Shown here: one piece after another, positions 1 through 64,000 of the stretch
Numbering within the stretch: position 1 is the first letter of the stretch
Layout: every line of letters begins with the position of its first letter
NCBI GenBank assembly: GCA_918026815.1
Contig: CAKJVC010000073.1
Coordinates: 62,001 to 126,000, forward strand
Origin: Chalara sp. BL73
Taxonomy: Eukaryota > Ascomycota > Leotiomycetes > Helotiales
Direction of reading: 5' to 3'
DNA: 64,000 nt
Made by a program: the position numbers and the translations under genes
Notes under the pieces: generated by a model
Databases searched by the model: none
What the model was told of the DNA's origin: nothing
Seen by the model: the letters and a program-made list of their open reading frames with translations, nothing else

Positions 1-2
1 GA

Positions 3-335
3 AAACAAGACAAAAATCGTATTTCTAGCCTTTTTACTTGCAACGCTGACGGGTCAGACAAGCTTCCTTTGTGGTTTATAGGCAAATCTAAGAAGCCGCG
101 ATGCTTTAAAACTGGCCGAATAAAAGATCTTCGAACTATCGGAGCTGTGTAGCGGCACAACAGAAAGGCTTGGATGAATAGCGAGATTTTTGAAGAATTC
201 TTGCTGGATTTTGACAAGAGAATGAAAGGCAGGTCAGTTCTTCTTTTAATGGATAATTTCAGCGCACATGAGCTTGCTGTCAAAAAGTTGCAAAAAGAAA
301 AGTTGTTGCAAAACACTAAAGTGATGTGGTGAGTG
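3..335 (+). pseudogene. Pogo/Tigger-type DDE transposase fragment
   Basis: Read from about base 3 this strand gives the middle of a pogo-family DDE_1 transposase. The first catalytic Asp block (CNADGSDKLPLWFIGKSKKP) is followed about 60 residues later by the second Asp block (LLLMDNFSAHE). An in-frame TAG at 151-153 sits where a Trp is expected (GAV-stop-RHNRKAWMN), a TGG to TAG change typical of RIP. The 5' part lies outside the window, and no third Asp block follows base 335. This is a dead fragment of a cut-and-paste transposon. It is unrelated in orientation to the transposase relic at 623-1530, so two different insertions lie here. Confidence 0.75.
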
Positions 336-622
336 ATATAATATCTGTCAGAAGTAGGGTCTATTGCACAGGGAATCAATTAGAGGATCTGCGAAGGTAT
401 CACGGTGATAGAATACGGGCTTGTAAAGGCTCTCAATTTATGATGATATTATCTACAGCGATGAGCCGTAAGGGGAAAGATATTTTCTAACGTACTTGAT
501 CAGTTAGCTGGCCATGTCATCATCCTGGCCACAATCCCTGCAACCACCACTTTTTTTCAATTTTGATTTGCAATTGTATCACAACTACTTAAAATATCAA
601 TTTGCGGATTGAAATAATTGAT

Positions 623-1530
623 TTATTGACGGTCAGGGCATGTACGAGCAGTGTGCTCTAGTGATTTACATATACTACACGTCGCTGGGGCACGTGTACG
701 TACTGGAGCTACGTTTTGACCAACTACTTGATTTACAACTTCAATATCAGCTGTAGCTTGATTCAACCTATTTTGAACCTCTGAAACCCGTAAAACACCT
801 CCTTTACGTACGAATAATTTCTTTACAGCACTTTTTTTCTTGACTTTTTCATTTGCGGCCCGTAATTGTCGATTCTCAGCCGCAAGAAGAGTTGCGTTGT
901 GCATGGCTAATCGGCGCCCTTTGATAAGTTGATTTACAGCCTGAACTGTAGGACTTGGTGGGCTTTGCGTACGATATCGAATCAATTTTTGAACAAAGTC
1001 GGTTTGCAACTGTAATTCGGCAATATTGTGAGGTGTTTCAGAGACCCAGGCCTAACAGGCTCCGTTGTGGGTGGGGGAGTCGGCGTACGCAGTCATACGT
1101 GTAACTGATCTAATATTTGATTTGGATCAAAAGGAACTAATCCAGTAGCTTTAAATCCACTTTGAATAGTAGAAAGAGTAAAAGCTTCTTGTCGTACGGA
1201 TTGATAAAGCTGTAAAAACTCGGTTTTATCAGTATGGTTAATGCCGACCCACATTTGCTGTTCTACAGCTTGTCCGTAAAAACGCTTCAATCCTGCAAAA
1301 CAACTAACATCCAAAGGTTGAAGAAACTGTGAAGAATGCGCAGGCATACATAATGGAACAATGCAGTGTTCTTTGCAAAATCGATCAAATTGAGCTGCAA
1401 CATGACTCCCGTGGCCGTCAAGTATCAATAATCGATATGTGCCTGTCGTACGATCTCGTGTGTGCACTTCGAAAGCCAAGCAAGACCTAATTCGTCCGTA
1501 GTCCACCCGTTATCACTAACTCCAACTAAC
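623..1530 (-). pseudogene. Fungal pogo-like (Fot1-type) transposase, 3' half, broken
   Basis: The minus strand reads GTYRLLILDGHGSHV, then MPAHSSQFLQPLDVSCF and GFKATGLVPFDP, the DDE_1 core and tail of Fot1/Pot2-like transposases. Further 3' (623-1009) is a C-terminal extension with a coiled segment and a CX2CX4HX4C knuckle (CSICKSLEHTARTC), common in these fungal elements. The two parts are split by an in-frame stop near 1093, and the 5' end (about 1506-1530) is frameshifted within the segment that should read GWTTDELGLAWL. The N-terminal helix-turn-helix half is absent. It is a relic with no plausible activity. Confidence 0.75.
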
Positions 1531-2300
1531 CAGGTTGTGTAGAGCTTGTTCTAATGTAACAACTCAAGTCGAACAGGGATCTCGATCCGCAAATCTCAGG
1601 GAGAAGGACTCAAAGGTGTGAACGGCTATCAATTGTTATAACGAAGAGAACAAGCTACAGATAGAAGAAGGAAAGGAGAGCAGCGCTTTATATACAGGAG
1701 ACTGGCCATGGGCCAGTCTAAGCGAGGCTCTAAGCGAGCTAGGGCCAGGGCTGTGACAGTAATACCTCCAATTTCCCAGATACTGTGAAAAGTCGATGCC
1801 GAATTGCAAAAATTGTGTGTTAAGGGGCGGTGGGCTATATAAGAAAAGACCTACTTAGGCTGGTTGGATTTGTGCGCGCACGCAAACGTAAAGCACATGC
1901 ATTTCATCCCTCCCCCGCAACTTTTTTTTTCCGTCCAGCCTGCAAAACAGCCTCGCAAAATGCGTCGGATGTTTACTAGCCTGCCCCGAAAGTTTTGCGT
2001 CACGGAAAAGAAAAGTATGACTCATTACAGGCTGCGTGTAACGAAAACGATTGGACATAAACACTCATTTAGTTAAAACATAGGCGATTCAGACGCGCTA
2101 ATCGTAGTGAGAATATGCCAAGAAAAACAATTGGAAAGCCCCGGATTCTTTCAAGCTTTACGGTCATTCCAAACATCTGCAACTACCTAATTGTATAATG
2201 TAGAACTTGGTATCTAAGCAACGTAGAAATGTTTTAACGGGATGTACGAAGGTACAGCGGTCAATGTTCGTAGATAGGCTAGCGAGGGTGTTCAAATAGA
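1531..2300. other. Intergenic stretch, no supported gene
   Basis: No reading frame here resembles a protein. Part of it (about 1548-1760) has the texture of a short LTR, starting with TGTTCTAATG and containing a TATATACAG box, but no flanking duplication or partner LTR was found. Confidence 0.5.
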
Positions 2301-2798
2301 GAGAAGTAGTCACGTGGCCTTCAGAGAGTATAGGGCAAACAGTGTCAATTGCTGAAGGTTATAGAACCTAAACTACAGGAGAGAATCCCCCTACTTATAG
2401 AGGTACGATACTCACATGTCATTACACTGATACCTACTGCTGCCTACCGTTGCCTACCGTTGCCTACAGGTGCCTACAGTAGACTAGGTATGGTCCTTAG
2501 ACCTAACCTGTTCAACAGATGGCAACTCACTTGATGACCACCTTGAGGTCTTATATATTAAGTTCTAAGCTAGGTCTAAGGATCATACCTAGCCCATTGG
2601 GGAAGTTGTAGGTATGCTTGCGCAAGAAGCATACGTAATTTTGCTTTCGATGATGAATCTACTGACGTATGTGATACTCACATGTGAGTATCACACCTCT
2701 ATAAGTAGAGAGACTCTCTCCTGTAGTTTAGGTTCCACAACCTTCAGCAGTTGACTCGTTTACCCCATACTCTCTGAAGGCTCCGTGACTCTTCTTTT
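2300..2798. mobile_element. Foldback / MITE-like element with ~110-bp inverted ends
   Basis: The left arm (about 2300-2415) and right arm (about 2670-2798) are inverted copies of each other. Both contain GAACCTAAACTACAGGAGAG, CTTATAGAGGT and GATACTCACATG in mirror order, with few mismatches. A second, inner inverted pair is visible (CTAGGTATGGTCCTTAGACC at 2484-2503 against its complement around 2569-2590). The whole unit could fold into a long hairpin. It has no coding capacity. The centre carries short direct repeats of TGCCTACCGT type. It is best read as a non-autonomous foldback or MITE; no target duplication was established. Confidence 0.6.
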
Positions 2799-3251
2799 TT
2801 TCAACACATCGCTCCACTGTTTTCTCTTGATAACCCCCATAAAAACTTCGGGTATGCGGACGATAAAAGCTTTCGGCACGACTCGAGCAAGCTTTCTTAT
2901 GGGGAAAAGAGGAAGGAATTACTTTCGACCCAGACAAATCAGAGCCTATACATTTCTCTCGAAAACGCGCCGACCAATTAATACCTCCCCCGGTAGTTAC
3001 GGGCACAATAACAGTTACAGAATGCACTTCAAACTTTCAGATTCGATGGCTAGAGTTATTTTTCACCAAAATCCTTTTTAAAACACACGCTTATAATTAG
3101 GCTCGCGGGGTGCACTCGTACCAACAGAAGCTTTTCATTTTACAAGCCATTTTTGGCCCAGTCCAATTCTGAATTCCTGTTCTACACCCTTTACCTAAGC
3201 GTGAGCTATTTTCCGGCGGTGAGTTGCTTGCAATAGTGGCATCCTCTAAAA

Positions 3252-3470
3252 ATGGATTCCCTGCACTTAATCGTATTCACGGACGCCTCATTCGCCAATA
3301 ACAAAGACCTTTCCTCCCAGATAGGCTACGTTGTAGTACTGGCCGACACAACACAAAGAGCTAACGTTATCCACTGGTCTTCGGTCAAGTGCAAAAGAGT
3401 AACTAGAAAAATAGCACACCTATGTCACACTTTGAAAAACGTATTGTACTGTATTGAAGGCGATCCGTGA
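3252..3470 (+). pseudogene. Ty1/copia RNase H fragment
   Basis: The frame reads IVFTDASFANNKDLSSQIGY followed by a segment ending IHWSSVKCKRVTR, the start of the copia-type RNase H domain with its catalytic Asp. Similarity fades after about 55 residues and the frame stops at 3468-3470. No reverse transcriptase, integrase or LTR from the same element is visible next to it, so it is an isolated scrap. It ends four bases before the ATG proposed for the zinc-finger gene, so that gene may have lost its original promoter or upstream exons to this insertion. Confidence 0.6.
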
Positions 3471-3474
3471 GAAG

Positions 3475-4327
3475 ATGGATGCTGTCGAGAAAGACAATTT
3501 TGTTACTAAGCTCCTAGAAACTCTCCATGGAGAGGTGCGTATTCACTTCTCCTCCGGTTTCGTAACCTTACTAACATATCCAGCCCAACATGCCTGACCT
3601 CAATGAAGCTGGAGACACTGGTGAACAAGCCAAGGTCACCTCTCCGCCGGACCACAATCCGGAATTAGTGAGTCTGGTCCCTGCGGCTCGTGATTGTTCC
3701 TCTAACTTTGTTCAAGACCAAGCGAAAGTTTGAGTCGCCTACACCAGCTGGTACTATAAAGCGCCTCAAATTGGACACTCCTGGCAAATCAAGCGAAACT
3801 GAAACAGGTGGGAATCAGACGAATGGGCATCAGGACGTGCCTGAGGTCTTGTATAACGATACGGTGCATATTCGTTCTGACAGAAAAAAGCCAACTCGAG
3901 AGTCAACCGTATGTTTTTATCAACAAAATTTTGGTTATTTTGCTGAATCACGACTAGAAAACTCCTGTCAAGCAGTCTCCCGTCAGCAGACCTATTGTAA
4001 TCCACAGAACTATTACTATGGAAAAGCTCAACAATGACCATTACATTGTCCCGCACGGGAATTGTTGGATCATACTGAAATGTGATATGTGCGATGTTCA
4101 GTTTAATTCGAATCCTATCCAAGGTAAAGCTTCCCCAAATTATCTTTAGGTGGTGTGGCTAATGGTGTAAATGGGCAGGTGCCGCAAAGCATCTCGCGGG
4201 TAAAAGACACAATCTCACAAGGTCTCATAATCAGGCCACTTCTCTCTGTGCTTTTATAGGTAGGGCACATGGAAGGAAAGGATTAGTCATGTGGAAAAAT
4301 ATCCCTCCGCGCTACCTAATTCGCTAA
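3475..4327 (+). CDS. Small matrin/U1-type zinc-finger protein (5 exons)
   Basis: Assembled from splice signals: exons 3475-3534, 3584-3667, 3717-3908, 3958-4123 and 4179-4327, giving 216 residues. Introns 1-3 are each 49 nt (GTGCGT, GTGAGT and GTATGT donors; branch points ACTAAC, CTAAC and CTGAAT) and intron 4 is 55 nt. All junctions keep frame without stops. The N-terminal 120 residues are polar and basic (TKRKFESPTPAG, IKRLKLD). A finger follows: KCDMC, 14 residues, then KHLAGKRHN, that is C-x2-C-x14-H-x5-H, close to matrin/U1 fingers that bind RNA or DNA. The basic patches suggest a nuclear protein. The biological role is unknown. The start codon is the first ATG after a copia scrap and could be secondary. 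Confidence 0.65.
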
Positions 4328-5141
4328 TATTGAGGCTATTTAGCCTTTCTGTATATGCCCTTCGGGTTGACTCGGATAAGTAGCGACCACCATGTTCACA
4401 ATATGTGTCTTACTTAAGAAGCGGACCAAAGCAACCCAATCACAATTACATTACAGTAGCTTGCAAAACGTCTTCACCTTTTGCACACGGTCTCTCTTCG
4501 AAGGTACGTTGTGCAAGGAATCCCCAGTCGCCACTTCCAAGAAGCTATGGCCCAGTTTTGGGACCACAGACTAATCATTATTCTCAGCCACCGCAGCCAT
4601 ATTTGAGGCTGGCTATCAGTGTGATTGTAGCTGTGCATACGAGAATTCTGGTGTCATTGTTGGAGTTCGGACCGCTGCTTTTGATAGAGAGTTGATGATA
4701 GTCTAGGGTTTGCGAACACGCTTAGGCACAGATAGATATAAATTTTTGAAGGCCGATAACTTTCATCTGAAGTAGTCATTAGCATCCCTTATTCTGGCAA
4801 TTATTCCTGGCTACTTAGCCACCGCCACAATTCTCAGCTGCTCACGCTTAGCCGCAACAAGCAATTTCTCACTTGGCAACATGATTGTAAGAAGGTTCGG
4901 CTGGAGGTCCGAACGCGTAACTTAGCTTAACCAAAGCGCCGGCCGAATAGCGCCTCGAATACGCCATGCCATCCTGAGTTAAAAAGCTTCACGCATCCCC
5001 CTGAGATCTCAAGGATTAGTTTTATCACGAACCAATCAGATACCCTTTGCCTCACACCAATACCCTCCCCCTATTACAGTGATTTATAGTCTCTCCTCTC
5101 ATAACTGTTGAAGTTCGACCCATCTTTTGCGCCTTACACCA
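4328..5141. other. No recognisable gene
   Basis: Open stretches exist on the plus strand (for example 4405-4695, rich in Ser, Pro and Tyr), but none resembles a known family and no convincing splice series extends them. Some Cys-rich reading around 4611-4706 (GYQCDCSCAYENSG) is intriguing but isolated. Confidence 0.4.
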
Positions 5142-7253
5142 ATGGCTGCTGTGTTGAGTTACCCAAGGCTGTTTCAACATACGACGAAAGCCATACAGTG
5201 GCATGCCCGTCGTAGAAGTGCTCAAATCTTTCGTTATTCCATTCAAAGCCAACACAGACAATCACGACCTTCTAAGAGTCATTTACGCGTTGGGTCTAGG
5301 CAAATTCGACTATTGTGTGGACATCGTACCAGGAACGGTGCGCTCTACGGCGATCTAGAGATATTTTCTATCGACTCCCCAGGGTTGCCCTCCTTCTATG
5401 CAGTATCGTATACCTGGGGCTCGCCAACTTACACAAATTCCATAAATGTCGGAGCAAAACACCTTCCGGTATTAGATTCACTGTACCTATTTCTACATAT
5501 CGCTTTCGACGAAAATCCGGGGAAATGGTGGTGGATAGATTCTCTCTGCATAGACCAAAATAATGACCACGAGAAAAGCTGTCAAGTTCCGCTGATAGGT
5601 CAAATATTTCAAATAGCCGAAAAAGCAATTGTCTGGCTGGAAAATAAGACGACTGACAGCGATGAAGCCTTAACCTTTCTAGAGTAGCTCGGCTGGGATT
5701 TCTACTATTCCGCAGCAACTTACGAACTGGACGTTAAAGAAGTAGCGGCTAAAACTGGACCATACTGCAGTCAGTGAGCTGCAGTAGAGTCATTGTTCCG
5801 CCGAAGCTGGTAAGTCAGCCATACATCAGCGCAAGTTTTCAATCATGCTTATGTTAGCTGCGTTAGATGGCGAAAAGTTTGGACTGTACAAGAGTGTATT
5901 GTTCCCCGAGGCCTCGTTTTCTACTGCGGTAACAGTAAAATGAGTCGAGCGACTTTACGTCGCGCTTTATCCTCGATCTGGACCTGCCATAGTACGAAAA
6001 GCACTCTCAGGTATGACGCACAGTGGAATAGATATCGAATAACGGAGTAGCATCATTCCGTGGATAATACATTTCACGGGAATCGATTCTCCTTAGCAGC
6101 TACTTTAGCTTACCTTGGAGATCACTATTCCACCAACGCAAGAGATCGAATCTACTCACTTGGCGGTCTCGTCAAGGACTTTGATTTAGTTGGAGTTCCC
6201 AACTACGCTCAGCCAACAAAAACACTCTACGCCAATCTTATCAAATCCTTTGTTGAACGATATCGTAACCTGGATATCGTTTGCTTTGCCACCATCTTCA
6301 ACAGCGATCAATCTGGTTTTGGAAGCGACCGATTACCGTCATGAGTGCCAGATTGGAGAGTCTCCGCTACACCGCTCGTTTGCCCATTAATGGTCAGCCA
6401 GAGTGCTAGACGGCACATCGGAAACTTTCGACCTCATCATTCGCTGGAATATTCCGTACGATATTCAGCCTCCCTTGATATCGAAGCTAAAGTTTCTTTT
6501 ACTGCCGATCTAGAAAAGATTCATTGCGAAGGTATTCTCTTGGATTTTGTTGATTCCATAAGCGGCTCGCCAGACCACACCGCGTTCCATGATCGACCGA
6601 GTAACAATCTCCACCAGACAAACTCTAGCGATCCCGTATTTTCTGACGACTTAAGGAGTTCCAAGCGGCATAAAAAGATACTTACAAAGCCGGAACGTGC
6701 ATATCTTATAGCCAACTCAATCATGAAGTGCTTAGTTCTCGATCGCGAAGATCGTTACCTCAACCACGTAGCACCTAAAAAGGAGTATATGGAAGATTTC
6801 TTGCGTTGCATTGCAGCGGCGGTGAACGATACCCCTGAGCTAGATGGCTGCTTTGGGGCGTAGTTCAACATGAACCGATCGTTTCTTATCGATTGTTTCG
6901 ATCTCCAGGCTCTGTTCAAAGCTCTTCCTAATGCAGACCAGCCAAGCTATTACAGATTACCAAGAATGGGTGGCCATAATAGCTTCATATCGAGATTCCA
7001 TGACACCGTCATGAAAATGAAACGGCGGCTTGCTACTTCAAACCGTGGGCTATATGGAATAGTACCGAAAAGGACAAAGAATGGTGACCTTATTATTATA
7101 TTATATAGGTGTAGCGTTCCTGTTATTCTTCGTCCTTGTGCAGATAGGGAAGCGTATCAATTTATTGGGGAATGTTACGTCGATGGCTTTATGAATGGGG
7201 AAGCAATACGTTCCAGGATGGGTTTGAGGAAGAAAACATTCAGAATCGTATAG
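5142..7253 (+). pseudogene. HET-domain protein, decayed by nonsense mutations
   Basis: A complete heterokaryon-incompatibility (HET) protein can be followed in one frame. The HET core (FYAVSYTWGSP, WWWIDSLCIDQN, IFQIAEKAIVWLE) comes first, then WRKVWTVQECIVPRG, a long middle, and the usual tail (GLYGIVPKRTKNGDLIIILY, then RPCADREAYQFIGECYVDG). One intron fits at 5810-5857 (GTAAGT...GTTAG, 48 nt). Five in-frame stops interrupt it: TAG 5685, TGA 5775, TAG 6048, TGA 6342 and TAG 6861. Each is one transition from Gln, Trp or Arg, and at 6342 the family expects Trp. No frameshift is needed downstream of the HET core, so decay was by point mutation only, as RIP would give. HET proteins trigger cell death on non-self contact; this copy cannot be translated in full. 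Confidence 0.8.
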
Positions 7254-7618
7254 CTGATATTGAAGCAAAATCACGGCACCTTGGACATGGAAGTAGAGCA
7301 GGCAACTAACTCTCTACAATAGGAAATCCCATTTCTTTCTTTTATCCCGACTAACCCTTTATCACCCTCGTGTCCCCAGCAGGTCTCGCTTCAGTCGCCG
7401 ACAATAGGACATTGAACACTTGGAGGAATGAACTTCAAGTTAACTTGCCACTAACTACGCACGAGACCACGTTGAATATGTGTCCAACCGCTCTCCACCT
7501 TCCTGTTCCCAGTCAGAATACATCCTCTCCTATCCATTCCCGGCCCTGCTCACCACCGGCTTCGCTCCCAACTCACTGTTAACCACTCGACCCTCATCTG
7601 GACCATCTAGAAGTTCTC
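7254..7618. other. Intergenic, nothing supported
   Basis: This gap lies between the plus-strand HET pseudogene and the 3' end of the minus-strand BTB gene. The only open frame is short, proline-rich and unlike any family. Confidence 0.5.
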
Positions 7619-8898
7619 CTAACTTCTGACTCGCCTCTTTTGCTCCTTTTTACTCCGTTTACCCGCTTTGGGTAAGAAAGATGTCAGGTGAAGTCCCGGT
7701 ATGCGATCTTCTAAAGATTTTATGGATGCTTCAATCAAGACTTTGATTCCGTGGCTACCGCCAGAACTGTAGTATCCCCTGCCAGGCCTTTCACAGCCAT
7801 CTAAGACCCGCATTCCTCGAATCTGCTCTGCCAGCGTCTTTGATTTTATCCCTGGGTAAGGATCCTTCGGCCGCGGCCAGATTCCAATAATAGCCGACGC
7901 CTTCAAAAGTGAGCCGAGCAAATTCGCATCACAAGAAAATTCATTGCCATGGTCGCAAAGAATATTAGGCCCGGAGTATTTGGTGATGAGGTCATGTATG
8001 ACTGCTATCATCCTCTCAATAGCGTCTATACGATTTTCTTGAATATTGCCTGGCACATAGTTAGTAAATTCCGTCAGTATGGCGTCCACATTGCAAACTC
8101 ACGTATAATGGAAGCTGGGATGTAAGGTCCAATATAGACTGTCTTTACTTCAATCTCCAGACTATCATCACTTTCTCGTTCCAATATTTGAGACATATTT
8201 CTGAAGTCTTCATCTTTCCGAAACACCCAAAAGATGAACAGCCATGGGAGAAGTATCTCTGGCGTATAGCTGCTTGGCAACCCCTCGTCTCTCTTCAAGT
8301 TTTCTATCCAAGTGTCCGACCAAAGTCCGACAGCCTCGTGCATACGCCGGTGGTTGACCGCAACAGCAAGTTTGGACAACATATTCAAGTCGACCCGACG
8401 AGGGACTTTACTTGACAGCCCATGGATAATGTTCAAGAGAATGATCATTGCATCTGGGTCCTCATCAGGCAGCGGGAGAACAAGGTTACCTTCAATTTGA
8501 AGAGTTCGACCTTCAGAGTATGTATCAGAGCCTAGACTAGTTCGAAAGATCGGCGATGCGAGGATAAGATGCTTTGACGAGGTTCGCAACTGAACCTTTT
8601 CAACCCTTGGTTTCGACTCCCGCCTGGCTAAGAAAGTAGACGCGGAACTTTCTGGCTTCGTCAGACCATTCACTTCAGCTCCGGCGGTCTCTGCTTGAGA
8701 CTCGCATTGTACAGACTCCGGTTCATGCTCAGGCCAATCTAGGATATCTGCCGATAGTGGAGGTGCCGCCTCGGGTGGACCCGGTTCCTCCAAGTCATCC
8801 TCCTGATAACGTTCGAGTATCAAAAGCACGTCGCCTTCTGGGTCAAAAACGTGTAGCTCCGCCATCTCTGGCCACGTTCGATGCCAAGGTGCATCCAT
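7619..8898 (-). CDS. Fungal BTB/POZ-like domain protein (2 exons)
   Basis: Exons 8898-8103 and 8049-7619 (minus) give 408 residues. The intron (8050-8102, 53 nt) has a perfect GTGAGT donor, an ACTAAC branch point and a CCAG acceptor, and it removes an apparent frameshift. Near the N-terminus is FDPEGDVLLIL, then an acidic linker, then a BTB-like block: SSKHLILASPIFRTSL, VLPLPDEDPDAMIILLNIIH and LNMLSKLAVAV. This layout is typical of expanded fungal BTB families of unknown substrate, possibly Cullin-3 adaptors. The C-terminus is basic (KRSKKEQKRR). The frame extends upstream to 9021 but only from a GTG, and a GTAAGC donor lies there, so an upstream exon is possible. It looks intact. Confidence 0.75.
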
Positions 8899-9113
8899 AT
8901 CCTCGTGGTAGAATCCTTGCGTACGTTTATGAGGCTCAAGAGATGCTTCCACAAAATGCTCGTGTATTGGTGAAGAATGCACAATTAAGTTAGCTGCAGA
9001 GCAGCTTACATCGACTATCACCAGTGGTTGACAAGATTATTTCCGTACGTGCCAGCTCCACCAAAAAGTCCAAATCGTGACTTCTACCAAAATAACACCT
9101 TTAGAAGCTCACT

Positions 9114-9935
9114 ATGGCATCACGAACACGCGCAACTCAACGCCATACGCCCCCTCCTTCTCAGCCAAAAGGTATTGAAGCTACTACACGAAAGAGAACT
9201 CGTTTTTATGACGCATACGACCGAGATTGCCCTGAGAAGTCTATGAGACAGTTATGCCGCGAGTTCGAGATTGACGAAGGAACTGGGAGATATTGGAAGA
9301 AACAGAGAGAGAATCTAGGGTACAGGGCTATGCGCAAGACGCGTAATTTGTCTGACAAACTTGGAGATAAGTCAAAAGTAACAAAATCAATGTGCAAAAC
9401 ACTTGTTGATCCTACGCGGAATCCAGTACGAACTGAGACTTACGAGGCACAAATTGCTTACCACCACATACCCGTTGGCAAACGACAATTACAACGAAAG
9501 CTGAAGGAACATACTAAAGGTGGCCGGAAGTATAAAATGGCGTTCGTGAAGAAAGAAGTCTCTACTAAAAACCGTGAAGAGCGTGTTGCGTATGGAAGAG
9601 ACCACCAAGACAAAAGTATGGAAGATTTTTGGTCGTATATCATGTATACGGACGAAGCACACGTCGATCTTATTTCGCAAGCTGTTGGTGAGATCTTGAG
9701 AGAAGAAGGAACACGTTACGACGACGAGAATATCATAGAAAGAGGTGAAAAGAAGGGTGTTTCGTTCCACGTCGCGGCGTGGATTACTTGGTTTGAGAAG
9801 GCAGAGAAGTTGGAGTTTTATAACGACGAAGAAGATACGACAGGGAGTGGACTAAACCCAGTTAACTTAGTTATAACATCCCTGGGCTGCCGAACGGTGA
9901 GAAAATACAAGCAAAATAAGTTAATTGCTACGTAG
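9114..9935 (+). pseudogene. Tc1/mariner-type transposase, C-terminally truncated
   Basis: The 273-residue frame starts at ATG 9114 and has an N-terminal helix-turn-helix-like region (SMRQLCREFEIDEGTGRYWK) followed by the start of a DDE domain with YIMYTDEAHVDL holding the first catalytic Asp. Beyond about residue 240 the similarity stops. The expected second Asp and third Asp/Glu blocks are missing, and the frame runs into unrelated sequence (from about 9835). Family members are usually well over 350 residues. It is a 3'-deleted transposon copy; terminal inverted repeats could not be fixed with confidence. Confidence 0.6.
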
Positions 9936-10250
9936 TTAGTTGCCTGTTGGGTTGATCCAAATGGGAAGAGAGCGATGTTGTAAAGAGCGCAAGTTTGAGC
10001 GCATACTTTAATTTAGCAATATTATTTTTTTCAAAAGAAAATATTTAAGTTAAGTTAGCATCTAACCCCATCCTCCTCGCTTCGCTTTCAACGCCGCTCC
10101 CTTCCACCGCGCCTGCTCCATGATGAACTTGCCAACAGAAGGATAAGGTCCCTTTTAGACATTCATCCAGCAGATGAGCTTCTACTGAGTTTAAATATAG
10201 CCATTTTCCACTTAAGCATGAGATACTATAAGAACGTATAAACTATTCCT

Positions 10251-10990
10251 TCATCTATCAAGTTCAGGCTTCGCTTCTTCAAGACAACCTAATAGTTTTC
10301 TTAGAACCTTCTCATATTTCACAGTCCTTGCTTGGTATTGTTCTGCTAACAGCTTCCACTGCTGTATCTCAATCTCCACTTTGTTGTTATCTTTCTGGAT
10401 TTCTTCTATAATTCTTTGTAGCTCTTTTACCTGTACTTCCGCCCGCTGTCTCATTTCTGTTTCGGACTCGGCTCGCTCCTGCCATTGCTTGAGCTCGTTC
10501 ACTTGCAGTGCTAGGTGGGTTTTCAGCTCGTGAATTCTCGAAGTAAAGCCACCGCCAATTTGGGGGCAATATACGTGCTCCTAAAGTTAGTCGGAGTAGT
10601 TAAACAGAACCATAGCCTTACGTACTGTTGTAGCCTCACTTCCCGGAGTGCGCTCGCATGACTTGTCCTTCCCAACTGCTTCAAACGACAGACCGACTTC
10701 CCGGTACAGCTCCTTGAGAGCACTAATTGAGTGGTCGCTTATGTTCTTAGAAAATAAATGCTCTTTGTCACTTAACCTCTTCCAAGTATACACGTCGTCG
10801 GGGTTGGTTCTAAGCCTTACTTCGGAGGGCTCTATTATAATCCCTAAAGTACTTTCTAACTTACAAACTTGAGTTAAATCGAAGCGGGTGACAAAGGAGC
10901 ATAGACTTTACTTAAATATTCTGATAGTTTCTCTCTGCATTTCCTGTTCCATTCAGAGCGATTTAAATTACTTTGTCGTTGGGCCATCAT
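10251..10990 (-). CDS. Unknown protein with C-terminal coiled coil (3 exons)
   Basis: Exons on the minus strand are 10990-10912, 10867-10626 and 10580-10251, joined by a 44-nt intron (GTAAAG donor, TTTAAC branch, CAAG) and a 45-nt intron (GTACGT donor, GACTAAC branch, TTTAG). Together they give 216 residues with no stop. The middle holds a compact block (EVRLRTNPDDVYTWKRLSD, then HSISALKELYREVGLSFEAV). The last 100 residues form a long heptad-like helix rich in Glu, Gln and Lys (RAEVQVKELQRIIEEIQKDN). No signal peptide or membrane segment is seen. I do not recognise the family. The clean splicing of three exons argues that it is a live gene. Two ATGs lie in tandem at the start. Confidence 0.65.
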
Positions 10991-11374
10991 CTTATAATTT
11001 TTGAACATGCCTCTGGGAGGACTTAAGATGGTTTTATATGAAGCTCATTGACATGTGATCACCCCATCCAGAAATAAACGTAATGTGCCACGATCAAAAA
11101 CCTGCGTGTGCTGAGAACTGCGGTAGAATAGGCGGTCAAAAATGGCTTGTGGTAAGGGACTCGGCCAAACTGGCTCAGCATAAGCCATTTTTTAAATAGT
11201 TGGTAAGTAGATTACAGTTTATTTACAGGCTATATACGTTATAGCTTCAACTAGGCCCGAGAGTAATAGTTATGGATGGAGATGATGCTGTAAAAAACGC
11301 ATCTATTTCCGGACACCGCTTTACAGGGGCGTACGAGACCCACTGTAAACCCCCTTTCGTACGATCGTTAGCCG

Positions 11375-12070
11375 ATGGAAGAGGAAGGTCTGGAAGTTGC
11401 TTGCGCCATTGGCAATGTGGATATCACCAGGGTTGTGCTAGAATCAGGTGTCGAGATCTCGGCTGCGGATAGCGTGGGCCGGACGCCAATATACACGACT
11501 GCTCGAAACGGGCACTTGGAAGTCCTCAGATTGCTCGTGGACGCCGGAGGCGATATCACGATCTCGGACAACGATGGACGAACGCCTTTGTACGTCACCG
11601 CGTTTCATGGGCATGTTAAAACGGCCGAACTGCTTCTTCGGCGCGGAGCCGACCTATCAGTTGCAAACAAGTTTAGCACGACGCCGTTGCGCCTCGCGGC
11701 AGATGAGGGACATTTTGAATTAGTAAAGTTGTTTATCGAGAATGGGGCCGACATTGAGGAAGGCGATGATGAAGGCTGGGCACCATTGATTTCCGCGTCT
11801 TGTTCAGGGTATGTCGATATTGTTAAGTTACTTATAGATTGTGGCGCCGACATTACAGCCTCGACAAACAGAGGATGGACGTCACTACTGTCCGCATCTG
11901 ACGCAGGACATATCGACATAGTTCAACTCCTTCTTAGCTGCGAGGCGGATATTACAACTACAGACGACGATGGATGGACACCGTTGTACGCAGCCTCTGT
12001 CCGTGGGCACCACAATATTGTCAAAATTCTCCTCGAGCAAGGCGCCAGTACCAGTGACCCATCTCAATAG
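11375..12070 (+). CDS. Ankyrin-repeat protein
   Basis: This single frame of 231 residues is made almost wholly of ankyrin repeats: about seven 33-residue units with the TPLYxxAxxGHxxxVxLLLxxGAD pattern (for example RTPIYTTARNGHLEVLRLLV, then GWTPLYAASVRGHHNIVKIL). Ankyrin stacks mediate protein-protein binding. No effector domain is attached. The frame begins at ATG 11375 directly with a partial repeat, so this could be the C-terminal exon of a longer ankyrin or NLR protein whose 5' part is gone; a short unrelated frame precedes it at 11272. There is no internal stop. Confidence 0.7.
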   Translation: MEEEGLEVACAIGNVDITRVVLESGVEISAADSVGRTPIYTTARNGHLEVLRLLVDAGGDITISDNDGRTPLYVTAFHGHVKTAELLLRRGADLSVANKFSTTPLRLAADEGHFELVKLFIENGADIEEGDDEGWAPLISASCSGYVDIVKLLIDCGADITASTNRGWTSLLSASDAGHIDIVQLLLSCEADITTTDDDGWTPLYAASVRGHHNIVKILLEQGASTSDPSQ

Positions 12071-12496
12071 ATCACCTGCCACAGTTGGGTCGGACTCAAA
12101 GTCGGCGAGGACACTGCATCACTCAGACTTTCCCGTCCTAGACGGAGGCAATAGCCACATGCCATGCAGAGCAGCACTCGCAAATCTGGCAGGTAGACGA
12201 ACGCGTCCCCCTTGAACTCCGCCGTCTAGCCGCCACCCAAGCGCACGCATACCCGCAAAGAAGGCGAAGGGTTCCCATGGAGAGCATTTTGGATTTATGA
12301 TGCAGGATATGTGGTGCACATGGTATATGCTCTCCTGATTTAGGGGCATTTTGCTTACGAACTTTAGGTTTACGCCCTAAACCCGTGGATTGCTACAGGT
12401 GGGTAGAGGGTAATGACGACTTCCTTTCGAATTTGTACTATCCGGACGGTCCCACGCCTAATATAGTGCCTCAGAATACATTTAAATGATGCCAAA
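12071..12496. other. Intergenic, nothing supported
   Basis: This stretch lies between the ankyrin gene and a convergent BTB relic. Only short, unsupported frames occur. Confidence 0.45.
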
Positions 12497-12835
12497 TTAC
12501 GCAATCTTCAGCTTGAGGTCGGATGCAAAGTCTCCGAGCTCCCGGATAAGATCTTAGAATGGCCGTTTTTGGATGAGTTCCTTTCTATGCGATGCTGCTT
12601 CCTCCACCATAACCCTTCCAGTTTCGGGAGCCTGGGTTTCTTCTGAGGTAGAATATACTTCAAGGATACAATTAGGGAAGGCGTCACTCTCCCATTGTTC
12701 CTTTAGTTGCAATTTGGACCTTTCGCACGAGAGATTATTCAGGTCCCCCATACGAAACTTGTCTGCTAGGGCAAATACTCGGGAATTTTTGAGTAACTCG
12801 TAGCTAAACTCGTGTCTTTCCCTTTTCAAACCCAC
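12497..12835 (-). pseudogene. BTB-family protein C-terminal relic
   Basis: The minus strand reads NSRVFALADKFRMGDLNNL, later SHRKELIQKRPF, a TAA stop at about 12555, then in the same frame DLIRELGDFASDLKLKIA and a stop at 12497-12499. This is the C-terminal half of the large fungal BTB family (the ALADKY...L, VYS, HRKELL, ELGDFASDL signature). The internal TAA can come from CAA by one transition. The BTB fold itself, expected further upstream, is missing, so this is a 5'-truncated, nonsense-containing remnant. It differs in type from the intact BTB gene at 7619-8898. Confidence 0.65.
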
Positions 12836-13288
12836 TACTCAAAGCATCGGTAAGTATTAGCTACAAATGCCTAAAAACGACTCTGTGTGCCGGGATGGCG
12901 ACCTTCGATTTGCCAAGGTAGATGGTCACATCAGAGAACCTGGCGTAATATGGTTTGAATTGGCCAGACTCACTTTGCAAATGATCGCTTGGAGTATATA
13001 CCACCGAGGTTCCACAGTTTCAGGATGCGACATTGCAGATAAACGTTAGGATATATGATAGGTGCCATAGCCTCGAATTGCTGTGTGGTAGAGGGACCTT
13101 GGGGGGAACTCAGGTTCGGGACATTAGAAAGAGTCGAGTCTGTTGGATCGTTAAATCCACATCGGCCGGAACAACTTTTGTCCACAACATCGGCAAGCAA
13201 ATAAATCGAAGCGCAAAACACCACGCGCGTCTTGCAATTATTCTCATCATCATTCCAGATTTGCATCATTAGCAAGAAGGTTTCGCCC
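12836..13288. other. Intergenic, upstream region of the chromodomain gene
   Basis: No supported gene. A long minus-strand frame (12970-13356) overlaps the start of the chromodomain gene and has no family resemblance. Confidence 0.4.
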
Positions 13289-14368
13289 ATGGCGCGCATG
13301 AGCAATGTCAATGAGGGCTTAATACAAGTGATGGGACGCAAGCCCAAGCTTGACAATCGGAATAAAAGCCTTTCGGGTGTCTCTGATACTATGCCCTTAA
13401 CACCTCAGAAGAAATTTCAGCCAAGGAGGTCTTGGACTTCGATTAACAAAGGTCGAAGCGTACATCAAATCGAAGAAGCCTCCCCGCCGTCGAATATCGC
13501 CCACAAAATCGTATCTAAAAGCTTACCACCATCGTCAACTTCGGCCGCTTCTGAACCTCTGGGAGACTCGACACGGGGGGTTTAAGGCCACGTTCGATAG
13601 CGAATGTCACTACCGTCCAGTCAGCCCACGTTCCAGCATTGCCATCACTCACGGTGTCGACCAGAAGCCCAGCCCAGTCACGCATCCGACTGCCTCCGAA
13701 GCCCACAACTTTTCAGCTCGATATCCTCAAGTCTGCCACATTCGAGACCCCTACTCAAGCTAAATTTCTGCCTTCGGATATTAACCAAGTCACCACAGGA
13801 GTGAGCACCGTACCTATATCAGATGACCATCAAGCTGGTACAGCCGCAGACAAATTAAACTTGGAGCCTGTGGATAATATTGAGATGGCAGACGTTGATG
13901 GAGAGGGTGATCCTGGCGAGGCGAAACAGTCACGGACTCACACTGGAGATAACAATGATGACTATTTTGAGGTCGAAGCTATTAAGAGCTGCATGCTTGG
14001 TGCAAGGGTACGTTGCTTCTCGGCGTTCTTTATATATATACTTACTATAATTTTCTTCTTCTAGGGAATGGTCCTCTTACAAGTCAAGTGGAAGGGCTAT
14101 GAGGAACCTTCAGATATAACGTGGGAACCTGAAAGGAGTCTGAGGTATGAGATCACATGGCTACCTCGTGGCGTTTTGGCAGACTTGCTGACGTTCTTTT
14201 CTCGATAGGAACGATATCCCACAGATTCTCGACGGATATTTCGAAGAACGAGGTGGCCGAGACAAAGTTTTAAATGACCTTCGAGAGAAACGGGCAAGGG
14301 GAACGGCATATGCGAGAAAAAGGGGCATAGCAAAGGTCAAGGGTAGGAAATCAAAGAAGGGAGCTTGA
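13289..14368 (+). CDS. Chromodomain protein (HP1-like single chromodomain)
   Basis: A low-complexity Ser/Pro/Thr-rich N-terminal region (about 220 residues) precedes a chromodomain spread over three exons: DDYFEVEAIKSCMLGAR, then MVLLQVKWKGYEEPSDITWE, then a segment ending ILDGYFEERGGRDK and a basic tail. The aromatic-cage positions (Y/F of YFEVE, W of VKWKGY, the TWE segment) are present, so methyl-lysine histone binding is likely. Introns at 14008-14064 (GTACGT...CTAG) and 14145-14208 (GTATGA, CTGAC branch, ATAG) are clear. Near 13580 the frame changes after a run of six G. Either a 41-nt intron (13580-13620, weak GTTTAA donor) or a one-base deletion explains this. Downstream frame is clean. 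Confidence 0.7.
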
Positions 14369-15090
14369 AAGACTTCTCCGTCTGCACTGTTCTGCTTGGC
14401 GCGAGTATGGAGCAGCGACGCGACTTTTATTTGACATAGAGGCATTGGTAGATAATTATGGTAGACAAATCGTGCGATGAAAGCTCTCGATGTTGAAGAG
14501 CCAAGGTCCTACCTATGCGAAGTTGAGCAATGCCGTCGGATGCGGAATGTGAGCAATCTAACTAGTTAGTAGTCCCTTCGCTTAGTGCCCAGCTTGCTGT
14601 TGACACCCTCATCACACTGTAGGTTGTGATCATGAAGTAGAGAATATCGAGATCGAAGTTAAACCGCGCTCATTCAGGTTGTAGACGGTTTTCCGAGTTT
14701 GGCTTTAACGTCTTCTGGAAACAGACAAACTGGGATAGGATAGATAAGTTGCTACTCTTCTATTAGTGCGGCCTTTAAAAGTTGAGGCAACTACTAACCA
14801 TTTGCTCTCTTAATGGTGGCCACGATTCTGAACACTAGATTTCTGGCGTTTCAAGTTAAGGGACTGTTGTTCCTCTGCATACAAAGAAAAAAGCTGGTAT
14901 TATACGGGATATTAACGCTTCTAAGACCAAGAGGGTCCCTAGCTAGACAATACCGGCTTCCTTGCATTCAGATGCTCCATGCATCATCAAGACCTGCTCT
15001 TATCTTCATATCTGTTGAGCGTGTTTGATTCGGGAAGAGAAGGAAGATGACCAAAAAATATCGCAAAGAATCAAAATGAGAGAAGAAACA
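14369..15090. other. Convergent intergenic region
   Basis: This region lies between the 3' ends of the plus-strand chromodomain gene and the minus-strand microexon HET gene. No supported gene is seen. Confidence 0.5.
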
Positions 15091-18000
15091 TTAGAGGATC
15101 TGTGCCGTATCGTCTTGACCATCAAACAGTATAAAACGCTGCTGGATTGAACCCATCCCAACCCTCCTAAATTCCAATTCCAGAAATCGCTTTCTAACAA
15201 ACAGCACGTGATATTTCCGTTTCCCACCCTCTACTCCAGTCTCTCTTCCGATTATAACAAACCGTACATCTTCTAGTGGGACGTTCTCTAGTTCAGTATC
15301 AAAATGCAGATCCCCGACTTTGTTATTCTCCTTGTCATATATAACGCGATCGAGTTTGTTATCCTCGCGTTTGCTATCCTCGCGTTTGTTATCCTCGAGT
15401 TTGATCTCCCAATTTTGAAGTCGTCTTACTCGAGTCTCCAAAACAGAGTTGACCTTCATAATTTGAACGCTCTTATCCCATTCAATGTCTCCAAAGGTTA
15501 TGTTTTGCAAGTACTGGATCTTCCCGTCATATGCCATCCAAGACCACGATGGAGGCGCCTTACTAGCCGCGAAACGTATCTGCCCTAGGGGAGTATTCTG
15601 CGCCCGTTGCCACAGGACGCTTCTGTGGAGGAAGCATTCAAAGATCCCGTATCTAACATTGGTATCGAGAGCGTTGGCCAACGCTATGGCTAGTGAGTCG
15701 ATCGCCACGGGCCTGTCTGTCGGTTCTGTAATACCTAAGTTCGAGTAGTCCGTGAAAAGAGATTGAACAAGCTCGATTTGAGCCTTAACAGAACGGTCGT
15801 TAATAGAACGAGGAAATTCTGGGTCACTTCGAAAAGACAATTGCGCGCTGATTTTATTAGAAATTAGCAAGCTCATTATTAAGTACTCGGTAATAAATAA
15901 AGAAACACAAGCTGTAGAGACGAAAAGCGGCGCGTGTAAACTAAGCCCTGGATGTGGACTTACTTCCTCATATAAGTAAGCGTTTCGCAACGCACCCCAC
16001 CGCCACATTCCCAATATGTTTGCCTCTTCGTGAAATGGATTATTCGGCGTGATAAGGCTCGTTCCTGTAACACCCATGCCCGCTTATTCAAAACCCCTTC
16101 CACGACGTCGCCATCGAAATCATCAATTGATGTGCAAACATAGACTTTGCCATGTGAGGACGTGGCCACTGTCACATACTGCGGATCTTTCTCTTCCAGT
16201 GGAGGGCGGTTGAGAAATCCTTCGTTTGAGCTTTCGGCGGAGGTGGCAGCAATCGTATAGTAAGCATTCTTAAAGACTGCTTCCATCTTCTTGGATTCGG
16301 TCTTCCAGTCCTCTGGTTCATCCTGAATAATACAAAGCGAATCGATCCAGAGGTATTGCTGGCCGAGTTCTTGAGTGACTTTAATTGCGTCTTGAAATGT
16401 CTGCGGCAGCTTTGTAACTGGAAACCCTTTCGTCCTCTCATTTTTGTTGCCGATAGTTGTACACCAGTTCTTCTGTTCTTCCGTTGGAGCGCCCCAGCAA
16501 TGTGACAGAGCAACGTAGTGTACTCTTCGACTGATTTTGTCTTTGTCTGTCAAAACGAGGCGTGCGGTGCGGCCGTCTCCCACATCAATGACCCGGGTTG
16601 GCATTAGAGCTGTATCGGGGTCAGGACAGCATCCACCGCGTTGCGAGCATTTGCCTTCATCACAAAGTCGAATCCATTCCTTGATGAGTTCGAAATGGAG
16701 CGGGCTACCAGATTGTAGAAATCCGGGAAGTCCGGGTTGGATTGATCTTAACCTTCCATAGTCATCTTGGGGCTCTAAATAATATTAGCTGTTTATTCTA
16801 GAACTTTCAACAAAGTAGAGCAGTTTCACACACTCGGCACAGCACAGATCCTTACATATTGCCGAGCTTCAAGAAGTCGCGTCTCGGGCTCCTTGTTCCT
16901 GGCTTCTTCAAGGCGTTTGGAGAAGATTTGACAGAGAACACAGCTATCCTCTCGATTATGTAACGAAAAGAGAGGGGCATTTAGGTCAAGATTTCGACAG
17001 TAATCGCATAATTTTGAAGAGTCTTCATGACTAGGGGGCAAATTTAACTGAATTTCTGCAACGTTGGATGGGTAGGTCCATTCCTGGTGGGCATGCTAGA
17101 TTTGTTCATCTATATTAGCATTATATACTACAGACAGTGTATAAGCTAACTCACAAACTAGCAAATTAAAACAAATATAGTCAGCTATATTATTAGGTTA
17201 ACATAGCAATACATACTTCCTAAAGTATAATATTAGCCACCTACTTTCCCTATATTATCGGCAGAGCTACACTTACATCCTAAATCACCATAAAGACGCC
17301 TACGGTCAGCTACTCCCTCCTCTCTCCCTTATTAGCAGAGCTGTACTTACACGCTAAATCACCATAAAGACGCCCACGGTCAGCTACTCCCTCCTCTCTC
17401 CTTTATCGGCAGAGCTCGACTTACATCCTAAATCACCATAAAGACGCCCACGGTCAGCTACTTCTTCCTCTTTCTTTTACTAGCAGAGCTGGACTTACAG
17501 ACTAAATCACCATAAAGACGCCTACGGTCAGCTATTCCTTCCTCTCTCCTTTATCGGCAAAGCTCGATTTACATCCTAAATCACCATAAAGACGCCTACG
17601 GTCAGCTACTCTTTCCTCTTTCCTTTATCGGCAGAGCTGGACTTACAGACTAAATCACCATAAAAACGCCCACGGTCAGCTACTCCCTCCTCTTTCCTTT
17701 ATCGGCAGCGCTCGACTTACATACTAATTCACCATAAAGACGCCCACGGTCAGCTACTTCCTCCTCTCTCCTTTATTGGCAGCGCTCGACTTACAGCCTA
17801 ATTCACCATAAAGACGGCCACGGTCAGCTACTTTCTTTTATCGGCAGAGCTCGACTTACACCCTAAATCACCATAAAGACGGCCACGGTCAGTTACTCTC
17901 TCCTCTCTCCTTTACTAGCAGAGCTAGACTTACAGCCTAAATCACCATAAAGACGCCCACGGTCAGCTACTCCCTCCTCTCTCTTTTATCGGCAGAGCTG

Positions 18001-20233
18001 GACTTACAGCCTAAATCACCATAAAGACGCCCACGGTCAGCTACTCCCTCCTCTCTCCTTTATCGGCAGAGCTCGACTTACAATCTAATTCACCATAAAG
18101 ACGCCTACGGTTAGCTACTCCCTCCTCTCTTAGCAGAGCTGTACTTACAAACTAAATCACCATAAGGACGCCCACGATCAGCTACTCTCTCCCTTATCGG
18201 CAGAGCTGGACTTACAGCCTAATTCACCATAAAGACGCCTACGGTCAGCTACTCCCTCCTCTCTCCCTTATCGGCAGAGCTCGACTTACAAGCTAAATCA
18301 CCATAAAGACGCCCACGGTCAGCTACTCCCTCCTCTCTTAGCAGAGCTGTACGTACAAACTAAATCACCATAAGGACGCCTACGGTCAGCTACTCTCTCC
18401 TCTCTCCCTTACTATCAGAGCTGGACTTACAAACTACATCACCATAAAGACGCCCACGGTCAGCTGCTTCCTCCTCTCTCCTTTATCGGCAGAGCTCGAC
18501 TTACACGCTAAATCACCATAAGGACGCCCACGGTCAGCTACTCTCTCCTCTCTCTCTTATCGGCAGAGCTATACTTACTTCCTAAATCACCATAAAGACG
18601 CCCACGGTCAGCTACTACCTCCTCTCTCCTTTATCGGCAGAGCTCGACTTACATCCTAAATCACCATAAAAACGCCCACGGTCAGCTACTCTCTCCTCTC
18701 TCCTTTATCGGCAGAGCTGGACTTACATCCTAAATCACCATAAAGACGCCCACGGTCAGCTACTCCCTCCTCTCTCCCTTATCGGCAGAGCTCGACTTAC
18801 AAGCTAAATCACCATAAGGACGCCCACGGTCAGCTACTCCTTCCTATTAGTAGAGCTGGACTTACAACCTAAATCACCATAAAGACGCCCACGGTCAGCA
18901 ACTACCTCCTCTCTCCTTTATTAGAGAGCTATACTTACATACTAAATCACCATAAGAACGCCCACGGTCAGCAACTTCCTCCTCTCTCCCTTATCGGCAG
19001 AGCTGGACTTACACGCTAATTCACCATAAAGACGCCCACGGTCAGCTACTCCCTCCTCTCTCCTTTATCGGCAGAGCTGGACTTACATACTAAATCACCA
19101 TAAAGACGCCCACGGTCAGCTACTTCTTCCTCTTTCCTTTATCGGCAGAGCTGGACTTACACGCTAATTCACCATAAAGACGCCCACGGTCAGCTACTTC
19201 CTCCTCTCTTTTTTACTAGCAGAGCTGAACTTACAGCCTAAATCACCATAAAGACGCCCACGGTCAGCTACTCTCTCCTCTCTCCCTTATCGGCAGAGCT
19301 GTACTTACAGCCTAAATCACCATAAGGACGCCCACGGTCAGCAACTCCCTCCTGTCTCCCTTATCGACAAAGCTAGACGTACACCCTAAATCATCATAAA
19401 GACGCCCACGGTCAGCTACTCCCTTTTCTCTCCTTTATCAGAGAGCTGTACTTACATACTAATTCACCATAAGGACACCCACAGTCAGCTACTCCTTCCT
19501 CTCTCTCTTATCGGCAGAGCTGGACTTACACGCTAATTCACCATAAAGACGCCCACGGTTAGCTACTCCTTCCTCTCTCTTTTATCGGCAGAGCTGGACT
19601 TACAAGCTAATTCACCATAACGACGCCTACGGTCAGCTACTTCTTCTTCTTTCTCTTATCGGCAGAGCTGGACTTACATCCTAATTTACCATAAGGACGC
19701 CCACGGTCAGCTACTCTTTCCTCTTTCTTTTATCGGCAGAGCTATACTTACGAACTAAATCACCATAAGGACGCTCACGGTCAGCTACTCCCTCCTCTCT
19801 TTCTTATCGGCAGAGCTAGACTTACACGCTAAATCACCATAAAAACGCCCACGGTCAGCTACTACCTCCTCTCTCTTTTATCGGCAGAGCTGGACTTACA
19901 GCCTAATTCACCATAAAGACGCCCACGGTCAGCTACTCTCTCCTCTCTCCCTTATCGGCAGAGCTGTACTTACATCCTAAATCACCATAAGGACGCCCAC
20001 GGTCAGCTACTCCCTCCTCTCTTCCCAGAGCTGGACTTACATCCTAATTCACCATAAAGACGCCCACGGTCAGCTACTCCCTCCTCTCTCCCTTATCGGC
20101 AGAGCTGTACTTACTTCCTATATTAATATTATTATAGGCAATAGATACTGTCCTAGATTATAGCACTTACTTGAAAGTATTCACCATGATCCTCCCCGCT
20201 ATCGAAAGTGTAGGAAGATTTCGTCGCCATCAT
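15091..20233 (-). CDS. HET-domain protein with a 42-microexon hypervariable segment
   Basis: Proposed 46-exon gene. Exon 1 is 20233-20171 (21 codons, starting ATGATGGCG and ending GAATACTTTCAA before GTAAGT). Then come 42 exons of exactly 3 nt, and HET exons 17095-16834, 16774-15964 and 15847-15091, totalling 672 residues. The last two introns are 59 nt (GTGTGT...TTTAG) and 116 nt (GTAAGT...ATCAG), and all phases close. The HET part shows Cys pairs (LCDYCRNLDL, CVLCQIF), the HET core (VHYVALSHCWGAPTEEQ, QQYLWIDSLCIIQDE), NKRAWVLQERALSRRI, YWECGGGVRCET, and the usual C-terminal half. The first HET exon has no ATG in frame before the domain and is open back to a CTAG acceptor at 17096, so a start must be spliced in from upstream. 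A short charged tandem repeat (KREDNKREDSKRED) lies near the C-terminus. HET proteins execute incompatibility cell death. The splicing is inferred from signals and phase. Confidence 0.72.
17155..20117 (-). repeat. 74-bp tandem array: intron plus 3-nt microexon, ~40 near-identical units
   Basis: On the minus strand each unit reads TTTAG or ATTAG (acceptor), three bases, GTAAGT (donor), a polypyrimidine/purine spacer, AGCTGACC (branch point) and again the acceptor. The three-base exons start at plus positions 20115, 20041, 19974, 19900, 19826, 19752, 19678, 19604, 19530, 19456, 19383, 19309, 19235, 19161, 19087, 19013, 18939, 18866, 18801, 18727, 18653, 18579, 18505, 18431, 18357, 18290, 18216, 18149, 18082, 18008, 17934, 17860, 17795, 17721, 17647, 17573, 17499, 17425, 17351, 17277, 17217 and 17155. 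All are phase 0. Codons: Asp 8, Ala 7, Arg 6, Phe 5, Tyr 4, Leu 3, Glu 3, Gly 2, Ser 2, Val 1, Ile 1; the first 14 read EDDARFDLRYGAAR. 38 of 42 end in T. Intron length is mostly 71 nt (range 57-71). The last two units (17155-17276) are diverged. Confidence 0.85.
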
Positions 20234-20307
20234 GTTAGGGAGACAAAGTAGAGGACAGATATGTGGTGATGTAAAAGGATGGATTGCCAGCTCAGAGGCG
20301 CTTGTCA

Positions 20308-20319
20308 GATATATGTAGA
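20308..20319 (-). promoter_or_regulatory. TATA-like box upstream of the microexon HET gene
   Basis: The minus strand reads CTACATATATCT about 75-85 bases before the proposed ATG at 20233, a plausible fungal TATA position. The only support is its sequence and spacing. Confidence 0.3.
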
Positions 20320-20363
20320 GGCTAAGCCTAAAAGGGACTAATAGGTCACGTGCTAAAATCCTC

Positions 20364-20820
20364 CTACCACTCAAGTAAGAGCATTATTACCTCTGCTCCA
20401 AATCTACTTGCAATTATCTTCACCATATCTTCTGTAATCACTGCATCTGCCCCGCGCTGCTCAAGCAAGAGTATCATCACCTCTTCCCAACAGGACCTAT
20501 TCCCTGCCGCTGCTTTCACTACTTCTTCTGTAATCACTACGTCTGCCTTACGCTGCTCAAGCAAGACCATTATCACCTCTTTCCACGGGACCCATTCCCT
20601 GCCGCTACTTTTATCACCTCCTCTGTAACCACCACCTCTACCCCGCGCTGCTCAAGTAAGAGCATTATCACTTCTTTCCCACAAAGCCGATTCCCTGCCG
20701 CTACTTTTATCACCTCTTCTGTAATCACCGCCTCTGCCCCGCGCTGTTCAAGCAAAAGCATCATCACCTCTTTCCCAAATCTACTTGCAATTATCTTCAC
20801 ATACCCAATTGTTCGAAATG
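20364..20820 (-). pseudogene. NLR-associated ~42-residue repeat relic
   Basis: The minus strand encodes about four copies of a unit of the form EVIMLLLEQRGAEAVITEEV followed by KVAAGN, a repeat known from the C-termini of fungal NACHT and related recognition proteins. The frame shifts by one near 20573-20590 (between the AAGNGSRGK segment and VIMVLLEQRKAD). The array begins abruptly at about 20820 and stops at TAG 20364-20366, so only the repeat end of the original gene remains. It lies about 130 bases upstream of the microexon HET start on the same strand and overlaps that gene's likely promoter region. Confidence 0.6.
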
Positions 20821-21267
20821 GGGGACATATTGCAAGACCAGCACAGCATAGTAGTTGACATTGCGAACACATTCGCGACAACTGCAGTCGACACCGAAAC
20901 GCGCAAGCTGCTCGGTCGTTTCTCATATGTGCCGGCCGAGATTCGATACATGATATCTGCAAATTGTGGGCGGCATCTTTTCTTCTCTCTTGCCACGGTT
21001 AGTGAGACATCATGTCCTCTCTTCCGCGTCGTCGACCACTGCCCAGCGCGAAATGCCATTGAGCTCAAATACGACACCACTATCGATACCCTTAATGCGG
21101 TGTTACTTCCAGTCTTTGGCCAGAGGTATATATCATCATTAAGCTACAGCTGCGCCGGGGGAATCTTGGTGAAGGGAACAACAATAAAAGGCATCAGGTT
21201 TATGATGGGTCCTTATGGTCTCCTGTCTCTTAGCATTCTATATTTGGATGATACAATTTCTCCCTAG
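20818..21267 (+). pseudogene. F-box-like protein, N-terminal part, degenerate 3'
   Basis: From ATG 20818 the frame gives a segment with LGRFSYVPAEIRYMIS, resembling the start of fungal F-box-like proteins, then ARNAIELKYDTTIDTLNAV and FGQRYISSLSY, then GPYGLLSLSILYLDDTISPW-like sequence. I recall this pattern from large fungal families, but the assignment is tentative. The open frame ends at 21267; related residues appear to continue in shifted frames to about 21660 (for example SWSACLVGNSIAVHR near 21300), consistent with a decayed 3' half or an unrecognised intron. It starts head-to-head with the NLR-repeat relic. Function cannot be assigned. Confidence 0.4.
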
Positions 21268-21878
21268 CTGGGAGAACCAACTAATAGGTAGGATTTCACA
21301 TCGTCTGAGCTGGAGCGCATGCCTCGTTGGCAACAGCATCGCCGTCCATCGTTGCCAGAGGCGCCAGCCGAAACTTTGCCCAGGCGCGACGCGAATAATG
21401 GCTGGTAGTGAACTTCTGAGGCGGCGAACGGATACTACTGTGATATCTATAATGGGCGAGTGCATTCCGGCCACCCAGAGGATCCAAATGCTCCTTGAAT
21501 TCCGACTTCCTCTCATACCTCCTATTTGGATTCTGGTGGTGAAATGTTGCAACGAATGATGCGAGCTCTGAGGACCTCATTCTCCCACATGGAGTTGCTA
21601 TGGGCGGCGTGAAGAAGGAAATCGAGACAAGTGTCAATATTGATGCAGTGAGCTGCACTGCATAGTTTGTACTCATACGACTAATTTCGAATGGCTCAGT
21701 TCGCAATGCAAATGACACATCATTTACCGAGTGCCATGTATATGATTATCATGAGAGAAGGAAAGATATATAAACTCCTGTAAATCCGGCTTTTCTACCA
21801 AAGTCTAGATCTTAAAATACCTATTACTTTTTTTGTACTAAACGGATTAAGTTAATTTATTAACCACTAGATCTGTAT

Positions 21879-22196
21879 TTACTTAAAACGCCTATATTGG
21901 AAGTTTAGAGTATATTGGCAAGCGTGGGGCTGATGTATAATAGATTTAACCCTCTGCTTCACATGACTAAAAACCCGCCCGAGTAGCGTCTCCACCTTTG
22001 CAATTCGCAGGGCCAAGTCCGAAACAAATTCCTCTGGTGTTTTCACAGCATCGGTGATAGAGTCGGGAGACAGTGAGGGAACGACTTCTACTCTTGGACT
22101 TAAGAGGGATTGACCTGTCTTCGATAACTCAAAATCATTGTCGGGTTCGGTGAAATCGTGGTTCGACGACTCAGACCAACCTGCAGCCTCACCCAT
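21879..22196 (-). CDS. Hypothetical acidic protein or exon
   Basis: A 105-residue minus-strand frame from ATG 22196 contains an acidic Ser-rich start and an amphipathic helix (EFVSDLALRIAKVETLLGRV). No family is recognised. Its distal part shares an exact 29-bp segment (21957-21985) with 22631-22659, where a second minus-strand frame (22490-22744) also reads LGRVFSHVK, so two related exons or a duplicated fragment lie here. There is no clear splice series. Confidence is low that either is a complete gene. Confidence 0.25.
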   Translation of the reverse strand: MGEAAGWSESSNHDFTEPDNDFELSKTGQSLLSPRVEVVPSLSPDSITDAVKTPEEFVSDLALRIAKVETLLGRVFSHVKQRVKSIIHQPHACQYTLNFQYRRFK

Positions 22197-22751
22197 TCCT
22201 ACCTAGTGCGTGAGTATATGTTATATGGAAGAAGGGGCCCACCCTCTCGAGCGCCGTGAGCCAGACATTAATGCTGTCTCATTAGCTATGCTGTGTACGT
22301 ACACATCCTTAACAGACACGAATGCAACCAAATAGATTTTACGTGATGCCATATGACTTGCCAGCAAGGAAAAAGAGTAACGCAATCGGCCATCACCACT
22401 GTGGAGGCTGGTCCGCTTGCAGACAATTTCCGATTAGTGACATTGAACGTCTCTGCAGTCCATAGTACTTTTTAATTTAATTCTTAGTCTTAAACTTTTA
22501 TACTATGCTTTATATAATAGTATCTACTTAAGGTTTTAATTTCAAAAGGTTTAGTTAAGGAGTTGTTTAGTAAATTGGGTTTTCTTTTCCATTTCCCTAA
22601 GAAAAAAGTTGCGAATTCGCTTAATTTTGCCTTCACATGACTAAAAACCCGCCCGAGTATTGTTATTTTGAAAGGATCGTTCTTACCATGTATCCTGAGG
22701 GATGCCCAATCGACGGAGAAGGAATAGTTATATGTTGGTGACACATACGTT

Positions 22752-23204
22752 CATGGTTTCGTAGATGACGAGGCTCCTACATTGGTGGAAGAGGGTGTTT
22801 TCAAAGAGGAAACCTTTGTTTTGGTTCATGAGCGTTATTGATGTGTTTTGCACCGGACTTCATTCTCGCAAGCTCAAAATCCTCTTAAAGCCCACGGAGA
22901 TGACCGTTTCAAGAGAAAGCGCTGGAATGGCTACCTGCAACTTGTAAATGCGGCACCTTCCACCGTTCAACAAATCATCATTCCTTGTTTTGCGTTCCCA
23001 TGCTGTGGTAGAGTTGCTGAGCCTCTTGCTTTCTATCAACTGCCTACGACATACGCCAACACATCGTTGATTAGATCTTCATTCACCAAGCACCAACAAT
23101 TCTTCATCAATATCAAACGCCTCTCCGCACTTGATAAACTTCTCGCTGTATTCCTGAAATGCAATCACAACATATATATCATATACGCATCCATCACGTC
23201 CTAA
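22752..23204 (+). pseudogene. Unknown protein remnant with one in-frame TGA
   Basis: The plus strand is open from about 22752 to 23204 apart from TGA at 22839-22841, which could come from TGG or CGA. Before the stop the reading is acidic (FVDDEAPTLVEEGVFKEETF); after it comes LHRTSFSQAQNPLKAHGDDR and FKRKRWNGYLQL, which looks protein-like, then a lower-complexity tail. No family is recognised and no neighbouring gene clarifies it. Confidence 0.25.
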
Positions 23205-23457
23205 ACAACCCCTCTCCAATTTCTCACAGCCTCCTATCTCACCTCACAACCCACATCTCGAAACAATCTTTCGGCATTCCATGCCTTCTTCGATACCATA
23301 GTCCAGTATCACACTCACACCACTCTACAAGCTAAATCATAGCATCACAATTTGCAAGCCATTTACATTATTCCATCCGCTTCCCTCCTCATCTCTCCAC
23401 CTTCAACTCTTCAATTCCTCCCTAGACTGCTTCACAAGGTCAAGGTTCCAAGGTGAC

Positions 23458-24105
23458 TCATAAGAGATTGACAATCTTGGTTTCTGCAGTCTTGAAGATT
23501 CCCTCCGGTTCTAGACTGTCGCTTACACCTCCAGATCCTGAAAATAAGTCCATTTCGGTCTTCCTTCGAAGCATTCCAACACGCTCGAATATGCCCTTCT
23601 CGTCATCGAGGCGGCGCACGACGAGGGCGTATTCCATCTCCTCGCGACCGTATACGTTGTGTCCAATGAATCGCATTCGCCACATCAGGAGACAAGTGAG
23701 AGCAGTGCCGGCCGGAATATGATCTGATCCTTGTCGCCAGAGATCGTAGTCTGGCCTGAAGCCAAGGCCATCGGGGATGTGATCGGAGCTCCCGTCATGA
23801 TAGTAATCATAGTCTTGTCTGAAGTCTTGGGAGATTGTGCGGTCACCATCGAGACACAGGATGACCTGAGCGTCGCTGTCTGGGTCGTGCGCATTTGGTT
23901 CATATTTCAGAACTGCACAGATAGCAGGCCCTGTGATAGTGATGAGGAATAATTGAAAAGTGTGAGGCCTCGCCCTCGTTAGACGCTTCTCCCGCTCCAT
24001 AGGTTCTATCCAAGGCTGCGTCCGCAACGACCTCGCATACCCTATCGTCCACGCGGATATTTGTACTGTGCGAGGCTGCTGGCCCGTCGCCCTCTTCTGC
24101 TTCAT
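23458..24105 (-). pseudogene. Possible C-terminal part of a HET-like protein
   Basis: A 215-residue frame. The middle holds a short tandem duplication (DFRQDYDYYHDGSSDHIP, then FRPDYDLWRQGSDHIP). The tail reads EMEYALVVRRLDDEKGIFER followed by VGMLRRK, similar to the ends of many HET proteins. No HET core lies upstream within 200 bases and the first 50 residues look unrelated, so the gene is 5'-truncated or uses an unrecognised upstream exon. The assignment rests on the C-terminal pattern only. Confidence 0.3.
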
Positions 24106-24311
24106 GGGATTGGTTCTGGTGATGATTGGTCTACGTAAGAATAGGGGATAACCCGATAGAGACTTGGTCTCCTGGTTGGACTTCCCTTTCCTGCGCTGGA
24201 CCTTTTGACACCGTGCTCACGGAATTGGGGGATTGGCCAACCTCACCACCGTCTACGAACGCCACCGCGTCGTTGATATGTGGTCGCGTGCTTCTACATT
24301 AGGAGTTTTAG

Positions 24312-24905
24312 ACCTATTTTGGTGATCGATTTTCGGAAATAGAAAACAATCGTCTAGTTGACGGGAAGCTCGAATTTGCGATTGCTCTGAAAACAATTCT
24401 AGACGCAATACCGAAAGGCACCTCTCTTCGGATCGCGGACATAGGCGGAGGTACGGGGAAGTATGGTACGGTAAAACTTATGGCACACCTGTCCTTAATA
24501 CTCCCGTCATCCAAGTACTGACTTTCACTCCCAGCCATAAAGCTAACAAAAAGGGGCCATAAAGTGACTTTGAGTGATATCTCTCAACGCGAACTCGAGC
24601 TCGCAGCAGAAAACGCAAAAGCGGCCAAGGTAACCTTTGAAGCGATCATCTGCGCCGATGCAACGAAGTTGCGAGAGTCAGCCTTCTCTCAAGAAGACAA
24701 ATTCGACGTAGTCTTGCTACTCGGCCCACTTTATCACCTCCTGGAGCGCGAGGAACGTATTGCTGCGCTATCTGCTTGCGCTGCTCTGACGAAGCCGAAC
24801 GGGATGGTCTTCGCGTCGTTCATGACAGGGTTCGGGCACTTGAGAGACATGGCGCGACGGGATCCCGGGCGACTTGCCCGCGAAGTTGACTTTTATAAAG
24901 AGTAA
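24312..24905 (+). pseudogene. Class I SAM-dependent methyltransferase, truncated at both ends
   Basis: Exons 24312-24465 and 24535-24905 are joined by a 69-nt intron (GTACGG, CTGAC branch, CCAG) that restores KYAIKLTKRGHKVTLSDIS. Motif I is RIADIGGGTGKY (SAM binding), followed by the acidic LSDIS strand and FDVVLLLGPLYHLLEREER (motif IV region), then SFMTGFGHL. An acceptor (TTTTAG at 24311) marks an exon start, but no first exon with an ATG was found. The frame ends at a stop right after AREVDFYKE, before the normal C-terminal third, and the sequence then switches to a protein kinase fragment. Substrate is unknown. Confidence 0.6.
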
Positions 24906-24926
24906 GCGAACACTGGTACCGAATCA

Positions 24927-25080
24927 ATGGCGTTCACACCAGCATATCGACCCCCAGAGTTCGATATGGAGGACTTTAAAGCAAAGCCAAAACCCACGCG
25001 CTCCGATGTATGGAGCCTCGGATGTTTGTTGCTCGAAATGGCATGTTGGATCCTTGGAGGTAAAGACGAGTTGACAAAGT
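24927..25080 (+). pseudogene. Protein kinase fragment (subdomains VIII-IX)
   Basis: The frame opens with AYRPPEFDMEDFKAKPKPTR followed by SDVWSLGCLLLEMACWILGG. The PPE and SDVWSLGC motifs are the APE-region and the subdomain IX Asp of fungal serine/threonine kinases. The ATP-binding lobe and catalytic loop are absent, since sequence just upstream belongs to a methyltransferase. The open frame continues to 25493 but loses kinase character after about 25200. This is a fragment. Confidence 0.55.
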
Positions 25081-25559
25081 TCCACAGCGCCCGAACCATC
25101 GTATCCGCTGCAACTGGAGTGGTTTCCTCTGTGTACTTTGAGGTCGACAAAACTGGGGGTAGAAATTACGAATTCAGGATCAAGAAAGATGTCACAAACG
25201 TAGGTCAACTGTCTCTTCCTACCACGTTCAAGGCTAATCAAGATGGTTCTAGAACCTCTGGCCCAGCAATGTCCACGACCAGGTATAGCAGAATTCCTAC
25301 TACCGGAGTATTCACCATCCTCTCTATTGGCACAACACTGGATGGCACAGCCACGAGAGTCTTCACGAGTGCCATCAGCACAATCACATCCGTAACGTTT
25401 AACTTGGTTCCTGCAAGTACACAGTCCTCCGCATGGCCAACTGCGCTGTGGCCAATGAGCCCCGACGGATACTCCAGTCTAGAAGGAGAATGATCACAGA
25501 GAGAAAATATGAACTTGTACGAGCCCTCCCCTAATGCTCGTGCCAATGCCCAGGGCGGA

Positions 25560-25640
25560 CCATGAAGTGGCCTTTTAGCAGCAAAAGATGTTGAGAAGCT
25601 TCTCACGACTATTGGAAGACATAAAGTTCGGTAAGGATAT
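25560..25640 (+). pseudogene. Scrap of a NACHT-protein N-terminal region
   Basis: Reading KWPFSSK, then with a one-base shift DVEKLLTTIGRHK, recalls the linker just before the NACHT domain of fungal NLRs. It is very short with a frameshift inside an A-run. This is a tentative call from pattern memory. Confidence 0.25.
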
Positions 25641-26071
25641 GGTCGAGACGATTGGCGGATGGGTCGAACTTGGCAAAATTCTACACGCCTTTTTGTTTCA
25701 AGTTTCTTCACAAACTTTCACACATAATTGGATGTCAAATTGGCAAAACTAGAACGCCTTTTATGTTTCAGAATTGTTCAAGAGATTTCCATGACTGGAG
25801 ATCGTACAGACTCAGATAGGTGGTGGAGAGTTCAAACGAATGCTAGCTGTGCATCGATTAAAATCGCTCATTGACATCAACGGGCTCCAACTACGCTTCG
25901 CGACAGTGTATGACACCATCAACGTTGTCCCTACCGAACGATATTGTAATTCTACATTCCTCATCAGTAGCTTGCTGAGGCCCTTGGCTATCAAGTGCAG
26001 CAGAGACTCTGCTCAAGTGTTGACCAGTCGATGGAGGTTGCCAAATGATTGACACGTCACTTTCACCATGG

Positions 26072-26779
26072 CTACTTTTTGAGTTTCGTACAGTAGCGCA
26101 CCTGGATGGTCCCTTGAGTCCGGTGGGGGAGGGCGGTGTGGATCTCCTTCCACGAGGAGCCATTCTCCCTCATCTCGAGTACCTTCGCATCTTCTTCTGC
26201 CGTCCATGGGGCTCGTTTTATTTGAGGCTGTAATGCCGTCGGATATATCTTGGAATGTGCAGCCGCCCGAGGGGTGGCAGCCTTTGCTAACGCCTCCCTA
26301 CTAGAACAGATGTCCAATGCTTCGGGATTGATCGGCAGGTTAAAGTGCTCGGAGATTGGTGGCAGTTTGAACTCGAGATTGTACACTGTATCATCCCCGA
26401 TCCTGGTGCGTTTAAGGAAGCCATGGAAGGGCCATTCCTGGTGCTCGGCAACTGGTACTGCCCCCGTTGCCACAGAAGGACTCCTAGAAGTCCGTGAGGC
26501 ATAGCGCTGCTCGTCATCGACTAAGGTCGAGGGATATTCATGATCAGCCTGGGTCTGCGCACCGTCAATCTCAATGTTGGTAGTCGAGGGCGACACAAAG
26601 AGGCGAGACCGTTGGACGTGGAGAGGTGTAGTCACGACAGGCGCTGGGTGTGGCTTTCGTCGCTTTGCAGGTCGTGGGTCCTCATCGCTTGTATCACAGG
26701 TGTCATCGGTGTTTATGCAATGGTGGGTTTCGCTACTGATCAGTGTATGCATGTCCTGGTGCCCTCGCTTCTCTCCCAT
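26072..26779 (-). CDS. SANT/Myb-like domain protein
   Basis: A 235-residue frame with an intact C-terminal Myb/SANT helix set: RAPWTAEEDAKVLEMRENGS followed by SWKEIHTALPHRTQGTIQVR. The conserved first Trp and the second at SWKEI are present. The middle carries a block seen in an expanded fungal family (EWPFHGFLKRTRIGDDTVYN then LEFKLPPISEHFNLPI), and the N-terminus has a nuclear-type basic cluster (RPAKRRKPHP). It is likely DNA-binding and nuclear. The family is multi-copy in many ascomycetes. The start is at ATG 26779; an overlapping frame to 26943 may hold an earlier exon. Confidence 0.6.
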   Translation of the reverse strand: MGEKRGHQDMHTLISSETHHCINTDDTCDTSDEDPRPAKRRKPHPAPVVTTPLHVQRSRLFVSPSTTNIEIDGAQTQADHEYPSTLVDDEQRYASRTSRSPSVATGAVPVAEHQEWPFHGFLKRTRIGDDTVYNLEFKLPPISEHFNLPINPEALDICSSREALAKAATPRAAAHSKIYPTALQPQIKRAPWTAEEDAKVLEMRENGSSWKEIHTALPHRTQGTIQVRYCTKLKK

Positions 26780-26943
26780 TTCCCCGACTCAGGTTCGCCG
26801 CCTGGTGCCAGGCTGGATAGAGCAGAGGGACTGGGGCTTCGAGAGCCTGGTGAAGTATGGCGGTGCTTGTAGTGGATCGGAGTCGCTGGATGCTTGAGAA
26901 GGACCTCAGACTGTGCTTGGCTCAAGGGATGGGAAGGAGACAC

Positions 26944-27760
26944 TATTTCAGACGTGTTCCGTTAATAACATATTCCTCAATTTCCTCCAAACTAGGATTC
27001 TCTTCAATCACCTGTTAGTAGTAGTCTTTTGCGTACATCGAGCAGCGGCTTTTTCGCCGGAAGCTGATTTTGGCGTGTAGCACTACTAGATTGATTACTT
27101 GTAGTGTTAAAGTTGAATATGCTAATTATCGACAAAAACGAGCCGTAAAACGGCAATTTTTAGCTGGAGTTGTTGTGTGTGTTAATAGTTTAGTGCAAAT
27201 TATTATTCAATGTCAATAAAGCTTCCGTTCTTAGTTTAACTTTGCGCACTTCTGCAATTTTAACTTTTTTTTTTTTTAACTTTTTTTGTATTTGTAAATC
27301 TATATTAAGTAATATTAAGCCGTCGAATAAATTGACTAAAGTGCTACTAGTTAAGTCTAGAATAATTAATAAAAGTATAAAAGCAAGTCGGTATACAGCG
27401 TTTTTTTGTCGTTTAAAAGCATGTTAATTAAAGTTAACAAATAAATCAGCTGAAGCTAGCAAGTTTTGTGTCGATAGCTTTGTATAGCTTAAAAACGTTT
27501 ATAAGTGGCTATAGCTTTTTCCAGGTCTTTTTTTATAAGTTTCTAACTAGCACAAATATGCTTTTAAAGGAAGTTTATTGTAAAAACAATGCTTTTTACA
27601 AGCTTTTTTAATTGTTTTTAGCACTTAATGTAATACACTTAAAATTGTAAATACTTACTTTTTTCAGCTTTTTTTTTATCGTTTGCATTGTTAGTTGTAG
27701 ATTTTTTTTTTTTGCCAAACAATAGTAGACTATTATACCAGGTTTTATTTGGATCGGAAA
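26944..27760. other. AT-rich block, no gene
   Basis: Long T and A runs and dense TAA/TAG triplets in every frame suggest RIP-eroded sequence. No protein family is recognisable. It ends exactly at the 5' LTR of the gypsy element. Confidence 0.5.
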
Positions 27761-27934
27761 TGTCACGTCGCGTGCTCCCAAGCACACGTGATCCATATTA
27801 GGCGAGCTCCCCGAGCTCCTCGTGTATATATAGCCTGCTCTCCTCGAGCTCCCTCTTCCTTCCTTAGCTATAGATTCTCGTATTGCACCACCGTTGCCCT
27901 CTGTATCTGTAGATCCACAGCGCGTGCCGTGACA
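27761..27934 (+). repeat. Gypsy 5' LTR (174 bp)
   Basis: It begins TGTCACGTCGCG and ends GTGCCGTGACA, with TGTCAC/GTGACA inverted ends and an internal TATATATAG box, so the element's promoter lies here. It is nearly identical to the LTRs at 33766-33939 and 37837-38010 and to the inverted copy at 60907-61277. The left flank (GGAAA) does not match the right flank of the partner LTR (CCAGC), so no target duplication surrounds this element. Confidence 0.9.
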
Positions 27935-28199
27935 TTATCTATAGCTCTCTTTAATCAACAGCCTGAGAAGGCCTAATATCCTTCTGAGGAGGCTCGAATA
28001 CTTATCCCTTACGAAAGTTAGAATACCGTACCGGAAGCTCGAGGAGCTCTCGACGACCTACAGCAGCGCTCGCTCATCTCCTCCCTTTCTGAAGAAGTCG
28101 CGGCTCGTCAGCTTACGCTTCGCGCAATCAGAAAGCTCTCGATACTATATTTATTTTCTGATTCACTTATTTTGTCACTCTATTTATTTTGTTATTTTG

Positions 28200-31100
28200 T
28201 TACAAGCACGACAATAGCTGACGTTACCGGCACAAAACGCGGTGCTAAAAGCAAAGCAGCCGCAACTACTTCGGGAGCACTACACGCTTAAAACCCCGGC
28301 TTTTTTTAAAACGACGAAGCAGGACTATCATTTTCTGAGAACTTTGCTATAATAGCAATACAGGCCACTTTACAGCAAATACAAAAAGAGCTGGCTACCA
28401 GCAAAGAGCAAGCTCGACTACAAGCTGCGCAGTTCGTCGACCTGAAAAAGCAGCTGGCAACAAAAAGCAGGTTTAACTCGGAATCACTCTCTATTCAGCT
28501 TTTAAGCTCGAACACTTTTTTCCGTACGGTAAAGCGGGAAATGACGGTGGAGACGCTACGCTCCGCCTATCTTTCTACTTCTGCTCGTGTCAGGGATATT
28601 CAGGAGCTCGACGACGAGATAAATCCTACTTACAAAAGTTGGGAAATCCAGCTATTCGGCTTTTTTCGGCGTTACTTAAAAATGTACGAAACTAAGCAAA
28701 ACAAGATAAATTACTTATTTCGAAGAACAACAGGCCTAGCTCAAAGCTTTTTAGTGGACAAAATAAGCCATTTGTTACTTATACTTTACACAACTGTGGA
28801 TAAAATGCTCGAAACGCTTATTATGGGCATAGTTAACGCTAACGAACAAATCGAGCAGCGAAAAAAATACTACAAGCTCTATATAACAAATTCAAAAAGC
28901 TTCGCTGAGTTTAAGCACAAGTTCCTTTTTTGTGCAAATAAAGCTAACATTCCAGTTTCGGAGCGGCAAAAAGACATGTTCCAGAAGCTAGAGCCGAGCC
29001 TTTAATTACAACTAGCTCTTATCCGTCGATCAACAAAACTTACTTTTGCTAGTTTTTGTAGCTTGGCCCACGGCGTGTACTAGGACTCGGTGACAGCTAA
29101 GCAGCGGATCCGTACCCGCCAAGCTCGACAATCTCCTTTTCAGCAATTTTCATTTCGGCAATCTTCTATTTAAGCTATTGTTAACACATCCCGGAAAAGC
29201 CAAAAGCCGAGCAAAAGTCTAACTGCCGCCACTTCATTTCCAGCTCGTTAAAGCTCGGCTTTTTCAAACAAGGAACGCTCGTCAACCTTAAAAGTAGCAG
29301 CTGCAAACATATGCTACAACTGCGGAGAACCAAGCTATTACGCTACAGGCTGTTTTTTGCCGCGCAAGCCAGACACAGCGCTGAAGCTCCTGGAGCTGAG
29401 CTTTTTAAGCCTGGCGAAGGACTTTGCAGAACCAAAGTCGCCTAGCTCAAGCTCGAAAAAGAGGAAAAAGTCGGGAAAAGAAGAGCTCTAAGAAAAGTCT
29501 TTTTCTCAGAGCGTACTAAAAGAAAGAATAAAGATCATGCTATTCTCGACTTACGTCGCTTTATAGGCGGAGATGCTTTCACAATTTTTTGTAGTTTAAT
29601 AAAGAATAGATATTGTTACAGCACTTCGAGCCTTATCGACACTAAAGCAAACGCTTCTTTTCTGATTCACAGCTCGCTGGCCGAGCAGCTGATTGCTAAG
29701 TACGAAGCTCGACGTTTTCAACTTTCTTTTTTTATCAAAGTAAAAAGCTTCGACGGCGAGCGCGCGGAGCTTATTACCGACGTTATATTACTTTCTTTTG
29801 CTGTCGACGAGAAACGTTTCTCGGAACAGCCGTTTCTTATTGCTAATCTGGGTTTTTACGATGTGATTATTAAGCGTAAATAGCTAGAACAACAAAACGC
29901 CTGGTTAAGTGTCAAAAATAAAATCATCAAATGGCCGGACCACTTGCCTTTTACAGAATCCTTCGACAAACTGATTCCCGTCACTCAATCCTCGCTCGCT
30001 CTTCAAGCGCCCGACGAGAGCGCACAAAAAAATGCGGACAGGCGCGACGCAAAGCAAGCTATCGCTGAGCGCGAAGCTTTACAACGCCGTGTGCAAAAGC
30101 CTCTGATCGTTTCCTCGATCCTGACAAGGCCAATTCAGCTCGACGAGCCCTCGAAGCCAGTGCTGGAAAAACTTTCCACTTTTTAGCACGAAGCTCGCGC
30201 GCGCCTCAGCGTTAAGTACAATGCTCGCGCGCTTTCTACTTCCCAGCACGAAGCTCGCACGCTTCCTAGTAATACTAACAAAGCTTAAACACTTTCAATC
30301 CCCCAGCGCGAAGCGCTCGAGCCACTGGTCGTTCTTTTAGCACTAACTAAGCCCTGGCAGCCATTTCTGTTTTCAGAACAAAACAGCATCAAACTCGCCA
30401 CTTCGGCGAAAGCAGCTGTCGACAAGAGCTTGCTAAGCGTAAATATAGCGCTTATCAGCGCACCCGCGTTTACGCTTCACACGCGTCGAAAAAGCAATTT
30501 GGTGTTTGTAACAAGCTTGTATAAAATCGATCAAATTTTGGAAAAGCGGAAAATTATAGCCCGCAAGCTTTCTAACTTATCAAGTGGAGCTTACTTGTTA
30601 ATAGCAAAACTAGACTACAGTGAAAACAACGCTCTGGTTCAAGCTAAAGTTTTTAAGTTTTATCGAAATCGTTTTAGTGCGTTCTCGAAAAGAACTTCCG
30701 ACGAATTGCTTTCGTTGCGCCCTGAAATAAACCACAAAATCGAACTTACAAAGCCAAATTCTCTAAGCCACAGCTCTTTTTACAGAATAACTACAGAAAA
30801 GCTTTTCGCTGTCAAAAAGTACTTGCTCGAGAATTTGAGCAAAAGCTTTATCGTCGAAAGCCAAGCTCTTTTTGCGTCCCCAGTCTTTTTTGTTAAGAAA
30901 GAAAATAGAAGCCTTCGCTTTTGTATTGATTACCGCAAACTTAACTCGATTACTCGGAAAAATTAACACCTGCTTCTTTTAATCGACGAAACGCTAGCAC
31001 GCTTAGCAAAAGCCAAAATCTACACTAAGCTTAATATTCGCTAAGCGTTCTACCGTATACGTATAAATCCTGACTTAAAGAAGCTTACAACGTTCCGCAC

Positions 31101-33714
31101 GCGCTATAGCTTTTACAAGTGCAAAGTGCTCTTTTTTGGCTTGACGAACAGCTCGGCCACGTACCAGAAATATATGAACGGCGTGCTTTTTGACTATTTA
31201 AATAACTTTTGCACAGTTTACCTAAACGATATCTTGATTTTTTTTAACAGCAAGCGCGAGCACGTAGAACATGTCCGCAAAGTTCTCGAGCGGCTACAAA
31301 CTGCCGGCCTGCAAGTAGACATTCGGAAAACAAAGTTTCACGTGACTCGTACTAAGTACTTAAACTTTATAGTTACAACAAAAAGCATCGAAGTAAACTT
31401 TGAAAAAATTTCGGCTATTACTTCCTGGGCTCAGCTAACTAATGTACGCAACGTATAGTCATTTTTAGGGTTTTGCAACTTTTACCGGCGTTTTATCAAG
31501 GATTACGGACGTTTAGCATTTCTTTTGACGCAGCTCACAAAAAAAAATGTTTTTTTCAAATTTAATAAAAATTGTCAAAAAGCATTTGCGTTGCTTAAAA
31601 AGTCTTTGACAGCCGCTTCTGTGCTGCAGCATTACGACTACGAGCTTGAAAGCTTAGTAAAAACAAACGCGAGCGACGGAGTTGTAGCAAAAGTGCTTTT
31701 ACAACGCAGAAGCTCTGAAGACCTATAGCTCTTTGTAAAGTACTTCTCGAAAACTATAGCACCTGCGAAGCTCAACTACTAAGTGCATAACAAAAAAATG
31801 CTAGCTATTGTACGTTCGCTAACACAGTGGCGAGCGGACCTAACGAGCACTATATCCTTTATTCAAGTGCTTACCGATCACAAAGCACTCGAATACTTTA
31901 TAACAAGCAAAGCGCTGAACGCACGCCAAGCTCGTTAGGCGGAAGTACTTTTTGAGTTCTATTTCAATATTATGTACCGTCCAGAGAAAGCTAACGAAAA
32001 AGCGGATGCTTTAACAAAAAAAAAGCAAAACGTGGCTTTTCAGAACGCTTTTAAAAAAGAAACTCGCGACTAAGTTCTGCTAGGCCCCGACCGAGTAAAT
32101 GCTCGCATTCTGGCTCAGCTACTTATAGCCGCACTCGAAAGCCAAGCCGAGCGTTCGGAAAAAGACCGCTCTGCTTTTAAAAACTTCGATCTGGTAAGCC
32201 AGCTGCTTGTAGCAAACAAAAAAAGCACCGAGCTGGAGCTTATGCGTGCTTAAGCTCGTGCTAAAGCCCAAAACTGGAAGCTAAAAAACGAGCTGCTTTT
32301 GTGGCAAAGAAAGCTTGTAGTGCCAATAGAAAGAACGCTCTGCGCGCAGCTTTTAAATAAGGTCTATGCTCAAGTGTCGACAGCGCACCCAGGAATCTCT
32401 AAAACTAAGCTTTTTGTCGCTCGGAACTATTGGTGGAAAAGTCTTTCAAGCGACGTGTCTGACTACGTTTACTTCTGTAAAGCATGCCGGAAAGCAACAG
32501 TACCACGTAACCGCACGCCTGGCTATTTGCATTCGCTCCCGATCCCCGACCGGCTATAGCAGCACGTGTCTATAGATTATAAGTCGTTCCCTGCAGCAAA
32601 AAACGGCCACGACAACTTTTTTGTAGTAGTCGATAGATTTTGCAAACAAACAGTATCGATTCCTTATTCGAAGTCGGCAAATACTCGAAATATAGCTCGC
32701 ATGTACATCGAGCGTATTTACTACCGTTACGGAGCTTTCCAAACAATAGTGTCAAACAAAGGCTCTCAGTTTATTTCGTCGTTTTAAAACGAGTTTACGC
32801 GCATTCTAAAAGTGAAGCTGAAGCTTTTTACAGCATATCACTTCTAAACGAACGGCCAAACAGAAATTGTTAACCAGTATATTAATTTACGGCTTAGGCT
32901 TTTTATTAATTACTATCAAAACGACTGGCCGGAGCTGATCTTTATAGTAAACTACGCGCAGCTTACGTTACCGCACGAAAGCCTAGAAATAATGTTTCCG
33001 TTCGAAGTTTAATACGGCTACAAGCCGAACACGTCTTAAAACTAAAAACTCGCGGAAAAAGCACCAAAAAACGCGCGGGAAAAGCTTAACCGAGAAAAAG
33101 CTTAAGCATACGCACAAAAAATGCACGGAGCATAAGAAAAAGCCAAAAAGTGCTTGCAACGAGCACAGAAAGTGCACGCCAGAAGCGCTAACAAGCGCCG
33201 CCGATCAGTGGATTTCGGCGTAAATGATTACGTTTATGTGCTAGCAAAAAACTAGCGCAGAGAACGGCCTAGTGCTAAGCTCGATTTTTAAATAGAGAGT
33301 CCTTGGCCTATTATTGCTTAAAAAAGCTATTCTTTTCGATTAGAGCTTCCGAGCTCTATGAAAATACACCTTGTATTCTCAGCTGATCGCTTGCGTAAAG
33401 CAAAAGATGCTTTTTTGCCAGAACAAATTGCGGAAAAAGCTGAGCCAATTGTTGTCGAAAACGAGCTGGAGTAGAAACTGGAAAAAGTGCTAGCCTGCAA
33501 GCTAAAGCGTGAAAAGCTCAAGTACAGAGCTCGCTGGATAGGCTAGGAAAAAGACCCCGAGTAGTACCCAGCTTCCGACTTGAAGTACGCTTTTTATTTG
33601 CTAAGAGCGTTCTACCTACAGAACCCAAGCGCAGAAAGGCCGCTCTTGAAGCTAGAGAATTGGATTAAGGCATAAGAAAAAAGTATTAACAATTACGACT
33701 ACTTAAATAGTAAC
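28200..33714 (+). pseudogene. Gypsy (chromovirus-like) gag-pol, inactivated
   Basis: Order: gag (28541-29005 clearest); a zinc knuckle near 29310 reading CYNCGEPSYYATGC, in which the His is Tyr (CAT to TAT); an aspartic protease remnant (LIDTKANASFLI, 29635 on); reverse transcriptase (30430-31458) with VFFVKKENRSLRFCIDYRKL and FGLTNSSATYQ; RNase H (31525-32040); integrase zinc-binding and core (32299-32870); and a C-terminal chromodomain-like tail (about 33520-33600). The RT active site reads YLNDIL instead of YLDDIL, a G-to-A loss of a catalytic Asp. Many TAA/TAG stops lie at Gln or Trp positions. A purine-rich tract (GGAGGGGGAAGTGA) precedes the 3' LTR. The element cannot move on its own. 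Confidence 0.85.
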
Positions 33715-33765
33715 CTGCCGTGCTCTCAAAGCTCGAAAGCGAGCTTTTTCCGGAGGGGGAAGTGA

Positions 33766-33939
33766 TGTCACGTCGCGTGCTCTCAAGCACACGTGATCCA
33801 TATTAGGCGAGCTCCCCGAGCTCCTCGTGTATATATAGCCTGCTCTCCTCGAGCTCCCTCTTCCTTCTTTAGCTATAGATTCTCGTATTGCACCACCGTT
33901 GCCCTCTGTATCTGTAGATCCACAGCGCGTGCCGTGACA
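33766..33939 (+). repeat. Gypsy 3' LTR (174 bp)
   Basis: It has the same ends and internal TATA box as the 5' LTR, with two or three differences. The base after it (33940) is already inside sequence of the TcA toxin relic, so this LTR marks a rearrangement point. Confidence 0.9.
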
Positions 33940-34919
33940 CCAGCGCAGTGAAAGCAGGCTCTGCCGCCGTCAAGATGGCCGCTATGGTCACGGCCGACAT
34001 GGGCGCTCAGGCTGGCCGCAAGGCCCAACTAACGCGCCAGCTGCAGGAACGGCGGCTGCAGGCCAACATCCACGGCCGCGAGCTGAAGGCGATCGACAAG
34101 CAGGTCGAGATCCAGCGGGTCCGCGTGCGCGAGGCCACTAAGGCTATCCAGGTCCAGCGGTCCGAGGTCGAGGACGCAAAGCAGACAGAGGCCTGGTACC
34201 GCTCCAAGTACACCAACGAGCAGCTCTACGCGTACATGGAGAAGAGCATGCGAGGCCTCTACTTCCAGGCCTACACGCTCGCCATGAGCATGGCGCGCCG
34301 CACAGAGAGCGCACTCTCCTTCGACCAACGGCGCAAAATCTCTATCGTCCGGCCAACGGGGTACTGGAACGCCGCCCACGACGGGCTCTTTGCCGCAGAT
34401 AACCTGTACCTCGACCTGAAGCGGCTCGAGGCCGCGCACATGGAGAGCCCGGGCGCCGACTACGCCATTAGCAAGACCGTCTCGCTGCGGCAAATCGACC
34501 CGCTCGCCCTCCTCCGTCTCCGCATTAGCGGCGCAACCGACTTCGCTTTCGACGAACTGCTCTTCGACATCGACTTCCCAGGCCACTACATGCGTCGGTT
34601 CCGCAGCATATCCGTCTCCCTCCCCGCCATTACCGGCCTTTACACCCCTATCAACGCCACACTAATACTACTCCAGCACAAATACCGCGTGCGCCGCCCT
34701 TCCAGCGCCGCCTCCTACCTCGCCTCGCAGCGCGACCCCAGCAACGGTAGTGACGCCTTCCGCAGCGACCACATCCCCATCTGCAGCATCGCCATCAGCT
34801 CCGGAGCCAGCGACTCTGGCGTCTTCGAGCTCGACTTCGGCGGGCCGCGCTACATGCCCTTTGAGGGAGCTTCCCGGAGAATACTCCATTCATCGCCTAT
34901 TTGCTTCAATACCCAGTAA
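33940..34919 (+). pseudogene. Tc (ABC) toxin TcA subunit, C-terminal fragment
   Basis: About 320 residues match the C-terminal part of bacterial-type TcA proteins, the region next to the pore-forming coiled coil and the TcB-binding domain. It runs from a long Arg/Gln-rich helical stretch through RSKYTNEQLYAYM, DLKRLEAAHME, LDPLALL-like (RQIDPLALLRL) and DFPGHYMRR to the FELDFGGPRYMPFEG block. A complete TcA exceeds 2000 residues. Here the 5' part is missing and begins exactly at the gypsy LTR, and the last roughly 100 residues after PFEG are replaced by unrelated sequence. GC content is clearly higher than in neighbouring DNA. Tc genes in fungi are known as bacterial acquisitions. No start codon in context; surely non-functional. 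Confidence 0.8.
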
Positions 34920-34955
34920 GTGTCCCACCCAGATGCAGCATAGAGTGTTCAGCTA

Positions 34956-37351
34956 ATGAGGGCCGCTACAGCGAGCGCTTTTGGGGCGCCGAATTGGTTA
35001 AAGTCTTTCATACTTAATAACGATGGGTCCAAAACTAAGCTGAATGAATGGATGAAAGACTCCAAGAATAACGAATACTACACAAGGGCTGCGAGCACTT
35101 TCAGTGAATAGTTCGGTAAGCGGCAACATATGGCGGCCTTTACTCTTGGACTGCACCTGCGAGTTCCGAAACAAAAGTGTACGTAACATCCCTAGAACAA
35201 GTTCGCAACGCCAGATGCTAATCTTGCGTGAAGTAGACGCGAGCTTAGTCAGCTTTGGTATGTTGGGATACCGTGTCCAAGCAAAAGCTCCAGCTCTGCT
35301 GGAAACTAACATACACTTTAGCTCCTAAAGCACTGTATTTGCAGAACTATCCCTACATCACGCCAGAAAGGCAGCGGCAGCTAAAAGCAGGGGACAAGGC
35401 CATGACAGGCGAAACGGGGGACCCGTTCAACTGCTTGTGCTTTAGTGAGATTGTTAAAGAGCGCGAATCATTGCCAGGTACAAAGACTCTACTATAGTCC
35501 GGCAATTTTGCTTCACTAAAAACAAGCTTCGTCGATGCTTGCGAAGGCACTTTTGTCCTCGACCGGAGACTTTTCTTGGAGCGCCACCTACTACTTTACT
35601 TGCAGAAGCTCAACGTCGGCACTTAAATCATTCTTTTGTAGCCGGATATGTTTATTGATAACAAGAATAATGCTATTTTCCAAACTAAGTTCTGTTTCGG
35701 TGTGAACCCTAAAGATGCCAAGAACCGCATAGGCCTGCCGCTACAGATTGCTTCTGACAAGAGTTTTGCTTTCACTCGCACGGGCCTGCAGACGTACGAG
35801 TGGAAGACGTCGCGATGGGCGCCCGGCAGCGGCGATTCTGGCGAAGCGGATCAGAACTTTGTCAAGGATTATGCTGGCTCCAACCAGGCTCCTTTCTGGC
35901 GCAGATACAAGACCAAGACTACAACGTTTACTAAAGTTAGCTAAAAGCTCTACTCGCATCAGATTCTTGTCGAAAAGCGATGTGTGTATAACTATTAGGA
36001 AAGTTACAGTCAGAATAGACTAGACTTCCTCTGTGCTAAAGGCCAGGACATTCAAGGTAGTGGCAAGTACTGGTAGGAAGCGTAAGTAAAATTATTCACT
36101 TCACTATGCAATCGTCGAGCTGACTTTACTTGAAGTTTTATTGATACAGTGACTTGGAGTTTTATTATAGATTTGGCTGTATCCGACGAGTCTAAAGCTG
36201 ATGCCAAAATCCCCAACAGCGTGATTAAACTTTCATTTGTCGGTGTCAAAACGGAAATTAACGTTTCGACCAACGAGGAGCTTCGGCTTTCCACCAACTT
36301 CACCGCTACAGTACCGAGTATAAGTTATGTTCTAGACAATCGGCACGAGAAAATAAAAAAGGCCATAAAATATAGCATTGGTATCAAACTCGGCCGAGCA
36401 GCGCGGAACATTGAAAAGCTTTTCTACCGCATTGGCAGATTTATGTATCCAGGCGCGGGCGAGCTTGCTTTCGGCAAACCTATGATTACAGAACACGGGC
36501 ATATCGTGGCAAGCGTTGACTACTTTGAGTAAGCACACCTGTTTTTACAGAACATGAGAAGTAGGCGAGGACACTGTTTGCTGACTGCCATAAACTACAG
36601 ACCAAAGGCAGACCGCGTTCAATGGATAGTCCCAAAGAAAACCGATCCGGAGGATCCAAAGCACGACTCGCATATCGAGTACAAGTCTGATCTATCTGCT
36701 TCCAAGCTTGCGCTGCGCCTTTTCTGGACGGTCAAAAAGACTACCTTCAGCGATTACAGTCTACTTACACCGTGCTTTAAATTGGTGCTGCATACGGCGA
36801 ACAAAACCGACCATAAATTGAGCTTCACAGCGATCAGATTAATCATTTACCGTATGAAGAATATAGGTAATAAACGGTTATACAATACCAAGTAGTCTGA
36901 GTGGAAGAAGAAGCCGGGAACAAAGGACACATAGGACATCCAAGCCGAGAACATTGAAGACAGGACAGAGTTATGCGTTGTGCCAAAGCTTACTAACGAC
37001 GAGTTTCTATTTAACATCCGGCCGGTGGTCAAGTCGCGCACGACAGAAAGCAAAAAGCTGCCTGACAGGTTCATTATGCTAAGTGATCCGGCGTTTAGCT
37101 TTGATGTCGAGCTCAACAGCACGAGCTTTCTGAAGAGCGACAAGACTAGCACGTACATTGTGCGAATTAAAGAAATTTGGCAGAAGCTGGCCAAGTCGAG
37201 CACGTCGAGCAAAACGTCGTCTGGCTCGGGCAATAACTATTTTATGATCACGTTTGCGGCTGATAAAACGGTAACGACGAAATGGCTGACCCAGGAAAAG
37301 TCGGATAAAACACGAAGCGTTGAAAGCAAGTCGACCGATACAAAGAAGTAA
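34956..37351 (+). pseudogene. Unknown large protein, broken by many TAG codons
   Basis: From ATG 34956 (MRAATASAFGAPNWLKSF) to TAA 37351, coding-like stretches alternate with stops, mostly TAG (for example 35109). Clear open blocks are 35648-35944, 36149-36532, 36554-36895 and 36980-37351, the last with a Ser/Thr/Lys-rich end. The composition looks protein-like (KFCFGVNPKDAKNRIGLP, HGHIVASVDYFE), but I recognise no family. It sits between the TcA fragment and the convergent TcB-TcC gene, so an accessory role in the same acquired cluster is possible but unproven. The length would be roughly 800 residues. Confidence 0.45.
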
Positions 37352-37836
37352 TCCGTCTTATTTGCTAACTCTGAATACTTTTTTTTTTTGTTGCTTTTTC
37401 AAAACACGCTGGTAGCTGCCACTATTTACGGCCTTATATGTCACTTTTAACAATAATGGAGTTTGATAATATAGCCTGTTTTATGGTGCTTAAACTAGAC
37501 CAGCTATGCATCTCGTTTAATAACACGAATAAAAGTATTACTAGCAACTTTTCCATATTGAGTTAGCGGAATTGGAGAGTCCGCATCGACGACATCGTTG
37601 CGGACGCAAACTTCGATAACGGTTCTAAGTTGTACACCAGCAGACTAACACACGTGCTAGTGTTCGGGGGTTGATTCGGGATAGCGGTAGTACGACCGAG
37701 ATTAAGAATGACTGTAATTACATTAGCACGTTACGCACAGCCTAATAAAATGAGTGCAAACCAAGCTTTTAGCATTCATTATTTATTTATCCTAAGCATG
37801 ATTTGTCTACAACTGTAAATAAAGTAGCCGTGTTAT
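37352..37836. other. Short coding-like remnant and spacer
   Basis: A plus-strand reading from 37458 (MEFDNIACFMVLKLDQL) continues for about 70 codons through one TAG and a TGA, and resembles nothing known. The rest is AT-rich spacer up to the solo LTR. Confidence 0.3.
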
Positions 37837-38010
37837 TGTCACGTCGCGTGCTCCCAAGCACACGTGATCCATATTAGGCGAGCTCCCCGAGCTCCTCGTG
37901 TATATATAGCCTGCTCTCCTCGAGCTCCCTCTTCCTTCCTTAGCTATAGATTCTCGTATAGTACCACAGCTGCCCTCTGTATCTGTAGATCCACAGCTCG
38001 TGCCGTGACA
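37837..38010 (+). mobile_element. Solo gypsy LTR with target-site duplication
   Basis: A single 174-bp LTR of the same family, flanked on both sides by GTTAT (37832-37836 and 38011-38015). The intact 5-bp duplication shows a true insertion followed by LTR-LTR recombination. It lies between the unknown gene and the TcB-TcC relic. Confidence 0.9.
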
Positions 38011-38456
38011 GTTATTGCCTATAGCCTTCTACCAAGCAAAAATCGCTGCTTCCACATTTAATAAAGTGTGTCCGTGAGGACACACTTTTACAGCGTTATT
38101 TAACAAAACATATACTTGAGATGCTTTTGGTACGACCGTAGTTCTACATGTTAATGTAGTCGTAAAACTGGGTCATGCTGCTGTCGATGCGGTGATCCCA
38201 CAGGGGCGTAAGCGAGACGACGGCTACGGCATCGACGTCGAAATGGAGCAATACGCTCGTTTCTGTCCACAGTGCGCGACGACTACAATAACTCACTTTA
38301 TAATAGCTGCCACGAATTTTAAGCAGTTCTTAAAATTCATATCTATGCCGACTTGGTCATTCTTGGGGTCAGCGAGCAGCCGGAAGCCGGAGCCGCGAAG
38401 GCCAGTCGCCGTAGAAAGCTTCGAGGATGATTTTGAATCGCGCCTAAATTTGCTTA
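38011..38456. other. Spacer downstream of the TcB-TcC relic
   Basis: No recognisable gene. A short hairpin-like run (GTGTCCGTGAGGACAC near 38068) and an unsupported plus-strand frame are the only features. Confidence 0.4.
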
Positions 38457-39252
38457 TTATAGTATATGATTTCTGTATCGCTGTCGTAGTATTATTACAT
38501 TCTCCGTTTGTGCTATGTCATGTAATGCTTGACTTTGGAATGCATATTGAAAGGGTTTAAGATCATTAGGCTCGAAAAGTTGTTTCTGTACCAGCCTATT
38601 TGTCGAGGTCGCTAGCTCCGGACTGTACGAGATAGGCATTTTTCGGCTTTCAAGAATGTCATTGATAATTTTATCTTCTATTAAAGCGTTTTCTCTGCTA
38701 CGCATTCGTTTTAGTGTCTCGGGAGTTATTTCTAGCCTATCTGCAAAAACTTTTTGTGTCAGTCGTTAGCTTCTAAGTCTTGACTAGGTTGGAATAAAGG
38801 TCCGTGTCTCTATATACTTCGCGCTAGTACCCGTTTTGGGTGTAGTACTTTTTTATTCTGTTTTCGTTTCGAGCGGTATTAAAAACCGTAGATTTGACGT
38901 TAAATTGCATTACTACCCCATTTTTTGCATGCTTCCAAGCGCAGTCTACGCTCACGCTAAAGTATGCTGTTCCGGAGAACAAATAATTGAAATCACTCGG
39001 TGCTTTTGTTTTAATGTGCTTATATTTTTCGTTCTCGCGTGCATTCAGGAATATTTCGGCGCGCTGCGATGTTGTGCCCCGATAAAGACGAATGAATTGC
39101 TTTTCGCTTAGCTGGGAGGCTACTGAGCTCGTAGTGGGTTGCATATTTCCCTGCTGCGCTTCTAATCGACCTGATAGTCCGGCTTTCGTTGCTTTTTTCC
39201 CTACTGTTTCCCGGGTCATCGAGGTTAATAGGATCATTCCTGACGTAGGCAA
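38457..39252 (-). pseudogene. Variable C-terminal domain of the TcC-like part, possibly ADP-ribosyltransferase-like
   Basis: Downstream of the RHS core the minus strand reads a new domain with LYRGTTSQRAEIF and GTAYFSVSVDCAWKH, then continues past a TAG at about 38824 and a frame change into 38457-38705. In TcC proteins this position holds the strain-variable effector released into target cells. The pattern Arg-Gly, then an aromatic-Ser-x-Ser strand, fits an ART-type fold, but the decisive Glu motif was not identified. Broken by stops and a frameshift. The fold call is inference only. Confidence 0.4.
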
Positions 39253-41030
39253 ACAGGTTCAGTCTATTTGCAACGCTTAAAAGGTCGGCTGATGTCTAGC
39301 GTCTAAGCTAAAGTGCGTAATATCTTGCTCCGCAACAGTACAGTCCGCTCTTTATGTCCCAACGATAGCTGGCAAAGCGGTAGATTCGAGGGGCGTCGGT
39401 GTTTATCGCCTGGTAAGTCCTTGACCCGTACGGCGAATACTCGTGGTATGACACCACTTTGGCGTCGCTGTCGACCGCTAAATACTCGCCAAGCCGGTAC
39501 TGTGTCAGCGTACGAGACAGGCTGGAAGACGCGCGATCTATGAGAGCCACTAGGGACCGCCCAAGGGCGGTATCGCCCACGATCAGTGTCTTGGTCGTCC
39601 GTGACACCTCCAGTCCGTTACTCCGGTAGACTGAGAAAATGTCGCTTATGCTTAAATAACGCACGTTTTTGCCTTTGTTCGGTAGATCCTGGCTAGAAAT
39701 ACGAGTGCTAGAAGCATTGCCGCGACCGATGTGGTACCGATCGGTGACTTTGCGCACACGCGTACTTTCGGCGTTGTAAACATACCACGTCGTCTCAGGA
39801 GTCGCGACTCCCGCTACTTTCTGCGTCGAGAAGGCGCATAGACGGTCGTCATTGTTCTAGGAGAAACAAGAGTAGCCCGGTATAGACGTTATACAGCCGT
39901 GGCGTCCGGCATCGCTCTTGTAGTGATAATCTTCTGTTATGTTACTTACCGCTGTGCGAGTAAGCCGGTTGCTCGTTTCATTGGACAGGATGCAGCTCGG
40001 CTTTTTGTACATATATACTTTCGTCCAACCCGAGTACTCGCTACCGGGGGCATTACGCATTGTTAGCATGTTCTTAGCTTTATTATAAGTGTACGTTTCG
40101 GTATAACGAATTGTTTTTGACCCGCCAGCGGTAGCATCGTTGAAGCTATACGGGAGTAGTTGTTTCGACTCCGGGTTAACTTGTATGCGACCAGTGGTTT
40201 GGATAAGCTGACCAAGGCAGTCATAGCGGTAGTCTTGCGCTAGGGAAACCGAGTCCGTGCCGCCAATAATCATCTTGGCCTTTTCCTCGGTCCGTACGAC
40301 CTTGCCTAGACAGTCATATGCATACGATATGTCCTGCAACACTTGCCTATCAGTGGTGCGCACAGTGTGTGTGGCCACGAGACGTTGCATTTGCCGGTCG
40401 TAAGTGTTTGTTGATTGCGACTTATCGCTGTACTCGATTCGCGTGATTTTGTTGCTAGCATTATACTTTATGTTTTTCGTCGATAATGTGGCTGCGCCTC
40501 TTCTATCTTTATCGAACGATTTGAGAGTCTTTAGCCGTCCGGCGATATCGTACTCGCATCGAGTAGTCCTCAGATCAGGCGAGAAATTCTTTACAAGTAA
40601 GCTTAGAGCATTGTAGCGACACTTAGTCGTGTACGGGCGCTCCTTTAGGGCGGCCTCGTCATTTTCTACAACTGACCAGTCTAATGAGTTTCGGTACTCG
40701 ACCGCATACTTGCGGGTTGACAAAGTGCGGCCACCCAGGACGCCAAAATAGGAATTAGCGAGTAGTCCTGCTCGGTCGTAGCACTTGTGCAACTGGCCGT
40801 GCAAGTTGCCGTGCTTCGTATTAGGCTGCTGCTCGCCGTAAATCTTCCTGATTACTTTAATCTCCGCTGCTAGAGCTTTAGAGGACAGTGTCCAAACGCT
40901 TTTCACTCGCCGGAGTGCGTCGTATTCGAGCCGTCTCCGCGTTCCTCCATCCGTCCATGATAACAGGAGTAGGCTATCACAAGCTGGAAGCATCCAGCGT
41001 TGACCGCTGTCTATACTTCTGGTCCAGAGT
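39253..41030 (-). pseudogene. TcC-like RHS-repeat region
   Basis: The frame 40993-39857 and then 39757-39308 contains YD/RHS repeats (RYDCLGQLIQTTGR, RCEYDIAGRLKTL) and the RHS-associated core (EYLAVDSDAKVVSYHEYSPY, then IYRFASYRWDIKSGLYCCGARYY). In Tc toxins this part forms the shell that encloses and autoproteolytically releases the effector. In the core the usual E-x-x-x-TGL-Y-x-x-RYY pattern is altered (KSGLYCCGARYY). It is continuous in order and strand with the TcB part, forming one fused B-C gene. Several stops, mainly TAG/TAA, interrupt it. Confidence 0.75.
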
Positions 41031-44000
41031 CGCTGGCCGAGGAAGCCGTATTGGACTGTCTCGACCGTGCGATCCAGGCTATCTCTAGTTTTTGCAGCTT
41101 GGCCCTATACGTTATAGTCTACACGAGCGTGCCGTTTATCGGCACTCTTGCCGGTTCAGTGACAATGATATTTCCGCGAGTATCTAAGTGCGTAGTTGTA
41201 GGGGCGTCGGCATACACATCTGATTGGCGCGCTGCTTGTATGCCCTCCGTGGCGGAGTCCTCGGCCATTTGTTTACTGCGCTACGTAGGGAAGTATAAAG
41301 TCCGCGCGAGCCGTTGAAAGTGTAAGCTTAAGTCTTCGTTTTTTCCTGGATTTTTAACTTTGACCGTGTTTCCAGCATTCCACTTTACTCGCGTTCACGG
41401 AGTGAACCGGGTCTTGGTTTAGCTGTGGTCGGGGTGGAGTACCCTAACGACCCGTCCAAAGAAATCTCGTAGCAGCGTCGTGGCAAGAGTCTCAGCTTGA
41501 GTACCGCTGCTGGGGTGCAGGCGGCGGAATGTATAAGACGAGGCTCGCAGGAGTTGGAACTCCTGGGCCGGTCGCTTTTTGTTGTCTTTGATTATATAGC
41601 CGTCAAAATCCTATGTGATGTTACTACCCTTGTCAAGCTCGCTTGATAAAAGTGCAGATTGAATACCTGTGCCAGTGCTGTCCAGGTACGTAATCCGCAC
41701 AGAAATCTGGGAAGTAGAACTACTATCCGTTCTGGCGTGGTCGTGACAAGTAAGCTCGGCAATCCGCGCAGGCAGCCTGGGCGCTTCATTACGCGGCGCT
41801 TCACTTTGGCGATACGAGCTAATGTCATAAATCGTTCTTTTGCTTGCTTTGGCGAGCAAGGAGCGCGCCGTCTCTCTATAAGGCCTGCTGAAAAAGGCTT
41901 CTGAGGTCAGTTGATCGATTTTTTTCTGGAAACTATTCAAAGTATTTGCAATGCTGTCGCTCCTTTTCCCCATGATAGCGACGCCCAAAATGCGCCCGAA
42001 AGGATCAAACGCGGTCTGGGTTCTGTTTCCGTTGGCGTTTGTGATTATAATAGTCAGTAACTTGGCATAGTTACTGACAAACGATGCTGTGCTACCGACA
42101 GTATTGGTGGTGCTCCTCACCAGCAGATTGTACTTGTCAAACTCTTTTTTTGAAATGTTGCCGTACGCATCAATCTGGCCATTAGGGATATAGAAATAAA
42201 TGCGAGCGGCTGTAAGGCGGTGCTCCGAATCGTCATCCCCGAAGATTGAACGCGATGACGGAGTCTACCAGGTATCGCCGAGTTGAACGTAGCCGCCGCA
42301 TTTTAGCTGTCTGGCCAGAGTCGTTGCATCTACAGCAGGCTTTGCGTCATCCAAAGCTTCTTGTAGAAAGCTTGATGTGAAAGCCAACTGGGATTTCTGA
42401 TAAACTATAGAAAACTCATCTAGCACTCCAATGGGTAGTAGTCCGCGCAGATCTGTCGAGGCAAACAGCGTGCGTTCGTCCGCGAGCAAAATACGGTACT
42501 CGTTAGGGTTGTTGTGCTTGAGCTGCTCGCGTACATCGAGATAGATGGGAATATCCACCGCATTCTTCAGAAGTTTTGCGTTATGTTGAGCAAGTGTTTC
42601 TCACGCATACCGGCCCTGCTTTTGTTTGTGAACGGCTGGAAAGACTCGGTATTTACGAATCTCAGCAACGAAAGGAGCGTGGAAATAGCTATTGGACTCG
42701 ACGGGGTTAGTATAGGTCGTTTCAGTGTAAATAACGACGGTCTTTTTTTGCTTTTGCTAGTCGTCGCGGTCCGGAAGTTGGCTGGAGGGTTTGCCGTATT
42801 GTACAAGAGCTTCTAAAAGGACGTTTCCAAAGCAATCCGTCTGCAGGGTGAGGCGATGCTGTATGCGAGATTCGTTAAGCGATAAAGATAATCGGCCTTT
42901 ATCGTCGTTCTTGACCGTCGCTCTCTCGTAGTGTGCTGTAATTTCCTCACGCTTGTGGACTATATACGCTAAGCGAGCCGGTGCGTTTTGTTTTAGCACA
43001 ACCTGGTAGTTCTTCTGTGAGATTAGATACGGAAAGGCAGCTTTTGGGTCTGAGGGGTCAACGCTGAAGACTTCGGTCCGTCGCTCTTTGCCGGCCAGCG
43101 CTCGATATGCTTCCTCGGCGGCTGCCGTATCGAAGCCCAGTGATGCTATCGTGGCGCTAGCAAGGTCGGTATACTGGGACGAGTTTATCTCATAACTCCA
43201 TGGCAGCCTGTCCGGCTCATCTAGCCGTCCTAGACCCACGTAAAACCATTGTCGAGTAAGCACGAGAAGGCGCTGGAACGGTGATACAGTCAGCGAAGAG
43301 TCAAGATTTTTAGCATTTTATGTTTCTACTATCTGAAAGCCACGAAAAAGCTTTTTTGCGTAGTCGTAGTAGCTATTGTAGTAAGCATAACGAGTAGTGA
43401 ACGACGTTTGCGCGACGCGGTCCACCGTCGCGATCTTGGCGACACACTGAAGCGGGAAAGGAAGTTTGGTTGCCCAGAGCGTTCCTAGAAGCTCGTTATC
43501 GCGGTAGAATAAGAACGAGGACCGATAACTGAACGTTGTTTCTAGCCCGATCCCATTCGAACACCGCTTAAGAAGCCCCGGCCGCTGCGGGCCCGAAAGA
43601 TTCACGTAATAAATAGTCGAAAGCCCGCTGCTATTAGCCACGCTGGTGTACAGGTCAGACACTCAGCATAGACATGCAGCACCTTAGGCCCCAAAGTCGA
43701 GAATATCGACGGCGGATGCGTTGCCAAACAAGTTAAAGGACGGCATTACGTGTCTATCACTCTAGCCGTTCTCTGAACGGTTGTAGTATACAATAGTGCT
43801 ATTCTCTGGTCGCACGTAGATCAGATCGGCAGTGCCAGACCCTGTCAGGTCAGCGGTCCGAATGCGCTGCGGCGAGAAAAGGTCACTGGTGGCCATGTGA
43901 AAAGCGTGAGCTATGACAACTTTAGACTCGAACGTGCCGTAACCTGTGTTGGGCCAGTAGCAGATGCTTCCGTTGCGGATCTTTACGATATCAGCTAGGC

Positions 44001-45905
44001 CATCTCCAGACATATCGCAGAGTTGAATAAGCGAGGCCGGGTCTCCTAAGGATAGCAGCAGTGCCCCAACGGCGGCCTGCGCTGCGCTGAAGCCCTGAGA
44101 ACCCAGGAATGAGTGCCAGGAAAGCGCTCCGCTGGCTGTAGGCGTCATTCGCAGCAGGTCAGGACGTCCGTCGCTGGTCAGGTCGACTGAACAGAAATCA
44201 CCTGGGTCGTCGATAATAGGGTTCGACTCGAAAAGGACAAAGTTTAGCTATCCGCCATCCTCCTCACGCTCGTAAAAGCCGCGGAGACTGCCGTTATCGG
44301 CGGTGACTACAACATCTAGCAGCTCGTTTCTGCTAACATCCTCAAAATGCCAGTCCGCCACAGAAAGCAGCGCCGTGCTTAGCGTTGTAGCTATCGGGCA
44401 CGGGTCTCCAACCAAGAAATGGCTATCTTTGGCAAAGTTCCGCTGGTAGTACTATGCAGCGCCTTCAGCCTTGGTGAAGACGCCAGGCGCACTCTCGCCG
44501 TCAAGGTCGATCCACTGCGCCGTCGAAGTGTTTAGGCCAGACATGCGCAAGTCCAGCTCTTCGACCGGGAGAGCTGCGAGCGAGGGAGGACCTTGGGTGT
44601 AGGCAAACTCGACCGGTGGAAGAGAGAGTGTCCAGTAGTCGGCCTTTCCTCTAGGACTATGGCCTTTCTGGACGCACGATCGAAGGAAGGTGGCGCTCGA
44701 GCGTGCGTCTGTCTCGTACCCAAAGCACGTCGAGGAGACCAGACAGTCCCGTCGGCTGAGCTCGGACGAGAAGTGATGGAACATGAGGATGCGGTGGCAC
44801 CGGCGGTAGGTGCGTATCTCAAAGCCGCTGTTGTAGACCGAGAAGGGGTCGGGCCGGACCTCTCAGCCGTGCTCCTCTTCAGTGGTCGGCCGTTCGTCCT
44901 CGTGCTCGCCGTAATCGAAGACAACCTCAAAAAGCCACTCGGAAGGCCGAGACACGACGCTCCACTGGTCCACACTGCGGCTTGGAATAGTGTTTCCGTA
45001 CGCAATGGACTTGAGGTAGCGCTGTGGCGAGGATGGGCGGGCTTCTTCAAACACATCCCGCTCATGATAGACTCCCACACTATCCTCAGCCTTGTAAGTG
45101 TACGAAACGTGGTTTCCTCAGCTATTATATTTTTCCGACGCAAGCTACGAGAATGTTTTCCTATGCGAGTCCAAGCTCTCACTGCCGCCGCGGCAGAAGA
45201 CCTGGTCGTTGTCCCTCCGGCCATAGATAGTAACGACATTGGTCGAGGACGTCGTTCGCCAAAACGTGTTATTCCTGGCAGGTCTTGTCTACCGCTCGAT
45301 GCGCGTCGGTTGTGACTCGACTCGGGGGCGGTACTCGTGGACCCAGTAGCCATCGATGGCCTTGACGGGCGTATCCGAGGGGACCAGGTCGCCCAGGCGA
45401 GAGTGGACAAAGGTATCGCTATCATCGTCGTAGGTCGGGATAGTCAAGGTCTTGCGCGCGATTTGGTCGACGCCAGCCAGGCACTATCCCATGCCGAAAA
45501 CGCTGTTCGCCGCAGCAGCTCCAGATCCATACTCGAGGCTCAGGGCCAGCCCGGCACCGACGCGTTTTGCGGTAGTTTCGATGGGAATCGTGCAGGCTGC
45601 ACCGCCAGTCTGGGAATTGACTTTGACGTTAAACCTCTCCGACAGCGAGCGGCGGCTGGCGCTTTGGGCGGCCATCCGTGCCGGCCCATCATCGACGGAA
45701 AGCGGATCATGGCCCGAATCCCGGCCATAGGTTGGTGTATCCGCCGTTGCTTGCGCAAGGAGATGATTCTTCTGCGCGATTCTATGAGCTTCTTTTCCAT
45801 GCCTATAAGTTTCGGGAGCACAATACGACTTAGCACACTTACATCCGCCGAAGCCACTTTTCCCCTTCGGACCGACGCACGGCTAAAGGAGGCCATGACG
45901 ATAGC
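41031..45905 (-). pseudogene. TcB-like (SpvB/FG-GAP) part of a fused TcB-TcC toxin gene
   Basis: From about 45905 downward the minus strand follows TcB order: the N-terminal SpvB-type block (ERFNVKVNSQTGGAACTIPI then LEYGSGAAAANSVFG), the YDDDSDTF segment, the FDYGEHEDERP and FHHFSSELSRRD blocks, and FG-GAP/VCBS-like repeats (SLIQLCDMSGDGLADIVKI, RTADLTGSGTADLIYV). The rest of the TcB beta-propeller and early RHS repeats extends to 41 kb. With the TcC part the span is about 7.4 kb, the size of a complete fused B-C subunit, so loss was by point mutation rather than deletion. I see more than ten stops, most TAG, plus some frame changes. Orientation is opposite to the TcA fragment. Confidence 0.75.
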
Positions 45906-45924
45906 AGGTTTGCTCAATCGTTAA

Positions 45925-46416
45925 AGAGTGATTAGAACAGATTACAGTGGGCTTCGATTGCGGTGTTTTTTTTCTATACAGTCTGCAAGTTTATATAAGC
46001 CACACTTAGTCAGCACTAGACTGAATACGGTTAGTCTAGATTTTTGTCACTGTTGTAGCCTCAGGTTGCAAGCTGCTGCTTTTGGCATGTCGTAATTTGA
46101 GGCTTGTGCTAACCTTTTGTCAACGACAACAATGCGTCCTGTTCAACAGCAGTTAGCACTTAGGGTTAGGTCTATTGTGTAGGCGAAACGAACTCTTGTT
46201 CTCGTCGCTTATGGCAATGCTTAATTATCTTGTTGCAATTACTTCTGAACAAAAAGAGCATATTCGACGTTTCTCGAATCTTCTAGAACATAATCCATAA
46301 TCACCGCTTTGGGAATATAAAGGTATAAAGCATAGGCTTCCCTAGACTTCTTTTCTGGCTTAGTTAATAAAAATAAATAAGTATAAAGCAATTGATGTTT
46401 CATACAGTAGCTTGTA
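45925..46416. other. Spacer with a segment repeated upstream of the SesA gene
   Basis: No gene. Bases about 45980-46090 (starting near CAAGTTTATATAAGCCACAC) resemble 48600-48715 in the same orientation (GAGTTTATATGCGCCACAC, CAGCACTAG and GCTGCTTTT in the same order), indicating a diverged duplication. Confidence 0.45.
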
Positions 46417-47390
46417 TTATAGAACCTTAAACTCTTCCTGAAATCCGAGAAATGAAATTTGACCTGAAGAGTATCCTAAAACAAGGTTTCCGTTCCAAAC
46501 AGCTCTACAACTTGGTGACTGATAATTAGGAGGCAGCCAAAGAACTTTTATGTTCTTTTCTACTACCCAACTATCTAACACAGCTAGAGGAGGCAGTAGC
46601 TTGCCGTCAGGCGAGAAGGCTACTGACCTGACCTAGTCAGAGTGGCCCTTGAGCGTTTGGAGCGGTGCGCCTGTCGCGGCGTCCCAGAGCCGCACCGTCT
46701 CGTCGCCTGATCCCGAGACGACCTGCTTGCCGTTAGGCGAGAAAGCTACTGACCAGACCGAGCCAGAGTGGCCCTCGAGCGTCTGGAGGGCCGCGTTCCA
46801 ATGTGCTTGCATTTTGGGCTGTATTTTGATCCAAAGTAGGATATATTTCTTAAACTGTTTCCGAATAATGCTCTTTTCTGGGCAAAGACGAGGGCTGAAC
46901 AATATAACTGTAGTAGTGTCTTTTCAATTAATGATTGGTAATTTCGGGCAAACCGCTTTGCATCATAGATAAATTCATATAGACTAGGTGATTCAGTAGA
47001 CTTGGAATCAGTTAGTAGACTTCCTTACATTATTATAGTTAAAGCATAAAATAAATAGTAAAGACTTACTCTAAGAAAATTCTCAAGTTTATGTATCGCA
47101 AGTATCCCACTTATTACACTTTTCAAAAAGCTAAGAGCTTTTATCCAATAAAGAAAGTGCTCCTTTAGAAAGACATAGACAATGCCATTATCGCCAAAGC
47201 TAATTTTATTATGGCTAGCGCAAAGATGGTCAACCCAGTATATACACGAATAGCCTACCGTATTTAACGGGTTCGGGTTAGGCGGTATGACACTGTCGAT
47301 TGAGAATCCTAGAGCGTGTAATCCGTATATATCACGTCGCAATGTCTGAAACATAACCTCAAGCGACCTCGAGAACATCATATAGTTCAC
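46417..47390 (-). pseudogene. NACHT-WD40 (NLR) protein, 3' fragment
   Basis: The minus strand begins inside the region that follows NACHT in fungal NLRs (FSRSLEVMFQTLRRDIYGLH, YSCIYWVDHLCA), passes a likely intron near 47040-47085, then a shifted frame (SPSLYEFIYDAKRFARNYQS), and ends with one full WD40 repeat ([20 protein letters not shown], then [11 protein letters not shown]), a second repeat started with a TAG at a Trp position (46636), and the typical closing segment VLWLPPNY. The NACHT domain and the repeat array are missing. Frame breaks occur at the intron and near 46880. It is related to, but not a recent copy of, the NLR at 49056-53025. Confidence 0.65.
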
Positions 47391-47399
47391 TTCTGCTAT

Positions 47400-49055
47400 A
47401 CTACATCTAGACCTTTAGCCCGCACCAATTTTGACTATCGCCCCAGGCGATCATGGTCACATGCCACCAAGCCTTTTAAAGTCGGGGAGAATAAATTGAG
47501 ATCTGCATCATGTGAGTAGCCTTGGTCGCTACACAAGGGTCTAAAAGGGGGATAGCGCCCTTACCCTTTAAAGGGACCCCTGGCTTATCTGCTTGAGTCT
47601 TTTGGAACTGCGACTTGGCTCAGAAACAATTTTCTGGAGACTCTCAACTATCCTTTTGCGTTTTTTGGAAAGAAGACTTGGCTGAAGAGTGTCGTTCTTC
47701 AGGAACGTCTGACAATCCCCGACCACCTCCTTGATCACTCGGTCTGGATCTACCTCATCGCCTCAACCGCCAACTGGGAGTCTTATCATTCGCTGTTTAA
47801 CGTTGCGTATAACTATCAGGCTACAGCTCCATCCGTCTTTCTGCTGGGGACTAGGCTGGCCACCAAATTAGCGCATGGCAGTGCATGAGGAGGGTGTTTA
47901 CTTACCGCCTCAGTATATCCGAAATTCAAGTACTTGAATTCTTCCTGTCACGGATTAGCACGCTTTTCAATAGTCTGCCAAATCCACTTACTTCTATCTC
48001 TCGTTTTACTGGGGTTGACTTTGTTTTATGATGGATAACTTTATGGCTCGCCATCGAATCATAGTGGTATATCATCTTCGTTTGTTTATTGATCTCAACA
48101 GAATTATGATGTCCTCGACCTCGTTCGTACAATAAAGACCTAATGAATAGAGAATCTTTCAACAGAACTTGCGATTCAGTTCTCTATGAGAGTGCTAAAG
48201 GAATAGCTTTTCGTCAGTATTTAACAATCGAAGAGGAACTGCAAATTTGTCAACAATTCCACAGCACATGGCGTTGGAACAATCAAGTTATGTGGAGCGG
48301 CATGCTACGCGAATAGTTGAATCATTTTCGTCTATGTAGGTAACCTTTTTTGACATCACGAGATTGCTTTATTTCCCATCCTAGGGCTCTAAGCAACCAC
48401 TTTTTGAGGAAGCATGTGAGCAAGCTCAAGGAGGTGCGTATATCGACTATCAGATTTGCAATTTCAGTTTGGAAAGACGGTTGCAACTACTTGTTCACGC
48501 AAAGAGTTTTCACGGAACGGTCTCACGGGTGCGTAGGCAACGTAGATGGCTATTGAAGAGTGCAAAGATCACTGCGTTATTTTCTAGATACTTTTTCACT
48601 ATATCTTCGAGTTTATATGCGCCACACTTGATCAGCACTAGCTTTAATATAGTTAGTGTTGCTGCTTGTTATTTTTGTAGCTTTAGATTATCAGTTGCTG
48701 CTTTTAGAAGTATGCTGGGGTTCTGGTCGATTGTCTGACACTTCAGACAATGCTTAGTCATGTTATTACTTTCGGTAGTTACAGCCACTGCTCTCGGCTT
48801 AACCCTCACCACCGTTTAACTGCGGCCGCCATGCCTATTTATAGAATAGCTCAGCTGCTACCTTTATCATCTGCGACCTACTACCTAGTTTCCAGCCCAA
48901 CTTCATCATATCCTCCGTTTGCACAAACATCTGAGTCGACAAGCAGACTGTTGTCTTTCCAGACTTATTGAGTATGCTTGGCTCCTTTCTCTTAGCCTAC
49001 AAACAGCATCATAATTGGAAACTGTGCTAACCCTTCCCAGCGCTCGTATACAGAC
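47400..49055. other. Long intergenic region upstream of the SesA/NLR gene
   Basis: No gene can be supported in 1.6 kb. The 3' part (about 48600-49050) is pyrimidine-rich and presumably holds the promoter and leader of the SesA gene. A segment near 48600-48715 matches 45980-46090 imperfectly. Confidence 0.45.
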
Positions 49056-49727
49056 ATGTCGGGCGCTGAAGCAGGTCTTGGTCTTGGCCTAATAAGCTCT
49101 ATCATCACGATCATCGAAACCACCTATCAACTCTACGAAGCTGTCGAAGATGAAAAGGGCCTCCCGGCTAATTTCAAGAAGGCGGCGTCAAAACTACCGC
49201 TGATCTCGAAAATCCTTGACGATGCAGAAAAATATATCGAATCCGTACGAGACGAGGACAAGAAAGCTGGTCTCAAGCCTACCCTTGAAAGTTGCAAGCT
49301 TCAGGCAACACGTCTTCAGGACATCTTTACAAAGGCCATGCCAGACGAAGATGACTCGAGGTGGGATCGGTATGTGAAGGCAGCTCGCACAATTGGAAAG
49401 GGAGGTCGTATAGAGGATTTAGTTAGGGGGATCTTAGACAGCCTGCAACTCATGTCAATAAACTTCCCAGAAGTGGCATCACCAAGATCAAAACAGCAAT
49501 TGGAAAAGGCCGTTCAGGAAGTCTCTGAGATGGAACCTTCCTTGCCTGATGGTTTCGAGGAAGCGCCTGCATTTGCACACTATGGCAGTGGCGCCCAAAA
49601 TGTGAATACAGGTGGTGGAAGTCAGTATAACAACAACAGTACTGGCAATCAGAACAACGGTCCGGGTCAGCAATATATTGGCACAAATAACATTGGTACG
49701 CCTTCTACATCGCAGAAACCATCTTGA
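49056..49727 (+). CDS. SesA-domain protein with Gly/Asn/Gln prion-like tail (N-terminal part of the NLR)
   Basis: The 223-residue frame starts MSGAEAGLGLGLISSIITII and reads ETTYQLYEAV, PANFKKAASKLPLISKIL and LQATRLQDIFTKAMP, a good SesA N-terminal domain as found on fungal NACHT proteins. Residues about 175-215 are rich in Gly, Asn and Gln in a G-x-Q-x-N rhythm (GAQNVNTGGGSQYNNNSTGN), like amyloid signalling segments that link NLRs to effectors. In many fungal NLRs this module directly precedes NACHT. The NACHT frame begins 254 bases further on, so this may be a separate effector gene or the first exon of one NLR now split by a stop at 49725-49727. Confidence 0.7.
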   Translation: MSGAEAGLGLGLISSIITIIETTYQLYEAVEDEKGLPANFKKAASKLPLISKILDDAEKYIESVRDEDKKAGLKPTLESCKLQATRLQDIFTKAMPDEDDSRWDRYVKAARTIGKGGRIEDLVRGILDSLQLMSINFPEVASPRSKQQLEKAVQEVSEMEPSLPDGFEEAPAFAHYGSGAQNVNTGGGSQYNNNSTGNQNNGPGQQYIGTNNIGTPSTSQKPS

Positions 49728-49980
49728 AGGATCTTGTGTATTTGATAGGGTCGAAGTCGAGGAGAAATAAAACTTTTTCCTATCACACCTCTGCAAGCTC
49801 CAAGCACATGATGTCTATTTCTTAGTAAATCAATTTTCCAAGTCCACGACTAACATTATTGAAGATCAAAGTGTAACTATGCACAATCATGCTATTGGTA
49901 AGGCTGATCCTATATGCAAAAGTTCTTGCTAAAGACGCTTATAATTGGATAAAGCCCTTAGCTGACGGCTATCAGTAGAT

Positions 49981-52900
49981 ATGATGAGTCAATGCCTCCA
50001 AGATTTATGGGTGACAGATCCTGATGCCGACATGGATCGGATTGAGAGTACAAAAGATACCTTACTGAAAGACTGCTACGCATGGATTCTCGATGACCAG
50101 CACCTTCAATACTGGCAAAACAACGACGACTGTCGGCTTCTCTGGATGAATGGTGATCCCGGAAAAGGAAAAACGATGCTGATGATTGCTCTAATCCACG
50201 AGCTACGAGAACGTGCAAGCAGTGAATCAGCTACATTAGCCTTCTTCTTCTGCCAGAGTACTGAGCCCACACTCAACAATGTAGACTCAGTACTTCGAGG
50301 TCTTACTTGGAAGCTGGTTCACAAGGATCCCCAGTTGGCCCAAGACCTTATTGAAGAGTACAGGGCTAGAGGAAAAACCTGTTCGATGGTCCAAATACAA
50401 CAAGCAAAATATGTTCAATTCTTTCGAAGATATTGAACAATTCCGCACTTCCAAAAGTCTATATCCTCATTGATGCCGTAGACGAGTGTGATACAGGACG
50501 GGACCAACTGTTGGAATTCATTACCAAGAATGCAGCTGATCCGTCTTCGAAGGTAAAATGGCTCCTATCAAGTCGCAATTACCTCAAAATCCAAGAGATC
50601 TTAAACCCTCAAGATGACCGTCGCATTCTCAACTTAGAGCTGAATTCTTCGCATGTTTCTCAGGCAGTCAACACTTTTATTAACTACAAGAGCAACAAAC
50701 TGGCGAGACGGAAAAGGTATGCCAATGCTCTCCGGCTGGAAGTCAACCGTCAACTTAAAGAGAAGGCCGGATCGACTTTCCTCTGGGCGGCCCTTGTTTT
50801 CAAGGAGCTAGAGGTTGTGGAGGGCTGGGACGTGCTCGATGTGCTTGAAGAAATGCCGCCTGGGTTGGAACCACTCTATAATCGGATGATGCAGCACATT
50901 CAACAGCTACAGCGAAAAGATCCTGAATTCTGTCGTCGGATCCTATCCACTATGGCTGTCGCACACCGCCCACTTCACCTCCTCGAGTTAGGGGCCCTTT
51001 CTAGTCTGCCTGAGCAAATTTGCAACGATTTTGACAAGATTGTAAGGGTTGTTAATAAATGCGGCTCGTTCCTCACTATACGGAAAAATCGTGCCTATTT
51101 TATTCATCAATCTGCAAAGGACTTTTTGCTTAGGCAGGCATTTGACAAGGTGTGTTTCCTTCTGGTACAGTAAAAGTGAACTATACAATCTTCTCGAGAT
51201 CGCTACAAGTTATGTCCGAGACTCTACGACAAAACATTTATATGCTGGATCATCCCGGAACCTTTATTAATGACATCAAGCCGCGAAATCCAGATCCACT
51301 TACAGCTGTGCAATACTCTTGTGCTAATTGGGTGGAGCATTTCCTCATAACCCTAGGCCAAACTTCGGATCCCTAGAATGAATTATCTGATACCGGAGCT
51401 ATTCTTGCTTTCTTCCAGTGCCATTTCCTTCATTGGCTTGAGGCATTAAGTCTTATCGGGGGATTGTCTAAAAGCATTAGCATAGTCGACGACTTGCTAC
51501 GGATAGTAGTAGACGTAAGTTTCTCATGAATATCAAGTACGTGTATATACTTATATAATTTTGTTAGCTCGAGACAAGCACTAAACTTCCAGCATTCCTC
51601 CATGATGCAAAGCGTTTTATTAGTTTTTACTATCCAGTAATTAGCTCCTCACCTCTCCAACTCTACTCTTCGGCATTGATTTTTACTCCAAAGGCAACCA
51701 TTATTCGAAAGACATTCCAGGAAAATATACCGAACTGGATATTACAGCAACCGGTAATCGAGCCTAATTGGAATGCCTGCCAGCAGACACTCGAGGGCCA
51801 CAGCGATATAGTTAGATCTATAGCCTTCTCCCACGACTCGAAGCTGCTCGCATCGGGGTCTGACGACAATACGGTCAAGATCTGGGACCCGAGCACAGGC
51901 ACCTGCTAGCAAACGCTTAAGGGCTACATTAGTAGAGTTACTTCTGTAGTTTTCTCCCACGACTCGAAGCTGCTCGCGTCGAGGTGTAATAACGAAACGG
52001 TCAAGATTTAGGACCCGAGCACAGGCGCCTGCCAGCAGTCGCTTAAGGTCCACAGCAGTTGGGTTTATTTTATAGCTTTCTCCCACGACTCGAGGCTGCT
52101 CGCATCGGGGTCTAACAACAATACGGTCAAGATCTGGGACCCGAACACAGGCGCCTGCCAGCAGACACTCGAGGGGCACAGCGGTTGGGTCTTGTCTATA
52201 GCTTTCTCCCACGACTCAAAGCTGCTCGCATCGGGATCTGACGACAAGACGGTCAAGATCTGGGACCCGAACACAGGCGCCTGCCAGCAGACGCTTAAGG
52301 TCCACAGGGGTGGGGTCACTTCTGTAGCCTTCTCCCACGACTCGAAGCTGCTCGCATCGGGGTCTGGCGATAGGACGGTCAAGATCTGGGACCCGAGCAC
52401 AGGCGCCTGCCAGCAGACGCTCGAGGGGCACAGCGGTTAGGTCTTGTCTATAGCCTTCTCCCACGACTCAAAGCTGCTCGCATCGGGATCTGACGACAAG
52501 ACGGTTAAGATCTGGGACCCGAACACAGGCGCCTGCCAGCAGACGCTTAAGGTCTACAGGGGTAGAGTCACTTCTGTAGCTTTCTTTTACGACTCGAAGC
52601 TGCTCGCATCGGGGTCTAGTAATAAAACGGTCAAGATCTGGGACTCGAACACAGGCGTCTGCCAGCAGACGCTCGAGGGCCACAGCGGTTCGGTCTATTC
52701 TATAGCCTTCTCGCACGACTCAGACCTTCTCGTTAATGGTAATATCATCAAGGTGGACGGAATAGGATTCCTTACTACGGGTCAATATCCTCAAGAGGGA
52801 AAAGATGATACTTATCACCAAGAATTAAGTCTGAAAGGCTCGTGGGTCACGTTTAATACGCAGAAATTGCTCTGGCTACCACCCGACTACCGACCAGAAG

Positions 52901-53025
52901 AATTTGTTGTGTCGCCGTCGAAATCAATAATCGGCATTGGGTGTCGTACTGGGAATGTTTTCATTATCGGATTCTCTTTGGAAATTCTTCTGGAATACTT
53001 TAGATCGTGTTATAGAATGGAATGA
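49981..53025 (+). pseudogene. NACHT-WD40 NLR, nearly complete, broken by two frameshifts and four stops
   Basis: It opens CLQDLWVTDPDADMDRIEST, then Walker A GDPGKGKTMLM, ALAFFFCQST, the Walker B region YILIDAVDECD, and the winged-helix part ending YFIHQSAKDFLL. Next comes the linker with FSRSLQVMSETLR, an intron likely at about 51515-51567, and eight WD40 repeats (51772-52730) of 126 bp. The closing segment KLLWLPPDYRPEEF runs to TGA 53025. Breaks: one A missing from the A-run 50373-50377, an extra TG at 51151-51154, and in-frame TAGs at 51374, 51907, 52009 and 52438. The last three lie in WD repeats at Gln or Trp positions. WD repeats 3-7 are almost identical. NLRs of this type (HET-E/NWD-like) sense non-self and trigger cell death. 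Confidence 0.8.
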
Positions 53026-53572
53026 ACAGCTTTAAACATCAAGTTAACTAGCTAAAAAGGCACAAGAATTACATATTCATTTCGTTATTCCACTACGTAC
53101 TAAGGCATGTGATTGACCCACAATATCCGTTATAGATAGCTAAATTGTAGATAATACACTACCTACATTATGATTTGAAATTTTTATCCCAAATATCAAA
53201 CGCGATCCTAGAAGCTGGTTTAGAGGACCAGCTAAGCAAGTTTGCCACGGAGGGCCAATGCATTATGTCCTGGAATGTACGATCTCATCGGTTACGAGGA
53301 TCACATTCTTGTCCTGCGAGTTTTACCCAGGGTAGATGTGCTGAACACAACTCGTCGCGTACACAGATCGGTGTCGCCAAATGTACCTGTCAAAAATATT
53401 AATAACGTAATATCCAAATCACTGAAAATAAAAAACCATAACGTAGATATAACCTAAGAGTGTATTCTCTTATATTTTGACGTTTTTGATATTTTTGATA
53501 GAGGGTTAAGCTCGTATTATCGGCTTAAAGTCAAAGAATTTTAGTGATGTTCCTCGCTAAATAATTAGCAGT

Positions 53573-54049
53573 GTGGCCCTAACCTTGATCATGACTACCA
53601 ATCACATCACACGCCTCGATGAAGCACTCATACGACCTGGCCGTGCGGACAAGAAGGTCGAGTTCGGGCTCGCTGATAATGGAATGACGGCTGATCTCTT
53701 CTGTCACGTCTTCAAGCCCGTACAAAGCAACGTCGCTCTTCCAGAGGACGCTCAATCAGGAGAGAATAGAGAGGTCCATGAAGCTGCACTGAGTCAGAGA
53801 GAAGAGGCGGAGAGAGTTGAACGGTTGGCAAAGGAGTTTGCTGCTGAGGTGCCGGAACTGATATTCAGTCCAGCTGAAATTTCCTCGTTTCTTCTAGAAC
53901 ATAGGAAATCACCAGAGGACACCATTAACAATGTGGGGAATCTCATCTCGAAGTCCATTAGAGCAAAGCAGCCGAAGATATCCGGGGATGCCAAGCCTGA
54001 AGATACTCAGCCTGAGGTAGCCCGAGATTCCAAGTTAGTACGCATCTAA
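53573..54049 (+). pseudogene. BCS1-type AAA ATPase, C-terminal fragment
   Basis: The frame reads LIMTTNHITRLDEALIRPGR then ADKKVEFGLADNGMTADLF, the second region of homology of mitochondrial BCS1-like AAA proteins, with the arginine-finger block RPGR. A charged helical segment and the LEHRKSPEDTINNV tail follow. Walker A, Walker B and the BCS1 N-terminal domain are missing upstream, where no related sequence is found to 53030. Fungal genomes carry many BCS1-like paralogues beside the true complex III chaperone; this resembles those. It is 5'-truncated with no internal stop. Confidence 0.65.
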
Positions 54050-54721
54050 CGGAGCGTAAATCAAACTTTGCTAATAATCCAATTAACGTCCATCCCTGCG
54101 TGCCGAAAAAACCGGTGTGCCGAAAAAAATAATAGGTACTTTGACTTGAAGCATCTTAAAATCTGTGCACACTTTAATATCTCCTATAATTTTTCCTTGA
54201 TTGAAAGATGCCATGTTGTCAACCCGAAATTGCGCTTCTGCCGCCTTTGAAATTGTGCTTGCACAGAGGACGGTGGTTGTGTCCTCATGGCGTTGGCGGG
54301 GTGGAGGTCCAAATTCCAACCGAAGGAATGGTTAGAATTTGGTACCTGCTTCTCGCGCTAACCTATTTGGGCTTCAAGAAAGTAAAACTAATCAAAACCT
54401 GACCAGTCTTCTCATCTGGTTTGCACGCACCCACCAGTTTGTCTGCATTTCATCTGGTTAGTAGCAACCCCAATTAACAACAACGCCCAATACATTCTGA
54501 ACAAAATAAACCCTCAACTATGTTTATCAATTACAATTTTTTCATCGTGCTGCAATGTAATAGTTTCCACCATGTCGCTCAATTGTAACGACAGAATCGA
54601 GGACAGCAATTGAAGCATAGGACTTTTTCTTGTTGTCTGGGCCTTGGAATTACAATATTAGCTAGTTTATAACACCTTTAGTCAAGTTTACTACATATTG
54701 CTAGTCTACCATTATACTTGT
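54050..54721. other. Intergenic, nothing supported
   Basis: Convergent spacer between the AAA fragment and the HET-like relic. Only short open frames occur. Confidence 0.45.
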
Positions 54722-56055
54722 TCAGTGTATCTCGATTTGTGTGATCTCAACTTTACCATCTTTGAGCATATCTACTACTTCACCGTGCATGAGATCGATG
54801 ACATAGCTTCTTCCAACCAGGACATAGTGTGCGTTCACCTTGCGCAGAGTAACTGGATACTGGTATCCTTGGAGCATGCAGATCAGGTCACCTTCTTTCA
54901 TGCCGGGGGGGCAATATCCCATATAGCCTTGCTGAGTATAAAATATTAACCAACCCAATAGGGCCTTGTTGACTTTCATATAAACTTCTACGTCAGATAC
55001 CTCACGTCTGTCCTTTGTTGACTTCCAATCATCTGAAGGGGTTTGCCCGGACTGCGTGTACGTCGGCCTCTTTATCTGAATTTCCATGATCTCATCGACC
55101 GACAATCCGAAACTTGTCCATAAATCGCACGGATTTTTCACACTTGTCTCTTGAGTGGACATGACCTCTTTGAGTTGTTCTACGAACATGTTGCCAAAAA
55201 GAGACATAACATTGTCAAACTCATCTGATGGAACCTTAAGACGCTTATAGTGATACAAGTCGACTCCCGCTACTTTTAATAACACTAGAGCGTGTAAACG
55301 GGAGATTCCAGATGGATATGTTGGGAACACTTAGTATCACCAAGTCGTAAGATCACGCGTGAATGAGACAGGAGACTGAACCCAAGATACTTGTTGTATT
55401 CGGGTGTCTGTTGTCTAAGGAGAAAGAGAAAGAGAGAGAGAGAGGTCTGGAAAGCTCGGTATATATATACATGACCAAACACGCTGGAAACGCGTACTCG
55501 CGTTTCACCCTTATGAGTGAATCCCTTCCCTTATAGGATTCACTCTTATTTCCCGACAGGATACATGTCAAAATATGTATTCTTCCGGAGTTCGCGCTCC
55601 ATCAGTTGCCATTCGTTGGTTTCAGTAACATCTTTGTCGACCTCTGTAATCTTATCCAAGATCACTCCTGGCCAAAATAGTACATTTCCTTTTAACTCAA
55701 TACTGACATTGGCAGGCGAATACAGAAATGCAGGACAACGCCTTTGGTTCTGCACGCACATGTTTCGAGGCCAGATAATATTTCAAATGCAACAGATTAC
55801 CAGACGCAGTTCCAAAGTCTTTTGCGTCAATGGTTAACGCATCTCTGGTCTCTTTGTAGTATACCCTGACCAAATATTCTGGACTGATTTCGCCTGTAGA
55901 AATCATGTCGGAAGAAAGGAGTTCATGAACCAGTCGCAGTCATTTGATGATGCCGAGCGCACCCTTGTGTAGTCTTCTAGACTTAGCAATTGTGCGTTCT
56001 CCATTCTCGAATCTTCTACCTGGGTAATTTGCCGAAAGTCGTTAGGAATTTCCAT
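54722..56055 (-). pseudogene. HET-like protein, N-terminal core missing, several frame breaks
   Basis: The minus strand starts at ATG 56055 (MEIPNDFRQITQVEDSR), shifts frame near 55905 (STGEISPEYLVRVYYKETRD), and shifts again near 55760 (VSIELKGNVLFWPGVILDKI). After a non-coding gap with a GA run it gives 55330-54722, ending GYMGYCPPGMKEGDLICMLQ then PVTLRKVNAHYVLVGRSYVI, the characteristic end of HET proteins. The HET core (SYTWG, WIDSLCIDQ) is not seen. Some frame changes could be introns, but no clean GT-AG series was found for all of them. It is probably a decayed member of the HET family. Confidence 0.45.
55427..55446. repeat. GA microsatellite
   Basis: Short AGAGAG run inside the broken HET-like gene. 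Confidence 0.8.
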
Positions 56056-57412
56056 CTAGTTGGGGTTCGTGGAACAGCGATTAGTAGATATTCGGTTACA
56101 CGAATAGCGCTGGGATCAATGTAGGAGCAACGTAGCCAGAGGAACGCAGATGTTTAATGCATTGTTGAGGACATAAGTATCTTTAATCTACCCTAGGCGT
56201 TGGCCGCTAGCAGTGCTCAGCCTCATTACGATTCAGCTTCATAAGACACAGCCTTCCGCATGAATGTCTCCGAATTATAGGTATTGGCACTGCCAGGCTG
56301 CCGTCAGGCTTCCTGATATAGCCGATTAAGGCTTTCCTTTGCAATGGGGCAAAAGGAAAATGCTAACGCGTGTCCTGCACCAGAAGAATCATTCGAGTTG
56401 GATTCTGCTATAGGTCGAGGGGTCCTATAATACTACGAATTAACGCCTTTCGCAATAAGGCGCGACAGCGACAACGCAATCGTAATTTTCAGAGTAGCCG
56501 GGATTTAGACTGTTCAGGAGTAGTCATACAACATAACTGACACAAAAATACAAGAATTTTCAATGGATTCAGAACATATATGACACTGTCTGACAAGCCA
56601 TAAGAGGTTAGGGCTAGACCCTCTTAATCGATCAGGAGACACTTGTCCATCCCTAATTATGTAATACTATCTCAGTGTAAGATAGAACTCAGAACTGTTA
56701 GAGGGAGAGACCCCTCTAACCGTGCTACATAGCCTCAGGCTGATACAGCACGCAAATGGAAACAAAAAAAAAAAAAAAAGCCATAAGAGGTATAGACCGA
56801 AGGCTAGGGCCTCTGATTGGCCAGATTGCCTTAGTCAGCCTGAAAAATCCTCGCCGGCAACACCCAAAACCTTCTTATGTAGCCAGCCCATTGGATTCAG
56901 AGATTATTTGTATCCCGATATTGTGATTTCATTATGCTACCCTCTACAGCACTTTTCCAACGCAACAGAACGTTAGAGACGACCCAGAGTATATAGTCTA
57001 GATTAGAAGACAGCCTTCTACTCGATCAATGCGATATACAGCAAGAATTAGGTAGAAATAGTATATATCCTGGCCAATAAAAAAAGGTTTTGAATAAGAA
57101 TATAGCAGCAATAGAGGACCAATTAGGGCTCGTGGATTTCAAAAAAAGGGGGGCGAAAGGGGATCAAATATAGTTATTTTCAGGTCCAAAAAAGTCCAGA
57201 AAGGCACATAAATTAGGTGTGCTGTCAGGCCTATCTCTATGACCCACAGTGAGAGACAAGCGTAAGGTGAGGGTGACCATTTGATATCTTCGATATCGGC
57301 GACAGCAAACTCCACTACGTATGTAGATCAGTTGAATGAATATACTAGCATAGATAGGAAAATCTCACCTCTAGGCGTGGAAAACGAGTTTGTCGATGAG
57401 ACTATTAAACCA
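56056..57412. other. Degenerate region, probable transposon remnants
   Basis: No supported gene. AAGCCATAAGAGGT occurs twice (56596 and 56779), and a short palindrome (GTTAGAGGGAGAGACCCCTC, 56698 on) resembles an LTR edge. A 17-base A run lies at 56763-56779. The rest is AT-rich with stops in all frames. Confidence 0.4.
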
Positions 57413-57555
57413 AAAGTACAATAGAACTAGAAGTACAACTAGGTTAAAAGTACAATCAAATCTGAAGCACAACTAGATTAGAAGCACAACCAAATCAGAA
57501 GCACAATCAAATCAGAAGTACAATCAAATCAGAAGTACAATTAAAGTAAAAGTAC
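57413..57555. repeat. 17-bp minisatellite, about 8 copies
   Basis: Tandem units of the form AAGTACAATCAAATCAG with single-base variants (AAGCACAAC, TCTG for TCAG). It lies 200 bases beyond the 3' end of the receptor gene and is non-coding. Confidence 0.85.
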
Positions 57556-57756
57556 ATGAGTTGAGCTCATGAAGCGAGGTGGTCACTGTGGGGCGAGGTG
57601 GTCTGTTAAGCGATACAGTCAACTGCCCTTTTCTTAATCAAATACATAATTCACAGTGCTGTGGCGTGCTTCTACTTTAATTTCACCTCCCTGTGGCCTT
57701 GGTATTTTCATGTCGCAGATATGACATGGATTCATATCATTTGCGCATTTTAGATT

Positions 57757-59204
57757 CTATATTATTGAGCATCCTTCTTTTGAAGTTTCCCACCAGGGGG
57801 CCACGGATCCTCGCGGGGGTTTACCTGCGAACTCGGTGAGCATGGGGAAAGTCTTGTCGAGGATATCCTTCTGTTGCTGCAGGGTCATGTCTTTGGGATT
57901 TTCGTGGCTGTAGCCGTGACTGTAGGGTGTTGCGGGATTGGGCCTCGCTAATGTTGCCAACTGCGCGTCAAATTTTGTCAAAGGTGGTTCGCTCGTTTCC
58001 AGAGGTTGGTTGTGCACAACCTGAGCTGTAGTATGACCTGGATACTTTCGTTCCTGGATAAGGATGTTGACGGTTGGGATGCATGAGCATATTAGCCCAA
58101 TAGTCAACTCTATGACTCTTAATCACCGTGTTAGTCCTTGTATCACTTATACAGTCGCAGAACCGTAACTTACGCGGTGGAAACAAGCAAGGCAATCCAC
58201 CAAGTGGTATCCTTAGCGTGCAGATACGCAACGACGAGAACGACCCGCCATATCGTAATTCCAACGGCAATGCCCCCGATACCTATTATCGATACGATCT
58301 TGATCTTCTTCTTTAAGGGTAATCGCATCGACCAGGCCAAGGGTATCGGCGACAACAGTATCACTATATCAGTAAGAATGGCAATCGAGGTGTCTGCAAC
58401 AAACAAGGTTGGCTGATTAAAGCATTTCCCATGGACGCTCGGTTCCCAGAATGCCTGTATAGGTATGCAAATAATGATTTTCAAGACCTCGATGACGGTG
58501 TAGGCGACAAATAGGGTGCCGATGAAAATGTAAATGGCTGCGGAGACGCCTCTCCGGACAGTAAATACACGGGCGATGAGTAGTAGTAGGGAGACTTTTG
58601 TGAAGAATGCGGCCGGGCAGTAGAGGGTAGAGGCGATATAAAGCCACTTCAGGGGTCAGCAGGCCGGAATGACAGGGTGGTGACGACGTGTAATGGAGAT
58701 GGAAACTCACCTGTAAGTGGTGTGACAAAGACTCGGCCGAAACGTCCCAGGCATGAAGACCCATGCCGTAATGGACCACTGGCAGGAATGTAAGCATGGA
58801 CCTCAAGGTTTCAAAATGGCAAACGTACTTATGATCATGCACATACAAATCGTCGTAAGAAAAACCTATAAAACATTCCGTAAGCGGTCAGTTTCTCCGG
58901 GACTGCTTGATGAATGGGTTTACCCAAGCTATAGCAGACGACACTGAATGTTCCCAGGTCAGCGAGATTCAAAACATACACAAATTGTGTGATGAGCGTC
59001 GTGCATACCATCTTCGGGTAGTATCGCTCGCGAGATACGAAGCCTAACGTAAACTCGCGTGAAGAAGAACGGGGATGCCAGCCCAATGCAAGTGATGGCG
59101 ATGACAAGGGCCAATTGCTGCCTGCTACCATGTGGATGCTTGAGGTCTGGTATAACCCCGGGCGGCGGCGGGATCGCACCAGGGTAGCTCACGTTCGAGG
59201 CCAT
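57757..59204 (-). CDS. PTH11-like fungal rhodopsin-type 7TM protein (6 exons)
   Basis: Exons on the minus strand: 59204-59009, 58943-58924, 58865-58829, 58778-58711, 58646-58174 and 58117-57757, giving 384 residues. Introns are 50-65 nt with GTATGC, GTAAAC, GTACGT, GTGAGT and GTAAGT donors, and every phase closes. The N-terminus is extracellular-like (PGAIPPPPGVIP), followed by TM1 (LALVIAITCIGLASPFFFTR). The landmark GMGLHAWDV, the CPAAFFTKVSLLLLIARVF helix and the DTSIAILTDIVILLSPIPL helix are the signature of the fungal rhodopsin-like (PTH11-related) family. After the last helix (VIELTIGLICSCIPTVNILI) comes a soluble tail of about 90 residues. It is a plasma-membrane protein, perhaps a surface sensor, although many members have no known ligand. 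The 20-nt and 37-nt exons are unusually short. It looks intact. Confidence 0.8.
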
Positions 59205-60906
59205 TCGAGGTCGACGTCCCTCCAGTATATCCCAGTATATCTTATTCTTTGCGTTTCAATGGATAGTCGTCGTGAATTGGTGATAAAACCCAGCGATTTG
59301 TCGTATGTTGATGAGGAGAGAAGAAAAGATGGTCTGCAATCCCGATCAACCTGGCGTACCGAGATAGAGAAAGGTATCGAGTCTAGCAACATGGCATGTC
59401 TCTCCACATCATTGTTCAGGGAATGATACGCCACTATGCCTGCCGTATTTCACACTTGTATTGGCTGGCGGCGGGATGCTCCATCTTCCCCAACCGACAT
59501 CGAGGTCAAAGCCACAGCACATTCTGTGCCGCTTCGCCTTCCATCCTTCATCTCCATGTCCACAACTCTCTCTACCTTCTCAAGCATGTAACAGAAGGGA
59601 ACGGTTAGGATTTGAAGGTCGTAAGTTAATGCTGATTTCTATTTCCAACACTCTCGTAAATAACACTGCACTTACTTGTAAAGGGCTACGATTATTGTGG
59701 GTGAAGATATGCTCGATCAAAGGTAGGTGTTGTAGTAGTGCTCTCCCGATTCGGCAAACCCTCAGGAGTTCTACCGTTATGTGACCGGCCGCCGAATTGA
59801 GGTTTTTTCGGAATACCTTTAAAAGACTACAGAATAATAGAATTTAAGAATTATAAGTTCATGAATCAATAATATAGAATACAACTAATCAGTAAACTGA
59901 TTTTTAAGTTATTATATAAAGCTTTGACAAGAATTTAATTAATTTAAGCTTACTTTCTATTTCTCGGTACGCTAAACCCGATTAAAGTTTTTTCGGAATA
60001 AACGTCCTGCTATCGACGCGACTTTTTTTGTACTATAAACAAAAAACCTGCTTTCGAAAGCTATATTAAAAAAGCCAGGCGGAAAGCCACGAAAGCATTT
60101 AAGCGCTGCAGCTGCTATCGAAGCAAAGAAATTGAGCGACCGACAACGATATTTACGGTTTTTTCAAGTTTAGGCTTTTGTTGATTTCATCGCTTTCGAG
60201 CTTTCGCTTTATACAAACGTTTTTGCTGACACTTTTTTTAATATCGGTTTTTGAACGAGTTTTAATGTTTAAATTCCAGCAAAACTTAATATATTGCAAA
60301 ACGATACTTTAACAATCTATTAACTAATACTTTTGCTGCGTACTAAACAACCTGTTTTTAATAAAAATGCCGAAATCGCTGTACAGATCCAGCAGGCTCG
60401 GAGCGAAAAGTAAAAAAATGTGAATCAGATCGATTATTAGAAGGGCAGCGTTGGGGTCTGGGTTAGGAATGTGAGGTAAGCGCACGAACCAGATGCCGGC
60501 CGTTGCGTCGGTTAATGTGATTTTGATTGGTCTAGCGAATTTTTGTGGGTCTCGCTTAAATTTCTTGGCATAAAACCCTTGCCACCCTAACTAAAAATTT
60601 CCAGCAGTCGTATATTGTGCAGTGTGTCAAGTTAACAGCAACAATTACTACAGTCTTTTTTTGGCCGCAACTTTTTTTTATTAGCATTAACACACATTTA
60701 CTTTCGAATTATCTGTTGTTACGCTATGAAATCTTTACTTGAGTATTTTAGCTTTGTAAACATTTTTGCTGTACTAGTACTACAAAGCTTTAAGCTTTTT
60801 TGTTTGCTTTGTTGTTACAGTATAAATCGCGTAACTACAAAGCTGTATATTATGTTTTGCTGTACTAGAATAACAAAAGCTATTTTTTTTATTTTTCGCT
60901 GAAAAG
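59205..60906. other. AT-rich intergenic block
   Basis: No supported gene. From about 59780 the sequence becomes AT-rich, with GTTTTTTCGGAATA-like words at 59793 and 59988, and looks like RIP-eroded repeat DNA up to the inverted LTR. Confidence 0.45.
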
Positions 60907-61277
60907 TGTCACGGCACGCGCTGTGGATCTACAGATACAGAGGGCAACGGTGGTGCAATACGAGAATCTATAGCTAAGGGATGAAGAGGGAGCTCGAGGA
61001 AAGCAGGCTATATATACACAAGGAGCTCGGGAAGCTCGCCTAATATGGATCACGTGTGCTTGGGAGTGTCATGAATGGTCACGTGATGCAGGTTACGAGG
61101 TTGTGGGTCACGTGTTCGGTTCCCATAGGCGAGCGTCACGTGCTCCATTCTCTATTAGGTTGAGGGATCGTTCAACCACATACCTTTCCTCTCTAGTTTA
61201 GTATCGTCGAATAGAACCTTATGATAGCTACCTTTGCGCCCATATTGGCTTCGTGACAGGGAGCACGCGACGTGACA
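60907..61277 (-). repeat. Gypsy LTR (inverted copy), split by a nested insertion
   Basis: The reverse complement of the 174-bp LTR family, starting TGTCACGGCACG and ending GCGACGTGACA. It is interrupted after 61066 by a foreign 192-bp unit plus 5-bp duplication. It forms the 3' LTR of the element that continues to the window end. Confidence 0.85.
61067..61258. mobile_element. Solo LTR nested in the gypsy LTR
   Basis: A 192-bp unit beginning TGTCATGAATGG and ending GCTTCGTGACA, flanked by GGGAG on both sides (61062-61066 and 61259-61263). The TG...CA ends and 5-bp target duplication mark it as a solo LTR of a different family, inserted after the gypsy element. Confidence 0.85.
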
Positions 61278-64000
61278 TTACTTTTCCCTCCGGAAAAAGC
61301 TCGCCCTCGAGCTTTAAGAGCACGGCAGGTTACTATTTAAGTAGTCGTAATTGTTAATACCTTTTTCCCATGCCCTAATCTAATTCTCTAGCTTCAAAGG
61401 CGGCCTTTCCGCGCTTGGGTTCTGTAGGTGGAACGCTTTCAGCAAATGAAAAGCGTACTTCAAGTCGGAAGCTGGGTACTACTCGGGGTCTTTTTCCTAG
61501 TCTACTCAGCGAGTTTTGTACTTAAACTTCCTACGCTTTAGCTTGCAGGCTAGCACTTTTTCCAGTTCCCACTCTAGCTCGTCTTCGACAACAATTGGCT
61601 CAGCTTTTTCCGCAATTTGTTTTGGCAAAAAAGCATCTTTTGCTTTACGCAAGCGATCAGCTAAAAACACAAAGTGTATTTTCATAAAGCTCGGAAGCTT
61701 TAATCGAAAAAAATAGCCTTCTTAAGCAATAATAAGCCAAAGACCTTTCATTTAAGAATCGAGCTTAGCACTAGGCCGTTTTCTGCGCCAGTTTTTTGCT
61801 AGCACATAAACGTAATCATTTACGCCGAAATCCACTGATCGGCGGCGCTTGTTAGCGCTTTTAGCGTACACTTTTTGTGCTTGTTGCAAGCACTTTTTGG
61901 CTTTTTTCCATGCTTCGTGCATTTTTTGTGCGTATGCTTAAGCTTTTTCCCGGTTAAGCTTTTCCCGCGCGTTTTTTAGTGCTTTTTCCGCGAGTTCCCA
62001 GTTTTAAAACGTGTTCGGCTTGTAGCCGTATTAAACTTCGAACGAAGATATTATTCCTAGGCTTTCGTGCGGTAACGTAAGCTGCGCGTAGTCTACTATA
62101 AAAATCAGCTCCGGCCAGTCGTTTTGATAGTAATTAATAAAAGGCTTAAGCCGTAAATCAATATACTGGTTAACAATTTCTGTTTAGCCGTTCGTTTAAA
62201 GGTAATATACTGTAAAAAGCTTTAGCTTCACTTCTAGAATGCGCGTAAACTCGTTCCAAAACGACGAAATAAACTGAAAGTTTCTGTTTAACACTATTGT
62301 CTGAAAAGCTTCGTAACGGCAGTAAATACGCTCGATGTATATACGAGCTATATTTCGAGCATTTGCCGACTTCGAACAAAGAATCGATACTGCTTGTTTG
62401 CAAAATTTATCGACTACTACAAAAAAGTTGTCGTAGCCGTTTTTTGCCGCAGGGAACGACTTATAATTTATAAACACGTGTTGCTATAGCCGGTCGGGGA
62501 TCGGGAGCGAGTGCAAATAGCTAAGCGTGCGGTTACGTGGTACCGTTGTGTAAGGTGCTGGAGTAGGGTGGCACAAGTCAACTGCAATTGATACCAAGAC
62601 TAATCTCTACCTTCTCTACTACGCCCCGAGTCCCCTACTTATACCCTCCGAACCCCTGGCGACCCCCTACGTGCCCATACATGCCAAGCCTCAGTGGCTT
62701 TACCGAGCCCCTCTCAGTGCCCCTGAGCACGTGACATCCTGGCGCCTGACACGTTGCTTTCCGGCATGCTTTACAGAAATAGACGTAGTCAGACACGTCG
62801 CTTAAAAGACTTTTCTACCAATAGTTCCGAGCGACAAAAAACTTAGTTTTAGAAATTCCTGGGTGCGCTGTCGACATTTGAGCATAAACTTTATTCAAAA
62901 GCTGCGTGCGGAGCGTTTTTTTTATCGGCACTACAAACTTTCTTTGCTATAAAAGCAGCTCGTTTTTCAGTTCCTAGTTTTGGGCTTCAGCACGAGCTTA
63001 AGCACGCATAAGCTCTAGCTCGGTGCTTTTTTTGTTTGCTACAAACAGCTAGCTTACCAGATCGAAATTCCTAAGAGCAAAGCGGTCTTTTTCCGAACGC
63101 TCGGCTTGGCTTTCGAGTGCGGCTATAAGTAACTGAGCCAGAATGCGAGCATCTACTCGGTCGGGGCTTAGCAGAACTTGGTCGCGAGTTTTTTTTTAAG
63201 AGCGTTCTGAAAAGCCACGTTTTGCTTTTTTCTTGTTAAAGCATCCGTTCTTTCGTTAGCTTTTCCTGGGCGGTACATAATGTTGAAATAAAACTCAGAA
63301 AGTACTTCCGCCCAACGAGCTTAGCGTACGTTCAGCGCTTTGCTTGTTATAAAGTATTCGAGTGCTTTGTAATCGGTAAGCACTTAAATAAAAAATGTAG
63401 TGCTTGCTAGGTCCGCTCGCCACTGTGTTAGCGAACGTACAATAGCTAGCATTTTTTTGTTATGCACTTAGTAGTTAAGCTCCGCAAGTGCTATAGTTTT
63501 CGAGAAGTACTTTACAAAAAGCTATAAGTTTTTAAAGCTTTTGCGTTGTGAAAGCACTTCTGCTACGACTCCGTCGCTCGCGTTTGTCTTTACTAAGCTT
63601 TCAAGCTCGTAATCGTAATGCTGCAGCACAGAAGCAGCTGTCAAAAACTTTTTAAACAACGCAAATGCTTCTTGACAATTTCTATTAAACTTGAAAAAAA
63701 CATTTTTTCTTGTGAGCTGCGTCAAAAAAAATACTAAACGTCCGTAATCTTTAATAAAACGCCGGTAAAAGTTGCAAAACCCCAAAAATGACTATACGCT
63801 GCGCACATTAGTTGGCTGAGCCCAGGAAGTAATAGCCGAAATCTTTTCAGAGTTTACTTCGATGCTTTTTGTTGTAACTATAAAGTTTAAGTACTTAGTA
63901 CGAGTCACGTGAAACTCTGTTTTCCGAATGTTTACTTGCAGGCCGGCAGCTTGTAGCCGCTCGAGAACTTTGCAGACATGTTCCACATGCTTGCGCTTGC
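61278..64000 (-). pseudogene. Second gypsy copy, inverted and 5'-incomplete in window
   Basis: Minus-strand reading gives the same polyprotein as the copy at 28.2-33.7 kb. Reverse transcriptase end at 63986-63792 (CKVLERLQAAGLQVNIRKTE), RNase H at 63785-63522, integrase zinc-binding near 62760-63000, integrase core at 62477-62196 (KNGYDNFFVVVDKFCKQAVS), and the tail with the chromodomain-like segment to about 61400. Stops lie mostly at Gln and Trp codons. The rest, including gag and the other LTR, lies beyond the window. Confidence 0.8.
62549..62751. mobile_element. Solo LTR inserted in the gypsy integrase
   Basis: A 203-bp insertion, absent from the other gypsy copy, starting TGTAAGGTGC and ending GCGCCTGACA and flanked by CGTTG (62544-62548 and 62752-62756). 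It disrupts the junction of the integrase zinc-binding and core domains. GC-rich compared with its host element. Confidence 0.85.

Follow-up and report, generated by a model that had tools for sequence, protein, structure and literature searches.

A HET-domain gene with a predicted series of 42 three-base exons, and related exon chains at other loci of the same genome

The N-terminal segment of a HET-domain gene in a Chalara genome is predicted to be encoded by 42 intron-defined exons of 3 nt each, and probably forms a recognition segment varying by single residues. The gene lies on the minus strand at 15091..20233 of the window, by which we mean the whole 64,000-nt stretch analysed; a 21-codon exon leads into the 42 three-base exons, from 20117-20115 (GAA) to 17157-17155 (TTT), and these lead into three HET exons (Table 1). 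Joining exon 1, the microexons and the HET exons at phase 0 gives a stop-free frame of 672 codons (672 aa) with 45 introns in total, and in intron count, in phase at entry and exit, and in freedom from stops the gene is as a preliminary description of this DNA had proposed. Pfam HET (PF06985) matches residues 237-388 (E 3.4e-33; 115.5 bits, above the cut-off of 22.5) and is the sole domain matched, so that the protein is not of the NACHT-ANK type. The array and gene under study are labelled C67; C9, C7, C59, C127, C3, C22 and C156 denote other loci of the same genome.

Table 1. Features of the predicted gene, in window positions
Feature	Position	Strand	Description
Exon 1	20171..20233	-	MMATKSSYTFDSGEDHGEYFQ (21 codons), followed by donor GTAAGT at phase 0
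First intron	20118..20170	-	53 nt, no copy of the repeat unit
Microexons 1-39	17280..20117	-	one codon each; the 39 accompanying introns are alike and 62-71 nt long; repeat period 74 (Tandem Repeats Finder)
Microexons 40-42	17096..17279	-	GAT 17279-17277, GAA 17219-17217, TTT 17157-17155; canonical splice signals
First HET-gene exon after the array	16834..17095	-	HAHQEWTYPSN...LCDYC..., open back to its acceptor
HET domain exon	15964..16774	-	Pfam PF06985
Last exon	15091..15847	-	stop TAA

All 42 microexons directly follow a TAG and directly precede a GT donor, exactly where the preliminary description had placed them; the donor is GTAAGT in 37 cases, GTACGT in two, and GTAAAT, GTATGT and GTGAGT in one each. 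The introns after units 1-39 (31 of 39 exactly 71 nt long) contain a branch-like CTGAC, CTAAC or CTGAT, with 26 nt 3' of its A in the consensus, and the units are reported by Tandem Repeats Finder as a 74-bp repeat with 85% matches. No copy of the repeat is found in the first intron or in those after codons 41 and 42, and in the one following codon 40 the likeness is limited to the initial part; the splice signals around the adjoining 3-nt exons are kept all the same. We analyzed column and splice-site statistics on homogeneous units only (39 of 42 in C67, 32 of 35 in C9, 32 of 51 in C7 and 14 of 17 in C59). GT/AG positions are changed in 0 of 156 cases in C67, against 15.9 expected from the intron background, and in 1 of 128 in both C9 (14.1 expected) and C7 (16.0 expected), the two changes being GC donors.

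Chains of 3-nt exons occur at six further loci, giving seven with C67 and between 7 and 51 units per locus. Genome-wide, the pattern was matched 111 times at exon length 3, 5 times at length 4 and 7 times at length 6, whereas the reversed controls gave 12, 15 and 15; in a recount on the fetched loci, 109 of the 111 length-3 matches fall within the seven. Chain scores at k=3 are 131.5 for C9, 110.2 for the first block of C7, 58.2 for C59, 31.0 for C127, 29.0 for C22 (one artefact row included) and 22.7 for C3. Scores at other lengths do not exceed 11.0, bar k=7 and C7 at k=8 (23.7), C22 being scored without k=7 and 8; the k=7 scores, up to 40.8 in C7, come from reading the same sites again with a 4-nt shift. 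In some chains the introns are non-repeated: C3 and C156 score 22.7 and 14.5 against maxima of 7.0 and 7.4 in 400 Markov sequences each, and the 3' part of C7 scores 52.0, no other length up to 15 giving more than 5.5 except k=7 (19.0). The three-unit block CCT CGT CTC is present twice in C7. These results bear on whether C67 could be a non-coding minisatellite with splice-like motifs by accident, as its tandem structure might suggest. Such a repeat would show no constraint tied to splicing or codons, unlike C67, and the same 3-nt spacing recurs with introns unlike those of C67 and with introns that are not repeated; we therefore reject this explanation as extremely unlikely, in keeping with the earlier view that the array is not a plain minisatellite.

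The C22 locus is an ankyrin gene with 7 three-base exons (L053), and in the kinase-HET gene C3 the chain is placed after the kinase domain; by eye, the linkers of kinase-HET proteins are too variable to use. Five of the 11 HET paralogue loci examined have no chain above background, and the array is therefore not needed for a HET gene; L050, a stretch beside the window, is no HET paralogue and served as background only. C59 and C127 are decayed copies: their HET exons contain in-frame stops, and damage to a donor (ATAAGT) and to an acceptor (TGTAA) is seen as well. In C127 the chain finder halted at a broken acceptor, leaving three later codons uncounted. All 39 matches to the C67 intron lie inside the C67 array and none elsewhere in the genome, in a search that may miss common words, and none of the three intron families searched is dispersed over the genome. 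On these grounds we rejected an introner invasion as the source of the C67 array: it has near-identical spliceosomal introns in number, like the introner-like elements and stwintrons of ascomycetes, but the C67-type introns are not dispersed over many genes, and they are complete and side by side, each with its own donor and acceptor and 3 nt between them, rather than nested.

The preliminary description also took a long run of 3-nt exons to be, as far as known, undescribed. This does not stand, since dozens of 3-bp exons were reported in the NACHT-ANK (nank) genes of Tuber melanosporum (Iotti et al. 2012, as cited in PMC3689799, PMC4986451, PMC10197012 and PMC9815663); its gene model does stand, being supported by paralogues with their own 3-nt chains, conservation of exon 1 and splice-site constraint. 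Among the literature matches listed, from a search mainly of freely accessible papers, the truffle nank genes were the sole precedent, and no 3-nt exon array in a HET gene was found; the abstract of PMC11121469 states that functional microexons in filamentous fungi were previously undescribed, and the truffle paper is among that article's references. Tens of codon-sized microexons are already known from Tuber, and what appears new is their predicted placement upstream of HET domains in a probable Leotiomycete. Both systems have tens of 3-bp exons in a gene of nonself-recognition type (42 in C67, as judged by splice signals, phase and comparison), and C22, compared by its ankyrin repeats, looks to be of the same kind. 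Unlike in Tuber, most of the genes concerned in the Chalara genome belong to the HET family, and one of these also has a kinase domain; the C67 array lies upstream of the HET domain, not in a C-terminal recognition domain as the Tuber microexons do; and its similar introns are in tandem. The host is a probable Leotiomycete, whereas Tuber is a Pezizomycete. Schistosome micro-exon genes and aphid bicycle genes likewise combine many tiny exons per gene with fast protein change, but their exons are, as far as is known, larger than 3 nt and their proteins are unrelated.

No stop occurs in 167 codons over seven loci, where 8.5 were expected, and a stop-free outcome was reached in 0 of 5000 column shuffles. 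For C67 alone the column-shuffle expectation is 0.43 stops (P(0)=0.63): with T as third base in 36 of 39 units, the absence of stops is weak evidence by itself and becomes strong only when the other loci are added. The decayed chains of C59 (17 codons) and C127 (8 codons) are also stop-free, so the test cannot tell live loci from dead ones. It was run without the first two C7 chain rows, by eye part of the C7 5' exons, and without the opening row of C22, whose codon is TGA and whose donor is GTCGCT; this row is a chain-finder artefact, GTGAGT lying just ahead of it, and with it retained there is one stop among 168. C156 (5-6 codons) lies outside the 167.

We also compared the exons on both sides of the array. 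Exon 1 is found upstream of the array in three loci (C67, C9 and C59), with NG86 dN/dS of 0.11-0.29 over 20 codons, and is homologous in P0002 and P0003, which are proteins of other genera; the start of the first intron, GTAAGTGCTRYRATCT, is common to the same three loci. The HET part has a dN/dS of 0.41 over 600 codons between C67 and C9, and the start of exon 16834..17095 is homologous in C9, C59 and in P0003, P0007, P0008, P0011 and P0012. As described earlier, this exon is open to its acceptor and has no in-frame ATG; one is present in the following exon (MPTRV). Translation might start there, with the array untranslated or intergenic and at most affecting expression, and homologue models P0006, P0010, P0013 and P0017 do begin at MPTRV. 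The exon before MPTRV is, however, kept in most homologue models that reach that far, and together with the constraint on exon 1 this makes such a start highly improbable.

Exon 1 could also be joined directly to 17095, the array being removed as one long intron or the microexons usually all skipped. This second model keeps the frame, and the F. oxysporum model P0003 is nearly of that form (MVTKFSRVSDTEKDHGEYF-LF-AWDKW); the first 72 residues of this protein, used as a query, retrieved the protein itself and one F. anthophilum protein. We consider direct joining improbable, since it leaves unexplained the conserved splice sites of the units, the stop-free codons and the codon-specific variation. 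A Diaporthe gene model reads gap-free through a C59-like intron end, a codon and the start of the next intron (63% over 27 residues, E 8e-8 against 8 sequences); a protein search with this read-through segment recovered only itself.

Departures from the modal base in C67 number 20 of 39 at codon position 1, 26 of 39 at position 2 and 3 of 39 at position 3, against an intron background of 0.102, and in four arrays most codon positions are several times more variable than the introns, C67 position 3 being the exception. All 21 fourfold codons of C67 end in T, but the third base varies in those of C9 (G5, C4, A1), which counts against a purely amino-acid-driven diversification. The 167 codons are skewed toward certain residues (R 30, E 25, D 16, Y 14, L 13 and W 11), and the chain ends, GAA ... 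GAA TTT, agree in C67, C9 and C59. All three observations, excess variation, skew and shared ends, argue against the microexons being spliced and translated as a passive by-product, that is, a near-neutral duplication of introns and codons drifting in a flexible linker with no role in recognition. Such drift would suit the symmetric exons, with copy-number change tolerated, the wide range of unit numbers among loci and the position of the chains before HET exons or, in C3, after the kinase domain; on balance we find it unlikely.

We favor instead the recognition segment proposed at the outset. Each short intron (GTAAGT ... CTGAC ... TAG) would be recognized as one unit by intron definition, which would spare a 3-nt exon simultaneous binding on its two sides, and the excision of each intron would lengthen the growing exon by a codon. 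All exons being three bases long and in phase 0, the HET frame is preserved however many units are skipped, lost or duplicated. Unequal exchange between introns of similar sequence may lengthen and shorten the arrays, with selection presumably acting on the codons, and alternative inclusion of microexons may add isoforms, as alternative splicing is reported for Tuber nank genes in the sources that cite them. By analogy with its family, the C67 protein would act in recognition and cell death, the downstream HET domain being the effector and the one-codon segment tuning its trigger.

In fungal NLR repeats (WD40, ANK, TPR), concerted evolution with few hypervariable codons is described in PMC4986451. 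C67 similarly has homogeneous tandem units with few variable codon positions in a nonself-recognition gene, but here the homogeneous part is the intron and the variable part a whole one-codon exon. A broader reading, slightly less likely than not, would make arrays of one-codon exons a general source of diversity in fungal immune-type genes (HET, kinase-HET and ankyrin): homologous introns would provide the recombination substrate and exons the single-residue cassettes, splicing and unequal exchange would edit the recognition segment by single amino acids, and positions 1 and 2 of the codons would be under diversifying selection. If the arrays are spliced as predicted, the spliceosome handles 42 to 51 consecutive three-base exons, which strains models that need exon room, and the N-termini of gene models in this HET subfamily are wrong, some of the homologues read here starting late, some skipping and some appearing to read introns as protein. 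The little-known truffle case would be extended to other genes and probably another fungal class, and copy number at the level of residues, alternative splicing and diversifying selection could be tested directly in a nonself-recognition setting.

Finally, we considered whether the units are simple recent duplicates, each carrying its own codon. This was unsupported in all four arrays: Mantel r is about 0, and, unlike what unit duplication on its own would lead one to expect, codon difference does not rise with intron distance.

The feature in the window is real and is best read as an array of one-codon exons in a HET gene (C67). The preliminary description had modelled the gene as exon 1, 42 one-codon exons and a HET exon, and this model holds: splice signals are present at every unit, and the joined frame of exon 1, microexons and HET exons is open over 672 codons, with HET (residues 237-388) as its sole Pfam match. 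On either strand, no ORF of at least 100 aa overlaps 16605-20572. The introns following units 1-39 are 62-71 nt long (71 nt in all but 8 of the 39), and all length changes fall between the donor and a branch-like motif, with none in exons or splice sites. Splicing of the C67 microexons is predicted with high confidence. Directly upstream of exon 1, at 20428-20775, lie 96-bp repeats whose minus strand codes for a unit of about 32 aa (EVIMLLLEQRGAEAVITEEVIK...), and the last exon holds a 15-bp repeat (15350-15403) coding repeated EDNKR-like residues.

Predicted exons of C67 (window coordinates) and 3-nt exon chains at other loci of the genome
Feature	Position	Strand	Content	Basis
C67 exon 1	20233-20171	minus		sequence
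C67 units	between exon 1 and HET exons	minus	42 units TAG/NNN/GT	sequence
C67 HET exons	17095-16834, 16774-15964, 15847-15091	minus	three exons	sequence
C9 chain			35 codons	
C7 chain			51 codons	
C59 chain			17 codons	
C127 chain			8 codons, counted up to broken acceptor	
C3 chain	L043	reverse	7 codons	
C22 ankyrin-repeat gene	L053 (C22:168000-172000), 1757-2186	reverse	seven 3-nt exons among ankyrin repeats	
C156 short chain	L048, 4909-5240	reverse	five or six 3-nt exons, non-repeated introns, ahead of HET exon	

The strongest evidence for the array comes from outside the window. In the genome (58.7 Mb, 199 contigs), where at least 150 HET matches were scored, the paralogues C9, C7, C59, C127 and C3 were found to have their own chain of 3-nt exons ahead of the first HET exon. 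Chains above background occur at six of the eleven HET paralogue loci examined (C9, C59, C3, C127, C7 and C156), and none was found at the other five (C10, C175, C3:1441191, C7:1240397 and C11, the last close to a contig end). The C156 chain is the weakest, being short and having less canonical donors. At C3, kinase and HET domains are joined in one apparent gene by the seven 3-nt exons, whose introns are unrelated, and the C22 codons read, in order, GTT GAT CTG TGG GTT TGG TGG. Whole-genome searches with three intron families returned 39 matches for that of C67, all within its own array, 46 for that of C9, in C9 and C59, and 32 for that of C7, in C7; these searches skip common words, and absence elsewhere is no proof. 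One array intron of C7 contains an insertion of ~260 bp with TGTAAC/GTTACA ends (L047, about 2520-2780), and its neighbouring microexons are unaffected.

A length of exactly 3 nt recurs across loci. Counted genome-wide, the pattern GTAAGT N45-75 YAG N(k) GTAAGT, with k the tested exon length, gave 111 matches at k=3 versus 12 in the reversed control, 5 versus 15 at k=4, and 7 versus 15 at k=6. All but two of the 111 (109) were recounted inside the seven loci, the others being single matches at C11 and C65. Exons stay 3 nt even where introns show little or no resemblance, as in C3 and the 3' segment of C7: mean intron pair scores are 0.39 and 0.49, versus 0.40 and 0.45 with shuffled interiors (C67, 0.86 versus 0.46). 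Chain scores reach 22.7 for C3 and 14.5 for C156, with maxima of 7.0 and 7.4 in 400 Markov sequences each and at most 7.8 across 62 further stretches, some of which overlap. For the 3' segment of C7 the score is 52.0 at k=3 and at most 5.5 at other lengths, apart from k=7 (19.0).

Across 39 C67 units, 0 of 156 GT/AG positions are changed, versus 15.9 if they varied as the remaining intron bases do; the corresponding values are 1/128 versus 14.1 in C9 and 1/128 versus 16.0 in C7, the changed site being a GC donor in both, and 1/56 versus 6.2 in C59. The chain finder requires AG and favours GT, and a broken unit would appear as a double-length gap; the C67 unit list contains none. C59 has TAG in KEWLRL where relatives have TGG, C127 has TAA 15 codons inside its first HET exon, and broken splice sites, a donor and an acceptor, also occur in these two genes. 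In these two cases, splice sites appear to have decayed together with the gene. Raw stop counts alone do not prove decay, as a TAA is listed for C9 despite its open joined exons.

The exon 1 peptide is MATKSSYTFDSGEDHGEYFQ in C67, MATKPSCTSDSKKDHGDYFS in C9 and MATKPFCISESEKDHGEYFF in C59, with dN/dS values, rough because only 20 codons are compared, of 0.29 (C67-C9), 0.11 (C67-C59, dS saturated) and 0.19 (C9-C59). For the HET part, C67 versus C9, dN/dS is 0.41 over 600 codons. The 167 microexon codons of the seven loci include no stop, versus 8.5 expected when each codon column is shuffled within its own array, and none of 5000 shuffles was stop-free over all loci. Expectations by locus are 3.77 (C9), 2.35 (C59), 1.66 (C7), 0.43 (C67), 0.25 (C22), 0.06 (C3) and 0 (C127); the window by itself is therefore unable to show stop depletion.

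Diversity (pi) across units at codon positions 1, 2 and 3 is 0.66, 0.76 and 0.15 in C67 (intron mean 0.108), 0.72, 0.59 and 0.73 in C9 (0.143), 0.67, 0.70 and 0.57 in C7 (0.154), and 0.76, 0.58 and 0.71 in C59 (0.164); codon positions 1 and 2 are the most variable of the 74 C67 columns. Fourfold codons end in T in 21/21 cases in C67, 4/4 in C59 and 13/15 in C7; those of C9 end in G (5), C (4) or A (1). In C67, C59 and C7 the variation looks as if selection acts on the amino acid that each codon would specify when read in the predicted frame, and C9 fits less well. We propose, with moderate confidence, that the array has a role in diversification. Codon difference shows no dependence on intron distance in the four arrays (Mantel p 0.41, 0.77, 0.32, 0.65), and C67 introns 29 and 38 are identical across 71 nt, yet the codons before them are ATT and GAT. 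Codon turnover may greatly outpace that of the introns, or the introns may be homogenised separately from the codons, for example by short conversion tracts combined with selection against codon change.

The best-scoring proteins of other genera include those of Amylocarpus and Cudoniella (the top two, 69-70% identity), Rhexocercosporidium, Cadophora, Fusarium, Dactylonectria and Diaporthe, and their gene models differ among themselves in the stretch ahead of the HET exon. The top two point to a host that is probably a Leotiomycete. The exon 1 sequence opens F. oxysporum P0003 and is present too in Cudoniella P0002. Diaporthe P0016 contains YGAICLLTLVVFGDIESKSWCADETER, which aligns without gaps to a C59 intron end, codon and next intron start (63%, E 8e-8 in an 8-sequence database, filters off). 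Similarity is weaker in Fusarium solani P0012, which matches exon 1 (E 2e-4) and an intron end (E 0.03), and in Dactylonectria P0007, which matches the C9 locus where the array ends and the HET exon follows (E 7e-6). Judged by these alignments, all three appear to be gene models in which similar arrays were read through.

The earlier statement that no gene with a long run of 3-nt exons had been described is superseded by truffle NACHT-ANK genes. In passages from four papers (PMC4986451, PMC10197012, PMC3689799, PMC9815663), Tuber melanosporum genes, NACHT-ANK where the type is named, have alternatively spliced codon-sized or 3-bp microexons, numbering tens or dozens in three of the sources and "multiple" in the other; two of the passages credit Iotti et al. 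2012. Single 3-bp and one-nucleotide exons are known in plants and flies (among the sources, the abstract of PMC7392893 and passages of PMC8831610). As far as these passages describe them, the truffle genes share exon size and broad gene class with C67, but the setting here is HET genes, the similar introns stand in tandem, and the host probably belongs to another fungal class. The C67 array is therefore a variant of a known microexon theme, new in its HET setting and tandem introns; the nearest parallel to the Tuber nank genes in this genome is the C22 ankyrin gene.

Elsewhere in the window, the plus strand carries an NLR-type gene (49056-52760) with a SesA domain (Pfam 7.4e-40), a NACHT-like stretch identified by reading, and a 126-bp WD40-like repeat present in 7.5 copies, in which TAG codons stand where sister repeats read CAG or TGG. 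It looks like a decayed copy, possibly affected by RIP. A 231-aa open frame on the same strand (11375-12070) is, by reading, ankyrin-repeat-like.
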